This document shows, piece after piece, positions 1 to 49,154 of a stretch of DNA of 49,154 bases. This DNA is from a virus. Below the pieces are notes generated by a model, which worked only from the letters and a program-made list of their open reading frames with translations, was not told the origin of the DNA and did no database searches. The position numbers and the translations under genes were made by a program. Numbering within the stretch: position 1 is the first letter of the stretch; every line of letters begins with the position of its first letter. The stretch covers positions 1 to 49,154 of the IMG/VR virus record IMGVR_UViG_3300017963_000083; one strand, 5' to 3'.

Positions 1-123
1 GAATCTCAATCTCGTCGGTACCGAGACGGGCCGTCTGTCTTGTTCCAACCCGCCTCTGCAAGCGATCCCGAGGAGTACAGACATTTACCGAGTCAAGGAC
101 GTATTCGTTGCGAGTCCCGGACA
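1..123. repeat. Terminal direct repeat, left copy
   Basis: Bases 1-123 are identical to 49032-49154 and lie inside the polymerase gene. This is what a circular or terminally redundant genome gives when an assembler cuts it at an arbitrary point. It is not a biological terminus, because it splits a conserved coding sequence. Confidence 0.97.
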
Positions 124-763
124 TACCATTTTGGAAGCCGACTACAGTCAAGCCGAGATACGTGTAGCTACGCACTACGGCAACGTGGTACGCATGCGCG
201 AAAAGCTGCTGCGTGGTGGTGACATCCACTCGGAGACCGCCGAGGAAATCGGCATTCCACGTGATGCCGCCAAACGGCTGAATTTCTCGGTCATCTATGG
301 TATCGGGCCGAACACGCTCGCCGACAACCTAGAGATTCCGCGCAAGCAAGCTCGCGAGTATCTGAACAAATACCATGCCAACTACCCGGGATTCAAAGCC
401 CTGTATCGTTCGGCCGAGATGAAAGCCAAACAACGTGGGTTCATCCGCATGTTCTCGGGCCGTATGCGCCATTACAACACCAAGCTCGCCTTTCCGCATA
501 AGGCATCATCCAACCTGGTGCAAGGAACGGTGGGCGAGATGCTGCGCGTCGCCATAACTCGGATCCGCAGGGAAACGCCATACAACATGTGGCTCACCGT
601 GCATGATAGCGTGCTGTTCGAGATTCCCGAGAATGAGACCAAGCAGGCAGTTAAGGACATAAAACGCATTATGGAAGACACCCCGTGGTGCTCCATACCA
701 ATGAAAATCGACTTCAAGGCTGGCAGGTCCTGGGGTCAAGCAAAGGAGATTCAGTATGACTAA
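1..763 (+). CDS. dpoZ: Family-A DNA polymerase (DpoZ-like), C-terminal part across the circle junction
   Basis: This is the 3' part of a gene that begins at 48106 and is cut only by linearisation; the frame is open from base 2. Joined over the repeat it encodes about 562 residues. All polymerase motifs are visible: TGRLS and NPPLQAIP, motif A (LEADYSQAE), motif B (R-x3-K-x3-F-x3-YG, with Phe at the E. coli Pol I 762 position) and motif C (VHDSVLFEI). No 5'-nuclease domain is present. The stop overlaps purZ by 8 nt. In Z-genome siphophages the polymerase next to purZ (DpoZ) copies with diaminopurine; calling this one DpoZ rests on that neighbourhood and is inference, while family A is certain. 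Confidence 0.93.
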   Translation, partial: NLNLVGTETGRLSCSNPPLQAIPRSTDIYRVKDVFVASPGHTILEADYSQAEIRVATHYGNVVRMREKLLRGGDIHSETAEEIGIPRDAAKRLNFSVIYGIGPNTLADNLEIPRKQAREYLNKYHANYPGFKALYRSAEMKAKQRGFIRMFSGRMRHYNTKLAFPHKASSNLVQGTVGEMLRVAITRIRRETPYNMWLTVHDSVLFEIPENETKQAVKDIKRIMEDTPWCSIPMKIDFKAGRSWGQAKEIQYD

Positions 764-1820
764 GGGGACAGTCACAGCTCTGGTAGGTGCGCAACACGGT
801 AGCGAGGGGAAAGGTGTGGTAGCACGTTACCTGGATAAGGAATTCGATATTGCCGTGCGCACTGGTGGGCCGAATGCCGGTCATTCGCTGGTGTACGAGG
901 GAGAGTTGTATAAGATGCAGAGCTTGCCGTGCGGGTGGACCAACCCAGATACGACACTTATGATAGGAATCGGCGCTGTGCTCAACGTCAAGACCCTACT
1001 CAGAGAGATCAAGATGGTCAAAAAGGCCATGCCCTATATTGACGAGCGTCTCATCATCGACGGTGGAGCAGGGATACTCGAGGAGAGACATCATGAGGAA
1101 GAGGGAGGAATCGACGGTGAACTGCACAAAACGATGGGTTCAACTGGCGAAGGTGTTGGCGCGGCTAGGCGCGACCGTTTGGTACGAGACCCAGAGCGCT
1201 TTCGACTCGCTCGCGACGTTAAGGAACTACAGAAGTACGTACGGGAAGACACTGCGCAATTTCTCAATAAGGAAGTCAGAGCCGGTAAGCGACTTCTCCT
1301 CGAGGGTACACAAGGCTGTGGTCTCTCACTTATACACGGCTCCTGGCCACACGTCACCACAGCAGATACCAACGCCGCTCAACTTGCCGCCGATGCAGGG
1401 GTTCCACCAAGTTGGGTCAACCAAACAATCCTTGTGGCACGGACCTACCCGATTCGAGTCGCTGGTCCATCCGGACCCATGGCCAAGGAGATCAGCTGGG
1501 AAGAAATGAGCGCTCGTGTGGGCAAGGAGGTAGTGGAAAAGACCACCGTCACCAAGAAAGTGCGTCGTATTGGTGAGTGGGACGAGCCGCTCATGAAGCA
1601 AGCAGTCGCTATCAACGACCCGACCTATGTGGCGCTCACTTTTATGGACTACCTGAGTCCTAAGGACGAGAACAAGACCGAATTCGACCAATTGTCGGGG
1701 AAAGCCCATGATTTCATACACTACCTCGAGCGTACTTTCGGTGTGTTCGTTGGTCTCATTGGTACTGGGTGGGACCCTGCTGTTGGTTGGGTTTGTGTGG
1801 ATCGCCGCAACGGGAATTGA
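756..1820 (+). CDS. purZ: PurZ-type adenylosuccinate synthetase homologue (2-amino-dA synthesis)
   Basis: The 354-residue protein belongs to the PurA/PurZ fold but is shorter than bacterial PurA (about 430). The N-terminal loop reads GAQHGSEGKG. The catalytic Asp of PurA (GDEGKGK) is replaced by Ser, a change known from phage PurZ, which uses dGMP instead of IMP. Other family signatures are GGPNAGHSLV, GSTGEGVG, LLLEGTQG, a VTTADTNAA segment and KKVRRIGEWD. PurZ joins Asp to dGMP to give succino-amino-dAMP; host PurB and kinases then complete dZTP. It overlaps the polymerase stop by 8 nt and is followed directly by dut, so the three are translationally coupled. A PurA-like activity is the main alternative, but the Ser substitution argues against it. 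Confidence 0.9.
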   Translation: MTKGTVTALVGAQHGSEGKGVVARYLDKEFDIAVRTGGPNAGHSLVYEGELYKMQSLPCGWTNPDTTLMIGIGAVLNVKTLLREIKMVKKAMPYIDERLIIDGGAGILEERHHEEEGGIDGELHKTMGSTGEGVGAARRDRLVRDPERFRLARDVKELQKYVREDTAQFLNKEVRAGKRLLLEGTQGCGLSLIHGSWPHVTTADTNAAQLAADAGVPPSWVNQTILVARTYPIRVAGPSGPMAKEISWEEMSARVGKEVVEKTTVTKKVRRIGEWDEPLMKQAVAINDPTYVALTFMDYLSPKDENKTEFDQLSGKAHDFIHYLERTFGVFVGLIGTGWDPAVGWVCVDRRNGN

Positions 1821-1821
1821 T

Positions 1822-2247
1822 ATGAACAACCTAGTCCAAATTAAGTTGGAAGAGGGAGCGCAGGTCCCCAAGAAATTCTACGAGGGGGACGCGGGTTACG
1901 ACTTATTCGTGAATGAGGATGTCTACGTGCACCCCGGGTCCACCATCAGCATAGGGACCGGCGTCTACATCGCTCTCCCACCGAACGTGTGGGTTCGCAT
2001 CATGCCGCGCTCGAGCACCCTACGCATGCATGGTGTACAGATCGTGGAAGCCGTAATCGACAACGGCTATCGAGGTGAGATGTTCATCCAAGCCACCAAC
2101 CCCGGGAACAACGCCGTGCGGATTCGCCGGGGAGCGAGACTCGCGCAGATGATTCCACACGAGATAGTGAGCCTCGAGTGGAACGTGGCAAACGAACTCA
2201 CACATACGGATCGGGAAGACCATGGTTTCGGCTCAACAGGGAGGTAA
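1822..2247 (+). CDS. dut: dUTP diphosphatase (trimeric dUTPase)
   Basis: The 141-residue protein carries the five trimeric dUTPase motifs in order: DAGYDL, PRSST, VIDNGYRGEM, GARLAQMI and the C-terminal DHGFGSTGR. The enzyme hydrolyses dUTP to dUMP and keeps uracil out of DNA. The frame is open further upstream, but ATG 1822 lies one base after the purZ stop and gives the normal family length. Its place inside the polymerase-purZ group fits a nucleotide-pool role. Confidence 0.95.
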   Translation: MNNLVQIKLEEGAQVPKKFYEGDAGYDLFVNEDVYVHPGSTISIGTGVYIALPPNVWVRIMPRSSTLRMHGVQIVEAVIDNGYRGEMFIQATNPGNNAVRIRRGARLAQMIPHEIVSLEWNVANELTHTDREDHGFGSTGR

Positions 2248-2605
2248 CGTGTATATGAACCCCGACACAGTAGCAGGATTCGAAGATTCATTCGATGAGA
2301 TTACCAATCGCATGAAGGAGATCATGCTCGAAAAACGGGCCCTGCGCGGCACCGGCAACATACAGCGCCAAGGACTGATGGGCGTGGTGACTCGCATTGC
2401 AGAAGATAAGATGTCTCGCATCCAGAGGGAGGCCGAAGACATCTACCTATACAAAAAGCTCATGGAGCGCGAGGTACCAGTAGCCACGGTCAACAAATAC
2501 ATCACAAATGTGGAGTCGGTGGAGTCGCTCGAAGACGACCTGCTTGATGTGGCCAACTACGCCATCATCGCGATCATGCTCATCAGAGGAACGTGGGAGA
2601 AATGA
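2222..2605 (+). CDS. MazG-like / Nmad1 (DUF1599) nucleotide pyrophosphohydrolase, candidate MazZ
   Basis: The protein is up to 127 residues; a better start may be ATG 2255 (MNPDTVAGFEDSF), since ATG 2222 lies inside dut. Visible signatures are GLMGVVTRIAEDKMSR and SLEDDLLDVANYAI, the helical metal-binding pattern of the all-alpha NTP-pyrophosphatase group and of the 'nucleotide modification associated domain 1'. In Z-genome phages a MazG-type enzyme (MazZ) turns dGTP into dGMP, the PurZ substrate. The position right after purZ and dut makes that role likely, but it is inferred from context. Confidence 0.75.
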   Translation: MVSAQQGGNVYMNPDTVAGFEDSFDEITNRMKEIMLEKRALRGTGNIQRQGLMGVVTRIAEDKMSRIQREAEDIYLYKKLMEREVPVATVNKYITNVESVESLEDDLLDVANYAIIAIMLIRGTWEK

Positions 2606-2714
2606 AGTGTGGGACACGGAATCATGCCAGAAGGTTCTCTAACATGATACCGGCAACTAGCAAGCACGCGGGGTGCTCCCTGGAATTGGCCAGGGCACCC
2701 CTGTCCCACTTTTA
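2606..2714 (+). ncRNA. Candidate three-way-junction RNA between mazZ-like gene and next gene
   Basis: GTGGGACA (2609-2616) pairs perfectly with TGTCCCAC (2702-2709) and closes two hairpins. P2 (2617-2652) is CGG-A-ATCATG with CATGAT-A-CCG. P3 (2670-2701) is a 12-bp stem, GGGGTG and CCCTGG against CCAGGG and CACCCC, with a 2-nt bulge and an AATTGG loop. TTTT follows, so P3 plus P1 could also act as a weak terminator or attenuator. No known RNA family was recognised. Confidence 0.5.
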
Positions 2715-2732
2715 GTTTAAAGGGGAATAGTT

Positions 2733-3488
2733 ATGGGTAAGCTTCACGAGTTGTTAGCAGTGGACACAGACAGAGAGAAGATTTTCAAGAAGGTGACCCA
2801 AGAAGGGGCCGACACTTTCCGCAAGAAAGCCGACCACTTCTTGGCGCACCACAAGACGTTGCGCATGAAAGACGACGAGCGCAAAATGGAAGAGGAAGCG
2901 GCCGAAGATCACAAGGAGATGGTAACTACCGTACCACAAAAGCTCGAGTACGTGGCCGGCCCGACCATCACCTACCTGGACACGATGTTACAGAAAGAGA
3001 AGACCAACCAACAGGCCACAGCAGATTTGGTGTTGCCCGATGGTTCCATGATTGGAAGTGGTCTCCCGGCCACTTTCCTACTCGGCCTCGAGAATCGACT
3101 GAAATTCATCCGTGGTCTGTACGAGGCGATACCTACTCTGAGCCCTGGCACAAAGTGGGAAGTCGACACTGTCATGGGAGATGGTGTCTTTCGGTCCGTC
3201 CACCCCGAGGTGAGCCAGAAGACCGAGAAACACCGCAAGTACGAGACCATCGCCGAGGCTACCGAGAACCACCCAGCTCAAGTCGCAGCGGTAGACGACA
3301 ATGTCACCGTAGGCGTGTTCACCACGCAGCGCTGGTCTGGCATGGTGTCGCCAGCCCGTAAGAGCGAGTTGTTGGCGCGTGTTGATTCTCTCATTGAAGC
3401 GGCCAAGCAGGCCCGGCAACGCGCCAACACGCAAGAGACTGTGAACGATACGATCGGTAAGAACATCATCGACTACATCAACGGGTAA
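2733..3488 (+). CDS. Conserved-type phage protein of unknown function
   Basis: A 251-residue soluble protein with a highly charged helical N-terminal third (residues 1-65, rich in Lys, Glu and Asp), a middle part with LVLPDGSMIGSG, and a helical C-terminus rich in Gln and Arg. A clear ribosome-binding site (AAGGGGA) precedes ATG 2733. No catalytic motif was seen. It is the last protein gene of the replication/Z module, so a role in DNA or nucleotide metabolism is possible but unsupported. Confidence 0.8.
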   Translation: MGKLHELLAVDTDREKIFKKVTQEGADTFRKKADHFLAHHKTLRMKDDERKMEEEAAEDHKEMVTTVPQKLEYVAGPTITYLDTMLQKEKTNQQATADLVLPDGSMIGSGLPATFLLGLENRLKFIRGLYEAIPTLSPGTKWEVDTVMGDGVFRSVHPEVSQKTEKHRKYETIAEATENHPAQVAAVDDNVTVGVFTTQRWSGMVSPARKSELLARVDSLIEAAKQARQRANTQETVNDTIGKNIIDYING

Positions 3489-3502
3489 CTTATGTTTGAC
3501 AG

Positions 3503-3590
3503 GTGGGCTAGATTTGGTGTGCGACAATCGCCCTTAACAGACGTTGCCGCATGTCGTAGTAAGACTCAGAGTAATGAGTATCGAGCCCAC
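3503..3590 (+). ncRNA. Candidate three-way-junction RNA upstream of the permuted tRNA
   Basis: GTGGGCT (3503-3509) is the exact complement of AGCCCAC (3584-3590). Inside, TGCGACA pairs with TGTCGTA (one G-U), and GACTC pairs with GAGTATC (one unpaired base). The fold has the same plan as the RNA at 2606, including a GTGGG-type closing helix. It contains no T-arm consensus, so it is not an ordinary tRNA. Function unknown. Confidence 0.4.
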
Positions 3591-3640
3591 AGTGTCAATA
3601 ACCCAAAGCCTGATGTTAGTGTCTGGAATGCATCACTCTC

Positions 3641-3720
3641 AAACCGGAGTCGCTGGTTCGAATCCAGCCGGCCCCTCCATTTTATGGGGCCGTGGGCAAG
3701 TGGCACGCCGCTGGATTGTT
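3641..3720 (+). tRNA. Candidate circularly permuted tRNA (3' half encoded before 5' half)
   Basis: The upstream half has CCGG, a 4-nt variable loop, a perfect T-arm (GCTGG-TTCGAAT-CCAGC, 3652-3668), the acceptor strand CGGCCCC (3669-3675), discriminator T and CCA (3677-3679). After six bases (TTTTAT) the exact partner GGGGCCG (3686-3692) follows, then T8 and a D-arm (GGC-AAGTGGCAC-GCC) with the A14, G15, G18-G19 and A21 pattern, G26, and CTGG, which pairs with the upstream CCGG. The 5' half therefore lies downstream of the 3' half, with the break in the anticodon loop. The outer flanks also pair (3627-3634 with 3729-3736). The anticodon cannot be fixed (GUC or GUU are options). The inner hairpin alone could be chance; the D-arm makes a tRNA likely. 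Confidence 0.6.
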
Positions 3721-3764
3721 GGTGTAACGATGCATTGGTAGACAAACACAAGGTGGCGGGTGGT

Positions 3765-3838
3765 GGTACCCTGGGAGAAGCTGCGTCGGTAAGGGGAACC
3801 GGAGTTGCAGCATGTTGCTCCCAGGGTACCTTTCTTTT
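3765..3838 (+). terminator. Rho-independent terminator after the structured RNA locus
   Basis: A perfect 13-bp stem (3765-3777 with 3818-3830) encloses a second hairpin (GCTGC/GCAGC with inner CGGT/ACCG) and is followed by TTTCTTTT. It closes the transcript that contains the permuted tRNA candidate and probably the whole replication/Z operon. Confidence 0.85.
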
Positions 3839-3908
3839 AATTGGCGAGACCGGAGAAGCCGCTGGCCGGTGACACTCGGGAGAGACCGAGACAAAAAAAG
3901 GACACAAC

Positions 3909-4109
3909 ATGAACGAGATAAGGGCAACAGTTATCGTCCGAGGTAACGCACACAAGCAGGAACTGATTGAGGAATTACGTACTCGCCTGGATGAAAAGAG
4001 AGGTGGCCATTCGTTCGCTGACTGGTATATGAGAGTCCTAGCAGGAAAATTCGAGTATCGCAAGTTCATCCGGAATAGGAAACGCGATATTGGGGTGGAC
4101 GACTCATGA
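3909..4109 (+). CDS. Small protein of unknown function
   Basis: 66 residues, basic, with a central Arg/Lys/Glu helix and the segment GGHSFADWYMRVLAGKFEY. It is the first gene of a run of small plus-strand genes (3.9-6.1 kb) after the terminator, with AAAAGGACA as ribosome-binding site. The stop overlaps the next start by 4 nt (ATGA), which supports real translation. No family recognised. Confidence 0.7.
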   Translation: MNEIRATVIVRGNAHKQELIEELRTRLDEKRGGHSFADWYMRVLAGKFEYRKFIRNRKRDIGVDDS

Positions 4110-4345
4110 CTCATGAATACTGGACAGATGAGCATGGTCGCATATGGAAGAAGGTAAGCTTGTGGTCGGACCGGCACACTTGGATGCACACAGATGACGA
4201 CAGCCACGAATGGTGGTGCGCTGGCAACGCGGGCCGGTGGCAAGCTGGGTGTGAGGAACTTGGTATCACCACCAAGATCTTCGGTTGCCCTTACAAGGCA
4301 ATGAATGACGCTATTATTATTAAGAGACAAACCAACAGTTGGTGA
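4106..4345 (+). CDS. Small Trp-rich protein of unknown function
   Basis: 79 residues with seven or more Trp and several His (WSDRHTWMHTDDDSHEWWC). It starts by a 4-nt overlap with the gene before it and ends 3 nt before the next. Two Cys and the His cluster might bind a metal, but no known motif is complete. Confidence 0.7.
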   Translation: MTHEYWTDEHGRIWKKVSLWSDRHTWMHTDDDSHEWWCAGNAGRWQAGCEELGITTKIFGCPYKAMNDAIIIKRQTNSW

Positions 4346-4348
4346 CCC

Positions 4349-4585
4349 ATGCATGACCCAAACAACTGCGACCATTTCTGGAATCTACTTCCGTTCTGGC
4401 CTAAAAAGTACCGCTGCCAGAAATGCCGTGCTCTCGGGTACGCTAAAGGGGCAAAAGTCAAAGCACACAGGTGCAAGAGCTGCCGTGGTGTGGCCACCAC
4501 CAACAAGCGTCTCTTTTCCAATGGGGCCTTGATATTCTTATGCAACCCGTGTTATGATAGGTATGAGGACCTTAGCGACCTATGA
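4349..4585 (+). CDS. Small zinc-ribbon-like protein
   Basis: 78 residues with three CxxC pairs (CQKC, CKSC, CNPC) and an additional N-terminal Cys-His, spaced as in double zinc-ribbon folds. Such small phage proteins often bind nucleic acid or host proteins; which applies here is unknown. The stop overlaps the next start by 3 nt. Confidence 0.72.
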   Translation: MHDPNNCDHFWNLLPFWPKKYRCQKCRALGYAKGAKVKAHRCKSCRGVATTNKRLFSNGALIFLCNPCYDRYEDLSDL

Positions 4586-4752
4586 CACGGGAGGGAGTTG
4601 TGGCTTTCGATTACGAGAAGTATGAGAACATCTGGGACAAGAGCATGCGCAGATACCGGTGGCACAAGACCAAGATTATGGCGGTCGTGCTCATCTGCCT
4701 CACTATCACCGCGATCTTGGCGATTGTGTGGCTCAATATGAACTCGGTGTGA
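4582..4752 (+). CDS. Small single-span membrane protein
   Basis: ATG 4582 overlaps the upstream stop and gives 56 residues; an in-frame GTG at 4600 with GGGAGGGA before it is an equally good start (50 residues). A basic segment (MRRYRWHKTK) is followed by one hydrophobic span (IMAVVLICLTITAILAIVW), so an N-in topology is expected. Function unknown. Confidence 0.6.
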   Translation: MTREGVVAFDYEKYENIWDKSMRRYRWHKTKIMAVVLICLTITAILAIVWLNMNSV

Positions 4753-4759
4753 GGGCGGT

Positions 4760-5293
4760 ATGAGCGACAAGATTGAAGGTCTGATTTCGGGGTTGAATAG
4801 ACAAACTGAACTCGAACAACATCTTGATGAGATGGATACGAGGATAGCCTTACTGAAGGGGCGCATGAGAACATCCGAAGAAATACAAGATGTCCTAAGT
4901 GGTCACCGGGAGAAAACCGACGAGCGACTCTACGAGATCGAGAAACACCAGACACGAAATGCCGAAGACATACTTTCCATGAGGGAGTCGGTTGGTCTGG
5001 TGGACCAAAGCGTGGATAAACTGGAAGATCGTGTCACCAAGCTCGAGCATCTGGTCACAGCCATGAAGCAGTGGTACCACGAGATGGACCTCAGATTTGA
5101 GAGAGCGGGTGAGAGACTGGACGAGATACGAGCTATCAGGAAGACCGCACCAAAGGAAAAGCGGTACTGTGATGGTGTGTGTACGAGTTGTTCCACTTTC
5201 TACTACCTGGAAGGTGGGTGTGATTGCGAAGAGCCGCGTGTGGTGCACCTGGAACAGATACTCACCGCCGTGACCCAACAGGAGGAGAAATGA
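4760..5293 (+). CDS. Coiled-coil protein with C-terminal Cys cluster
   Basis: 177 residues. Residues 1-130 are almost continuous coiled coil with heptads of Leu and Ile. The C-terminal tail has six Cys (CDGVCTSC, then GGCDCEE), a possible metal site. The stop overlaps the next start by 4 nt (ATGA). The architecture resembles elongated structural or scaffolding proteins; no family recognised. Confidence 0.75.
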   Translation: MSDKIEGLISGLNRQTELEQHLDEMDTRIALLKGRMRTSEEIQDVLSGHREKTDERLYEIEKHQTRNAEDILSMRESVGLVDQSVDKLEDRVTKLEHLVTAMKQWYHEMDLRFERAGERLDEIRAIRKTAPKEKRYCDGVCTSCSTFYYLEGGCDCEEPRVVHLEQILTAVTQQEEK

Positions 5294-5463
5294 AGAACAT
5301 CGAACCGGACCCTATCATGTTGCTTCTTCTCATCATCTTCTTATTCGGTAGTTGCCGGGCTTGTGGGAATTCCAACAAATTGAACGACATCTCAACCAAA
5401 CTCGACAAGATCGAGGAACAACTGGAACTCGATAGAATCGAGAAGCAGATACATGGCCGATGA
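5290..5463 (+). CDS. Small membrane-anchored coiled-coil protein
   Basis: 57 residues from ATG 5290, chosen because GGAGG precedes it and it overlaps the previous stop by 4 nt. An N-terminal hydrophobic segment (IMLLLLIIFLFGSC) ends in Cys and is followed by a heptad region (LNDISTKLDKIEEQLELD). It resembles small phage membrane proteins. The 3' end overlaps the next gene by 11 nt. Confidence 0.65.
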   Translation: MKNIEPDPIMLLLLIIFLFGSCRACGNSNKLNDISTKLDKIEEQLELDRIEKQIHGR

Positions 5464-5791
5464 CTACCGCAGGGCTTGGCTTCGCACGCAGGGTGGCTGC
5501 CACTGTAGGTATTGTCGTGATAGAACCAGGAAGGGTGCACCTATCTACTCGAGAAAGGCGCGACGCATTTTTAAGCGCGAAACGGAGCAACTCATAGAGG
5601 AGGGTATGATGGATTTAGATTTCAAGGTAACTATGGTACGATGCGCCGAGAAGGAGTACTTCTTTGTTGAGTACGACAACCGCAAACACCCGGCGACACC
5701 AACAGAGGTCAAGCTCTGGGGCAAGCTCAAGGAGATACAGGAAGAGAATCGCATGCTCCGTCACAAGCTGCGCGAGACAGGACAAGTGTGA
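5453..5791 (+). CDS. Small protein with N-terminal Cys/His cluster, unknown function
   Basis: 112 residues. The N-terminus has GGCHCRYC, a potential metal site, followed by a basic helix. The C-terminal 35 residues are a predicted coiled coil (LWGKLKEIQEENRMLRHKL). It sits in a tightly packed run of overlapping genes. No family recognised. Confidence 0.7.
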   Translation: MADDYRRAWLRTQGGCHCRYCRDRTRKGAPIYSRKARRIFKRETEQLIEEGMMDLDFKVTMVRCAEKEYFFVEYDNRKHPATPTEVKLWGKLKEIQEENRMLRHKLRETGQV

Positions 5792-5985
5792 TGGGTGACC
5801 TCCTCATCGGCCCGATGATGGTCAGTGGTGCTATCATGATATCCAGCATCGTCATTTCCGGTGCCATTGGCATACTGGCCAAATCGATCGATGAGGCTAC
5901 CAAGACGGTGCGACTTAAACTCGTGGAGATGAATTATGGCAAAGACACCGGACACGGCGGCAGAACAGATGCGCCAGATCGGTAA
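5791..5985 (+). CDS. Small hydrophobic protein, possible membrane protein
   Basis: 64 residues from ATG 5791. Residues 4-32 form a long hydrophobic stretch (IGPMMVSGAIMISSIVISG), followed by a charged helix. The last 50 nt overlap the next gene in another frame. Holin-like size and shape, but far from the lysis cassette, so no function is assigned. Confidence 0.55.
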   Translation: MGDLLIGPMMVSGAIMISSIVISGAIGILAKSIDEATKTVRLKLVEMNYGKDTGHGGRTDAPDR

Positions 5986-6112
5986 GAAATTCAAGGAGAC
6001 ACCCCACTGGGCCCACGTGAAAGCGGATGAGTTGTTGTGCAACGTACTCGAGGGTATAGGGTTCGAGAAGATGGTGCGCGAATTCAAGAAAATCCACAAA
6101 TGGTACAGCTAG
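5936..6112 (+). CDS. Small basic helical protein
   Basis: 58 residues from ATG 5936 (too short for a 60-residue cutoff). The C-terminus GFEKMVREFKKIHKWYS and the high helical content suggest a DNA-binding or adaptor protein. It is the last plus-strand gene and meets the minus-strand late block tail-to-tail, overlapping its terminal stop by 4 nt. Confidence 0.55.
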   Translation: MAKTPDTAAEQMRQIGKKFKETPHWAHVKADELLCNVLEGIGFEKMVREFKKIHKWYS

Positions 6113-6624
6113 ATACTGGTTCTTTCCACTGCAGCGAAATGATCCACTCGCAGAGAGCAGTACTTCTCCAGGTCTTTTGGTGTGATAAGCTCGGTGTCGA
6201 AATCCTCGCTCCCTGGTAGGTTGCAGAATTTGATCATTTTCGCCACGAACTCACTACACTTAACGTTTTTGGTCGACCGGAATTGCAATTTCCTGCGAAA
6301 CCAACGCCACGCGATCGTTGCCCACCAAATGAGAAACAGACCTTTGTAATCATAGGGCTGCCCGAGGTATTTCGCGACCGCGTGGAACCCGGGTCCGATG
6401 TTGAACAGGCACTCGTATTCCTTGACCACCACCGTGTCCTTGCGGCCGTTTTTGGCAGTACGTACAAGGATGCCGCGTGCGTCGGCCTCGGCAATCATCG
6501 GCCCACCCCACAAGGGGTCCACATATTCGACAGCTACGTGTGACACAGAGCTGCGCGTGATGAACCGGATGAGTCTGGCGTACCAGACGCTGCCTGCAGT
6601 AAACAGAATCTTAACGCCAGTCAT
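6109..6624 (-). CDS. Permuted NlpC/P60-like (YiiX-type) cysteine hydrolase
   Basis: 171 residues. A His in VSHVAVEY comes first and a Cys in NVKCSEFVAKM comes late, the order of the circularly permuted papain-like fold (YiiX/YaeF group). Members cleave or bind lipid or peptide amide bonds. It is the last gene of the late block and starts by a 4-nt overlap with the lysis-cassette gene before it. A second wall-acting enzyme in addition to the amidase is plausible. No signal peptide seen. Confidence 0.7.
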   Translation of the reverse strand: MTGVKILFTAGSVWYARLIRFITRSSVSHVAVEYVDPLWGGPMIAEADARGILVRTAKNGRKDTVVVKEYECLFNIGPGFHAVAKYLGQPYDYKGLFLIWWATIAWRWFRRKLQFRSTKNVKCSEFVAKMIKFCNLPGSEDFDTELITPKDLEKYCSLRVDHFAAVERTSI

Positions 6625-6992
6625 TTGTCAGCCTTCCCGAGCTTGTACCCCACAACCCCACCACCTATGAATACCCCAGTAGTGATGACGATCGCAGTTG
6701 TCCACACCCACGCGGGGATACGGTTGTACCAATTCACCGTGGGGTCTTCGCGTTCCTCTTCCATCTCGAGGAGCTTATGTTGTAGGTTTAGGTTCCATTT
6801 GGTGAGATGTACCTTTTTGCGTTTGCAATCAGTCAGCACGTTTTCGAGACGGTCCAGCTCGACCGGGTTGAAGCATTCGTCGGTGCCACTGTCAGTCGTC
6901 AATGTCCTCCTCGAGTAACTCAACGAGGGACATAATACGATCACCGACATTAGGAATGCGATCGATATCTTTGAGCTTTTTCTCAGTGTCAT
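6621..6992 (-). CDS. Lysis-cassette protein with signal-like N-terminus and C-terminal membrane span
   Basis: ATG 6992 has GGAGG nine bases upstream and gives 123 residues. The gene begins inside the spanin-like gene in another frame, as paired spanin genes often do. The N-terminal hydrophobic segment ends with VIVLC, a possible lipobox, followed by a charged coiled region with two Cys and a C-terminal span (PAWVWTTAIVITTGVFIGG). An outer-membrane spanin partner is possible, but the C-terminal span is unusual for that. Starts at 6950 or further upstream are alternatives. Confidence 0.6.
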   Translation of the reverse strand: MTLRKSSKISIAFLMSVIVLCPSLSYSRRTLTTDSGTDECFNPVELDRLENVLTDCKRKKVHLTKWNLNLQHKLLEMEEEREDPTVNWYNRIPAWVWTTAIVITTGVFIGGGVVGYKLGKADK

Positions 6993-7137
6993 GGTCCATT
7001 GCCTCCACCCGCTCGATAGCGTTTGCCTTCCTTCGAGCTTGGTTGTTCTTCTCTTTTTCCTGCCCCCATTTCTTACCGCCAAGCAGCGCACCTCCGACAG
7101 CGGCAATGATGAGTAGTAATACAGCTATGAGTTCCAT
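6892..7137 (-). CDS. Inner-membrane spanin-like protein
   Basis: 81 residues from ATG 7137: one N-terminal transmembrane segment (ELIAVLLLIIAAVGGALLG), a basic stretch, then a charged coiled coil to the C-terminus. Length, topology, position after the endolysin and an overlapping out-of-frame partner match the i-spanin pattern of phages of Gram-negative hosts. The sequence itself is not diagnostic. Confidence 0.6.
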   Translation of the reverse strand: MELIAVLLLIIAAVGGALLGGKKWGQEKEKNNQARRKANAIERVEAMDHDTEKKLKDIDRIPNVGDRIMSLVELLEEDIDD

Positions 7138-7138
7138 G

Positions 7139-7324
7139 TTATCCTCTTTTGTTGGCGAGCCATTTTCTAGCTTCGTTGACAGCATCCTCGAGCAGCTCCA
7201 TGGCAGAATGGATGGCGTGCTTCAAGTTGGCGATCTTGTGCACATACTTGCCATTCGACACCATGTCGAGCTTGTAGAGTACCACCACCGCGTTATGGAG
7301 GAGCTTGTCAATCCGGTCCATCAT
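7139..7324 (-). CDS. Small helical protein of the lysis cassette
   Basis: 61 residues from ATG 7324, which overlaps the upstream stop by 4 nt. It is all helical and amphipathic (MDRIDKLLHNAVVVLYKLD), with no clear membrane span. It lies between two membrane-protein genes, so a regulatory role in lysis is possible. No family recognised. Confidence 0.6.
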   Translation of the reverse strand: MMDRIDKLLHNAVVVLYKLDMVSNGKYVHKIANLKHAIHSAMELLEDAVNEARKWLANKRG

Positions 7325-7611
7325 TTCTTTAATTTGTTCGCGAGTACGGCCGTCTTGTATTGGATACGACCACGGGTGTAAACAAACATGAACATACCAG
7401 GCACAAATGTGACCGACGTCACCCAGAGCCATGCTGGCATGATTCGATAAGCGGTGAAGACTGTGGCCACCAGCAAGATGAACATGCTGAACAACAGGCC
7501 CACCTTGAACTCGGTTGTGTCCTTGCCGGGTTTGAATCCGTTGGCGCGTTCCAGGTTATCCTTACTATCCTTGCTCATCTTGACATCGACCTCTAGCTCA
7601 GCTTTCGCCAT
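7321..7611 (-). CDS. Holin-like two-span membrane protein
   Basis: 96 residues: a charged N-terminal 35 residues, then two hydrophobic spans (VGLLFSMFILLVATVFTAY and PAWLWVTSVTFVPGMFMFVY) and a basic C-terminus. Two spans of this size directly after the endolysin gene make it a good holin candidate. No sequence family was recognised, so this rests on topology and position. Confidence 0.6.
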   Translation of the reverse strand: MAKAELEVDVKMSKDSKDNLERANGFKPGKDTTEFKVGLLFSMFILLVATVFTAYRIMPAWLWVTSVTFVPGMFMFVYTRGRIQYKTAVLANKLKK

Positions 7612-7612
7612 A

Positions 7613-8380
7613 TCAGTCCTCCCGATCGCGTTTGACTTCTTCTAGTCTACCGTACCGCTCGATCTCTTCGGTGGTCGCGCGTGAGTCGATTTCTTTCACT
7701 CTTTCCTCATCCGGAATTACACTGCGTTTCCCATCGAGAGCACCAGACAGCAACATGAATCGAGTTATGCCATCCTGTACGGCCCGGGCGATTGACCATT
7801 GCATTTTTAGATCGTGCAGTAGCCTCAGGTCTTCCGGATGCGAAGCGTACCCGCACTCGAGCAGCACTGATGGGCATGAGAAATTCCGCAGTACCTGGTA
7901 CACCCGCATTCGCCAATCTTTGTTGGTGAGCCCCACAGGGACCGGCACGAGTGGGTTTTTCTTGCTCCCATTGAGGAACTGAGTAGGCATCGACTCGGCG
8001 ATCGCCTGCGCCACATCGAGCGACATCTGGTCACCAGCTATATAAAACACCAGACAGCCGTGCAAGCGTTCGCCAACCGGTATCTCCCCAATCACACTGT
8101 CATCGCCGTTGCGGATGGCTAGGTCTTGCCCATTGACGTGAATTGATATTGCTAGTTCGGACCCGGCGTTTGCAGCGATCTGGCCACGCTGCCAAAGTGA
8201 CAAATATGAGTCCTCGGCCCTAGTACGTACCACATTCAGTGGACCTGGGTGTCCACTGGCGATCTGCAAGACGCGACTTGACATGTCGAGTGTCCAGCGA
8301 GCCTCATCGATATGACCCATGTTTACGCCACGGCTGTTTCCACCATGGCCAGGGTCTAGGCATACTGTCGCAAAATCCAT
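7613..8380 (-). CDS. N-acetylmuramoyl-L-alanine amidase endolysin (Amidase_3)
   Basis: 255 residues from ATG 8380, chosen because the protein then starts at the domain (FATVCLDPGHGG) with AAAGGG upstream; the open frame extends further but has no domain there. The zinc-amidase residues are visible: His in DPGHGG, Glu in DEARWTLD, His in AISIHVNG and catalytic Glu in SVLLECGYASH. It hydrolyses the bond between muramic acid and the stem peptide. A charged C-terminal tail (about 45 residues) follows the domain. No signal peptide, so a holin is needed. Confidence 0.9.
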   Translation of the reverse strand: MDFATVCLDPGHGGNSRGVNMGHIDEARWTLDMSSRVLQIASGHPGPLNVVRTRAEDSYLSLWQRGQIAANAGSELAISIHVNGQDLAIRNGDDSVIGEIPVGERLHGCLVFYIAGDQMSLDVAQAIAESMPTQFLNGSKKNPLVPVPVGLTNKDWRMRVYQVLRNFSCPSVLLECGYASHPEDLRLLHDLKMQWSIARAVQDGITRFMLLSGALDGKRSVIPDEERVKEIDSRATTEEIERYGRLEEVKRDRED

Positions 8381-8394
8381 ATTGCAAGCCCTTT

Positions 8395-8769
8395 CTACTG
8401 CGAGCGCAAGCGATCCATGATGCGGTCCAACCGACGATTGATACGGGTATTCTGTTGTGTCTGTTCCTTCTGGCGGTTGATGACACTCTCCATCCCGGTC
8501 TCGATTCGAATCAGTATCTGCTGCACCTTGGCAGATTCCACTCGCTGATCTTGTACCTTCTCTTCCATTTTGTCTACTCGGCGCTCGGTTTTCGTCACAT
8601 TCTCGGTGTTGTGATCCGCTTGCGCCTGTAATAGAAAAAAAGCGCCGAATCCTGCCGCCAAAATTCCGAGCATGGCGAGTATCGCTCCCCACCGGTTGAT
8701 CACGCCAGAGACAACCTGATATTGCCTCGATTTGTTGGCCTCCCGCCTAGTATCCATTTCACCAGTCAT
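8395..8769 (-). CDS. Membrane-anchored coiled-coil protein (XhlA-like)
   Basis: 124 residues from ATG 8769, which has an excellent AGGAGG six bases upstream. One transmembrane segment (WGAILAMLGILAAGFGAFFLL) is followed by about 80 residues of coiled coil. This is the topology of hemolysin XhlA-type proteins that often precede endolysins. It lies directly upstream of the amidase. Assignment is by topology and context. Confidence 0.65.
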   Translation of the reverse strand: MTGEMDTRREANKSRQYQVVSGVINRWGAILAMLGILAAGFGAFFLLQAQADHNTENVTKTERRVDKMEEKVQDQRVESAKVQQILIRIETGMESVINRQKEQTQQNTRINRRLDRIMDRLRSQ

Positions 8770-8785
8770 CCCCCACCTCCTTTGT

Positions 8786-9094
8786 TTATGGCGTACAGAC
8801 CGTTGGTCCCACTGTAAATGTAAACGGATCACCGAACCATTCGCCGTTTGTAGCCGTGACGTGCACCATCACCTCGTAAGTCCCCTCAATGAGGTCACCA
8901 GCGATAGTTGTGTATTGCGCCATCGAGTTTGTGTCCTCACCATCAACAGCCGTGGCCGTCCATTCGACACACGCAGGACCTGGCTTCGATGCACGAATTT
9001 TGATTGATGTGGCACCGGTCATATCGTTGCCGGTTTCCAACTGGATGAGCACACCGATTTCGCCTTCGTAGGCGTCATAGCATGTTTCAGACAT
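8786..9094 (-). CDS. BppU-like beta-sandwich tail/baseplate protein
   Basis: 102 residues, all beta, with the pattern of small Ig-like or BppU N-terminal domains (GDLIEGTYEVMVHVTATNG, FTFTVGP near the C-terminus). It lies between the tail-spike cassettes and the lysis genes and has GGAGG upstream. Likely a small structural adaptor. Confidence 0.6.
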   Translation of the reverse strand: MSETCYDAYEGEIGVLIQLETGNDMTGATSIKIRASKPGPACVEWTATAVDGEDTNSMAQYTTIAGDLIEGTYEVMVHVTATNGEWFGDPFTFTVGPTVCTP

Positions 9095-9169
9095 AGATTA
9101 CCACCTCCTGCAACCGGAGTCTCGAAGTTCCCCTGATTACTGTTCGGTACCGTGACTCTCCCTTTATGA

Positions 9170-10642
9170 CTAGCGTCGCCATGTGCTGTTACTCCTTATT
9201 ACCCGTGCAAGCACGGTCTGTGGTGTTGGTGGTATAACACGCTCGAGCGTCAAAGTCAATGATCGATCTTGATCCATGACCACGGTAGACTCAGCACCAC
9301 CAACACCGTCCTTGAATACCTCGACTTTATGTTGCCGGCCGGCGACTCCGTCGCTCCACAGCTCGAACGTCTCCGACCCGAACGCACCACTGATGTATGC
9401 CTTGTTCCCGAGCACCACGACTCCGTTCATGGCGCGCATGGTGATTGGTTTGCCAGCACTGTCGGTGTAGAACGTCCAGTGCTCGCGCTCGTCCGGCTCC
9501 TGGTAGATGTGAACTACAGCGTTCTCGACCGGGTTGCCGTCTTCGTCTTGTACGACGAGTGTCAGTCCGTACACGTAAATGATCTGGCAATTGATTTTTT
9601 CCCAGCCGCCACCAGTCCAGTCAACATTCCATAGCAGGAAGCGGCCATACTGTCGAGACAACCCGAAGAACTGATCCGTAGAGTTATAATCACGTAGCAG
9701 CAGAGTCGAGTATGTCAGGTTGTGAGACCAGCTAGCATTGTTGGAAGACGAACCACCGTTGATATATGTGAACCGCTGGCCAACGATGCCGGTGTAGAAT
9801 CCGCTCTGCGAATATTGCACATCTGACTTGTAGAGGTGACTCATGTTCGAGTCTCCCTGGCATATCAGTGCGCCGAGCCTGTTCTCGATGAAGACTCCAT
9901 TCTCGATCGCTGGGCAAGCGTCCGATGGATTAATGCCACGCCGGCAGTGCTTGATTGTGATGTCCTTCATCGTCACGAAGTCAAGAGTTCCCTCGGCATC
10001 GAGCACGAAGTCGATCCCATCCTGCGTTCCATAATCCGTGATTGGTGGCGTGAGCGTGGTCAGGCTGTCGATCACAATGTCTTCGAACGTGTGACCATTT
10101 GGGTTGAAGCGGTCCGTCCCATCCATTAGGATTGTTCTGAATGTGTGATACCTGAAGTTCTCGAAGTCAACATGCTGCACGTTCCATATGTCGAGCGAAA
10201 AGTCAGCCGTGCGGATGTTGCGGAACACGACCTCGGTACCGTCGCTGATCAGCGGCCGGTATGTCGCATCGCCAAGGATAGTACAAGCTCCAGTGATAAG
10301 CATAACACCAGTCGGTTGTGCGGTCGGCCCGTCGATACCAAGCTTGAGATATGTGTTCCCGTACATCTTGAAGTGACTGGTACTGGTTGTGTCGATGCGG
10401 CTATTCGCGCTTCCACTCGTTGGTGTCAGCTGCAAACCCTCGGTCACACTGAAGTCGGATGCGTTGCCAATAGTCAAGTCAGCGAGCGGGTCGATAATCA
10501 AGTCGCGATTTCCAACAACCCTGTAATTGCCCGGCGTCAGCTCATCGAAGAACGTCGGGTCAGCGATGTCGGTCTTCACCGACGCCAACGTATTGCCCGT
10601 CCCTTGGACTACGATATCACTGCCGGACTTGATTGCACCCAT
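9170..10642 (-). CDS. Tail-spike-like right-handed beta-helix protein, copy 3
   Basis: 490 residues. The N-terminal 120 residues (VGNRDLIIDPLADLTIGNA) and C-terminal domain (TLVVQDEDGNPVENAVVHI, then LTLTLERV) are shared with the proteins at 10857-12293 and 12505-13956. The centre is a diverged parallel beta-helix with 'FENF/FKN' turns. The C-terminal part resembles a carboxypeptidase-regulatory-like or Ig fold. Three such genes in a row suggest adhesins or spikes acting at the tail tip. No enzymatic residues were identified. Confidence 0.75.
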   Translation of the reverse strand: MGAIKSGSDIVVQGTGNTLASVKTDIADPTFFDELTPGNYRVVGNRDLIIDPLADLTIGNASDFSVTEGLQLTPTSGSANSRIDTTSTSHFKMYGNTYLKLGIDGPTAQPTGVMLITGACTILGDATYRPLISDGTEVVFRNIRTADFSLDIWNVQHVDFENFRYHTFRTILMDGTDRFNPNGHTFEDIVIDSLTTLTPPITDYGTQDGIDFVLDAEGTLDFVTMKDITIKHCRRGINPSDACPAIENGVFIENRLGALICQGDSNMSHLYKSDVQYSQSGFYTGIVGQRFTYINGGSSSNNASWSHNLTYSTLLLRDYNSTDQFFGLSRQYGRFLLWNVDWTGGGWEKINCQIIYVYGLTLVVQDEDGNPVENAVVHIYQEPDEREHWTFYTDSAGKPITMRAMNGVVVLGNKAYISGAFGSETFELWSDGVAGRQHKVEVFKDGVGGAESTVVMDQDRSLTLTLERVIPPTPQTVLARVIRSNSTWRR

Positions 10643-10644
10643 AG

Positions 10645-10860
10645 TTACTCCGGTTCAATCGGCAGCGCATACGCATGACGAATCCAGTTGAAGATCTCGG
10701 CAAGTTCCGAGTACCCCTCGTCGCCCGGTCGGAGTTCCTGTGCTCGCAGTTCGGCAAGCTCGACCACCTTAGCAGAGATTTCAATCTCCTGACCGGTCTC
10801 GTCGATTTTGACCACGTCCGCACTGATGCGGGTGTGCGTATTCGCGAGCATACTCATCAT
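10645..10860 (-). CDS. Small partner protein of the spike cassette, copy 3
   Basis: 71 residues from ATG 10860, which overlaps the previous spike stop by 4 nt. It ends in YALPIEPE, like its two paralogues (YRLPIEV, RTLPIEGP), and all three have a TRI/KRI/TRL-x3-(V/T)C-like N-terminus followed by an acidic middle. Each copy sits directly upstream of one spike gene, so it may be a dedicated chaperone or connector. Confidence 0.7.
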   Translation of the reverse strand: MMSMLANTHTRISADVVKIDETGQEIEISAKVVELAELRAQELRPGDEGYSELAEIFNWIRHAYALPIEPE

Positions 10861-12293
10861 GCACCTAGTCCGCTTCGGCCTGAGATCAGCCTCGGTGGTA
10901 TTGGTGTCTCCGGAGGTGGCGGTGTGACACCAGTCAAGGTCAACGTCAACGATCGGTCCTCGCTCATCACAACTGTATCGGCCGCAACGCCGACGCCGTC
11001 CTTGGCTGCCTGGATTGCGTGGTTGGTGTTGTTGCTGGCGTCGCTCCACAGTTCGAACGTGCCGCTGACCGGGTCGCCGCTGATCCATTCCTTGTGAACA
11101 AGTAGGATCTTGCCGGCCATGCGCGGGTCGGTGCGTGGCTTCCCGCTCGAGTCTGTGACGAGCTGCCATTCCTCTTTTGAATCCGATTGCGTGATGGTCA
11201 CGGCAGCGCCCTCGACTGGGTCGCCGTTGTCATCCTCGACAGTCAGGTCGAGCGCGTATACATAGAAGATCCCACCCCAGTTCCCGGCGACGCGCTCGAT
11301 GTCGCTACCGAAAGTGTTGCCGGTCCATACGAGCACGAGTCCGCCGAAGTTCGTGCTGATGTCGGTCGTCCCGTTCGTGAATGTGCAGTCCTTGAGCATG
11401 GCAACCGACATCTGCGGAAAGATGGCGTCCACGACTTGATCGAAAGTGCAGCCATCGAAGATGGCGAATGACTGCCCGATGGCTGTCTCGAACGTGCTGG
11501 CCGCGAACAGCTGCGAGTTCTTGTAGTAGTTGAACGCATAATTGTTGACAATGAACGCGCCCTCGGTCGTGTACGGTCCCTGGAACGTGCAGTTTTTGAA
11601 CTGCCCGATGTTCAACGTGCCGATACGCAAGGCCGGCGAGAACTGACAGTCCTCGAAAAATATCTGCCGCGAGATCTGCGGGATGTTCTCCAGCTGCACC
11701 CGCAGCAGCCGGTCCGGCGGGCTGAGATTGTTCGACCACACCAGGTTCTTGAAAGAGTGTTGCGGCATGTCCCACAGATTCTCGAACCGGAAATGGTCGA
11801 AGCCGACGGCCCCGCGCGTTGCAACCCGAAGCCGATCGATGTCCCACACGTCGCTGGCATAATTGGCCGGCGTTGTCGTGTTCCAATTCCAGTTGACGAA
11901 CCCGACGTTATTCCATAGCGGCTGGTATGTCTCGTCTCCTCTGATGTAGACCTTCCCCATCATGAAGCCGTCACCGCGCCGGATCCCGAGGACCCACTCG
12001 ATCTCGGTGTTGCCATACTGGTAGAACTCTCCACCGTGGTCGACATAGAACCGCGCGTTGCCGTTGCTCGTGGCCGACAGGTTCAGCCGCTCGAAAAAGG
12101 AATAGTCCGCAGGGTTGCCGATGGTCAGCTCGCCGTCGGGCCGAACGCGCAGGTGCCGGTTGCCTACCATCTCGTAATCGTTCGCGCCAATGGACCGGAA
12201 GTAGGTCACGTCGTTGATGTCGGTCAGTATCGTGGCAAGGGTGTTGCCGGTGCCTTCGACGTAGATGTTCGATCCGACCTTGACTGCTGGCAT
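10857..12293 (-). CDS. Tail-spike-like right-handed beta-helix protein, copy 2
   Basis: 478 residues. Same plan as copies 1 and 3: N-terminal VKVGSNIYVEGTGNTLATI, VGNRHLRVRPDGELTIGN, a repetitive beta-helix centre with ENL/FKN/FEDCQF turns, then the C-terminal LTVEDDNGDPVEGAAVTI domain and a Pro-rich end. The DNA is richer in GC (more GCC/CGC codons) than in copies 1 and 3, a possible sign of recent exchange. Likely tail spike or fibre. Confidence 0.75.
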   Translation of the reverse strand: MPAVKVGSNIYVEGTGNTLATILTDINDVTYFRSIGANDYEMVGNRHLRVRPDGELTIGNPADYSFFERLNLSATSNGNARFYVDHGGEFYQYGNTEIEWVLGIRRGDGFMMGKVYIRGDETYQPLWNNVGFVNWNWNTTTPANYASDVWDIDRLRVATRGAVGFDHFRFENLWDMPQHSFKNLVWSNNLSPPDRLLRVQLENIPQISRQIFFEDCQFSPALRIGTLNIGQFKNCTFQGPYTTEGAFIVNNYAFNYYKNSQLFAASTFETAIGQSFAIFDGCTFDQVVDAIFPQMSVAMLKDCTFTNGTTDISTNFGGLVLVWTGNTFGSDIERVAGNWGGIFYVYALDLTVEDDNGDPVEGAAVTITQSDSKEEWQLVTDSSGKPRTDPRMAGKILLVHKEWISGDPVSGTFELWSDASNNTNHAIQAAKDGVGVAADTVVMSEDRSLTLTLTGVTPPPPETPIPPRLISGRSGLGA

Positions 12294-12295
12294 CG

Positions 12296-12508
12296 CTACA
12301 CCTCTATCGGCAGACGGTACATACAGGAGAGGAAGTAGTCGAGGTCGATGTACTCCGGCCCCTGCGTGACGTCGTCGTCGTTCTCAACCCACAGCTGGTC
12401 AAGCTCGGCTTGCTTCTCGGTCAACGAGATCTGCTCGTGCGTCGTGCGGTTCTCGCACACGTCCTCGCTGATGCGCTTCCATTCATCCGACATCGGCAAG
12501 CTCATCAC
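12296..12508 (-). CDS. Small partner protein of the spike cassette, copy 2
   Basis: 70 residues (MMSLPMSDEWKRISEDVCEN...YRLPIEV). ATG 12508 overlaps the stop of spike copy 1 by 4 nt, and spike copy 2 starts 3 nt after its stop. Paralogous to the proteins at 10645 and 13956. Acidic and helical. Function unknown; see the copy 3 entry for the shared ends. Confidence 0.72.
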   Translation of the reverse strand: MMSLPMSDEWKRISEDVCENRTTHEQISLTEKQAELDQLWVENDDDVTQGPEYIDLDYFLSCMYRLPIEV

Positions 12509-13956
12509 AACCCCCTTCGCCTGCTGGTGCCCCGTATCTTGCGCGGGTCCACCGGCCCTGGTGGCGGGAGCACGCCTTGTTGCAGCTCAAGCGTGATCGT
12601 TCGATCCTGGTCCATCACGAGTGCTTGCGACGCGCCGACCCAGCTGTTCGCCCCGGCGTACAACGTATGCTGCTTGCCGCTGGCCACACTACTCCAATCG
12701 GTCCACGTCGCACTGGCTGGTATACCACTGACGTACTCCCGGTACACCAGGTAGATCTGGTTCTCGAGTCGGAAATCCACCACAGGTTTACCGTTGCTGT
12801 TGGTGCGCCACGACCACGCCTCGCGATCGTCCTCTTGCACGACCGAGAAGATCGCGTTCTCAAGCGCGTTGCCGTCTGCGTCCTCGATCGTGAGGTCAAG
12901 CTTTTTCATGTCGGCAATCATAGCCGGGTTCGTGCGCACCCACGTTCCATCGAAGGACCAGGTTCCATAGAGCAGGATGTTCGAGTCGCCAGCAACCGAC
13001 AGCTGCGATATACCACCACCAGTGAACGTCGGGTTGATAAGCAGCACAGTTCCGTTGGCGACGGTCAACCCGAGATTAGAACTCACAGTGAACGTGCAGT
13101 CCTCGAACACGACCGGCATCCAATGGTCATCGAAGTTGTTCGCGTCCTCTATGATGTTATCATGCCGATAGTACTGATGACGCAAGGCTTGCGATATAGA
13201 CGCAACGCGATTGCTATATGTGCCGTTGAATTGGCAATTCTTGAAGTAGGGCCCGGTCGCCGCAGTGTTTACACAAGTAGCAGCGGCCCCAGTGAACGTG
13301 CAGTCCTCGAATAACAGATTGCGCGATGCACCGCGCACGGTGTCCACATTCATCTCAACGATTGTACTCGGAGTCCCACCGACGTTGGTCGAATCAAAAG
13401 CGATGTTCTTGAACGAGCACGGTGGCACCTGCTGGATCGGTAAAAACCACCAGAGCTGTGTGGTGCCCGCCGTGTTGAACGGGCCGACGGTAACGTGCTC
13501 CCAGTCCCAGCGGTCAGTAGCATAGAACGATGACAACCCGGCTTGCCAGATGAACTGCCAGCGGTGCGAGTTCTTGAATACCGGATCGTTGACACCATCG
13601 CCACGCGCATACCAGCGGCCGGACGGAAACACAAACGCGCCGTTGCCACTGTAGCCGAAGTCCATCGTTGACTTGCCGTACACCTGGAAGTCGCCGCCGT
13701 GGTTGACCGAGAAGCGTGCACCACCGCTTGATACCGGCGTGAATCTTAACTCCTCGGTCTGCGTAAAATCGCCAGCATTGCCCATGATGACCTGGCCAGT
13801 GTTCTTGATCGTCAGCCGGCGATTGCCTACCAGCTCGTACACACCGGCCGCCGGGTTGTCGAAATATGTCGGGTCAGCGATGTCGGTGTAGACCGATGCC
13901 CATGTATTGCCGAGTCCGGTGATCTCGATATCGCTGCCGACTTTGACTGCACCCAT
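12505..13956 (-). CDS. Tail-spike-like right-handed beta-helix protein, copy 1
   Basis: 483 residues. N-terminal VKVGSDIEITGLGNTWASVY and VGNRRLTIKNTGQVIMGNA; the centre has four or more repeats of the form FKN/FEDCTF, each a beta-helix turn; the C-terminal LTIEDADGNALENAIFSV domain ends in a Pro-rich tail and SRRRGL. This is the first of three tandem cassettes. The repeated FEDCTF elements are seen here most clearly. Confidence 0.75.
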   Translation of the reverse strand: MGAVKVGSDIEITGLGNTWASVYTDIADPTYFDNPAAGVYELVGNRRLTIKNTGQVIMGNAGDFTQTEELRFTPVSSGGARFSVNHGGDFQVYGKSTMDFGYSGNGAFVFPSGRWYARGDGVNDPVFKNSHRWQFIWQAGLSSFYATDRWDWEHVTVGPFNTAGTTQLWWFLPIQQVPPCSFKNIAFDSTNVGGTPSTIVEMNVDTVRGASRNLLFEDCTFTGAAATCVNTAATGPYFKNCQFNGTYSNRVASISQALRHQYYRHDNIIEDANNFDDHWMPVVFEDCTFTVSSNLGLTVANGTVLLINPTFTGGGISQLSVAGDSNILLYGTWSFDGTWVRTNPAMIADMKKLDLTIEDADGNALENAIFSVVQEDDREAWSWRTNSNGKPVVDFRLENQIYLVYREYVSGIPASATWTDWSSVASGKQHTLYAGANSWVGASQALVMDQDRTITLELQQGVLPPPGPVDPRKIRGTSRRRGL

Positions 13957-14162
13957 TACGGTCCCTCAATTGGTAACGTGCGAAGCATGTCCCAAAGTAG
14001 ATCAGTGTATGCCCAGTCGATATCCTGATCGGGGAAGTTGTCCCAGAACATGCCGTCGGCGAGCACCTTCGTGGCCGAGATGCTCACCTCTTCCAAGGTG
14101 ACATCGTTACGGCAGGTGTCCTCATCGAGCCGCGTCCAGTCGTTGGGATCTGGCAAGCTCAT
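13956..14162 (-). CDS. Small partner protein of the spike cassette, copy 1
   Basis: 68 residues (MSLPDPNDWTRLDEDTC...RTLPIEGP). It overlaps the upstream gene by 4 nt and the downstream spike start by 1 nt (TAATG), a tight translational coupling. Paralogous to the 70- and 71-residue proteins of the next two cassettes. Confidence 0.72.
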   Translation of the reverse strand: MSLPDPNDWTRLDEDTCRNDVTLEEVSISATKVLADGMFWDNFPDQDIDWAYTDLLWDMLRTLPIEGP

Positions 14163-14569
14163 TGCAAATCCTCGTCGTTCATTAACCCTTCAGGGGTATA
14201 ACCTGTCAGGTTAATCACCTTCAACCGGATTTTCAAACCTTCCTCTTCTCCTGGCATCTGGTCCAGGGTCGCTCCTTCAAATGCAGCCGCTCCCATGAAA
14301 CCATGAACAGCGGATCTGAAGTGATTCCCGTATGCCCTATCCCATAGCGCGTTCTCAGTGATTGCTGTCTGCCTGTCGTATAGAAATGTAACGAGTGCTT
14401 CAGTTTGAGTCGCATCGAGCGTGCCGGAAGTGCAATGCACGCAGGGATCACCAGCGATATATTTCGTACCACTGCAAGTCACGCATACGCCACCAGTTCC
14501 GCCAGTCCCGCCGCACCCTGTGCAGAGCGTTTTCTCGTTTCCTGTTCCGCCACAGATCGGGCATTGCAT
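14159..14569 (-). CDS. DnaJ-type Cys-rich zinc-finger protein in the tail module
   Basis: 136 residues. The first 52 residues contain four CxxC motifs with Gly spacing as in the CxxCxGxG central domain of DnaJ (CPICGGTG, CTGCGGTG, CVTCSGTK, CVHC), which normally binds two zinc ions and unfolded protein. There is no J-domain. The C-terminal 80 residues are unrecognised. Its place before the spike genes suggests a folding or assembly role for these beta-helix proteins; that is inference. Confidence 0.75.
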   Translation of the reverse strand: MQCPICGGTGNEKTLCTGCGGTGGTGGVCVTCSGTKYIAGDPCVHCTSGTLDATQTEALVTFLYDRQTAITENALWDRAYGNHFRSAVHGFMGAAAFEGATLDQMPGEEEGLKIRLKVINLTGYTPEGLMNDEDLQ

Positions 14570-14577
14570 GACAGCTC

Positions 14578-16869
14578 CTAATTGTTCAAGGGCTCGACTT
14601 GGAAAACTTCGAGAAAAGTATCACCGGGTCCGATTCCAAGATACTGGGTGCCACCTTTATTGTGAGAAACTTCAAGCCAGAACGGGTCGGGAATCGGTGC
14701 GCCTGTCCAAGTAGCACCGAAGGTGTGTCTGCTGCAATTTATCCAGAGTCCGTCGTCTTCAACTTTTACGAAACCGCTCTGGTAAGCCATGGGAACAGGA
14801 ATACCACCTACCCGAGTCATCAAGCGCTGATGTACTAGTACATCCTTGTCATGTTCCTCCCACCAGGACTGACCTACGATGAGATAAAACCCTGCGGACT
14901 GTGTATCGTACTCGTTTGTTCCTAGATTGAACCCGTTCATATTGTCAAACGTGGTCGCAGTAAACGGTACCTTCGACCAACCACCACCCGGAACTCCATA
15001 AGGCGATGTCAAATATGCTCGGCAGTAAGCCCTACCACGAAAGACGCGCACACCGTCAATATATATATTGTGTGTGCTATTCGATGTTTTCGTAAGACGC
15101 AGAAAAGCGAAACGAGCACCAGCAGGTGCCAACGAATGATCGAGGCTCGTTGTGACCCAGAACCCGCCAGCGAAGTAGGCATTGAACACGACATAGGTAC
15201 TGACGACGGTGGACCTATCCGCTTGCAGGTAAATGATCTCGGCCTTGAATCTATTAGCGCTGTCGAATGTGTCCGTCTGGAAAACAGCCGAGACGGAATA
15301 CAGCTCACCCCCGCTCACCGGGAAGAGATAGCTTTCGACTATTTGCGGCGACGTTGCAGTGCTCCTGAAGTGAAGCGACTGATACCCGATGAGGACGTTT
15401 GTCGGATCAACGTAGATGTCTCCGGTCGGCCCCCACGTTGTACCAGCGCCCATACTCCAGCCGTCCGGGGGCCAACCGCTCGCACCGGTTATCACCCTGG
15501 ACTGGTGCGAGAACTCGGGGTTGAGAAGTAGCGATCGACGCTCGCTCTCGTTGTTCCTATGAAAGCTCCCAATGCCGTAAGCATTCATCATAGTATAGGG
15601 AGTGATCAGGTTCGTGTACCCGTCGGCCGGTCCAGTAAAGTCGGCGGTGTTCTTGTCGGGTCCGCGCGCTTCGATTTCCAGCCACGTCATGTACCCGCCG
15701 GCCGGTTGCCCGCGCAGGTTGAACGTGGTCTGGCTCGTCTGTGCATCGAAGCGGTGCTCGTACCCGACGACCGCGAGATCCTGGTTCGTGTTTACGCGGT
15801 CATCGTCGGGCTCGAAGCGCAGCAGGTCTTCTAGCTGCACCGGCCAGAAGAACGGCACCGGCACCGACGCAACGATGTCGGGTTCTTTCAGGTCGTTGAG
15901 CGCCGCGTTCCCGAACCGGTCGGCCTCGGTCGATGTGTCGATCTGACTTGACGACGACTCGATCAGCTCCATGAACCTCACGCCGTACTTCGCCTGACTG
16001 GCCGCGTCGTTGTATTCGGACGTGGTGCGCGCGTCGCTCTTGCCGTACACGACGCGGATCTTGTTGCGGATGCCTCCGGCCTTGACCGCCAATGTCCCGA
16101 GGTCGTCATAGTCATCAGGCCCGAAGGTGTAGTCCGGTACAACCTTGGCACGGTCGGGCTCGTAGTACGTCAGCCGGAAAGCACTCGTCCCGTTGTCCCA
16201 TCGATAGCGAACTTGGAAGCCGATCTGCTGCGCGATGACCCGCAGTGCTTCCATAACCGGCATTTTCTGCTGCACATACTCGAGGAGCGCGAACGCCGAC
16301 GGCGTCGGAGTATACAACGACACCGCACCGAAGCCATTGTCGGTCAGTATCGATTGCATGACCGTCTCGCTGAGCACGCCGGCCGCGCTACCGTACACCT
16401 TCTGATCTTCGATGAAGGTCTGCACCAAGTCCGCGCTGAAGTCCTGGCACGTCAAGGTCAGCGTGTCGCTGCTCATCTTCCAGTCGACAATCTTCCCGTA
16501 GAACTGATCGATCCAGTCCCCAGCAAAGCCGGCCGGCTCCTGGCCAGGTCCCATCGTGCCGGTCTTGATCTCTATCTCGCGGCCGATGTCAATCAACGGC
16601 TCGAATGACCCGCCGTTCAAGTTCAATGGGCTATCGGTCCGCAGCGGGCTGATGCTCTGCTCGTCGTGTTCGAGTACCAGTTGCACCGTCGCAGTCATGC
16701 CGACCGCGTCGATGCTGTCCCTGATGGTGCATGCAAGCTGCCAGTTGTAGCCGTTCAGTGAAAAGAAGTTAACGAATGAACCACCGAAGTCCTTGATCCG
16801 CACACGGAACCAACCGGTCCGGTCCTTGAGTGCCAGGGCTACGTCTTGCTGTGCCGTGGTTGCTCGCAT
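14578..16869 (-). CDS. Large tail-tip protein (tail-associated, gpD/Tal-like N-terminal region)
   Basis: 763 residues. The N-terminal 380 residues look like the hub domain of siphophage tail-tip proteins: an early beta-barrel, a segment on integrals and operators (VEHDEQ..ETVMQSILTDNGF), and RFEPDDD..VVGYEHRF. The C-terminal part contains carbohydrate-binding-like beta-sandwich segments (FKAEIIYLQADRSTVV, FLRLTKTSNSTHNIYIDGVRVF). It follows the distal tail protein, as expected for the gene after tape measure and Dit. Confidence 0.7.
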   Translation of the reverse strand: MRATTAQQDVALALKDRTGWFRVRIKDFGGSFVNFFSLNGYNWQLACTIRDSIDAVGMTATVQLVLEHDEQSISPLRTDSPLNLNGGSFEPLIDIGREIEIKTGTMGPGQEPAGFAGDWIDQFYGKIVDWKMSSDTLTLTCQDFSADLVQTFIEDQKVYGSAAGVLSETVMQSILTDNGFGAVSLYTPTPSAFALLEYVQQKMPVMEALRVIAQQIGFQVRYRWDNGTSAFRLTYYEPDRAKVVPDYTFGPDDYDDLGTLAVKAGGIRNKIRVVYGKSDARTTSEYNDAASQAKYGVRFMELIESSSSQIDTSTEADRFGNAALNDLKEPDIVASVPVPFFWPVQLEDLLRFEPDDDRVNTNQDLAVVGYEHRFDAQTSQTTFNLRGQPAGGYMTWLEIEARGPDKNTADFTGPADGYTNLITPYTMMNAYGIGSFHRNNESERRSLLLNPEFSHQSRVITGASGWPPDGWSMGAGTTWGPTGDIYVDPTNVLIGYQSLHFRSTATSPQIVESYLFPVSGGELYSVSAVFQTDTFDSANRFKAEIIYLQADRSTVVSTYVVFNAYFAGGFWVTTSLDHSLAPAGARFAFLRLTKTSNSTHNIYIDGVRVFRGRAYCRAYLTSPYGVPGGGWSKVPFTATTFDNMNGFNLGTNEYDTQSAGFYLIVGQSWWEEHDKDVLVHQRLMTRVGGIPVPMAYQSGFVKVEDDGLWINCSRHTFGATWTGAPIPDPFWLEVSHNKGGTQYLGIGPGDTFLEVFQVEPLNN

Positions 16870-18383
16870 CAGCGCTCCCAGAGCTTGAACTGCAATTGCT
16901 GCGCGTTGTTCAAGTAATTGCCGCTGTCATCGACGTAGGGACGATAGTTCGTACCTCGTGCTTCGCCTACTACCTCCAGTTCTTGCTGGCACACGAAATC
17001 ACCAGTCGCAATCAAGGTCGGTACTGCACCCATCGCACGCCCGGCGGCATACCAACCCGCGATCATATCTGGGCTGGCAGCGTATGGCGCGGCCAGAAAA
17101 TCATCAAGCTTGCCGTTCCACGCATTGACCTCACCTATCTCACCGAAGAACAACTGATCATATTCCGTGTAGTCCGGGGTGAAGTCGGCCGAAGCCTGCG
17201 CAACACTGATGCCATCAATGAAGATCTCCTGTCGGTACTCGCCTGGACCGGCGACGGCACGGGAGACACACGTCACCATGTGCCAGCCACCATCCCAGGG
17301 GTTGACTACTTCCAATGTCGATGTCGCTCCGGTCGCAGCGTCCTTGATAATGAACTGCAATCGATTTCCGGCACCATGGTACAACCCACGGGCCCACAAC
17401 TGCGCCAGACCATCCGACCTCAGGTAGAACGGATACCCGAGCGCGGTGCGTCCGAACGGCGGCCCCTTCGTCCAGAAGTTGAACGTCGTGTTCGGTGTGC
17501 GGAGGTACTTGACGCTAGTCACACGGAATTGCGGTATCCCGCGCGAGCCATCGACCCAGCCGGTGACCCAGTCCTGCACTTCGAGCTGGAGCCCGTCGGC
17601 ATAGAAGGTGTACGCGCCGGACCCTTGATTGATGACATAGATCCGCACGTCCGCGCTTGCTGCTCCAAGTGTGATGTTCGCTTCGACTCGCGTCCAAGTA
17701 TTAGCCTGCAATGTTGCGTTGACCAGCGTTCCGTTGGTTCCATTCGCCACGTCCCGCACGTACACGGTGACCAGCTCACCGCCGGAGTCGCCCTTCAAGT
17801 ACACGCTGCCGTGGAGCGTGTCATTGATGAGGAAAGGACCAATCGGTCCGTTGACGTAGAAGCCAGAAGATGGCGCAGCAGCTGTGATTGTCTTGAGGCT
17901 CTTCGTCCCTTGCCAGAAGTTCGAGGTATCTCCAGACAACGTCGCACCAGCAAGCGCAAGGAACCCGGTCGGTGCGTTCTCGGCGTCGCGGCTGTCGGCG
18001 AGTAGTTCGTTCGTCGTTGAAAAGCTGATCTCCATGCTCCCGCCGTACTGCCCGGCGTCTAACACCGGATCACCGTCGGCGGCAAGCTCATCGTGGAGCG
18101 TGTATACTGGCGTGCCGCCTGACGTGATCCCCTTCGAGCTGTAGATGCTCGAATCGAAAGGCCAGATGTCGCCCTCGCCGTTGATCATGCCGACCAGTGC
18201 GTCGACGTCGCTCTTGGGGAGCATGATGCTCTGCATGTCGTACTCACGCTTGCGAGCCCGGATCTGCATTCGCGCCCCACCAGTATACGACGGACGCCGA
18301 CTACCGAACTCGCGGTACCGTTTGCGAGCTGTGCCGAGCTGTACCGGTACTGGTGCTCCGTTCAACTTCAGAAAGTCGCTCAT
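16869..18383 (-). CDS. Distal/minor tail protein with LamG-like domain
   Basis: 504 residues. The N-terminal 120 residues resemble a distal tail-like domain (FLKLNGAPVPVQLGTARKRYREFG). Residues 150-270 form a carbohydrate-binding-like sandwich (LKGDSGGELVTVYVRD...TFYADGLQLEV), and 300-430 a LamG/concanavalin-like domain (FWTKGPP...WHMVTCVSRAV..EIFIDG..FFGEIGEVNAWNG). It lies between tape measure and tail-tip genes and starts by a 4-nt overlap. A sugar-binding role at the tail end is likely. Confidence 0.72.
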   Translation of the reverse strand: MSDFLKLNGAPVPVQLGTARKRYREFGSRRPSYTGGARMQIRARKREYDMQSIMLPKSDVDALVGMINGEGDIWPFDSSIYSSKGITSGGTPVYTLHDELAADGDPVLDAGQYGGSMEISFSTTNELLADSRDAENAPTGFLALAGATLSGDTSNFWQGTKSLKTITAAAPSSGFYVNGPIGPFLINDTLHGSVYLKGDSGGELVTVYVRDVANGTNGTLVNATLQANTWTRVEANITLGAASADVRIYVINQGSGAYTFYADGLQLEVQDWVTGWVDGSRGIPQFRVTSVKYLRTPNTTFNFWTKGPPFGRTALGYPFYLRSDGLAQLWARGLYHGAGNRLQFIIKDAATGATSTLEVVNPWDGGWHMVTCVSRAVAGPGEYRQEIFIDGISVAQASADFTPDYTEYDQLFFGEIGEVNAWNGKLDDFLAAPYAASPDMIAGWYAAGRAMGAVPTLIATGDFVCQQELEVVGEARGTNYRPYVDDSGNYLNNAQQLQFKLWER

Positions 18384-20944
18384 ATCCCTACCCTCGCACC
18401 ACCGAGCGCAACCATGCCGGTCGCTGCTGCCCTACTGGTTGGCCGTATACTGCCGGTGTTCATGAATGACTCTTGCTCCGACTGCTCCTGCATCTGCTCA
18501 GCGAGTTGCTCCGGGTCGTCTGCCACAACCGTGACCTGATCAATCTGGAACATATTACCGCCGGTTGTTGGCGACAGTCCACCCATTGCACTTAGATTAG
18601 CCGCTGGTGTTTCGATCGCCCTGAACCGTTCAAGCGCGACCTTGAAGCCCTCGGGCACGTTGCGCATCGTCTCGTTAATCTCGGCCAGGTTGTCGTTGAG
18701 CGTGTCGGTCTGCTCGGTCTCGCGTGTACGACTCTTGCGGAATTTCATCCGCCCTTCGGCATCTTCATCAGCAGCCTTCTGTTTGATTTTCCTTTCGTCA
18801 TCAGTAGCACCGCGCAAGTTCTTGAGCGACTCGCGCAGTCCGCTGGTATCGATGGTCAGCTTGATTTGACCGAACGCCTCGTTCGCGGCGGCCTCGGCCT
18901 GCTCTGCAGTGAACCCGGCGAGCATCAGCTGGATCTTGAGGTTACGCCTGGCCGCTTTCTGGAACTTGCTCAGGACCTTATTGATACCCTTCACCAAGAA
19001 GTTCCACGCCTCGAACACAGCCAAGAAAAGTCCGGTCAACATAATCGCAATGACGCGCATGATCCCGCCGACTACGTTGAGCACCGGCCCGAGAAGTTCG
19101 AGTGCTGGCTTGAGCACCGAGTTCAGGACCTGGATGATCGGGTCGAGCACGTTCGCGATGTTGTCGAACGCATCGTTGACGATCTTGATCGTGTCCTGGA
19201 AGGAATCAGTCCGCGACAACAGTTCGGCCGCGAGATTCATCAACCCCGGCTTGATGCCAGTGTCGAAGCCCTTGACAATACCCTCGACGGCGTTGCCAAC
19301 GTTGCCAAACGACTTGCCGAGCTTGATGAGTGAGTCGGTGAGAGCATCCTCGCTCGCCCAGAATCGCTCGTGAGTCTCGACCGCCTTTGCCATGCTGTCT
19401 TGAGCCTTGACGGCCGACGCCTCGAGAGCTGCGAGTTCACGATCCGCTTCGGATGCAAAAATAGTCGTGCGAGCCGCTTTTCCTGTACCACCAGCACCAG
19501 TGGGCGGTGCCTTTGCGGTCGTCGCAGCTGCCAGACCTTTCACCTGGTCTATGAGATCTTGTACGTCGAATCCCATACCGGCGAGTTTCTCTTTACCGAA
19601 CTCGAGCGCAGCACCAAGAGCCTTAGTCAGCCCTGTCTGCATGCTGATACCAAGAGACTTGGCAGCTCGAGCGAGATCATCCCCGAGCGCTTTCACAGAC
19701 GGCTTGACAAGCTCGAGACTCTCCTTGAGGGACTCGGCTATGGTGAATTCGGCAACAGTCTCATCGAGAGCCTGCTTTAGAGCCTCGATCTCGTCGGCTG
19801 ACTTGCCAGTCGCGAACCCAAACACCGTGATGATACCACGTCCGATGGCACCGAACGTCGTCTTGAAAATCTTACTCAGGAAATCCGAGATCTTCGCGAA
19901 CTTGTCCCGGATGAACTTGGTGGCGTCCCGTACGGCGTCTCTCACACCACCAAGATTCGTCTCCCAGGCTTCCCTAATTGCGAATGCCGCGAAAGCCACA
20001 GCAGCAGCAATAGCCACGAACTTTATAAGCGGCAAAAGCGCAACACCTACGATCACAGCCATCGCCTTGAACCCGGCGATAATCATAGGCAACACCACAG
20101 CAAACCCGGACAGTGCAGCGATGACACCAGCAACAGCAGTAGCACCAAGCACAAACTGCGCGATGGTCTTTTTCGTTTCGGCGGGCAACGATTTGAATTC
20201 TGCGGTTAGGTTGGTGATGATGTTGGTGAGTGATTTCATCCCGTCAACAATCGGGCCCTGCACGATCTTGCCCAGAGCCTCACCAAAATCGCCAAGCGCG
20301 TTCGTCATCTGTTGAAACGCCACACCGGCCGTCTGTGCCAGAGTCTGCGCGGCTGGGCCGGTGTTCTTATCGAGCGCTTGCATCAGGATGTTGACGCGAT
20401 CAGCCTGGTTGGCCATCTTGAACTGGGCCTGCTCGGCTTCAGTCATCGTGATGCCGAAACGCCGAAGTTCACTGGCGGACCCAGACAGCGACTTACCTAC
20501 AGTGATCGCTGCTTGGGATAGGTCTTTCTCGTACAGAGCCGCGATGTTCTGTACTCTGGGTATCAACCCGATGATTTGCTTTTCAGTCAGGTTGAAAGAA
20601 GTGAGCATCGCCGCTGCAGTGATGGTCTGCTCATCGCCAAACTGCGTGAGCTTCTGTAGCTCACCCGCGTATGCCTTGATCTTCTCGGCGTCGATCGACT
20701 GTCCGGTCCCTCGGATAGCAGCGGCGAGCTTGAGTTCTGCTTTCTCCTGGTTGGAGGAGAGCGCAGTAACCGTCGCCAGCGCACCAGACAACCCAACAAA
20801 CGCAGCACCAGCAGCTGCGCCAACAGTTTTGGCAGCAGAGCCCACAGAGCTTATGCTCTGCTCGGCCGATTTCATCTTCTTTTCGAAATCAGCCGTCAGT
20901 GCTGTTAGCTTAACACCAAGGGTACCGAGAATGTCACCGGGCAT
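18380..20944 (-). CDS. Tape measure protein
   Basis: 854 residues, the longest protein of the genome, with alternating coiled coil and hydrophobic spans (AVAGVIAALSGFAVVLPMII, VVGGIMRVIAIMLTGLFLAV), a standard tape-measure profile. It follows the tail-chaperone pair and precedes the distal tail protein. The length predicts a flexible siphovirus tail of roughly 120-130 nm (about 1.5 angstrom per residue), an estimate from the family rule. Confidence 0.9.
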   Translation of the reverse strand: MPGDILGTLGVKLTALTADFEKKMKSAEQSISSVGSAAKTVGAAAGAAFVGLSGALATVTALSSNQEKAELKLAAAIRGTGQSIDAEKIKAYAGELQKLTQFGDEQTITAAAMLTSFNLTEKQIIGLIPRVQNIAALYEKDLSQAAITVGKSLSGSASELRRFGITMTEAEQAQFKMANQADRVNILMQALDKNTGPAAQTLAQTAGVAFQQMTNALGDFGEALGKIVQGPIVDGMKSLTNIITNLTAEFKSLPAETKKTIAQFVLGATAVAGVIAALSGFAVVLPMIIAGFKAMAVIVGVALLPLIKFVAIAAAVAFAAFAIREAWETNLGGVRDAVRDATKFIRDKFAKISDFLSKIFKTTFGAIGRGIITVFGFATGKSADEIEALKQALDETVAEFTIAESLKESLELVKPSVKALGDDLARAAKSLGISMQTGLTKALGAALEFGKEKLAGMGFDVQDLIDQVKGLAAATTAKAPPTGAGGTGKAARTTIFASEADRELAALEASAVKAQDSMAKAVETHERFWASEDALTDSLIKLGKSFGNVGNAVEGIVKGFDTGIKPGLMNLAAELLSRTDSFQDTIKIVNDAFDNIANVLDPIIQVLNSVLKPALELLGPVLNVVGGIMRVIAIMLTGLFLAVFEAWNFLVKGINKVLSKFQKAARRNLKIQLMLAGFTAEQAEAAANEAFGQIKLTIDTSGLRESLKNLRGATDDERKIKQKAADEDAEGRMKFRKSRTRETEQTDTLNDNLAEINETMRNVPEGFKVALERFRAIETPAANLSAMGGLSPTTGGNMFQIDQVTVVADDPEQLAEQMQEQSEQESFMNTGSIRPTSRAAATGMVALGGARVGI

Positions 20945-20946
20945 CG

Positions 20947-21632
20947 TTACCTATCCTCCCCTGCCCGGTTGTCCGCTCCTTCAGTGTAGCGATCTAGCGC
21001 TTCTTTCGATCCGAATGAACGAACATCCCGGCCAGAACCCAGGAGCGTACTGACGGTAACAGTCGGCGTGCTCTTCGACCAGCGAAGTCGGTTCATAAGA
21101 TTTGCACAATGCCAAGCCAGCATCTGCATCTCCTGTCTTCGCCGTTCTTGGAAACCTCTTGCCCATACCGTTATCTCGTACGGTGTTAACTCCCAGAATT
21201 TATCTGGTCCGATTCCTGTAGCTCCAGCTTGAATCTTGAGCTGTTCCCAACTCCATCGGAAACCGTGGTTGCCGGAACGGCTAGATCCGGCTTTTCCACG
21301 TTTCCCTGGTCTGGGCCCCCAAGAGACAAGTTGAGAGCATCGGCGATCTTCATGGTGTACTCGGACAGTTGTGATAGGTCCATCCAGTCACCAACCTGGT
21401 CGATAGTGAGTCCTTCCCGACTCGCTTTCAATCCCGAGTACAACGCACCTCGAATGAACTTGATACCGAAAGCCTGCGCGATCCCATCTTCACTCGAAGC
21501 CAACTGACCTAACTTGGAAAGAGTCAAGCCAGTCTGGTCTTCGAGTTCCACGAGTGCATTGGCGTCAAAGCGCAACACGAGCTGCTTGCCGCCGATCAAG
21601 ATCGGTACCTCTCCTTTGTGACGATTAGCCAT
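20947..21632 (-). CDS. Tail assembly chaperone, -1 frameshift fusion (gpGT-like)
   Basis: The -1 frame relative to the shorter chaperone is open from the slippery heptamer at 21300-21306 to the stop at 20947. It continues with KFWELTPYEITVWARGFQ and LAWHCANLMNRLRW, the typical composition of the T-extension of tail chaperones. The fused product would be about 228 residues. The extension alone has no good start or ribosome-binding site of its own, so frameshifting is the likely route. Confidence 0.75.
21186..21632 (-). CDS. Tail assembly chaperone (gpG-like, unshifted product)
   Basis: 148 residues, with VPILIGGKQLVLRFDANALVELED at the start, the hallmark of the GTA-TAC family of tail chaperones. 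It lies between the major tail protein and the tape measure gene. The protein is translated at a high level, and a small share of ribosomes shift at the site described separately. Start ATG 21632 has AAGGGGA upstream. Confidence 0.88.
   Translation of the reverse strand: MANRHKGEVPILIGGKQLVLRFDANALVELEDQTGLTLSKLGQLASSEDGIAQAFGIKFIRGALYSGLKASREGLTIDQVGDWMDLSQLSEYTMKIADALNLSLGGPDQGNVEKPDLAVPATTVSDGVGNSSRFKLELQESDQINSGS
21300..21306 (-). other. -1 ribosomal frameshift slippery heptamer in tail chaperone gene
   Basis: On the minus strand the sequence reads G GGA AAC in the chaperone frame, a textbook X XXY YYZ site. After a -1 slip the reading frame stays open for about 118 codons. A second weaker A-AAG slip site lies 6 nt further on. 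Confidence 0.8.
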
Positions 21633-21670
21633 TGTTCTGTCCCCTTCCTATAGTTGTTCCCCCACTACCA

Positions 21671-22093
21671 TTAAGGAATGGTAGTTTGTGTGACCGTACC
21701 GGTGCTCTGTACGTCGACCGAAAGCTCCGAGATGCCCTGCGTCGGTGGGCTGATCTCCAGGCTGTTGAAATTCGAATCGAACTCGAATTCCTTGGCCGTC
21801 GAGGTATTACCCTCAGGACGGACGCGATGGCGAATGCCAGTCCCACTGAAGTAGGAACTGATCAGCGCCAACTGACCTGCATCAGCCTTGTCGTACTGAC
21901 AGGTGTATGTCAGTGTGACTTGGCGGTGTCCGCGCAGGTCCACCTTCCAGATGTCGTCGCTGTAGGTTGTTGCGTCATGCAGATCTTGCGGCAACGAGAG
22001 CGCGAGATCTTTGGCTTCACCAACGGTCAGCCACGTGGTACCACCATCGGTGCTTACCTCGAGGGTAGCAATTCTCCCAAGATATTCACTCAT
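21671..22093 (-). CDS. Major tail tube protein
   Basis: 140 residues, all beta. Motifs such as TLEVSTDGGTTWLTVGEAKDL and a SDDIWKVDLRGHRQVTLTYTCQYD segment followed by a C-terminal 'GISELSVDVQSTGTVTQTTIP' pattern (split here) fit TP901-1/lambda gpV-type tube proteins. It precedes the tail chaperones, the usual order. Ribosome-binding site GGAGG is present. Confidence 0.85.
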   Translation of the reverse strand: MSEYLGRIATLEVSTDGGTTWLTVGEAKDLALSLPQDLHDATTYSDDIWKVDLRGHRQVTLTYTCQYDKADAGQLALISSYFSGTGIRHRVRPEGNTSTAKEFEFDSNFNSLEISPPTQGISELSVDVQSTGTVTQTTIP

Positions 22094-22105
22094 CGCTTCC
22101 TCCTA

Positions 22106-22456
22106 TTACCGCAGGAACTTAACAGCTGCGAAGCTGAAAGAGTCCTCAGTTGTGATGTCAATGTATACATTCCCATCGCTCTGGTTCCACAACGCTGTTG
22201 GGAACGGCCCAGCGATGCTGATCTCGCCGTTCGCAGTGCTAACAGTCAAGTCACCAGTACGTCCGAACGGGTCGGCCACCGAACTGAACACAGCATCCTG
22301 CGGACTCGCGCCAGCATTGTTGATCAGTACAAGGACGTCGCCGTCATTCGCGAATTGCAAATCGTTCGCAGCGACCCCCGCAGTGAATGTCACATCCTCA
22401 AGCTCCGGAGAAGCCAGGCTGCCGATGGTCTGAATTGACAAAGTATCTCGTGCCAT
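22106..22456 (-). CDS. Small beta-rich structural protein next to tail tube gene
   Basis: 116 residues from ATG 22456, selected because GAGGAG precedes it (the frame is open 11 codons further). All-beta composition (DGDVLVLINNAGASPQDAVF, GRTGDLTVST), similar to small capsid- or tail-decoration proteins. It lies between the head-tail connector genes and the tail tube. Precise role unknown. Confidence 0.65.
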   Translation of the reverse strand: MARDTLSIQTIGSLASPELEDVTFTAGVAANDLQFANDGDVLVLINNAGASPQDAVFSSVADPFGRTGDLTVSTANGEISIAGPFPTALWNQSDGNVYIDITTEDSFSFAAVKFLR

Positions 22457-22460
22457 TGTA

Positions 22461-22709
22461 TTACTCCTCTTCGGGTTCAGGGATATCAAGCCCTGGGTCT
22501 AATTCCTCGGACGCTTCCTCGTCCAATTCCGTTACGGTGAAAGTGTAAGCTGGCGGATCCGGCGGCCCATCAATGATCGCCGCAAACCCAGTGGCTACCA
22601 TTTTATCTGCCTCATCGTCTGGCACGGTGTAACTCGTCCCACCAGGAAAGGTGACCCGACCACCACGGCTGTTGATGGTGATCTCCTTGCTAACTGCAAC
22701 TGTCTTCAT
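22461..22709 (-). CDS. Small structural-module protein, unknown function
   Basis: 82 residues. The first half is a small beta domain (ITINSRGGRVTFPGGTSYTVPDDEADKMVATGFA), reminiscent of short head-tail proteins with a 'VPDDEADKLVA' motif. The tail is acidic and Pro-rich. ATG 22709 lies a few bases after the preceding stop. Probably part of the connector or tail-tube assembly. Confidence 0.65.
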   Translation of the reverse strand: MKTVAVSKEITINSRGGRVTFPGGTSYTVPDDEADKMVATGFAAIIDGPPDPPAYTFTVTELDEEASEELDPGLDIPEPEEE

Positions 22710-22712
22710 GAC

Positions 22713-23141
22713 TCACCCCCTGTAATAGGCAGTAAGGTTAATGGACCACATGTGGTGACCAGTCTCATCGTCGCCAAGGTAGAACGGAGAAGACTGATCC
22801 GCTTCCGTTCCCAGTAGGATGCCTGTCTCGTTGATCTTTTTCGTAGCTGCGTACACCTCATCGGCGATGGTTTTTCCACTGGTCCTATTTTTGGCGTTGC
22901 TACGCACCATGATTTGGATACCAGGAATCTGCAGGTTCTCACCAGAACCGCCATCCAAATAGACCTGGGGAGCCTCACCACCAGAAACGTCCACGAAGCA
23001 CGCCAAAGCCGGCATGGATGAATCGTCCGGGTCGACAGCTCGCATCGGACCACGAAAGAGATTCGTGCCCTTTGTGAGCCCGGCCACAGCCGTGTCGATC
23101 TCGTCAACGATGATAACCGCTACGTCTTCACCCGTTGCCAT
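22713..23141 (-). CDS. Tail terminator-like minor tail protein
   Basis: 142 residues with an alpha/beta pattern of tail terminator proteins (VFEDVAVIIVDEID-like start, IQIMVRSNAKNRTSGKTIADEVYAATK in the centre, ending in WSINLTAYYRG). The segment 'QIMVRS..K..ADEVYAATKK' is the usual terminator helix. It follows the HK97 gp10-like gene, the expected order. Confidence 0.75.
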   Translation of the reverse strand: MATGEDVAVIIVDEIDTAVAGLTKGTNLFRGPMRAVDPDDSSMPALACFVDVSGGEAPQVYLDGGSGENLQIPGIQIMVRSNAKNRTSGKTIADEVYAATKKINETGILLGTEADQSSPFYLGDDETGHHMWSINLTAYYRG

Positions 23142-23143
23142 CT

Positions 23144-23590
23144 CTAGTCCCGAGCCTCTTTAGGTTGCTTTGGTGCGCTTGCACGTACATTACCAAAACA
23201 GATGCCTCGTTTGTAGTTCTCCCACGCCTTTTTCTTGATCCAGCGCCTATACCCCCGCTTGTGCTTTTTTAGCGGCCTCTCGAGATACTTGGCACCACTA
23301 CCACTACGAGTCCACGTGACACCAGATTGAGTCATCTCGTGCACGTACAGAGCGTACTTGGTGCCATACCCGAGTTCCACCACAGGGTCGAAGATGTCCT
23401 TCGGTGGTGCCACGTACTGGCTGCCCTTCAGTCTGCCATCCTTGACCGGCACGATCTCGTTGGAATCGGCCATGATTTGCAGACCTTTTTGATAGATAGC
23501 AGCCGCGAGCCCACAAGCCACCCTATTCCTGGCTCTCTTCATTTCTTTTGCCAGGGCCTTCGCGCCGAGTATCTGAATGCCGATGCTCAT
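23144..23590 (-). CDS. HK97 gp10-like tail completion protein
   Basis: 148 residues: N-terminal ILGAKALAKEMKRARNRV, then IVPVKDGRLKGSQYV, YGTKYALYVHEM and KYLERPLKKHK. These match the HK97-gp10 family of neck/tail-completion proteins. The C-terminus is strongly basic. Start overlaps the preceding stop by 4 nt. Confidence 0.85.
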   Translation of the reverse strand: MSIGIQILGAKALAKEMKRARNRVACGLAAAIYQKGLQIMADSNEIVPVKDGRLKGSQYVAPPKDIFDPVVELGYGTKYALYVHEMTQSGVTWTRSGSGAKYLERPLKKHKRGYRRWIKKKAWENYKRGICFGNVRASAPKQPKEARD

Positions 23591-23910
23591 AGGAACACCT
23601 CATACAGAACCTCGTTTGGTGTCTTGCGTGTGGTGGACCACACCTCGATGGGCCGCTTCGATTCATCGGTGGCTGGGTCCTGCCCCGGGAGCCAAATGCT
23701 ATCCGAAAGCACGATCTCTGTGGTCGTGAAGATCATGTAGTCTGCCTGGATCTCATTCCCTTGTGAGTTGACCAGCAGTTTCCTTTCCTTCTCCACTCGA
23801 GCCTTCACCGCCACAGGCGTGCCGTAGGTCTTATCACCATCTGCATCTCGACCAGTCGCACTGGCCTTGTAGATGGTCTGGTTGAACCAGGTTACGAGGT
23901 TGCTACCCAT
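23587..23910 (-). CDS. Head closure (stopper) protein
   Basis: 107 residues; beta-barrel pattern with VTWFNQTIYKASATGRDADGD, KARVEKERKLLVN and EVLSDSIWLPGQ-like segments (ADYMIFTTTEIVLSDSIWLP split). This is the profile of SPP1 gp16/HK97 stopper proteins. It lies between the adaptor and the gp10-like gene, as in other siphophages. Confidence 0.78.
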   Translation of the reverse strand: MGSNLVTWFNQTIYKASATGRDADGDKTYGTPVAVKARVEKERKLLVNSQGNEIQADYMIFTTTEIVLSDSIWLPGQDPATDESKRPIEVWSTTRKTPNEVLYEVFL

Positions 23911-24533
23911 CAGACAAACCTCTTGTACCGATTCATCACTTCCACGACTGTCGGCGAAAAAGACCAGCCACCATAGGTGACCGAGTACTTGGACAGCTTC
24001 TCACTTTTCACACTGCCATCGCGGCCCTGACTGCGATACCGGGTGGTCACCATCTGAATCACCGCGTCTTCGATGTCGTAGGGCAACGTGCGGCCGGTGT
24101 CCTTGGGAAGGATGTACCCAGCGACGTAGGTTACCTCATACAGCTTTTCCTCGTTGCCGGGGTACGGTGTTTGCTCGATGTCGTTGACTACCTGTGCAGT
24201 CCACACCCATACGCCAGTCCGGTGGTACAGACTCCCTACGTTCGCGTCATAGATCTCGTACTCATCGGTTGCGAGCGCCGAACTGTCGTACTTAACCTCG
24301 GTGATGCTGATTAATGGCCACCGGTCGAGCAACATAATCTTGCCGCCATGGCCAGACTGCTTTTCGTCGGTGACTGTGGCTCGGCCCAACTGCCGGCCCA
24401 TATATCCTTGCATGGCGTCGCTAGCTGAGTTGATATACCTGATCAGCAAGTTCTCGTCGCAACCGGTGTCGATACCCAGCTCTTCGACCAGTGTCTGATA
24501 GGTAGTCAGTGCATTGTCAGCGAGAGACGCCAT
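23910..24533 (-). CDS. Head-tail adaptor (gp6-like connector)
   Basis: 207 residues with helical N-terminus LTTYQTLVEELGIDTGCDENLL then LIRYINSASDAMQGYMGR-like helix, a beta insertion (LLDRWPLISITEVKYD), and DIEDAVIQMVTTRYRSQGRD. This helical adaptor pattern is typical of HK97 gp6/SPP1 gp15. The first protein of the connector series. Confidence 0.85.
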   Translation of the reverse strand: MASLADNALTTYQTLVEELGIDTGCDENLLIRYINSASDAMQGYMGRQLGRATVTDEKQSGHGGKIMLLDRWPLISITEVKYDSSALATDEYEIYDANVGSLYHRTGVWVWTAQVVNDIEQTPYPGNEEKLYEVTYVAGYILPKDTGRTLPYDIEDAVIQMVTTRYRSQGRDGSVKSEKLSKYSVTYGGWSFSPTVVEVMNRYKRFV

Positions 24534-24536
24534 GTA

Positions 24537-24851
24537 TTAGCCTTTGCTTGAGCTGGTTTTCTTCTTAGACGTTTTCTTCTTTTTGGTCGTCTTCCTGAAG
24601 AACCCAGATGAAGATGCTTCCTCTTTTGGTGAAGCTCCCTTTTTCACGTAGTCACCGGCGGCGACTGTCGGCTTCTCCATGGCTTGCTTCTCTCCCGGGC
24701 GCTTGGCTACGCCAAGATTGACGAGCCGAGTAGCCTCCTTGATAGGGAACCACATGATACCATCCCCAGGGTTCCACTTCTGATAGGTCTGGGTGAATTT
24801 GATCGGTGCACAAAGCTCGCCTTTGATCATCCTGGGTTTGTATTCGTCCAT
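24537..24851 (-). CDS. Small protein with Lys-rich tail in head-tail module
   Basis: 104 residues. The first 60 form a small beta domain (PIKFTQTYQKWNPGDGIMWF); the last 40 are Lys/Ser-rich (KKKKTSKKKTSSSKG), probably disordered and nucleic-acid-binding. It lies between the capsid and connector genes. A head-tail or DNA-facing role is conceivable; no family recognised. Confidence 0.68.
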   Translation of the reverse strand: MDEYKPRMIKGELCAPIKFTQTYQKWNPGDGIMWFPIKEATRLVNLGVAKRPGEKQAMEKPTVAAGDYVKKGASPKEEASSSGFFRKTTKKKKTSKKKTSSSKG

Positions 24852-24874
24852 GGTCCCTTTCCTTTCGTTTCAAG

Positions 24875-24922
24875 TCATACCAACAGGGCCGAGTGGGGGA
24901 GCGCTCGACCCTGCTGGTATGA
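24875..24922 (-). other. Long hairpin between capsid and connector genes
   Basis: TCATACCA (24875-24882) and TGGTATGA (24915-24922) pair perfectly, with CAGGG/CCCTG and CGAG/CTCG continuing inward. A second hairpin (GCCCC/GGGG within GGTCC/GGACC) lies at 24951-24984. Neither has a T-tract, so they may stabilise or attenuate the capsid transcript rather than terminate it fully. Confidence 0.6.
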
Positions 24923-24987
24923 CCGCACCCAGCAGTAGCTGGGGTTGGTCCCACGGCCCCACGAGGGGACACGTAGGACCGTGTTCA

Positions 24988-25479
24988 CTACGCGGTGGCT
25001 ACCACGCTTGTGGCGTAACCATCGTTGTCATGCAGAGCGTCGGGTGCATCCTGCAGACCACCGAACACCAAATGCGCGCCACCAAGGGCAGCACTCACCG
25101 TGGTTGTTCCGGCTTTGGTCTGCTTTACGTTCACCCGGACATACCGCTTAGCGGTCTCCAGGCTCACCGGCAGCCCGACCTGCGAAGTGTGGTCGCCATC
25201 GACCGCCACATCCAACTCCTCGTCGTAGCTCTTCAGCTCGGCGGCATCGGACAGGTCCGATTCGTCGCCGTGCTCGACTTGGACGTTGAACGTCACAGTC
25301 GGTGACCCACTACCACTGCCCGTGGTGACCGCGAGACCAGCCACTGCCAGTGCGGAATCGTAACCGATGCGGTCTACGATCACACCGTTTACGTAGGTGT
25401 CGTCGGTGCTGACATCCTGAGGGACCAGCACCCCCTTCACGATGGTAGTGCCTCCAATATCTGTCATCGGCATCGTCAT
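24988..25479 (-). CDS. Capsid-associated (decoration-like) protein
   Basis: 163 residues, mostly beta, Gly/Thr/Val-rich (GLAVTTGSGSGSPTVTFNVQVEHG, then VRVNVKQTKAGTTTVSAALGG). It follows the major capsid gene directly, the usual place for a decoration or capsid-stabilising protein. The acidic character fits. No family recognised with certainty. Confidence 0.7.
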   Translation of the reverse strand: MTMPMTDIGGTTIVKGVLVPQDVSTDDTYVNGVIVDRIGYDSALAVAGLAVTTGSGSGSPTVTFNVQVEHGDESDLSDAAELKSYDEELDVAVDGDHTSQVGLPVSLETAKRYVRVNVKQTKAGTTTVSAALGGAHLVFGGLQDAPDALHDNDGYATSVVATA

Positions 25480-25579
25480 AACAATCTCCTATCGAAAGTT
25501 TGCGTTTTCCTTTGCGGCTCGCTACCCATTATGCCGGGGAGCAGCAGCCGGTTGGTGCCCGACTCACCAATTCAAATCA

Positions 25580-26800
25580 TCAGGTCGCCGGGATGCTGCT
25601 CCACTTGACGGCCTCGATCACCGAGATCTCCTCACCACGCTGCCTGGCACCAAGGTCGGTGGACAGGAGCGCCCGGATCACGGTCTGGTTCTGGCTGACT
25701 GCGGACCGCACAGTACCTGCGCTGTCCACGTAGGCCGCACCGTCGAACACGTCGATCTGGATGGTCTCGTCGTCGCCGATGACGATCTTGTCCATGTCGG
25801 CAAAATAGACCTCAGATTCGTCGGTCCCAGTACCCAGGTTGCGCGGAACACTGGTGGTGTAGTCGAACGGGAAGCCGAACAGCGTACCGTCCTTCATCTC
25901 GTCCTTCCACACCAGGTTGGAATTCGCATCACGCGCGGTCATGAGACCCTTCTTGGTCTCGGGGTTGATGATCCAATGGCCGTTCATGATGTCGACATCA
26001 CTGTCCTCAAGATTGAAGATAGCGGTACCGAGATCGTCGGTCACATTGGCTTGGTTGACGGTGGAGTTGGCGTCGAACTTGTGGTCGGAAGCTGCCCAAT
26101 AGAGCAGTCCCTTGGGTGCCGCTTCGCTTCCGAGCCCACGAATGAACGCCACATCCTCGGCCACCGACAGCGCCCGAACCAGGTCCTGCTGCACGATGCC
26201 ATCGGCCCGGTTGCCGGTATGGCGCAGGAGCTTGTTGCTGATCGGAACGATAGCCACCAGCTCCTTGCCGCGCAAGGTGAGCTGCCCGAAGGTCATGGTG
26301 GTTGCGTTCACTGCCTCAGCCTCACCAGTCCACTGCGCCACAGCACCAGAACCGATGTACGGCATCTGCATGGTGCCGCTCTCCAGTGGTACTGAGGTCG
26401 CGCCAGCCTTGCGGACCACAGTGCGAGCCGACAGCAGCTCGATGATCTCGGCCGCGAACTCGGGCTCGACCAGAGCGCCACCAGAAGTGAACTCGGCCTC
26501 AGCGAGTGCCTTGTGCACCATGGGGTCTCCACCACCCTTGAGGGACTTGAGGAACCCTAGGGTAGCGTCCTTGTTGCCGTGCCCCACGGCGATGGCACGC
26601 GCCAACTGACCCAGCGGGTACTGCTTGCGCTGACTCATGGAAGGCACATCGTCGGTGTCGTTTCCGCCAGCCACCAAGCCCTGAGCCTCATCGGCAATGC
26701 GCTTGTCGGCCTTGTCCTTGGCTTCTCCGATCCTGTCTGCAACAGCCTTGGAGGCTGCTTCCTGCACCATCTTGTACAGGTCGTCTCGTGTCAGTTTCAT
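25580..26800 (-). CDS. Major capsid protein, HK97 fold
   Basis: 406 residues. Residues 1-100 form a helical, charged scaffold-like (delta) domain. The mature part starts near EFTSGGALVEPEFAAEIIELL and contains typical HK97 segments: VVRKAGATSVPLESGTMQMP, VAIVPISNKLLRHTG, EDVAFIRGLGSEAAPKGLL and the P-domain helix. Prohead protease lies just upstream in transcription order. GGAGGAA precedes ATG 26800. Confidence 0.93.
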   Translation of the reverse strand: MKLTRDDLYKMVQEAASKAVADRIGEAKDKADKRIADEAQGLVAGGNDTDDVPSMSQRKQYPLGQLARAIAVGHGNKDATLGFLKSLKGGGDPMVHKALAEAEFTSGGALVEPEFAAEIIELLSARTVVRKAGATSVPLESGTMQMPYIGSGAVAQWTGEAEAVNATTMTFGQLTLRGKELVAIVPISNKLLRHTGNRADGIVQQDLVRALSVAEDVAFIRGLGSEAAPKGLLYWAASDHKFDANSTVNQANVTDDLGTAIFNLEDSDVDIMNGHWIINPETKKGLMTARDANSNLVWKDEMKDGTLFGFPFDYTTSVPRNLGTGTDESEVYFADMDKIVIGDDETIQIDVFDGAAYVDSAGTVRSAVSQNQTVIRALLSTDLGARQRGEEISVIEAVKWSSIPAT

Positions 26801-26813
26801 CTTGTTCCTCCTG

Positions 26814-28496
26814 TCAGGGCAGCCTGCCAGTCGTTCTCATGACTGCATGTGAGACTGCCTCGTGAAACACGTTGTTGATTTCCTCCTGATCCATGTCCAA
26901 TTCAATCAAGTCGTCACCTGACCTTGTGTCGGTGATCTCGATCCCTTTGTCGTCGTCCACCAGCTCGAGAATCTCTTCGGTGGTCTCCTCTGTGGTGTCC
27001 TCGGCCGGCTCTTCCTCAGTGCGTTTGCTCGCACGGGAGAGAATCTGCCCGATTCGCCTGCGGGAATGGCGCAGCAAGATCTCATTCACACTCGATAGGG
27101 ATTCCCCCATACCAGCGTACAGATCTTCCACCAACTTGCAAAGATCATAGACCTGCTTGTCGACTCCGTCGTCGGCCTCATCCTCGACAGTAGGTGTCTC
27201 AGGGCTCGTGTCCTTCGGCTCGGCAATAGGGGCCGTCTTGTCATCTTCCTGCTCGGCCTCTTCTGATTCGGGTGCTGCTGCCTCGAATTCCGGTGGTTCC
27301 TTGTCAAACTCGCGGTAGTGCCTGGCAAGATGTTCATATACGCCACGACGGTCCTCCTCGGGAATGTCCACTCCGCCACGAGCGCCGAGCAGCGCTCCCA
27401 TCGCAGCTGCAGTTCCTGCCCAATTCAGTGTGTATTCGCCATCCGGCCAGTGGTGAGGGAGCTTGTACCCGCCTTTCACGTCGGCGTTCTCCGAGTCCAC
27501 CCACGTCGAGATGTGCATCATGTCCTCGATTTCGGCGTCCGCCACAGCGGCTGGGCCGTCCCACTCTTGGTCTTCATCAGCCTTGGGTGTGCCATCGGGG
27601 TGAGCCGCATCCCAACTGATTGCACCCTTGCTCTCTGCCTTGTCCTCATCGTCGGTGGATTCATCAGACTCGGCACCGGTCTCATCCGCTGGGCTGATGG
27701 GGTCGCCTTCCTCAGCTACGTCTTTAGTATCGACGTGCTGTCCATCCACACCATCAATGTCCACGAACTCGATAAGCTCGTCGCTCTTGATGGCAGTGGT
27801 CTCGCTGCTGGTGATCTCGATGCTCTCGGATAGTTCCTTGACGAGCGACTCGAGATCTTGCTTGGGAATCCATAGGCCCGAGTTGTCGCTTTTCTCGAGT
27901 GCGGACCCGGCCCACTCCTTCAGCGGTTGCAGGTCCATCCCTTTGGCGCTCGCCTCATGCAGGGCATTCGGATTCGAGGGGACTGGGACTGCGCTGTACT
28001 CGAGCAGTTCCTGCCGCGTGAAATCGATAGGGAAGAACCCCTGTCGCTCGCCGTTCTCTTGGAATTCCTTAGGCAGGAAGCCGACCGATACGGCCTTCAT
28101 GATGCCCAACTTGTACATCTGGTAGATCATGTCGGAGAACTTGACATGATCGTGGTCGGAGAGATCGGTAGGTAGGAACTGCGCCAGACTGATGAGCTTC
28201 CCATCCGCAATTTCGGTCTTTTTGGGGCTGGCTATTGGCGGAGTCCAGGGCTCGTGGGCCCATAGGACGGTCCCGGCCTTCTGGAAATTCTCGAGTTCCC
28301 ACCCATCCACTGCGATCGTATCGCTATCTCGATCGACATCATCGGTGCTGATAGTGAATCGCAAGACTCGATCGTCGGGCTCACCCTCGGGCTCGATCTC
28401 AGTCTTGACACTCTTCGCCACCATCACCCCCTCAGTACTGGCCTTTCGCTCTGCAATGACCTTGAACTGTTTGGGGGTCACACGTCTAATCTTCAT
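26814..28496 (-). CDS. HK97-type prohead protease with long acidic extension
   Basis: 560 residues, almost three times the normal protease length. Residues 45-195 are the S78-like protease: VLRFTISTDDVDRDSDTI, catalytic His in LWAHEP and Ser in MKAVSVGFLP. A long acidic region (about 250-340) follows, then a second domain near 345-430 (YKLPHHWPDGEYTLNW, MGALLGARGGVDIPEEDR, VYEHLARHYREFD), as in other fused phage proheads. A coiled coil and acidic tail close the protein, so it could double as scaffold. Confidence 0.87.
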   Translation of the reverse strand: MKIRRVTPKQFKVIAERKASTEGVMVAKSVKTEIEPEGEPDDRVLRFTISTDDVDRDSDTIAVDGWELENFQKAGTVLWAHEPWTPPIASPKKTEIADGKLISLAQFLPTDLSDHDHVKFSDMIYQMYKLGIMKAVSVGFLPKEFQENGERQGFFPIDFTRQELLEYSAVPVPSNPNALHEASAKGMDLQPLKEWAGSALEKSDNSGLWIPKQDLESLVKELSESIEITSSETTAIKSDELIEFVDIDGVDGQHVDTKDVAEEGDPISPADETGAESDESTDDEDKAESKGAISWDAAHPDGTPKADEDQEWDGPAAVADAEIEDMMHISTWVDSENADVKGGYKLPHHWPDGEYTLNWAGTAAAMGALLGARGGVDIPEEDRRGVYEHLARHYREFDKEPPEFEAAAPESEEAEQEDDKTAPIAEPKDTSPETPTVEDEADDGVDKQVYDLCKLVEDLYAGMGESLSSVNEILLRHSRRRIGQILSRASKRTEEEPAEDTTEETTEEILELVDDDKGIEITDTRSGDDLIELDMDQEEINNVFHEAVSHAVMRTTGRLP

Positions 28497-28534
28497 GATT
28501 TGCCTCCATGGGCGATTGACTTCATGCTACTGAA

Positions 28535-28563
28535 AGCCTAGCACATCCCGGATAAGCTGTCAA
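28535..28563 (-). promoter_or_regulatory. Minus-strand promoter for prohead protease/capsid genes
   Basis: On the minus strand TTGACA (28558-28563) and TAGGCT (28535-28540) are separated by 17 bp, with TGC directly before the -10 (extended -10). It starts about 35 nt before the prohead protease gene. The -10 is imperfect, so activity is inferred. Confidence 0.55.
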
Positions 28564-28574
28564 GCTTTCATATA

Positions 28575-28603
28575 TTGACTTGTTGCGTCTTGTAGTGTAT
28601 AAT
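28575..28603 (+). promoter_or_regulatory. Plus-strand promoter for the small-gene island
   Basis: TTGACT (28575-28580), a 17-bp spacer and a perfect TATAAT (28598-28603) lie just upstream of the HTH gene. It is back-to-back with the minus-strand promoter; only 11 bp separate the two -35 boxes, so a single bound protein could affect both. Confidence 0.8.
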
Positions 28604-28622
28604 AGTGCTTTCAGGGGGTAAC

Positions 28623-28826
28623 ATGACATACCGAGAGCGCAAGATGTGGTCACCGAACGAATTAGCAAAAGAACTAGGGGTTGACAAAGAGACCGTCCGA
28701 CGCTGGCTTCGCAACGGACACATACGCGGAGTCAAGCCCGGCGGGCGTCTCGGACATTGGCTCATCCCAAACAGTGAGATTGAGCGGTTGCTCGCTGAGA
28801 AAGAGTACTTCGATGCCGGACACTGA
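28623..28826 (+). CDS. Excisionase/MerR-type helix-turn-helix DNA-binding protein
   Basis: 67 residues from ATG 28623 (AGGGGG upstream). SPNELAKELGVDKETVRRWLRNG, split here at 20, is a classic winged-HTH start, followed by GGRLGHWLIPNSEIERLL. This is the 'DNA-binding domain, excisionase family' pattern. It heads the island and overlaps nothing upstream except two promoters that it may control (autoregulation and control of the capsid promoter are inference). No integrase was found, so excision is not its likely job. Confidence 0.85.
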   Translation: MTYRERKMWSPNELAKELGVDKETVRRWLRNGHIRGVKPGGRLGHWLIPNSEIERLLAEKEYFDAGH

Positions 28827-28983
28827 TGAGATCAAGCACCTACTCGCTGAGATACAGACACTGCGCGCCAGCTACAAAGATCTGGCTGAGCAAGTGCGCT
28901 GGTATCTCAGGGCCGAAGAACTCAACCAGCCACGTGAGATTCTGCGCCAAACACTATGGGCCATTGTAGGAGAAGAATCATGA
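28813..28983 (+). CDS. Small coiled-coil protein
   Basis: 56 residues from ATG 28813, overlapping the HTH gene by 14 nt in another frame. Almost fully helical (IKHLLAEIQTLRASYKDLAE). The stop overlaps the next start by 4 nt (ATGA). Function unknown. Confidence 0.6.
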   Translation: MPDTDEIKHLLAEIQTLRASYKDLAEQVRWYLRAEELNQPREILRQTLWAIVGEES

Positions 28984-29246
28984 CCATCGGAGATCTACTA
29001 GCTATCATACACGGCGACGGTGGGCACCACCAAGACGAAGTAGGTACAGAACAAGCCATCAAGGACGCCGCACAAGTCGTGTACGCTCTGCGCGCCAGAA
29101 TAGACGAGTTGGAAACAGCTCTAAAAGATATCGCTTACACCACGGGTGACATGCCAGCGGCGTACAACAACGAGGTCGATTGGTACCATAGACAATTCTA
29201 CAGCTGCAAGGGTATCGCTACCAGAGTGCTGGGGGAGAAGCCATGA
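28980..29246 (+). CDS. Small helical protein of unknown function
   Basis: 88 residues from ATG 28980. Central coiled coil (VYALRARIDELETALKDIAY) with a His/Asp-rich N-terminal part (HGDGGHHQDE). Coupled by 4-nt overlaps to genes on both sides. No family recognised. Confidence 0.65.
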   Translation: MTIGDLLAIIHGDGGHHQDEVGTEQAIKDAAQVVYALRARIDELETALKDIAYTTGDMPAAYNNEVDWYHRQFYSCKGIATRVLGEKP

Positions 29247-29473
29247 TCCAGGAATACCGAGTCAAGTACCAGTGCCCGACCTGCCATGGAGCATGGTTAC
29301 TCACTGTCAAAGGTGGTGGCCGGCTCCCACAGGTCAAATGTCTCAACGATCTGTGCATCGGCTTACTCATGCCGGTCACTGGGTCTCGCATCTGGGAGAA
29401 GAACCCTAGCGGCGACTGGTCGCTCACCAACACCAAGGTCGAGTACAAGCGGCCCAAGAAAGTGATACACTGA
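29243..29473 (+). CDS. Small zinc-ribbon protein
   Basis: 76 residues with CPTC and a second Cys pair (KCLNDLC), the spacing of a zinc ribbon, followed by a basic C-terminus (KRPKKVIH). Translationally coupled on both sides. Likely nucleic-acid or protein binding. Confidence 0.68.
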   Translation: MIQEYRVKYQCPTCHGAWLLTVKGGGRLPQVKCLNDLCIGLLMPVTGSRIWEKNPSGDWSLTNTKVEYKRPKKVIH

Positions 29474-29685
29474 TGAGCGACATAGTCCTCGTGCAATTCC
29501 CTAAAAAGAAAGACCACAAATACGGGGCACTCGTGAAGCTGGTAGAAGAAGCTTACTTCGAGGGGTATCACGAGGGGTACCGCGAGGGACTCAAACCAGA
29601 ACAAAAAGGCACCATCGGTCTACGTTGGTTGGCTAGTAATACTCTTCTCAAATTAAAAGAGACCATACAACGGGGGAAGAAGTGA
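29473..29685 (+). CDS. Small protein with repeated EGYxEGY motif
   Basis: 70 residues, with AYFEGYHEGYREGLKPEQ as a short internal repeat (EGY-H-EGY-R-EGL), preceded by a basic N-terminus. The 1-nt overlap with the upstream stop (TGATG) implies coupled translation. Function unknown. Confidence 0.65.
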   Translation: MSDIVLVQFPKKKDHKYGALVKLVEEAYFEGYHEGYREGLKPEQKGTIGLRWLASNTLLKLKETIQRGKK

Positions 29686-29876
29686 TGCCTATCTACCTCT
29701 ATTGCTGTCCTAAGTGCGGCTGGATCAAGCAAATCGAGCAGAACATCAAGGACGACGCACTCACAGAAGAGCCGTGCGGGGACAAGACGTGCGACGGTAC
29801 CTTACAACGCCAAATAGCCGGTGGTACTACGTTCATTCTCGGTGGTCGAGGGTGGGCCGATGACGGATACTCATGA
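29685..29876 (+). CDS. FmdB-type zinc-ribbon protein
   Basis: 63 residues from ATG 29685. The N-terminal PIYLYCCPKCG and a later CGDKTCDG pair make a zinc ribbon; the end GTTFILGGRGWADDGYS resembles the 'F-x-L-x-GGGW-x-x-DGY' tail of FmdB-family small regulators. Function in phages unknown. Confidence 0.72.
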   Translation: MPIYLYCCPKCGWIKQIEQNIKDDALTEEPCGDKTCDGTLQRQIAGGTTFILGGRGWADDGYS

Positions 29877-29886
29877 GGAGGATACG

Positions 29887-30135
29887 ATGAAAGTAGGAGA
29901 CAAGGTACAGTGGACCGAAGCTCGCAAAGGATTCCCAGTCAGGATGACAGGCACCATCATCCTAAAGGTGGCCGCCAACAGGCCCATTCCTGAGCTACAC
30001 CAGGAATACAAGGACATGAAACGCGAATTCGGTCAAGGCATCCAAGATGGCGAGTCCTTCGTGGTCCTGTCCAACCAACTGGGCGAGCCCGTGCTGCACC
30101 ACCCCAAGACCAAGCTACTCACCATCGCAAAATGA
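29887..30135 (+). CDS. Small beta-rich protein of unknown function
   Basis: 82 residues from ATG 29887, with GAGGAGGA upstream; an earlier in-frame ATG (29860) lacks a good ribosome-binding site. The fold looks like a small barrel (VGDKVQWTEAR, MTGTIILKV, SFVVLSNQLGEPVLHH), similar to SH3/KOW-like nucleic-acid domains. The stop overlaps the next start (ATGA). Confidence 0.68.
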   Translation: MKVGDKVQWTEARKGFPVRMTGTIILKVAANRPIPELHQEYKDMKREFGQGIQDGESFVVLSNQLGEPVLHHPKTKLLTIAK

Positions 30136-30305
30136 CTGGCTGCTCGACAGCTCAGGGTGCTGCCCTATTCTGGGCAACAATAATCCTGCTGATTCTGTTG
30201 TTTGTTATCTTGGAGTGGATAACTATGCTGCTTGAACGGCGGCAGGCATCACGCGGTCGAAGACGTCGAGAGCGTCGGCCTTCTGATTCTCAAAACCAAC
30301 AATAA
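30132..30305 (+). CDS. Small membrane protein with Arg-rich tail
   Basis: 57 residues from ATG 30132, coupled by a 4-nt overlap. One transmembrane segment (ALFWATIILLILLFVILEW) is followed by a basic tail (SRGRRRRERR). The last 83 nt are antisense to the end of the portal gene, so the tail may owe its composition to that overlap. Plausible but not certain. Confidence 0.5.
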   Translation: MTGCSTAQGAALFWATIILLILLFVILEWITMLLERRQASRGRRRRERRPSDSQNQQ

Positions 30306-32439
30306 GAGCCTGCTTGGCTGACCGGGTCCAGGGGATAATCTCCCTCTGGAATCCACGGTTGATGGCATCGAGCTGCTCGGCCGACTTGGGCTCGGTGATC
30401 ACAGCCACCGTGTTGCACAGGCAGTTGATGTCTTCCTCTGGAATACCGAAGCCACCGGGATACATCGCCGTGTCTCCCGTGCTCGGAATCTCGAACGGCT
30501 CATCGATACCGACTGGCTTGGTGTCGTTGAGTTCGACGTGGGTTTCTCTGGTGTTTACGAATGATGCGGCCCACTGCCTGGCCTCCACTACACCGCTCTG
30601 CTTGTGGGCCGACCAGGTCGCTGCGTTCGCTGCCCGGTTCACTTCGGTCCTGGCAATCCTATTGGCCCGCACCTTGTAGATATCGAGCTGTCCTTCCTGG
30701 AAAATGCCGGTCACCCGTGCCCTGAGTTCTGCAATTCCTTCACCTTCGCGGAATCCCTCGAGTAGTGACTGCTCGAGTGCCTGCTGCGTCTCGGGGTTCA
30801 CCAGATCCGCAATGCGCTCGTTGGTCTTGGCGAACACTTCTTCCCGCACCAGCGGGTTGAGTATGTCGAATCTCTGCTCGATACCCAAGTCCTCGAGTAC
30901 TCCCTTGCCAAGGTCCTCGGCGTATTCCTCCCATACCGGCCCAAGCTCGGCGGTAAGCGTCTCTGGTTGCAGAGCATCCAGCACTGCTTGTATCGCCTCA
31001 AGTTCCGGGCCTTCCTGCTTCACCATCACACACCCGCACTTGGGAACAGCACGCAGTGCCCTTTGCTCTTCGGGCTCCCCCTCCTCTTCCTCCTCGGGCT
31101 CGATGATAGGCTGCTCTGTGGGTTGTTCCTCTTCCCTATCGGCCCGCTCAGGTATCAGAGCCACCGGCACGAAGTAAACATCACCATCAGGCACAGAGTC
31201 TAGGCCCATGAATTTGGTGCGCCATTCGTTGCGGGTGAGATTGTGCGGTGCGGTCTTGGCCGCTTCGAACTGTGCGGCCTTGTCCTCAGGCACCGGGCTC
31301 TCATAATAAAGCACCAGCCGCTCATCGAACTGCGGTACGAGCTGGTGCACGATCGTCCTAAGCATGCGCTCGAGCCGAGGAATGGTCACGTACTCCGCCA
31401 TGAACAGAGCCGCGCTAGTGATGCTCGCTCGGTTGCTGTTCTCCACATCACCCACGACCTCTGGCGGTACGCCGTACGTCTGCTGTACCTCTTCGGCCAT
31501 GGCCTTCCTGAGGTCGGTAAGTTCCAGCTCTTGGAATGACTGGTCGACCCGCTTGAAACTGACCTCGCCATTGGTGAACTTCATCAACCCGTGCTTCCTG
31601 AACCCACGGTGGCGTTGTTCCCACTCTTCCTGCAAGCGCCCTATCGCGTCCTTACCGGCTCCCTTGATCGACACCACACCATAGGGCACGGCCCTGTTTA
31701 AGAACGTCGCTTTGGTGAGCTTGGCCGCGTATTCATCGGTATCAAGTTCGTCTCCCAGCGACAGGCCCAAGCCCGCACCTCGCCCATATGGGTTGTCTGG
31801 GTCGAGTTCCCTGAACCACAACACGTTCTGTGCCGGCAGCTGCCTGGGGTCAAATGAAACATCATACCACGGCTTATCCACACTCGGTGTGCCTGTCACC
31901 CAGTGCGGAGGGATGGGCCAAACCTCGACTGGCATCCCTGCCTGGTTGCGCACCAAGAGCCAGAACGCCTCGCCCGGCACGTCAAGGTAGATGGTGGTCA
32001 ATTTCTTTATGTCGAACCCAGTCATCACCGAGTTGCCACGGTCTAGCAGGTGCACCAGCGGGTGGTCAGGCACATCGATAAAATTGCCCTCTTCCTCGGT
32101 CTTACGTAGCCACTTGGCACGCTGCTCGAACGAACGCGCCAAATGGACCTTGTGCATCGTCGCTCTGCCGGCCTTATCCTGCACAAACCCACCGAGAATC
32201 GGGTTCTTGGCCACGTCGTCCGCGATACGCGCCACAACACGCCTGAGCTTGCTGTTGTCGCGGTACATCTGCACAAGTTGTCGTCTGCCAGGTGGTGCGC
32301 CCGTACTCCTAAACCCGAGCATGCCGGACAGGGCCCGCTCGAGCGTAGCTGCGTTGTCTTCATTTGCTGCCTTGATTGCTGTTTCCAGCACCTCGGCATT
32401 GTACTTGCTCGGCCGGAATACCCGATCAAAAAGACCCAT
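30223..32439 (-). CDS. Portal protein fused to a MuF-like head morphogenesis domain
   Basis: 738 residues from ATG 32439 (GGGAGG upstream; a further 11 codons are open). Residues 1-430 are the HK97/SPP1-type portal (MYRDNSKLRRVVARIADDV, VNFLDVPGEAFWL-like core, QQTYGVPPEVVGDVENSN). After an acidic linker (EEEEEGEPEEQ) residues 520-720 form a MuF domain (VRANRIARTEVNRAANAAT, then HVELNDTKPV, DINCLCN). Separate portal and MuF genes are common; a fusion is less so. It forms the DNA entry channel and probably carries ejected protein. Confidence 0.88.
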   Translation of the reverse strand: MGLFDRVFRPSKYNAEVLETAIKAANEDNAATLERALSGMLGFRSTGAPPGRRQLVQMYRDNSKLRRVVARIADDVAKNPILGGFVQDKAGRATMHKVHLARSFEQRAKWLRKTEEEGNFIDVPDHPLVHLLDRGNSVMTGFDIKKLTTIYLDVPGEAFWLLVRNQAGMPVEVWPIPPHWVTGTPSVDKPWYDVSFDPRQLPAQNVLWFRELDPDNPYGRGAGLGLSLGDELDTDEYAAKLTKATFLNRAVPYGVVSIKGAGKDAIGRLQEEWEQRHRGFRKHGLMKFTNGEVSFKRVDQSFQELELTDLRKAMAEEVQQTYGVPPEVVGDVENSNRASITSAALFMAEYVTIPRLERMLRTIVHQLVPQFDERLVLYYESPVPEDKAAQFEAAKTAPHNLTRNEWRTKFMGLDSVPDGDVYFVPVALIPERADREEEQPTEQPIIEPEEEEEGEPEEQRALRAVPKCGCVMVKQEGPELEAIQAVLDALQPETLTAELGPVWEEYAEDLGKGVLEDLGIEQRFDILNPLVREEVFAKTNERIADLVNPETQQALEQSLLEGFREGEGIAELRARVTGIFQEGQLDIYKVRANRIARTEVNRAANAATWSAHKQSGVVEARQWAASFVNTRETHVELNDTKPVGIDEPFEIPSTGDTAMYPGGFGIPEEDINCLCNTVAVITEPKSAEQLDAINRGFQREIIPWTRSAKQALIVGFENQKADALDVFDRVMPAAVQAA

Positions 32440-32475
32440 GACGGCTACCTCCCTCCCCACATTATAACACACGCC

Positions 32476-33804
32476 TCATAAGATCACAATCTCTTCCTCG
32501 ATTTCCCTAGGAGCGAACGCCATCACCACGGCATCAGCAGCGTCTGTGCTGCGCCCGATGCGCTTCTTGATGTCGTCCTTGCTCTCCACCACGATCACCT
32601 TGTCCCCAGTGATGCGGTATCTAGGAGTACTCAGCTCTTCGAATAGGCGACGGTCCTCTTCCTCGAAACAAAGCTCACCCTTGCGTAGCATCTCCCTAAG
32701 ATTCCACCACGCTTGGCTGCGCCTGTTCTTAAACCTAAACATCGTGTCTTCTTGCTCGACGGCCCTAGCACCCGCCACAAACGCATGACACTGGTGACCC
32801 AGCGTGTTGAGCGTATCCCACGTACCAGCACCAAGGCCCACCGTATCGATCGCTGCGTCTTCCGGGTCTACTCCCCGTTTCCTGATGTCGCTGGCCACGT
32901 AGCCTGCGGTCTTGTCAGTCGGGATTCCGTGGTAGTACGCCAATGGGAATACCACGTTGCCATCGATCTTGGCGATCACCGTGTCATCGGCGTTTGGTTT
33001 CTCGCTATGCGCCACATCCACCCCGGTCCTCTTCGTGCCTGTCTGTGGCTCGACATTCAGCGCATTATGGCACCACGCCAATGAGATGAGCTGCTCGGGG
33101 TGCTCCATTGCCCGCCAATCGCCTAGCACGAACCTACGGTATGCAAGCTCGTTTGTCTCCTTGAGCCGTTCTAGCGATTTCAAGTAGCTCTGCGGTAGGT
33201 GCGGGTTGTCCTTTATTGTGGCCGGTTGGAAATAGAAACCCTCCGACAGTGTGCCATTGTGGTACGGGTCGTGGAAATCGCGCTTGACCCAGCCATCATC
33301 CGGGTTGGTTGTGTACCAGTTGAGTGGGGGAGGCTGCTTGCCATCTCGTATCACCCAGGTCCCAGCTCTCTCCATTACTTTGGCCAGCGTCTCTGGTGCG
33401 AGTTCGTTCGCCTCCTCACATAGGAAGCCGTTCACCTCGAGCCCAGCCCACCGGTTGTACCCCGGGTCGCTCTGTACGCTCTCTGGGAAGAACAGGATTG
33501 TGCTACCATTTGTGCATTTGGCCACCCAGTCGCTACGGTTCATCTCGCCAACAAAACCCGATGGTCTGAATTTGTTGAACGCAGGCAGCGTGTTGCGCTT
33601 GAGCGTGGGCAGATCCTTGCGCACTACGGCCCACCGAGACCCGGGCCAGATCTTGCACACCAACCAAAGCACCATGAGCGCGGCCACGGTCTTACCACCA
33701 CGGATCGCGCCACCAAACATGAGATGCACGTACTTGAGCGACAACACAGCCTGTATGAACTTTTCCTGTACGGCAGTCGGTACCAGGGCTTTCTTAGAAT
33801 TCAA
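32476..33804 (-). CDS. Terminase large subunit
   Basis: 442 residues. ATPase: Walker A GGAIRGGKT near residue 31, Walker B with catalytic Glu in LEVNGFLCEEANE. Nuclease: first Asp in TGVDVAHSEK, second in AIDTVGLGAGT, third in STDAADAVVM. It translocates DNA into the prohead and cuts concatemers. The start overlaps the small-subunit stop by 11 nt. Confidence 0.94.
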   Translation of the reverse strand: MNSKKALVPTAVQEKFIQAVLSLKYVHLMFGGAIRGGKTVAALMVLWLVCKIWPGSRWAVVRKDLPTLKRNTLPAFNKFRPSGFVGEMNRSDWVAKCTNGSTILFFPESVQSDPGYNRWAGLEVNGFLCEEANELAPETLAKVMERAGTWVIRDGKQPPPLNWYTTNPDDGWVKRDFHDPYHNGTLSEGFYFQPATIKDNPHLPQSYLKSLERLKETNELAYRRFVLGDWRAMEHPEQLISLAWCHNALNVEPQTGTKRTGVDVAHSEKPNADDTVIAKIDGNVVFPLAYYHGIPTDKTAGYVASDIRKRGVDPEDAAIDTVGLGAGTWDTLNTLGHQCHAFVAGARAVEQEDTMFRFKNRRSQAWWNLREMLRKGELCFEEEDRRLFEELSTPRYRITGDKVIVVESKDDIKKRIGRSTDAADAVVMAFAPREIEEEIVIL

Positions 33805-34330
33805 TGCGCTGCCCGCCTACCATAATCGCCTGGATCTGCGTGTTGTTCACGTTGATGGTCTTCTCGAGGCCCAGCAATCGGCACCGCTGCTCTGAGCACT
33901 TTTGCATAATCTGCAGGAACCTAGGGTCGCCTACCTCGCTCCTGGTGATGTCTATCCTACTGGTGGTATCCATGGCTCCTGTATTCTTGTTCACCCGCTT
34001 GTTTTCCTGCTTTGCCCAGCTCGGGTTGCAGCTGCGTTCCCACGCCTCCCACGCCTCGCGCTCTATGAGATCCAATTTGGCGAGTTCTTTGTTCTTTTGT
34101 TCAGTCATGTGGTGGAGCGACTGTTCTTGCCACTTTTTGCGCACCTGCGCCAGATCTCGTCCTATCGACGCCGCACTTATGCTGTAGTTGTCGGGTGGGT
34201 CCCTCTCCGCCAACGTGGCCGAGATCTGCAGATACGTGTAGCCACGCAGATAAAGCTCAGTCTCCAGTTCTATGTCACGTTCTCTCTGAGCTGAAGTGCG
34301 TGGGCTGTTACCGTTGTTCTTCCTCGCCAT
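33794..34330 (-). CDS. Terminase small subunit-like protein
   Basis: 178 residues. An N-terminal HTH (ELYLRGYTYLQISATLAE) is followed by a helical oligomerisation region and a long basic middle. It immediately precedes the large subunit and fits the DNA-recognition subunit in size and design. The family was inferred from the HTH and position rather than from a diagnostic motif. Confidence 0.75.
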   Translation of the reverse strand: MARKNNGNSPRTSAQRERDIELETELYLRGYTYLQISATLAERDPPDNYSISAASIGRDLAQVRKKWQEQSLHHMTEQKNKELAKLDLIEREAWEAWERSCNPSWAKQENKRVNKNTGAMDTTSRIDITRSEVGDPRFLQIMQKCSEQRCRLLGLEKTINVNNTQIQAIMVGGQRIEF

Positions 34331-34685
34331 GTTGCTGCCCCCTGATCTTGACTTCTACTCTCGGCCGCTGGCGATCGTACAACGGTGGCTCGTACTGACC
34401 ACCAGTATACTTGTCGCCTACTCCCTTGGCTCCATAGAACAGCGCATCTTTTATCCCCTTGTGCACGTTCTCGGGATCGGGGTGCGTACCGTGCCTAAAG
34501 TAGCAAACAGTGGTGATGATTAGTGGCTCGTCCCTTGATGCCTCGAGCGGTAGGTTGATCGGTGCGCACTGCTGCACCAGCATCTTGTAGTCGAGGTATT
34601 TCTTCTTGCGCTTTGTGTTGTACTGCCTGCCGTTGTTGGTGCAGTACCCGACTGGATCGCCTTCTATGGTGAAATCGACTTCCAC
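34308..34685 (-). CDS. RusA-like Holliday-junction resolvase
   Basis: 125 residues from GTG 34685. The RusA metal-binding pattern is visible in HPDPENVHKGIKDAL followed by GVGDKYTGG (conserved Asp residues and the DxxN-x3-K spacing). It resolves branched DNA during replication and packaging. It is the first gene of the late block; a promoter places the start point almost exactly on its GTG, so the message may be leaderless. Confidence 0.88.
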   Translation of the reverse strand: MEVDFTIEGDPVGYCTNNGRQYNTKRKKKYLDYKMLVQQCAPINLPLEASRDEPLIITTVCYFRHGTHPDPENVHKGIKDALFYGAKGVGDKYTGGQYEPPLYDRQRPRVEVKIRGQQHGEEEQR

Positions 34686-34691
34686 GTTCCC

Positions 34692-34721
34692 ATTCTAACA
34701 TATGAGCGGCCCAGCTGTCCA
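34692..34721 (-). promoter_or_regulatory. Candidate late promoter before rusA-terminase
   Basis: On the minus strand TGGACA (34716-34721), an 18-bp spacer and TAGAAT (34692-34697). A start site 6-7 nt after the -10 would fall at the GTG of the rusA-like gene, and no strong ribosome-binding site is present, so a leaderless transcript is suggested. This is the only good promoter seen for the whole late block apart from the one at 28535. Confidence 0.5.
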
Positions 34722-34923
34722 GTATGGGATTGACGATCGGCCCTGCGCCTTATCCTCCCGCACGCGGGAGTTATCCTCCCTGTGACCCGCGCCTCTCCAT
34801 CCCCACATCCCTCCCTACTCGTATTACCGGTTTCTCCGAGGCCAGCTCGTTGCGCTGCGCCATCCTCACCACAGCGCCAGATAGCTGGCTTATGTACTCC
34901 TCCCTACTCCTCCTCCTACTATA

Positions 34924-35287
34924 GTTGCGTTGCAAACTTTGCCCAACGTTGCATCCGTTGCACCCCCTTAGGGGGGTGCAACTATGCAACGTCGGGTGCA
35001 AAGGCCCTATTGACTCCGGTAAACCTCATGTCAAGAGCGTTGCATATATCTCTCACCCGCGTCCCTAGCGCATGAGCGATAGTTGCAGCGTTGCGCAACT
35101 ATGGTGCAAGAGAATGCAACGCCTCCCGTGCGTTGCAGAGATACGTTGCGTCTGTATGCAACGTGCAACGCTCCGCTCGTCCGTCTCCCACGCGTATCTC
35201 AGATAGTTGCAGTCTAGAGGTTTAATCGTGCATCGTCCTGCAACGCGTTGCATGCAACGTTGCAGAGCGCATATGTATGCTTGCAAC
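34924..35287. repeat. Iteron-like GTTGCA/TGCAAC array, candidate origin or partition site
   Basis: About 20 copies of GTTGC or its complement GCAAC lie within 364 bp, mostly as CGTTGCA. Several form perfect palindromes: GTTGCACCCCC-TTAG-GGGGGTGCAAC arms at 34956-34981, ATAGTTGC/GCAACTAT near 35080-35101, and the overlapping TGCAACGCGTTGCA, CGTTGCATGCAACG and TGCAACGTTGCA at 35239-35264. No gene is present. Dense iterons between divergent late and early transcription units are typical of replication origins or operators. Confidence 0.65.
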
Positions 35288-35289
35288 GA

Positions 35290-35620
35290 CAACCTATGTA
35301 GCTTGTCGCATACGCTATATCAGGACAAGGCATTAGGATGGGCCCCTCGAGCCACTGCTGTTTGGCGTTGCCCAGAATCTCGGAGACCCGCGCCCCAGGC
35401 GGCTCTCCGCGTGTATGTTTCGATCGGAAATCCGCGTCCCGCGCGGGTCCGAGATATTGCTCGTTGCACTATGATTCTGGTGCTGGGCCATGTCCTGGAC
35501 CCATCTAGAGGTCAATTGGCCCATTGTCCTCCACACCCATATATCTCGGATGCCCGTCCCAGACGGCTCTCCGGGGTCTAACGCAACGTGTCAAGGTAAA
35601 CCTACTGACACCTACATTGG
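35290..35620. other. Gene-free segment with dispersed hairpin elements
   Basis: No supported gene. It contains degenerate copies of an element reading ATCTCGGA, a CCGCGTCC- or CCCGTCC-type stem, then TCTCCG: plus strand at 35377-35409 and 35543-35576, minus strand at 35425-35456. The part from 35590 to 35613 holds GTGTCAAGGT and CTGACAC as an imperfect inverted repeat directly upstream of the early promoter, a possible operator. Confidence 0.45.
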
Positions 35621-35623
35621 TAC

Positions 35624-35653
35624 TTGACAAACTACATGTTGACATGATAAAAT
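35624..35653 (+). promoter_or_regulatory. Early promoter of the ribozyme operon
   Basis: TTGACA (35624-35629), an 18-bp spacer and TAAAAT (35648-35653). The spacer contains a second TTGACATG. The same layout, TACTTGACA-(A/G)ACTA then TGACATG, is found before 44772, so the two promoters share more than the sigma-70 boxes. It drives the early operon through the ribozyme leader. Confidence 0.8.
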
Positions 35654-35878
35654 TTAATTAGAAGCCGGGAATGCGGCTTCGCTAAAGCGGACGGATTCCG
35701 TTGGGAGAGATGGTGGGATAGGTGGCAGCCAAAGCTGCTACGCGGCCGAGAGGTCGCCGGTTCGGAGCTTACCCCACTGAAAATAAGGCACACCTGTCGA
35801 TTTCGCCCCACGCCGGGCGCGATTACAAAGCGATAGCGAGGTGAGAGGCTCCCACGTCGGAGCGCACCGCATACGATC
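35654..35878 (+). ncRNA. Long structured leader RNA of the early operon
   Basis: No gene in about 225 nt. Predicted helices: GAAGCC/GGCTTC soon after the promoter; a junction closed by GTGGGATA (35713-35720) and TACCCCAC (35770-35777) that holds GTGGCAGC/GCTGCTAC; then GGTG-GCTCC with GGAGC-CACC around 35840-35867. It is followed directly by the type III hammerhead, which would release it as a separate RNA. Function unknown. Confidence 0.5.
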
Positions 35879-35932
35879 GGATGTCGAGCGCTGCTGTAGC
35901 GCTCCTGATGAGGCCATAAGGCCGAAACATCC
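35879..35932 (+). ncRNA. Hammerhead ribozyme, type III (HHR1)
   Basis: Complete core: stem III GGATG (35879-35883) with CATCC (35928-35932), U16.1 paired with A15.1, cleavage after C35885 (GTC), stem I GAGCGCT/AGCGCTC with a 5-nt loop, CTGATGA (35905-35911), stem II GGCC-ATAA-GGCC, GAAA (35924-35927). Stem III is open, which defines type III. Cleavage would free the leader and leave the first gene with a short 5' hairpin before its ribosome-binding site. Confidence 0.93.
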
Positions 35933-35950
35933 AACATAGAGGAGATAGCC

Positions 35951-36193
35951 ATGAAGAGCCATTACACGATCGTAAGCGATGGGCCGTACAGCGGAATCCG
36001 GTACTGCGATTGCGATGGGCGGCATATCGACAACGATCCGCGATTCGCGATCGATGGCGAGCTGGCGAGCTGCTTCACCTCGCTGCGCAAGGCCAAGGCG
36101 CGGCTGATCGAGGACCACATGAGCATCATCCACATGTACAAGGACGCGATCGCCGAGGTCCGCAGCCTGCGCAAGGACGACATCGATTTCTGA
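35951..36193 (+). CDS. Small 'HYTI-CDC' family protein, copy 1
   Basis: 80 residues, with MKSHYTIVSDGPYSGIRYCDC at the start (shown in parts) and a helical C-terminus ending KDDIDF. Paralogous to 37534-37782 (HYTIRDDGPYSSI, CNCDG, ...VADIE) and more distantly to 39169-39387. GAGGAGATAG precedes ATG 35951. A beta strand plus a long helix is predicted. First gene of the ribozyme operon. Function unknown. Confidence 0.8.
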   Translation: MKSHYTIVSDGPYSGIRYCDCDGRHIDNDPRFAIDGELASCFTSLRKAKARLIEDHMSIIHMYKDAIAEVRSLRKDDIDF

Positions 36194-36194
36194 T

Positions 36195-36255
36195 CCTACC
36201 TGATGAGAGCTGGGTAGCTCCCAGCCGAAATCGGCCCCCATGGGCCGATCGTAGG
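36195..36255 (+). ncRNA. Hammerhead ribozyme, type I (HHR2)
   Basis: Stem I CCTAC (36195-36199) with GTAGG (36251-36255), CTGATGA (36200-36206), stem II GCTGGG/CCCAGC with a bulged A, GAAA (36227-36230), stem III TCGGCCC/GGGCCGA, cleavage after C36250. Loop II is TAGCT, exactly complementary to AGCTA (36257-36261) just after stem I. In the other type I copies this contact is TGGT with ACCA, so HHR2 carries a compensatory change. It begins 2 nt after a stop codon. Confidence 0.94.
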
Positions 36256-36284
36256 AAGCTAACACACAACATAAGGAGATAGCC

Positions 36285-36503
36285 ATGACGAGCATCAACA
36301 CCAAGGATAAGGTATACGTAGTGCGCCAGCTGCTGGCGGAGTTCGAGACCATGAGAGAATTCGCCGAGATGGAAGCGGCTGACGGCGACGAGGCTCTGCT
36401 CGATGACATGGTCGAATCGCTGAGCCGCGCAATGGCCGCCTACCAGGGCGACCCAGCCGATCGCATCGTGCATGAGCTGCTGGCCATGCGCGATGAAGGA
36501 TGA
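36285..36503 (+). CDS. Small acidic helical protein
   Basis: 72 residues, almost all helix and acidic (EFETMREFAEMEAADGDEALLDD). AAGGAGATAG precedes ATG 36285. Lies between two hammerheads, so it would be on a monocistronic RNA after cleavage. No family recognised. Confidence 0.75.
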   Translation: MTSINTKDKVYVVRQLLAEFETMREFAEMEAADGDEALLDDMVESLSRAMAAYQGDPADRIVHELLAMRDEG

Positions 36504-36511
36504 GATCCTAA

Positions 36512-36571
36512 CCTGCCTGATGAGCAGCTCGGTGGTCCCGAGCCGAAACCCCGCCGATGCGGGGTCGCAGG
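36512..36571 (+). ncRNA. Hammerhead ribozyme, type I (HHR3)
   Basis: Stem I CCTGC/GCAGG, CTGATGA (36517-36523), stem II GCTCGG/CCGAGC with loop TGGTC, GAAA (36545-36548), stem III CCCCGC/GCGGGG with loop CGAT, cleavage after C36566. Loop II TGGT can pair with ACCA at 36574-36577. Stem I differs from HHR2 at a compensated pair (A-T to G-C). Confidence 0.94.
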
Positions 36572-36595
36572 AAACCAACAACATAGGAGATAGCC

Positions 36596-36898
36596 ATGGA
36601 CATCGAGACCAAGTACAACGTGGCGCTGTGGGCGATCCAGGAAATCCTCACCATCGAGGAGCAGCGGGCCGTCACCGATCGCGATCACGAGGAGCTGGAC
36701 GAACTCGGCGAGATGTGCGGCGATTGGGAGGATGACATGACGACGGCGCTTGAGGCCGACGATGTCTGCGCTGCCAACGAGCTGTACGATGAGATTCTGA
36801 CCTACTTGAGCCAGAACGGCAACGAGGGTGATTACCTCGGCAAGTCGCACAGCTGGATCGCCGAGTGGCTACTGAGCTGCTACGATCTGGATGAGTAG
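36596..36898 (+). CDS. Acidic helical protein of unknown function
   Basis: 100 residues, helical and acidic (LTIEEQRAVTDRDHEELDEL, DDMTTALEADDVCAANELYD). The C-terminus has WIAEWLLSCYDLDE. AGGAGATAG precedes the ATG at 36596. Between HHR3 and HHR4. Its charge suggests a protein-binding inhibitor or DNA mimic, but there is no direct evidence. Confidence 0.75.
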   Translation: MDIETKYNVALWAIQEILTIEEQRAVTDRDHEELDELGEMCGDWEDDMTTALEADDVCAANELYDEILTYLSQNGNEGDYLGKSHSWIAEWLLSCYDLDE

Positions 36899-36900
36899 AG

Positions 36901-36957
36901 CCTACCTGATGAGCCCGGATGGTGACCGGGCGAAACGGGCCGAGCGCCCGTCGTGGG
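36901..36957 (+). ncRNA. Hammerhead ribozyme, type I (HHR4)
   Basis: Stem I CCTAC with GTGGG (one T-G wobble), CTGATGA (36906-36912), stem II GCCCGG/CCGGGC with loop ATGGTGA, GAAA (36932-36935), stem III CGGGC/GCCCG, cleavage after C36952. Loop II TGGT pairs with ACCA at 36960-36963. Starts 2 nt after the upstream stop. Confidence 0.93.
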
Positions 36958-36981
36958 AAACCAACAACAAAGGAGATAGAT

Positions 36982-37524
36982 ATGAAAGCCAAGACACGGA
37001 AGGGCAAGGTAGTCGAGGTCGCCGTAAAGCCGAAGTACGGCAACGGCAAGTGGTACCACCCCGTCAAGCACTATGGTATGCGCGTGATCAGCGATGTCGA
37101 GCACTGGTGGGATACCTTCTCCCGGAACGGCGAGACCTTCGGCATGGCGACCATCAAGGGTGAGCGGGTGTTGGTACAGTGGACCACCACCAACTGGCAT
37201 GTCTGCCGCAATGTGGACCCCCGCGAGTCCGGTCTGCTCGAGCGCATCGAGAAGAGCAAGCCAGAACCCAAGTCGCCTATCCTGAAGAAGGTAGCCCGAC
37301 TCAACTGGTACATCCTGGACAAGGTCGACCTCTTCGACCCAGACACGGGCCGCATCGGCGAGTACACCTTGGGGTGCACCCGCAAGTACGGCAAGGCGTT
37401 TGTCCGTATGCAGCACAGCGAACGCGTGTACAGCGTGCAGCGGTTCGGCGAGCAGATCGTGCTGAAGTCGGTGGCCGATGGTGAGGAGCCCAAGACCTAC
37501 CACGTCTACAGCGACAACTTCTAG
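36982..37524 (+). CDS. Basic protein of unknown function
   Basis: 180 residues from ATG 36982 (AGGAGATAG upstream; the frame is open earlier, into HHR4). A mixed alpha/beta protein with the pattern KWYHPVKHYGMRVISDVEHWW, then VLVQWTTTNWHVCRNVDP and YVLGCTRKYG-like strands. Basic, with several Trp. No family recognised. Confidence 0.75.
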   Translation: MKAKTRKGKVVEVAVKPKYGNGKWYHPVKHYGMRVISDVEHWWDTFSRNGETFGMATIKGERVLVQWTTTNWHVCRNVDPRESGLLERIEKSKPEPKSPILKKVARLNWYILDKVDLFDPDTGRIGEYTLGCTRKYGKAFVRMQHSERVYSVQRFGEQIVLKSVADGEEPKTYHVYSDNF

Positions 37525-37533
37525 GAGGAAGCC

Positions 37534-37782
37534 ATGAAAGCGCACTACACAATCAGAGATGATGGACCCTACAGCAGCATCGAACGTTGCAACTGCGACG
37601 GGGAGCCGGCCTACAGCGTTCAAGATGATCCCCGCTTCGAGATGGACGGCGAGCTGGCCCAGTGCTACAGCACGCTGGCCAAAGCAAAAGCCCGACTCAT
37701 CGCCGACCACAAGAACACGATCGGTGTGTACCGCGACGCAATCGCACACGTTCGCACCTTGAAGGTCGCCGACATCGAATAG
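37534..37782 (+). CDS. Small 'HYTI-CDC' family protein, copy 2
   Basis: 82 residues, closely similar to 35951-36193: HYTIRDDGPYSSIERCNCDG, then DDPRFEMDGELAQCYSTLAKA (shared PRF-x-x-DGELA-x-C) and an end VADIE. It follows the previous gene by only 9 nt with AGGAGG, without a ribozyme between. The pair shows duplication within the operon. Confidence 0.8.
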   Translation: MKAHYTIRDDGPYSSIERCNCDGEPAYSVQDDPRFEMDGELAQCYSTLAKAKARLIADHKNTIGVYRDAIAHVRTLKVADIE

Positions 37783-37841
37783 CCTACCTGATGAGAGCCG
37801 ATTGGTGATCGGCCGAAACGGGCCTTCGGGCCCGTAGTAGG
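37783..37841 (+). ncRNA. Hammerhead ribozyme, type I (HHR5)
   Basis: Stem I CCTAC/GTAGG, CTGATGA (37788-37794), stem II GCCGAT/ATCGGC with a bulged A and loop TGGTG, GAAA (37815-37818), stem III CGGGCC-TTCG-GGCCCG with a stable UUCG-type loop, cleavage after A37836 (UA, an allowed site). Loop II pairs with ACCA at 37844-37847. It starts directly after the stop codon. Confidence 0.94.
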
Positions 37842-37865
37842 AAACCAACAACAAGGAGGATAGAT

Positions 37866-38129
37866 ATGAACAAGTCAACCTACGTGCTGCGCCCGTCCAA
37901 CGACTGGTTCTCGGTGAAGGTCGACACCGGTTGGCCCGAGACCTGGGAGCGCAGCCACTGTGGCGAGTGCGACGCCCCCTGGTGGACGCTCGAGCTGCGT
38001 GATGACTGCTGGGTGCTGTGGAATCTGCCGAGCAGAGCGGCGTACGACCACGGCACCAAGTCCTACTTCGACTCGGCTGTCGAAGCCGTCAACTGGGTGT
38101 ACATGCATGGCGAGATGTGCAAACACTAA
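37866..38129 (+). CDS. Trp/Cys-containing small protein
   Basis: 87 residues with CGECDAPWW and later ELRDDCWVLWNLPS, a strand-rich domain, ending in EMCKH. The CxxC-like pair could bind zinc. AAGGAGGATAG precedes ATG 37866. No family recognised. Confidence 0.73.
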   Translation: MNKSTYVLRPSNDWFSVKVDTGWPETWERSHCGECDAPWWTLELRDDCWVLWNLPSRAAYDHGTKSYFDSAVEAVNWVYMHGEMCKH

Positions 38130-38143
38130 AAAGGAGGAGAGCT

Positions 38144-38377
38144 ATGAAGACCGAAATGGAAGAAATGGAAGAGATACTCGAGATGCTGGAAAGAGTGGAG
38201 AGCAAGATCGACAAAGAGGCGAGTAAGCTGGAATCCCGCTATGATAGTCTGCCATCCGACAGCAAGGTTAGGGACCTAGCCATCAACGCATCTTATGGAT
38301 TGCGTGCTGCCAGTAAGGCCCTGACGGCTACGCGCTATGGTGTGCAGAGCTACGTTGATCTGTACGAGGAAGGATAA
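38144..38377 (+). CDS. Small coiled-coil protein
   Basis: 77 residues from ATG 38144 (AAGGAGGAGAG upstream). The first 40 residues are a strongly charged coiled coil (MEEMEEILEMLERVESKIDK), the rest a helical hairpin. It follows the preceding gene by 14 nt without a ribozyme. Function unknown. Confidence 0.7.
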   Translation: MKTEMEEMEEILEMLERVESKIDKEASKLESRYDSLPSDSKVRDLAINASYGLRAASKALTATRYGVQSYVDLYEEG

Positions 38378-38379
38378 AA

Positions 38380-38438
38380 CCTGCCTGACGAGCGCCCGTT
38401 GGTGACGGGCCGAAACGGGTCGCAAGGCCCGTCGCAGG
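38380..38438 (+). ncRNA. Hammerhead ribozyme, type I (HHR6)
   Basis: Stem I CCTGC/GCAGG, core CTGACGA (38385-38391; position 7 is free to vary), stem II GCCCGT/ACGGGC with a bulged C and loop TGGTG, GAAA (38412-38415), stem III CGGGTC-GCAA-GGCCCG with a GNRA loop and one T-G, cleavage after C38433. ACCA at 38441-38444 can pair with loop II. Confidence 0.93.
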
Positions 38439-38463
38439 AAACCACGAACAAAGGAGGAGAAGC

Positions 38464-38649
38464 ATGAAACGACTAACCAAAGGACGTATCAGAGGATACG
38501 AGAGCAGGGCCGACCGGAAACGGGCGATCGCCATGCTCCGGAGGCAAGGGTACAACTACTTCGTCTGTTACCGAGACACGCAGTCAGAATTCGCGTTGCA
38601 GTACGCCAAGGCCGATTGGGTGAAACCAGGACAAGCCTACATCAAGTAA
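38464..38649 (+). CDS. Small basic protein
   Basis: 61 residues, very basic (LTKGRIRGYESRADRKRAIA), with a C-terminal strand region (NYFVCYRDTQSEFAL). AAGGAGGAGAAG precedes the ATG. Nucleic-acid binding is plausible from the charge. No family recognised. Confidence 0.7.
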   Translation: MKRLTKGRIRGYESRADRKRAIAMLRRQGYNYFVCYRDTQSEFALQYAKADWVKPGQAYIK

Positions 38650-38660
38650 GGAGGAGAGTC

Positions 38661-38906
38661 ATGATCTACCAAGAGTGGAGAACCAAGAATGACCGCAACG
38701 GCAACCCCAGGCGCATCACGGTGGTGTGGCACCCCGATGGTGAGCTGTCCAATGTAATCGAACATGGGTATGGTGGCTGTCCCTACCGCGAAGAGAAGAG
38801 CCAGAAGGGCAACGCCGATCTGGGCTTCGTGTTTGTGCCACCGGCCGAGTACAGAGACATGGTGAAGACCGCCACCGATAGCGGCTTCATGAGCTACGAT
38901 CGCTGA
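38661..38906 (+). CDS. Small beta-rich protein
   Basis: 81 residues from ATG 38661 (AAGGAGGAGAG upstream). Strand-rich: RRITVVWHPDGELSNVIEHG and LGFVFVPPAEY. It follows the previous stop by 11 nt. No family recognised. Confidence 0.7.
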   Translation: MIYQEWRTKNDRNGNPRRITVVWHPDGELSNVIEHGYGGCPYREEKSQKGNADLGFVFVPPAEYRDMVKTATDSGFMSYDR

Positions 38907-38990
38907 CGTTGTGATCTGGTCACCACTGGCAAGCGCTGGTGGTGGCCAGGGTAGAGCGCCAGAGACGACAACAACCATGAAGGAGGAAGC
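38907..38990 (+). ncRNA. Structured intergenic RNA in a hammerhead position (not a hammerhead)
   Basis: Right after a stop codon, GTTGT (38908-38912) pairs with ACAAC (38968-38972), CTGG (38916) with CCAG (38946) and CACCA (38921) with TGGTG (38937). AAGGAGGAAGC and ATG follow. It takes the slot where other gaps of this size have a hammerhead, but has neither CTGANGA nor GAAA. Possibly a different ribozyme or a stability element. Confidence 0.45.
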
Positions 38991-39179
38991 ATGAAAATTA
39001 GGCTCACAGTCGAGGTGAAGGACCTGTTTAGGCATGCAGTCGCACATCGCTTTGGCCAGGAAGGAACAGAACCAGCGAGTCGGTTGTTTGTCGAGAATCT
39101 GCTGCAAACCGTAGTCGACAACTACGTGCGTGGCGTAACAGACCAGTTCCTACAAAAGGAGGGCGTGGATGAAGAGTAA
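38991..39179 (+). CDS. Small helical protein
   Basis: 62 residues; a short strand (MKIRLTVEVKDLFRH) and a helical rest (VENLLQTVVDNYVRGVTDQF). AAGGAGGAAGC precedes the ATG; the 3' end overlaps the next gene by 11 nt. Function unknown. Confidence 0.68.
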   Translation: MKIRLTVEVKDLFRHAVAHRFGQEGTEPASRLFVENLLQTVVDNYVRGVTDQFLQKEGVDEE

Positions 39180-39387
39180 GCACTACCGCATCAAATGGGA
39201 CATGGCACAGTCGAAGATCGTCAGGTGTGACTGTCGGTGGTGGCGTGAGTCGCTTAACTGCTTCCAGTCCTTTGGCGAGGCCAGAGATGCGCTGGCCAAC
39301 TACTTCCGTGGTGTGAAGGACAAATTCCAGCACGCACTCGAGGGAATCTACACTATCGAGGAGTCCGACATAAAGGAGGAGGTATGA
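39169..39387 (+). CDS. Small 'HYxI-CDC' family protein, diverged copy 3
   Basis: 72 residues. KHYRIKWDMAQSKIVRCDCR and the C-terminal ESDIKEEV resemble copies 1 and 2 (HYTI, CDC/CNC, ADIE/DDID), but the middle differs. GGAGGG precedes the ATG. A third, older duplicate. Confidence 0.68.
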   Translation: MKSKHYRIKWDMAQSKIVRCDCRWWRESLNCFQSFGEARDALANYFRGVKDKFQHALEGIYTIEESDIKEEV

Positions 39388-39896
39388 GCAAGATTAAGAA
39401 TGCTATCGAGGTGATCAACCGTCGTCGCCGTGTGCTCGCCGAGACCGACAAGCACGCGGCTGCCGAGCTTGAGTGGGTGTTAGAACTCCTACTCGATGTG
39501 GACCGGCCACCACAACCACCTAGAGAATCTATGATACGGGGTCTGGCCGCATCACTCGGGCTAAGTCTGGATGACACGGTCAACGAGGAAGGAGGTGGCT
39601 GGTATGGTGGGTACAGACGCATGCGGCCGTACTACGTCTACGCCGTAGGCTACACCCGCCATTATGGTGGGCCCGAGGAGGGTGGCTGGTGGTACGACAA
39701 TCGCCACCGTCTCGATGTCTACGAATGCTGGACAGCGGAGGAGATAAGAGAGGCTACACAACAATTGCGCGATGAGTATCCCACTTGCCCACGTGGAAGG
39801 AGCAGCGTCATTGGTGGTATGGATGTAGAGATCGGCATCACGTGCGACACCGAGAAAATCCCGACTGACGACCGTCGTCGGCCACACTACGAGTAA
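39384..39896 (+). CDS. Tyr/Trp-rich protein of unknown function
   Basis: 170 residues. The N-terminal 80 are helical and charged. A Gly/Tyr/Trp-rich core follows (YYVYAVGYTRHYGGPEEGGW), then a helix (WTAEEIREATQQLRDEYP) and a beta end. The core looks like a small enzyme-inhibitor or binding fold common in phage early regions, but no named family is certain. 4-nt overlap with the upstream gene. Confidence 0.7.
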   Translation: MSKIKNAIEVINRRRRVLAETDKHAAAELEWVLELLLDVDRPPQPPRESMIRGLAASLGLSLDDTVNEEGGGWYGGYRRMRPYYVYAVGYTRHYGGPEEGGWWYDNRHRLDVYECWTAEEIREATQQLRDEYPTCPRGRSSVIGGMDVEIGITCDTEKIPTDDRRRPHYE

Positions 39897-39905
39897 GGAG
39901 GAAAC

Positions 39906-40133
39906 ATGTGCGCATTGCGAATGGTGAAGGAACCAAAAATGGAGGAGTGTTATGTTGTCATAGTGGAGCGCCCGAAGGGGGTCACATCGATCGAGATGGC
40001 CGCGTATATCCGAGATGCCATCAACGCGTGGGGAGGTGGTTACCCCCCGGATGACCCGTTATTCACAGCGAATTGGAATAACAACGTGTTTGTGTTCTCG
40101 GAGGAGCAGCTATGGCAAAAGATAAGGAGGTAG
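39906..40133 (+). CDS. Small alpha/beta protein of unknown function
   Basis: 75 residues: strand-helix-strand layout (CYVVIVERPKGVTSIEMAAY, NNNVFVFSEEQLW), ferredoxin-like in pattern. AAGGAGGAAAC precedes ATG 39906; the 3' end overlaps the next gene by 22 nt. Function unknown. Confidence 0.68.
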   Translation: MCALRMVKEPKMEECYVVIVERPKGVTSIEMAAYIRDAINAWGGGYPPDDPLFTANWNNNVFVFSEEQLWQKIRR

Positions 40134-40717
40134 GCCGCAAGCTACGGGCCGACAAGCGCCGAAAGCAGGAAGTAAAGGAGATAGGTGGCGTCTTGCCGGC
40201 CCGTGGTATGTGGCTGGTCAACCCAAAGACCAGGAGAGTAGCGGGCCGCATATTGCGCGTCCGCAAAAACGGCAAGATCGTGGTACTCAGTCTGTATGGC
40301 TCCCATGTGGAGCACGACCAGGACGCCATCATAAACAATGGCTACCAGTACACCAAGGGTACGCCACGTGGGAAGTGGGTGTTCCTGCCTGACATCGAAC
40401 TCGTGCCGATTAAGGATGTACTCGCGAAGTACGAGTTCGAGAGTCTGGACCAACGCGATCGGCCCCTAAAACATCAGACCACTAGACAGAAGAAGGAGGC
40501 TCAAAAGGAAAAAGATTGCTTGTGTGGGTGTGGTGGCAAATGCAGGCGTTACTTTCTGCCTGGCCACGACGCCAAATTCAAATCGAGATTAGGGAAGGCC
40601 AGCCCGGATAAGCCCATGCGCGTCACCAAAGCGCAACAGGATTATCTGGACCAGGCAAAATGGATGACAGCCGATATGTGGCTCAAAGTCAAAACAAAGG
40701 AGAAGGACAATGGCTAG
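40112..40717 (+). CDS. CLCGCG-GHD zinc-finger family protein, copy 1
   Basis: 201 residues. The N-terminal part is a beta domain (LRVRKNGKIVVLSLYGSHVE). The C-terminal part has DCLCGCGGKCRRYFLPGHD followed by a basic segment, shared with 40710-40982 (CLCGCG..RFRQGHD) and 44772-45260 (CLCGCG..KFKPGHD). The conserved Cys and His suggest a small zinc-binding, probably nucleic-acid-binding, treble-clef-like domain. Confidence 0.75.
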   Translation: MAKDKEVGRKLRADKRRKQEVKEIGGVLPARGMWLVNPKTRRVAGRILRVRKNGKIVVLSLYGSHVEHDQDAIINNGYQYTKGTPRGKWVFLPDIELVPIKDVLAKYEFESLDQRDRPLKHQTTRQKKEAQKEKDCLCGCGGKCRRYFLPGHDAKFKSRLGKASPDKPMRVTKAQQDYLDQAKWMTADMWLKVKTKEKDNG

Positions 40718-40982
40718 CAAGAAGACCAACGGCAAGACCAACGGCAAGACCAAGAAGAGCAGCAAGAAGGAAAAGAAGACCCATGATTGCCTGTGCGGGT
40801 GTGGCGAGCAGTGCACTGGCAAGCGTAGGTTTCGGCAAGGCCACGATGCCACCCTCCGCTCTCGGGTACTCAAACACGCACGTGGCATCGAGAAGAGCCG
40901 GTTCACTGGTGCTCAGATCGAGTGGGCCATGGGCTCGCACTGGATGACCAAGGAAATCGCTGCCGAACTCCCCACCAAGTAA
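40710..40982 (+). CDS. CLCGCG-GHD zinc-finger family protein, copy 2
   Basis: 90 residues. A Lys/Asn repeat N-terminus (NGKTNGKTKKSSKKEKK) precedes DCLCGCGEQCTGKRRF, QGHDATLRSRVLKHA and a C-terminal AMGSHWMTKEIAAEL that resembles the end of copy 3. The stop is the last of the early operon. Likely DNA or RNA binding. Confidence 0.77.
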   Translation: MASKKTNGKTNGKTKKSSKKEKKTHDCLCGCGEQCTGKRRFRQGHDATLRSRVLKHARGIEKSRFTGAQIEWAMGSHWMTKEIAAELPTK

Positions 40983-41056
40983 GCCTACCTGTTGTACCAA
41001 TCAAACAAAACATGCACAGTATCTCGTAGCCGCGTCCAAGACGGATCCGGGATACT
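40983..41056 (+). other. Hammerhead remnant and hairpin after the early operon
   Basis: CCTACCTGTTG (40984-40994) follows the stop codon as CCTACCTGATGA does in HHR4 and HHR5, but the rest of the core is missing, so it looks like a decayed ribozyme. Bases 41021-41056 (ATCTCG, CCGCGTCC, GACGG, GGATACT) form a hairpin of the same element as in 35377-35576. No T-tract follows. Confidence 0.4.
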
Positions 41057-41104
41057 CGTATTCGAGATGTAGTCAAGACACATACATTATCGTCAACAGA
41101 TATA

Positions 41105-41134
41105 TTGACAGACTTATGCCAGGTGTGCTATCCT
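41105..41134 (+). promoter_or_regulatory. Promoter of the replication module
   Basis: TTGACA (41105-41110), 18-bp spacer, TATCCT (41129-41134). The bases after the -35 (GACT) match the promoter at 44713. GTCAAGACAC and GTCAAC lie 25-50 bp upstream, similar to motifs upstream of the early promoter. Confidence 0.65.
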
Positions 41135-41166
41135 CTATCCCCGGACGCTCAACAAGGGGACACAGC

Positions 41167-41508
41167 ATGAGCAAATCCGGAATTCTCGAACAAGTCGCAG
41201 AGGCTAAGGTATTCCTAACATCACTCAGTAACCACATACCAGACGAGGACCAGCTGTTCGGCTGGGTGGATGAGTTAGAGACTCGCCACGACAAGATCGA
41301 ACAGCTCGCCTCCAAGATTCCTCACTACCCAGAGTGTGAGGGAAACATTAGAATCAAAAACCCACCGAGGTATGACGACATCAGGCGTGCACTCGAGCAG
41401 GCTATGCCAGTCATGCGCTCTATGGCAGACGCCAGAGGATTCAGGAGCGATGAAGCGATCTGGTGTCTCATGGCAGACCGCTACATCGATCAGTTGCGTG
41501 GCTTCTAA
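41167..41508 (+). CDS. Helical protein of unknown function
   Basis: 113 residues from ATG 41167 (AAGGGGACA upstream). Mostly helical, with FGWVDELETRHDKIEQLASK and DDIRRALEQAMPVMRSMADA. First gene after the replication promoter; 1-nt overlap with the next. No family recognised. Confidence 0.72.
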   Translation: MSKSGILEQVAEAKVFLTSLSNHIPDEDQLFGWVDELETRHDKIEQLASKIPHYPECEGNIRIKNPPRYDDIRRALEQAMPVMRSMADARGFRSDEAIWCLMADRYIDQLRGF

Positions 41509-41744
41509 TGAGCAAACATGCCAATATCGTCGGGGTGGCGTACCAGGATTGCTTCAATGAAGAAGCACAGAAAGCAGTAGTTGACGATTGCGAGAACGTC
41601 AACTGGGGAGCAGCATTCTATGCGGATCCAGGAGTCTCCAAATGTCCTGGTTGTGAAGAATACTACTGGTGGGAGTCGGACAAACTCCAATGCCCGTCAT
41701 GTGGAACTACCTGGGATACGAATACGAAGCAGATAGTAAATTGA
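41508..41744 (+). CDS. Small zinc-ribbon protein
   Basis: 78 residues from ATG 41508. CPGCEEYYWWESDKLQCPSC is a complete zinc ribbon (two CxxC pairs 13 residues apart). Ends in a short acidic-to-basic tail. Probable nucleic-acid or protein binding. Confidence 0.72.
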   Translation: MSKHANIVGVAYQDCFNEEAQKAVVDDCENVNWGAAFYADPGVSKCPGCEEYYWWESDKLQCPSCGTTWDTNTKQIVN

Positions 41745-41745
41745 T

Positions 41746-41952
41746 ATGAGTTATCATGACGCGGCATATGATGAATTCAACGAATATTGTGAGGAGTTGC
41801 GCGAAGAAAACGCATCCCTTCGTGCCAGGGTAGCCGAGTTGGAGGATGCGTTGAAGTATCAGGACGGATACTGGGTTGATATGTTGTCCGATGTGAAGCA
41901 CAACCGCAAATGTGCGCAGATGCGAGTTGCTGTTGTATTGGAGGGGAAGTGA
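41746..41952 (+). CDS. Small coiled-coil protein
   Basis: 68 residues. LREENASLRARVAELEDALK is a clear leucine-zipper-like coiled coil; the C-terminus is basic and Cys-containing. The end overlaps the next GTG start (GTGA). Function unknown. Confidence 0.68.
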   Translation: MSYHDAAYDEFNEYCEELREENASLRARVAELEDALKYQDGYWVDMLSDVKHNRKCAQMRVAVVLEGK

Positions 41953-42176
41953 TTAAGCCCACACTAGTAGAAACCGTGGTGCCGATCGGCAAGAGTGACC
42001 GACCCACAGAGACACCAGCAGAGCCGGGTATGATGATCAAGGCCGCTTTTGTCGAGGGTTTTGTCGATGGGTGGAACAGCTGCATCGAGAATCGGTTCAC
42101 AGAAGGTGGAGCACCAGACGAAGTAGACAGGGCTTGGTTAAGGTCCGGTTCTCGGGCCATGTTGGGAGAAAGATGA
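41949..42176 (+). CDS. Small protein, GTG start
   Basis: 75 residues from GTG 41949, selected because GGAGGGGA precedes it and it overlaps the upstream stop by 4 nt. The end overlaps the next ATG in the same way. Contains MIKAAFVEGFVDGWNSCIE, which resembles short phage proteins with an 'AFxxGF..G' helix. Function unknown. Confidence 0.65.
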   Translation: MIKPTLVETVVPIGKSDRPTETPAEPGMMIKAAFVEGFVDGWNSCIENRFTEGGAPDEVDRAWLRSGSRAMLGER

Positions 42177-42409
42177 GCGAGCAGGACCATAGGCAGCGGG
42201 TGCAAGCAGCACTCGACAAGTTCGCCGAGGAGCAGTGTGGTGGACGCAAGCCCTATGGACAGGTTATGCATGATGTGCTGTTGCACGCAACCAAAGAGCA
42301 GGGGGTTCCAAGTGAACAAGCCGAGCAAGCCGAGGAAGAACAGACTCAAGCAACTGAGGGAACAGAGCAAACTGACCCAGAAGGAAGTTGCGACGATACT
42401 GGGGATTGA
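42173..42409 (+). CDS. Small acidic-tailed protein
   Basis: 78 residues from ATG 42173. A helical N-terminal half (RVQAALDKFAEEQCGGRKPY) and an acidic Gln/Glu-rich tail. The last 98 nt overlap the HTH gene in another frame, which explains the low-complexity tail. Translationally coupled upstream. Moderately supported. Confidence 0.55.
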   Translation: MSEQDHRQRVQAALDKFAEEQCGGRKPYGQVMHDVLLHATKEQGVPSEQAEQAEEEQTQATEGTEQTDPEGSCDDTGD

Positions 42410-42539
42410 TTCTACCACAGTAAGTAGTCATGAGTCTGCCAGACGTGGCATCACCAAGGAAGAAATAGAGGGGTACGCGAGTCTGTTCAAGGTCAGTTCG
42501 TACGAACTGTTTTTTGAGCCAGAAACCATAGCTGACTGA
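42312..42539 (+). CDS. XRE-family transcriptional regulator
   Basis: 75 residues from GTG 42312 (AGGGGG upstream). LKQLREQSKLTQKEVATILG and STTVSSHESARRG form a Cro/C1-type HTH, ending with SYELFFEP. Directly before the prim-pol/helicase gene (2 nt apart). It could control the 41105 or 44713 promoter. A lysogeny role is not supported, as no integrase was found. Confidence 0.85.
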   Translation: MNKPSKPRKNRLKQLREQSKLTQKEVATILGIDSTTVSSHESARRGITKEEIEGYASLFKVSSYELFFEPETIAD

Positions 42540-42541
42540 CC

Positions 42542-44332
42542 ATGACCATGCTCGATGAGGCCCTACGATACCTGGATCGTGGCTGGTCGGTAATTCCCGC
42601 ACAGCGCAAGGGAAAGAAAGCGCTGGTAGAGTGGGAAGAATACAGCCAACGAAAGCCCACACCTGAAGAAATCAAGTCGTGGTGGAAGAAGTGGCCAAAT
42701 GCCAACATCGCAGTCATCACGGGCCGAGTATCCAACCTAGTCGCTGTCGACATCGACCCCGATCGAGGGGGAGACCCACGCAAGGTGTACAACCGCACCA
42801 AGACCGGTCTCATCAGCAGGACTGGTAGCAATGGGTATCACCTCTTCTATTCCTACCCGACTGGTACAGACCACGTCTATAACAAGGTAGGCAAGGATGG
42901 TATCGACATCCGAGGTGATGGTGGGTATGTCATCGCTCCTCCTTCAGTGCACGCCAGTGGCAAAAAGTACGAGTTCGTCTCATATAGCGAACCTGCCGTG
43001 TTGCCCAGTTGGCTCACCGACGAGGTAGAAGAGGAAGGCCAGGAGAACAACGATCGCTGGCTATCGGATATTCTGTCTGGTGTGGGACAGGGAGGCAGAA
43101 ACGACGCTGCTACCAGACTGGCTGGGTATTTCGCATCGAAGGACATGGCTAAGGAAGTAGCAGCCCATCTACTCAAGGATTGGAATAGCAAGAATGAGCC
43201 GCCGTTGCACGACCGAGAGCTTACCACCGTGCTGGATAGCGTCTACAAGACCGAGTTCCGGAGAAATAAGAATCGAAAGAGGAACGGCGTCCCTCAGTCT
43301 CTATCATTCATGCATTTTGGATCCTACATGTCCAGATTCGGCGACATGTCTATTCGTTGGTGCATTAAGGATTGGCTCCCCGATTCAACGATCGCTTTCG
43401 TTATCTCGCCTCCTGGCACCTATAAGACCTGGACCGTCTTTGATCTGGCCGTATCTGTAGCGGGCGGTCACAAATTCCTAGGACAATATGAGGTGATCAA
43501 CCCAGGGCCCGTGCTCATCCTGCAACAGGAGGATTTCCACGGTCAGATTGTCGAGCGTATAGCCAGCGTCGTCACAGACCGCCATGGATTCGATTTTGAT
43601 AAGGACGACCCGAGTGATGCAGAGCATTTTGAGTGTCCGAACGCACCAGACCTACCGATCGTATTCCACCCCGATCGGGCCTTGCGGTTCGATGACACAG
43701 GACTCATGCACTCCCTCGAACAGTATGTGGCCAAGGTAAAACCCAGACTCGTGATTATAGATCCGCTCTATTCCGCTGGCAACGTGGATGACTACATGGC
43801 CAAGACGGCCGAGCAGATGTTTCCACTCAAAAAGATGAGGGATACCTACGGCTGTTCATTCCTGGTTGTGCACCACACCAAAAAGAAAGCCGAGGGTACA
43901 GAGCGCGAAGGTGGCTGGGGTAGCCAGTTCCTGAATGCGTTCATGGAGACGGGCTGGCAGATACGTCGCTCCGGAGATAACAACTCGGTGGTGGTGCACC
44001 GCCATTTCAAAGTGAAAGGCGAGATACCCGATCTGCACCTCACCTTCGACATCAGCACTGAGAGACCATACAAGTACAACATCATCTGCGAAGACGCCGA
44101 GGAAGCGCTCGAGGAGTACAGAGAGAAAACCAAGTCCAACACCGCAGTCAAAAAAGCAGAAACCGACATTCTGGTGGTTCTTAGGAAGGGGCCCGCTCAT
44201 ACGGCCGAGATCGCCAGACAGGTTGGTGTACATAAAAGCACAATATCTCGCCGCATGGGGCAACTCGAGAAGGCCGGTGTGGTGGTGAAGAATGACAAGG
44301 ATTGGGAACTAGCCGAACTACCAGACTTTTAG
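42542..44332 (+). CDS. Prim-pol/AAA helicase fusion (replicative primase-helicase)
   Basis: 596 residues. The first 170 are a bifunctional primase-polymerase domain (WSVIPAQRKGKKA, the DxD in VAVDIDPD, GYHLFYSYPTG, APPSVHASG). Residues 280-490 are a RepA-like hexameric ATPase: Walker A PPGTYKT, VLILQQEDF, Walker B VIIDPL and the FLVVHHTKK segment. The C-terminal 70 residues include a winged helix (IARQVGVHKSTISRRM). It primes and unwinds DNA at the fork. The phage encodes no separate DnaB- or DnaG-like gene. Confidence 0.92.
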   Translation: MTMLDEALRYLDRGWSVIPAQRKGKKALVEWEEYSQRKPTPEEIKSWWKKWPNANIAVITGRVSNLVAVDIDPDRGGDPRKVYNRTKTGLISRTGSNGYHLFYSYPTGTDHVYNKVGKDGIDIRGDGGYVIAPPSVHASGKKYEFVSYSEPAVLPSWLTDEVEEEGQENNDRWLSDILSGVGQGGRNDAATRLAGYFASKDMAKEVAAHLLKDWNSKNEPPLHDRELTTVLDSVYKTEFRRNKNRKRNGVPQSLSFMHFGSYMSRFGDMSIRWCIKDWLPDSTIAFVISPPGTYKTWTVFDLAVSVAGGHKFLGQYEVINPGPVLILQQEDFHGQIVERIASVVTDRHGFDFDKDDPSDAEHFECPNAPDLPIVFHPDRALRFDDTGLMHSLEQYVAKVKPRLVIIDPLYSAGNVDDYMAKTAEQMFPLKKMRDTYGCSFLVVHHTKKKAEGTEREGGWGSQFLNAFMETGWQIRRSGDNNSVVVHRHFKVKGEIPDLHLTFDISTERPYKYNIICEDAEEALEEYREKTKSNTAVKKAETDILVVLRKGPAHTAEIARQVGVHKSTISRRMGQLEKAGVVVKNDKDWELAELPDF

Positions 44333-44341
44333 GGGGCAACA

Positions 44342-44716
44342 ATGAAACTGGTATACATCGCAGGGCCGTATCGGGCCGACACGCCGTACGAAATTGAGCG
44401 CAACATCCGTAGGGCCGAAGACCTGGGACTCGAAGTGGCCAGAAATGGAGCAGTACCTGTCATTCCGCACACCATGTACCGCTTCTTCCAGGACTCCTTG
44501 CCGGACGACTTCTGGCTTGATGGAACCATGGAAATCTTGCGTCGTTGTGATGCCATCCTGATGGGCCCACAGTGGGAAGAGAGCGCGGGGTCCAATAGCG
44601 AGTTCAAGGAAGCTGAGAAGCTCGGGCTCGCCATCTTCTACTGGCAAGAAGACGTGATGCACGCATCCAAGAAGTGGTTTCAGTTCCTAGGGGTTGACCC
44701 CAAATATAGTACTTGA
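44342..44716 (+). CDS. Nucleoside 2-deoxyribosyltransferase-like protein (DUF4406 group)
   Basis: 124 residues. YIAGPYRADTPYEIERNIRR and PVIPHTMYRF are the N-terminal signatures; DAILMGPQWEESAGSNSEFK with a Glu/Ser pair and the end FKEAEKLGLAIFY complete the fold. Relatives exchange bases on deoxynucleosides or hydrolyse dNMPs. In a genome with a Z-nucleotide pathway a role in nucleotide salvage is likely, but not proven. Confidence 0.8.
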   Translation: MKLVYIAGPYRADTPYEIERNIRRAEDLGLEVARNGAVPVIPHTMYRFFQDSLPDDFWLDGTMEILRRCDAILMGPQWEESAGSNSEFKEAEKLGLAIFYWQEDVMHASKKWFQFLGVDPKYST

Positions 44717-44742
44717 CAGACTATACCCTGACATGCTATAAT
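44713..44742 (+). promoter_or_regulatory. Promoter of the recombination/Z-nucleotide operon
   Basis: TTGACA (44713-44718), 18-bp spacer with TGACATGC, perfect TATAAT (44737-44742). Very similar over its full length to the promoter at 35624. It reads into the CLCGCG protein and on through polymerase and purZ. Confidence 0.85.
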
Positions 44743-44771
44743 ACGCCGTCTAATAACGAAGGGGACACACA

Positions 44772-45260
44772 ATGAGTAAGTTATCGCACGCGCAACAGAA
44801 GACGCTCCTCAAGATCGGAGAGCACACCGGACCGCTGACTGAGGAGGAGGCAAAAAAGCTGTATGACGCTCGGGTCGTAAACAACCTCCTCAAAAAGGGG
44901 GTGCTCGAGAACGTGGATGGTTTCATAGTCAAAAGAGTCAGGGAGCAACAGAGACTCGCACCACCCGCCAATGTCGACACCACCAAGATCCGCAAGACCA
45001 TCGATCTATCGCAGGCATCGAAAGCGCAGGTGCGAGCCACCACCAGCAAATGCCTGTGTGGGTGCGGCATGCCAGTCTATGGTAGAGCAAAATTCAAGCC
45101 CGGTCACGACGGCCGTCTGCGTGGCAAGGTCCTGAGGCTCATGAAGGGGGAGCCGGCCGAGTTCGACGTCACCAACCAGGAGACGCTCACCTATCTCAAG
45201 GGCGCGCACTGGATCACGCCCGAGATCTGGGATGCCCTGAAGGAGGCGTATCATGCCTAG
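44772..45260 (+). CDS. CLCGCG-GHD zinc-finger family protein, copy 3
   Basis: 162 residues. An N-terminal winged-helix-like region (HTGPLTEEEAKKLYDARVVN) precedes KCLCGCGMPVYGRAKFKPGHD and LRGKVLRLMKG; the end KGAHWITPEIWDALKEAY parallels SHWMTKEIA in copy 2. It heads the recombination/Z operon, so this domain occurs in both early operons. Likely DNA binding, possibly regulatory. Confidence 0.77.
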   Translation: MSKLSHAQQKTLLKIGEHTGPLTEEEAKKLYDARVVNNLLKKGVLENVDGFIVKRVREQQRLAPPANVDTTKIRKTIDLSQASKAQVRATTSKCLCGCGMPVYGRAKFKPGHDGRLRGKVLRLMKGEPAEFDVTNQETLTYLKGAHWITPEIWDALKEAYHA

Positions 45261-46263
45261 GCATCTCTCGTACACGCAGTGGTCCACGTGGCAAAGGTGC
45301 CAGTACTCTTATTACCTCAAGTACGTACTCAGGATCAAACCGCGTCATGAGAGACCGGCCATATCGCTTGGTATCGCTGTCCACAGGGGACTTGCCGCTG
45401 GTCTGTTGGGTGAGTCGGTAGCCAATGCAATCGCCGAGTGGCAAGATGAGCTTCTCGAGCAGCCCCTATTCCCGGATGAGGAGATGCAAGTCGAGGAGAT
45501 GGGGCCGGAAGCACACGCTATCACTGGGCGCACCCTCGATTCTCTTGAGCTTGGAGAGAAGTGGGACACCGTAAGTGTGGATGGTGTGCCCTTAGTCGAG
45601 ACCAAACTCGAGTGCGACTTGCCCAAGGAATCGGGTGATTGGTCCCATTTCGAGGGACACATCGACTGGGTAGCTCTCGAACTTGAGACGGGCCGGAAGT
45701 GGCTCGTGGATCATAAGGTCCGCAAGTCGTTCCAGGGTGACTACGCCGAAGAGTTCAACCAGCAGATGGCTCTGTACAAACACTTGATGACGGTCGAACT
45801 CGACATCAAGGACGTGTATGGGTCCATCACTCACCAAATAAAGTCCACCACACCACAGGAACCCTCAATCAACAAGAACGGTTCGGTGGGCCGTCAGTTG
45901 ATTACCACAGACTGGCCAACATACCTGGCCGTTATTGAGCGCCAAGGCCAAGACCCGGCCGACTACGAGGATATGCGTGCCAAGCTGCAAGATGTCGAGT
46001 GGTCCCGTATGTCGACCAATTACTGGCCGGACATGATGGTGCGGGCCGTCTGGAACAACATGGTGAGCAACGCCAAGGCCATACAGGAGGCCAAATCCTA
46101 CCCGCGCACCATCGGTCTGTTCACATGCAATGGGTGCAGACTGCGCGAATTCTGCATGGCCGACCTGCGAGGTGAGGATACCGACTTTCTTCTCCAAACA
46201 ACCTTCATGTATAAAGACGAGGAAGACAAGCCCCTAAACCCAAACATCGAATTGGAGGAGTGA
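45253..46263 (+). CDS. Cas4/RecB-like PD-(D/E)XK nuclease with Fe-S cysteines
   Basis: 336 residues. The N-terminus HLSYTQWSTWQRCQYSYYLK is the family's opening motif. The catalytic core is visible in EGHIDWVALELETGRKWLVDHKV (split: GHIDW, then VDHK) with a later Gln-Tyr motif (FNQQMALYKHL). The four Cys (QRC near the start; CNGCRLREFC at the end) match the 4Fe-4S staple of Cas4/AddB. It degrades or resects DNA ends, likely with the next gene in recombination. Confidence 0.88.
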   Translation: MPRHLSYTQWSTWQRCQYSYYLKYVLRIKPRHERPAISLGIAVHRGLAAGLLGESVANAIAEWQDELLEQPLFPDEEMQVEEMGPEAHAITGRTLDSLELGEKWDTVSVDGVPLVETKLECDLPKESGDWSHFEGHIDWVALELETGRKWLVDHKVRKSFQGDYAEEFNQQMALYKHLMTVELDIKDVYGSITHQIKSTTPQEPSINKNGSVGRQLITTDWPTYLAVIERQGQDPADYEDMRAKLQDVEWSRMSTNYWPDMMVRAVWNNMVSNAKAIQEAKSYPRTIGLFTCNGCRLREFCMADLRGEDTDFLLQTTFMYKDEEDKPLNPNIELEE

Positions 46264-46264
46264 A

Positions 46265-47092
46265 ATGGAAATCTACGACGTTTCCACAGTCAAGCCATTC
46301 ATCAATCTGCTGGTGTATTCCGAGCCCGGCGTGGGAAAGACCACGCTGGCAGCATCAGCACAGGCCCACCCCGAGCTTCGTGACGTTCTGGTGCTCAATA
46401 TCGAGGGTGGGCTTATCTCGGTGGCTGGTGTCAAAGGACTCAAAGCCGTTGACATTAAGTCGGTGGACCACCTAGAAGAGGTGTTCTGGAAGATCACCAA
46501 CAAGGAGAAGGGATTCGACCGGTTCAAGACGGTCGTTATTGATAGCGGGTCCGAGCTTCAGACGCAGGACCTGGAAATGATCGCCACCAACGCGTGGAAT
46601 GCAGACCAGGAGCTGCCCGAGCAGAAACGCAAGCGCAAGAGTCGAGACGACCTGTGGCAAGAGGATTACGGCACCAATACGGCCAAGCTCAAGCGCTTGT
46701 TCCGGTGGTATCGTGACGCCCCATTCAACACAGTAATCACGGCTCTATCACGGGAGAATTACGCTCGCCGTGTAGCTCGCAACCAGGACACGCCACCCAA
46801 GCTCGAGAGCGTCACACCGGCTTTCACCGAGAAGCTAGGGCAAGCCGTGATGGGGTACTGCGACATGGTGTGGTATATGTACCTCGACAACGAAGGAAAC
46901 CGCAAGATGCTCACCCGTCAAGAGGGAGTGTATCGCGCCAAAACCCGTGGCCACCGGTTCGCGGACGGGCTGGGCCAAGTGGTAGACGACCCGGATCTGG
47001 CGTCCATTTATGACTTGCTCCTCTCCTCTGAGGGGTTCAAGAACGAGAAACCAAAGGGTGATAAACCCACAACCGACAAGAAGGAGAATTGA
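46265..47092 (+). CDS. Sak4-like RecA-fold ATPase (AAA_24)
   Basis: 275 residues. Walker A SEPGVGKTTLA at residue 20; Walker B FKTVVIDSGSEL; then a long helical region and SVTPAFTEKLGQAVMGYCDMV. This fits the phage Sak4/AAA_24 annealing-linked ATPases that work with an SSB-like partner. It is placed between the nuclease and the DUF669 gene, a recurrent recombination set. Confidence 0.87.
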   Translation: MEIYDVSTVKPFINLLVYSEPGVGKTTLAASAQAHPELRDVLVLNIEGGLISVAGVKGLKAVDIKSVDHLEEVFWKITNKEKGFDRFKTVVIDSGSELQTQDLEMIATNAWNADQELPEQKRKRKSRDDLWQEDYGTNTAKLKRLFRWYRDAPFNTVITALSRENYARRVARNQDTPPKLESVTPAFTEKLGQAVMGYCDMVWYMYLDNEGNRKMLTRQEGVYRAKTRGHRFADGLGQVVDDPDLASIYDLLLSSEGFKNEKPKGDKPTTDKKEN

Positions 47093-47093
47093 C

Positions 47094-47510
47094 ATGGCAG
47101 GGGACCCATTCGGACCGGAAATGGCAGATCAGGACGAGGCTTTCGAAGTAGATCTGCCCGAAGAGGAAGAGCAGGATTTCACAATTCCGGCCGGTATGTA
47201 CACCGCTGGTGTGGCCGATGTCGTGAAGTCGACCAGTAACGCTGGCAACCCGATGTGGATCTGGCATTTCCAGATCATGGAGGGGGAGCACGAGGGACAC
47301 GTGCTGCGCCTCTACACCGCACTGACGCCAGCGGCCATGTGGAAACTGCGGGAGGTGATCGAGGCGACTGGTCTGGGACAAGGGGGTCAGACCAGCAAGT
47401 TCTCCCGGCAGGATGCCATCGGCAAGAAGTGCATGTTGTCTGTGGTGGACGACGAGTATCAGGGGACAAAGCGGTCATCCATCGACGGCTGTTACCCTCT
47501 AAACAGCTAG
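47094..47510 (+). CDS. DUF669-type single-strand binding/annealing protein
   Basis: 138 residues from ATG 47094 (AAGGAGAA upstream). The segments TIPAGMYTAGVADVV, NPMWIWHFQIMEG, LRLYTALTPAAMWKLREVIEA and CMLSVVDDEYQG are the DUF669 pattern, an OB-fold-like phage protein that works with Sak4. The acidic N-terminus is typical for SSB partners. Confidence 0.82.
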   Translation: MAGDPFGPEMADQDEAFEVDLPEEEEQDFTIPAGMYTAGVADVVKSTSNAGNPMWIWHFQIMEGEHEGHVLRLYTALTPAAMWKLREVIEATGLGQGGQTSKFSRQDAIGKKCMLSVVDDEYQGTKRSSIDGCYPLNS

Positions 47511-47522
47511 GGTGGATTTAGT

Positions 47523-47572
47523 GGGAGCGGGTGTCCGGGTTTCCCTCCCCCTTGTTTCGGACACCCGCTCCC
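47523..47572 (+). other. Perfect 15-bp hairpin between DUF669 and methyltransferase genes
   Basis: GGGAGCGGGTGTCCG (47523-47537) is exactly complementary to 47558-47572, with a C/T-rich 20-nt loop. No T-run follows, so a Rho-independent terminator is doubtful; a processing or mRNA-stability site is more likely. Confidence 0.7.
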
Positions 47573-47585
47573 TCATGAGGTCAAA

Positions 47586-48122
47586 ATGACAGACGCATTA
47601 AAAACACGGAAAGGGGTCGCCGGGCCACAAGACTGGACGACGGATCGGAACGTGTTCAACGCGATAGACAAGCATTTTCGGTTCACATTAGACGCCGCAT
47701 GCCAGGAGCATAACTGCATGTGCGAAAACGGACTCATGTACCCAGAACATGATGCCCTAACAGAAGACTGGGTCCCACCAAAAGGTGGCAGCGTTTGGTT
47801 AAACCCGCCTTACACCAGAGGCGTTATCAATCAGTTTATGGAACGGGCCTACACACAGTCCAGGAAAAGGAAGATCACCGTGGTTGCCATTACCCACGTG
47901 TGCACCGACGTGTCGTGGTTCAAGGACTGGATATGGGGCAAGGCATCGGCCATATGGCTCTTCACCAACCGCTTACCTTTTTGGCGCGTCAAGGACGGGC
48001 AGATTGTAAGTGGCAAGTCGCACCTGCCTCACATGCTAAGCATCTATAGACCGGTACCTTCTTATGAATCGGTCTGGACTCGAGTACTGGCTTGGGATTG
48101 GAAAAATGATCGTCACATCTAG
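47586..48122 (+). CDS. Phage DNA N6-adenine methyltransferase (Dam-like)
   Basis: 178 residues. WTTDRNVFNAIDKHFRFTLDAA is the N-terminal family signature; VWLNPPYTRG is the catalytic motif IV (N/D-PP-Y), and ITVVAITHVCTDVSWFKD follows. It belongs to the short phage Dam group. The 3' end overlaps the polymerase start by 17 nt, so both are co-expressed. An adenine methylase next to a Z-nucleotide pathway is notable. Confidence 0.88.
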   Translation: MTDALKTRKGVAGPQDWTTDRNVFNAIDKHFRFTLDAACQEHNCMCENGLMYPEHDALTEDWVPPKGGSVWLNPPYTRGVINQFMERAYTQSRKRKITVVAITHVCTDVSWFKDWIWGKASAIWLFTNRLPFWRVKDGQIVSGKSHLPHMLSIYRPVPSYESVWTRVLAWDWKNDRHI

Positions 48123-49154
48123 TCAGTTCCCACACGTGATTTCGCGTCTGCATCAGTGCAAGACATTGTACGTGGACTGCGAAACCACCGGGTTGCAGAT
48201 GTGGCGAGACGACCGTTTGTGCGGCATCGCAGTAGAGGGAGACGGCCAGAGCTATTATTTCCCATTTCGACATGGGGAAGGGGAGAACCTACCGCTCCAC
48301 TCCATGACTGCTTTTCGCAATCTCCTGTCGTCGCCGAAGATCACATATGTCGGGTTCAACTACGGATTCGACATGGAATTCCTGTACCGAGACGGTGTGC
48401 CCTACGCACCAAAAATCGAAGACGTACAGACCATGGCGCATCTCCTTAATGAGAACGAGCCAAAGGCTACGCTCAAAGCCCTAGGTGCCAAGTATATAGG
48501 GTCGGAAGCCGAGGAGGAAGAACAGAAGCTCAACGACGAACTAAAGAAAAGGAAACTCAAAAAGGGGCAGATGTCCCAGTTACCCGCCGAGCTTGTCGCT
48601 CCCTACGCCGAGCAGGATGTCATCTTAACTCGCATGCTGCATGAGTATTACAAGCCTTACCTCGACAAGTGGAAAATACACGACCTGTGGCAGGAGTACA
48701 ACGAATACCAGCTCGCCATCTGCGAGATGGAAAGACACGGCATTGGGCTCGATATGGCGCTTATGGATGAATACCAGGAGAAGGCGCAGACCGAAGTGGA
48801 AAGATGCCGCAAAAAGATCGAGGAGCTGGCAGGTTACGAGATCAATCTCAATAGTGCGCCCCAGCTGCAAAAGTGGCTCGGGCTCAAGAGCACAGCGGCC
48901 AAGATACTAGAGAAGATGCCCAAGAGACCCGGCGTAAAAGAACTACTCGAGTACAGGGGGTGGAACCGTGTGTACGCTAATTATTACCGAAAATTCCGGG
49001 AAACGATGGATGCCAACTGTCGACTTCACGCGAATCTCAATCTCGTCGGTACCGAGACGGGCCGTCTGTCTTGTTCCAACCCGCCTCTGCAAGCGATCCC
49101 GAGGAGTACAGACATTTACCGAGTCAAGGACGTATTCGTTGCGAGTCCCGGACA
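48106..49154 (+). CDS. dpoZ: Family-A DNA polymerase (DpoZ-like), N-terminal part
   Basis: ATG 48106 overlaps the methyltransferase gene by 17 nt. This part holds the 3'-5' exonuclease: Exo I VDCETTGL, Exo II NYGFDMEF and Exo III APYAEQDVIL, all with their carboxylates. It continues into the thumb and palm until the sequence ends and resumes at base 1 of the window. No 5'-3' nuclease domain is present. The proofreading site could help reject dATP in a Z-genome, which is inference. Confidence 0.93.
   Translation, partial: MIVTSSQFPHVISRLHQCKTLYVDCETTGLQMWRDDRLCGIAVEGDGQSYYFPFRHGEGENLPLHSMTAFRNLLSSPKITYVGFNYGFDMEFLYRDGVPYAPKIEDVQTMAHLLNENEPKATLKALGAKYIGSEAEEEEQKLNDELKKRKLKKGQMSQLPAELVAPYAEQDVILTRMLHEYYKPYLDKWKIHDLWQEYNEYQLAICEMERHGIGLDMALMDEYQEKAQTEVERCRKKIEELAGYEINLNSAPQLQKWLGLKSTAAKILEKMPKRPGVKELLEYRGWNRVYANYYRKFRETMDANCRLHANLNLVGTETGRLSCSNPPLQAIPRSTDIYRVKDVFVASPG
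49032..49154. repeat. Terminal direct repeat, right copy
   Basis: Identical to 1-123; see the left copy. The circle length is therefore 49,031 bp. Confidence 0.97.

Follow-up and report, generated by a model that had tools for sequence, protein, structure and literature searches.

Organisation of the locus

The stretch of DNA analysed here (the window) is a phage contig of 49,154 bases from IMG/VR, which carries genes for capsid, portal and terminase and belongs to a tailed phage. The gene at 2733-3488 (+ strand) encodes a 251-aa protein of the DUF7873 family (PF25283) and lies directly 5' of a structured RNA element, of which this protein is the proposed partner. A 13-bp hairpin and the T-rich tract after it (3765-3839, + strand) resemble a terminator, with a loop longer than our scanner allows, and the RNA is probably transcribed together with DUF7873. 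Elsewhere in the window, at 131-2247, a PolA-type polymerase fragment, a PurZ-type 2-aminoadenylosuccinate synthetase (phrog_1211) and a dUTPase are encoded in a row, making a 2-aminoadenine (Z) genome possible for this phage.

The core of the RNA element is a tRNA-like module at 3644-3714, all on the + strand, in which the T-arm and 3' acceptor strand precede the 5' acceptor strand and D-arm; that is, the module is circularly permuted. It begins with CCGG (3644-3647), a remnant of the anticodon stem corresponding to positions 40-43, the 3' strand in tRNA order. The variable loop AGTC (3648-3651) follows, its C48 making the 15-48 Levitt pair, and then the T-arm GCTGG TTCGAAT CCAGC (3652-3668), with a stem of 3652-3656/3664-3668 and the loop TTCGAAT. 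Next are the 3' acceptor strand CGGCCCC (3669-3675), the discriminator T73 (3676) and an encoded CCA (3677-3679). The six-nucleotide linker TTTTAT (3680-3685), which places a U at position -1, closes the acceptor stem and leads into the 5' acceptor strand GGGGCCG (3686-3692); RNase P cleavage just before G3686 is possible, judging from this U(-1). Both acceptor strands are assigned by direct reading and by acceptor pairing across related units. T8 (3693) and the D-arm (3694-3709), with GG18-19 and A21, complete the stretch 3693-3710 together with G26, and CTGG (3711-3714; positions 27-30) supplies the 5' strand that pairs with CCGG at 3644-3647. An earlier note on this DNA had described the T-arm, both acceptor strands, T73, CCA, the 6-nt gap, T8 and the D-arm with GG and A21, and direct reading bears out each of them.

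The module sits within an imperfect basal stem. Its 5' strand (TGTCT..AATGCATC, 3620-3634) pairs with the 3' strand (GATGCATT..AGACA, 3729-3744), the helices, read directly, being AATGCATC (3627-3634) with GATGCATT (3729-3736) and TGTCT (3620-3624) with AGACA (3740-3744). Between the basal stem and the module lies an internal loop of 9 x 14 nt, with ACTCTCAAA (3635-3643) on its 5' side, assigned from the sequence and from the absence of a decodable-loop signal across 48 units (see below), and ATTGTTGGTGTAAC (3715-3728) on its 3' side, which holds a weak motif common to the units. The earlier note had placed the break in an extended anticodon arm. Four base pairs of the anticodon stem do form, but only four: the 31-39 position is A.A and the internal loop interrupts the helix.

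A 126-aa open reading frame (3492-3872) crosses the RNA locus, and the nearest relative of the window (L002) also has an open reading frame. A coding reading of the locus was rejected, since the two frames are dissimilar by eye outside the RNA motifs and the RNA covaries.

Detection of the element

A strict permutation-aware tRNA scan (5-bp T-stem with a TTCRA loop, 7-bp acceptor stem, T8 and D-loop GG/A), of the kind proposed in the earlier note, matched the window at exactly one site and did not match any of 200 dinucleotide shuffles; a looser scan of those shuffles gave 54 matches. When a covariance model was trained on 21 other units, with the window and L002 excluded, the window scored 60.2 bits (E = 1.1e-15). 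ARAGORN missed the permuted element when run on the window, Rfam at gathering thresholds returned no match to it, and a DNA-level search of annotated phages with the window RNA also gave none. With permissive Rfam settings the best full-length match was YrlA ('Y RNA-like', 24.2 bits), which covers 3627-3739 and includes the outer helix. We found no mention of permuted tRNAs in phage genomes, or of DUF7873, in the open-access literature searched. Permuted tRNA-like genes recur among phages, and standard tRNA finders miss them.

Conservation and covariation

Homologous units were collected with a finder that required acceptor and T-stem pairing as well as T8 and the D-loop GG; over the 48 units so defined, acceptor pairs are formed in 334 of 336 cases (best of 2000 shuffles, 221), T-stem pairs in 239 of 240, and T8 and the D-loop GG, both demanded by the finder, in 48 of 48 each. 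All seven acceptor pairs vary on both sides, so the homologues with compensatory acceptor changes that the earlier note had named as a check do exist. The same note had held that relatives should keep their acceptor and D-arm pairs; the D-stem pairs 10-25 to 12-23 are formed in all 48 units, alongside the acceptor pairing just given. In a 27-sequence alignment 99.7% of cells are paired and all 13 pairs vary on both sides. The covariation score of this alignment is 0.949, compared with 0.232 when shuffled, and sliding the partner by 1-3 columns reduces pairing to at most 58%.

The 15-48 Levitt pair provides the most independent evidence, since the finder did not use it: the pair is G-C in 23 units, A-U in 23 and something else in 2, and is thus G-C or A-U in 46 of 48. 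CCA is encoded in 35 of the 48 units and U(-1) is present in 28. Cyanophage units lack CCA and end in ACTT, TCTT or ATTT; cyanobacterial tRNA genes are not known to encode CCA.

The flank helices, including TGTCT/AGACA, had also been proposed in the earlier note, and their pairing in cis proves to be conserved across the 48 units: the mean energy is -20.4 kcal/mol in cis and -13.2 in trans, and the best of 5000 permutations among the units reaches -15.4, these permutations, like the other conservation shuffles, ignoring the phylogenetic relatedness of the units. A conserved protein-binding motif was sought in the flanks, where only the weak motif shared by units in the 3' internal-loop segment rose above shuffles (LLR 42.9; maximum of 12 shuffles, 32.1). 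The conserved entity at this locus is the RNA.

Linkage of the RNA to DUF7873

The protein encoded upstream of the RNA matches the DUF7873 profile at 221.8 bits (E = 1e-65; curated cut-off 27). An alignment of the family was built from 16 members, and a confident AF2 model (pLDDT 88) found no fold match in the PDB or in viral-protein libraries. No similarity to Ro60 or to any RNA-binding fold was detectable, and the pI is about 6.

The first two DUF7873 relatives found in IMG/VR (L002 and L003) carry a permuted element just downstream, with acceptor stems that differ from one another and are self-consistent. One or more RNA units lie just downstream of the DUF7873 gene in 29 of 31 DUF7873 loci, or about 27 of 29 independent loci once two near-duplicates are removed (L024 of L008, L032 of L007). 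The RNA-linked loci come from actinophages, cyanophages and phages of Vibrio, Klebsiella and Rhizobium, and no unit was seen at two loci, those of Lak phage B1 (L028) and a Microcoleus phage (L027). Where the distance was measured (25 loci), the first unit follows the DUF7873 stop codon on the same strand after a median of 167 nt; at L018 the distance is 1.6 kb. Several phages have two tandem units.

The association was also recovered without reference to the protein. Two DNA patterns describing only the T-arm, acceptor, CCA and complementary acceptor were run over 2.9 million viral contigs and returned 28 stretches, of which 17 hold a permuted unit, 15 of them non-redundant; patterns made up by a pair of ordinary adjacent tRNAs were not counted as units. 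DUF7873 is nearby in 10 of these 15 loci. The other five comprise a unit beside Ro60 (L037), one in an array (L056), one whose contig carries TROVE at a distance (L060) and two on contigs with neither gene (L039 and L046). DUF7873, a family that spans phages of several bacterial phyla, hereby gains its first functional lead, in the form of a candidate RNA partner encoded beside it in nearly every case.

Relatives linked to Ro60

In YrlA, the 5' and 3' ends pair into a large stem to which the Ro60 orthologue Rsr binds; PNPase is bound by a domain on top of this stem that resembles tRNA in its D-, T- and acceptor arms (PMC8394870; see also PMC7790460). The YrlA score of the window, 24.2 bits, lies below the RF02553 gathering score of 69. 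Ro60-linked phage units also miss this cut-off (36-40 bits), so it does not discriminate here, and DUF7873-linked units reach up to 38.8 bits, within the range of the Ro60-linked ones. No TROVE (Ro60/Rsr) gene is present in the window record, and TROVE is absent from 29 of 30 DUF7873-phage records and present in one.

The same architecture stands beside a true Ro60 gene (PF05731, PF25045, NF041674) at L037, where two permuted units (2057-2288, - strand) have plausible anticodon arms by eye (Val UAC and Leu CAA). A 2014 paper on YrlA is said to have reported Y RNAs near Ro60 in some phages. Both types of neighbour occur together in Rhizobium phage RHph_TM21B, which has an array upstream of an annotated TROVE gene. 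In this array GTTGCGA occurs eight times alongside three intact permuted modules, two of them with an encoded CCA. About 4 kb from this array is a DUF7873 gene with a permuted unit of its own that lacks GTTGCGA; the motif is likewise absent at the window. The array itself (L062:480-1680), a Y-RNA array that is not annotated, comprises about eight units (GTTGCGA...TTCG / ATCTC), one of which, at about 1220-1284, resembles an almost unpermuted tRNA-like insert.

The unit at L056 is part of an array adjoining a 507-aa protein (P0001) without a Pfam match, and a relative of this protein in L068 has two units upstream. In both loci the arrays lie upstream of the P0001 gene and share the flanks GGACATACACG / CCGATATG. 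The C-terminus of P0001 is possibly vWA-like, judged by eye, and its model is poor (pLDDT 57). P0001 is maybe a divergent Ro60.

Capacity to form a decoding tRNA

The anticodon-stem pairs 27-30/40-43 are formed in 42, 46, 43 and 40 of the 48 units, and the 31-39 pair is formed in 28 and unpaired in 20. A decodable loop was defined as seven nucleotides with U33, a purine at 37 and a paired 31-39, and every joint was enumerated between the tail after 31 and the head before 39. Such a loop could be rebuilt in 12 of 48 units, with no excess over the shuffled-tail null (mean 8.8, range 3-17). U33 is often unavailable, and no consistent joint position was found across the units. Simple joining at the anticodon loop was rejected on the basis of this enumeration.

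A permuted group I intron was considered as well, since by eye the window sequence allows a P1-like pairing of 5 bp (UUGUU/GACAA). It was rejected because Rfam gave no group I match and the terminator-like hairpin lies closely downstream; the permissive cmscan covered the window locus and 20 relatives, and permuted halves could score low in such a search. RtcB is found above cut-off in 5 of 30 phage records and RNA_ligase in 10 of 30; both are absent from several complete phages, including RHph_Y1_11, RHph_TM16 and Vibrio D497. The anticodon-loop result, the lack of a group I match and the patchy distribution of ligases together leave a spliced permuted tRNA unsupported. Of the 'permuted tRNA gene' of the earlier note, the real, conserved and circularly permuted module is supported, and maturation into a decoding tRNA is not.

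Some individual loci differ from the window. At L046:3711-3785 (- strand) and in L057, a permuted tRNA-Asp(GUC) lies inside an ordinary tRNA array, on a contig without DUF7873 or Ro60; if the halves are joined at 29/30, the anticodon arm is complete and has U33 and A37, and this gene is a candidate for a genuine permuted phage tRNA. The Leu-type units at L031:3829-3899, L016:3508-3592 and L044:4064-4150 seem to be split in the variable arm, with an anticodon-arm-like hairpin in the 5' half. Genes for Band-7 proteins, a gene type of RNA-repair operons, are found near permuted units at L029:3688-4560 and L039:4611-5372 (- strand).

Proposed role and alternative explanations

We propose that the element is probably a Y-RNA-like (YrlA-like) tRNA-mimic non-coding RNA that works with DUF7873 instead of Ro60. 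This is the simplest reading of the anatomy shared with YrlA, the parallel in RHph_TM21B, the YrlA scores and the absence of TROVE from most records. The earlier note had mentioned a tRNA mimic as a second option, and that idea fits better, given the YrlA-type architecture and relatives found beside Ro60 or, far more often here, DUF7873. In this reading, the tRNA-like module of T-arm, acceptor stem and D-arm caps the basal stem made by the 5' and 3' flanks. By analogy with YrlA and Ro60, DUF7873 would bind the basal stem or the internal loop. The module may in turn dock on a cellular tRNA-handling factor, such as PNPase or another exoribonuclease, RNase P, or CCA or modification enzymes. The RNA would thereby tether or gate DUF7873 and bring the protein to host RNA metabolism during infection. 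What this mechanism has to accommodate is a conserved tRNA-like fold on a basal stem, linked to DUF7873 and devoid of a decodable-anticodon signal.

Several points count against this assignment. DUF7873 has neither detectable similarity to Ro60 or an RNA-binding fold nor a basic pI, GTTGCGA is missing, the YrlA score of the window is low, and the units at L039 and L046 have neither protein on their contigs. The CCA encoded in most units is not obviously needed for YrlA function. It is unexplained by a mimic and may be a legacy of the parent tRNA, an aid to RNase P or the mark of a mature 3' end.

The module could instead be a decoy or competitive inhibitor that occupies a host defence enzyme attacking or modifying tRNA, with DUF7873 stabilising or presenting the RNA. 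An RNA that keeps acceptor, elbow and CCA but has lost the anticodon would escape cleavage in the anticodon loop, and some phages carry two units apparently derived from different tRNA types; the same idea has been raised for YrlA and an anticodon nuclease (PMC7790460). No target can be named, however, and a decoy alone does not account for an almost constant association with a single protein family, so we regard this role as rather unlikely. Alternatively, the locus could be a real permuted tRNA gene. DUF7873, or else host or phage enzymes, would then cut the transcript and ligate it within the anticodon region, and RNase P would open it to give a working tRNA. This reading would account for the frequent CCA and its absence from cyanophage units, as expected for cyanobacterial tRNA genes, as well as for U(-1) and the different tRNA types. 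The ligases found in some records and the tRNA-Asp of L046, readable as a complete tRNA on a contig without DUF7873 or Ro60, point the same way. Against it stand the rebuilt loops, which barely depart from the null and share no joint, the lack of a group I match in the loci screened with Rfam, and the complete phages with neither ligase family; we consider it quite unlikely. That DUF7873 is itself all or part of a splicing system by which bacterial viruses obtain working tRNAs from permuted genes, dispensing with the archaeal/eukaryotic splicing endonuclease, appears very unlikely.

Also very unlikely is a genuine YrlA served by a Ro60/Rsr encoded in the host. The architecture and the Rfam YrlA matches agree with it, but only one phage record holds TROVE, the hosts are of diverse kinds, Rsr is missing from many bacteria, and neither the DUF7873 linkage nor the missing motif of the TM21B Ro60-linked array would be explained. 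Tandem tRNA duplication followed by loss of the outer halves would give the observed order, and tmRNA_permuted and cyano_tmRNA have sub-threshold local matches to the T-arm and acceptor. A non-functional remnant of this kind, or a piece of a permuted two-piece tmRNA, is nevertheless extremely improbable: the strong covariation across diverse phages contradicts decay, and the tmRNA matches cover the acceptor and T-arm only, with no tag ORF or pseudoknot match.

If the element does work with DUF7873 as a Y-RNA-like mimic, this suggests that such mimics are not tied to Ro60 and that an unrelated protein can adopt them, so that the shared principle would be the tRNA-like module and not the protein. 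The docking target of these mimics is now directly testable in culturable phages of Rhizobium, Vibrio, Arthrobacter, Gordonia and Rhodococcus.

Comparison with known systems

Circularly permuted tRNA genes of algae and archaea resemble the phage element in placing the 3' half before the 5' half, with the CCA and linker in the centre and flanks that pair. They differ in that the element belongs to bacterial viruses, its decodable loop is not above chance and its joint is inconsistent. Permuted two-piece tmRNAs (RF04321, RF01851, RF01850) likewise have a permuted acceptor and T-arm and an internal linker, whereas the phage RNA has a full tRNA-type D-arm with GG and the Levitt pair. At the window, tmRNA models gave only sub-threshold local matches to the acceptor and T-arm, and no match to a tag ORF or pseudoknot. 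A tmRNA gene that is not among the listed annotations was seen in Gordonia phage Phendrix (L030:350-878; Rfam 89 bits).

The closest resemblance in overall plan is to YrlA (RF02553), which with Ro60/Rsr and PNPase forms RYPER and undergoes modification by TruB and DusA. In both RNAs paired flanks form a basal stem that carries a permuted module of T-arm, linker-closed acceptor stem and D-arm; both are encoded beside the gene of a known or proposed partner protein, and tandem units are possible in both. The phage RNA differs from YrlA in that NCCA is encoded in most units, some linkers are longer, and its neighbour is DUF7873 in place of Ro60.
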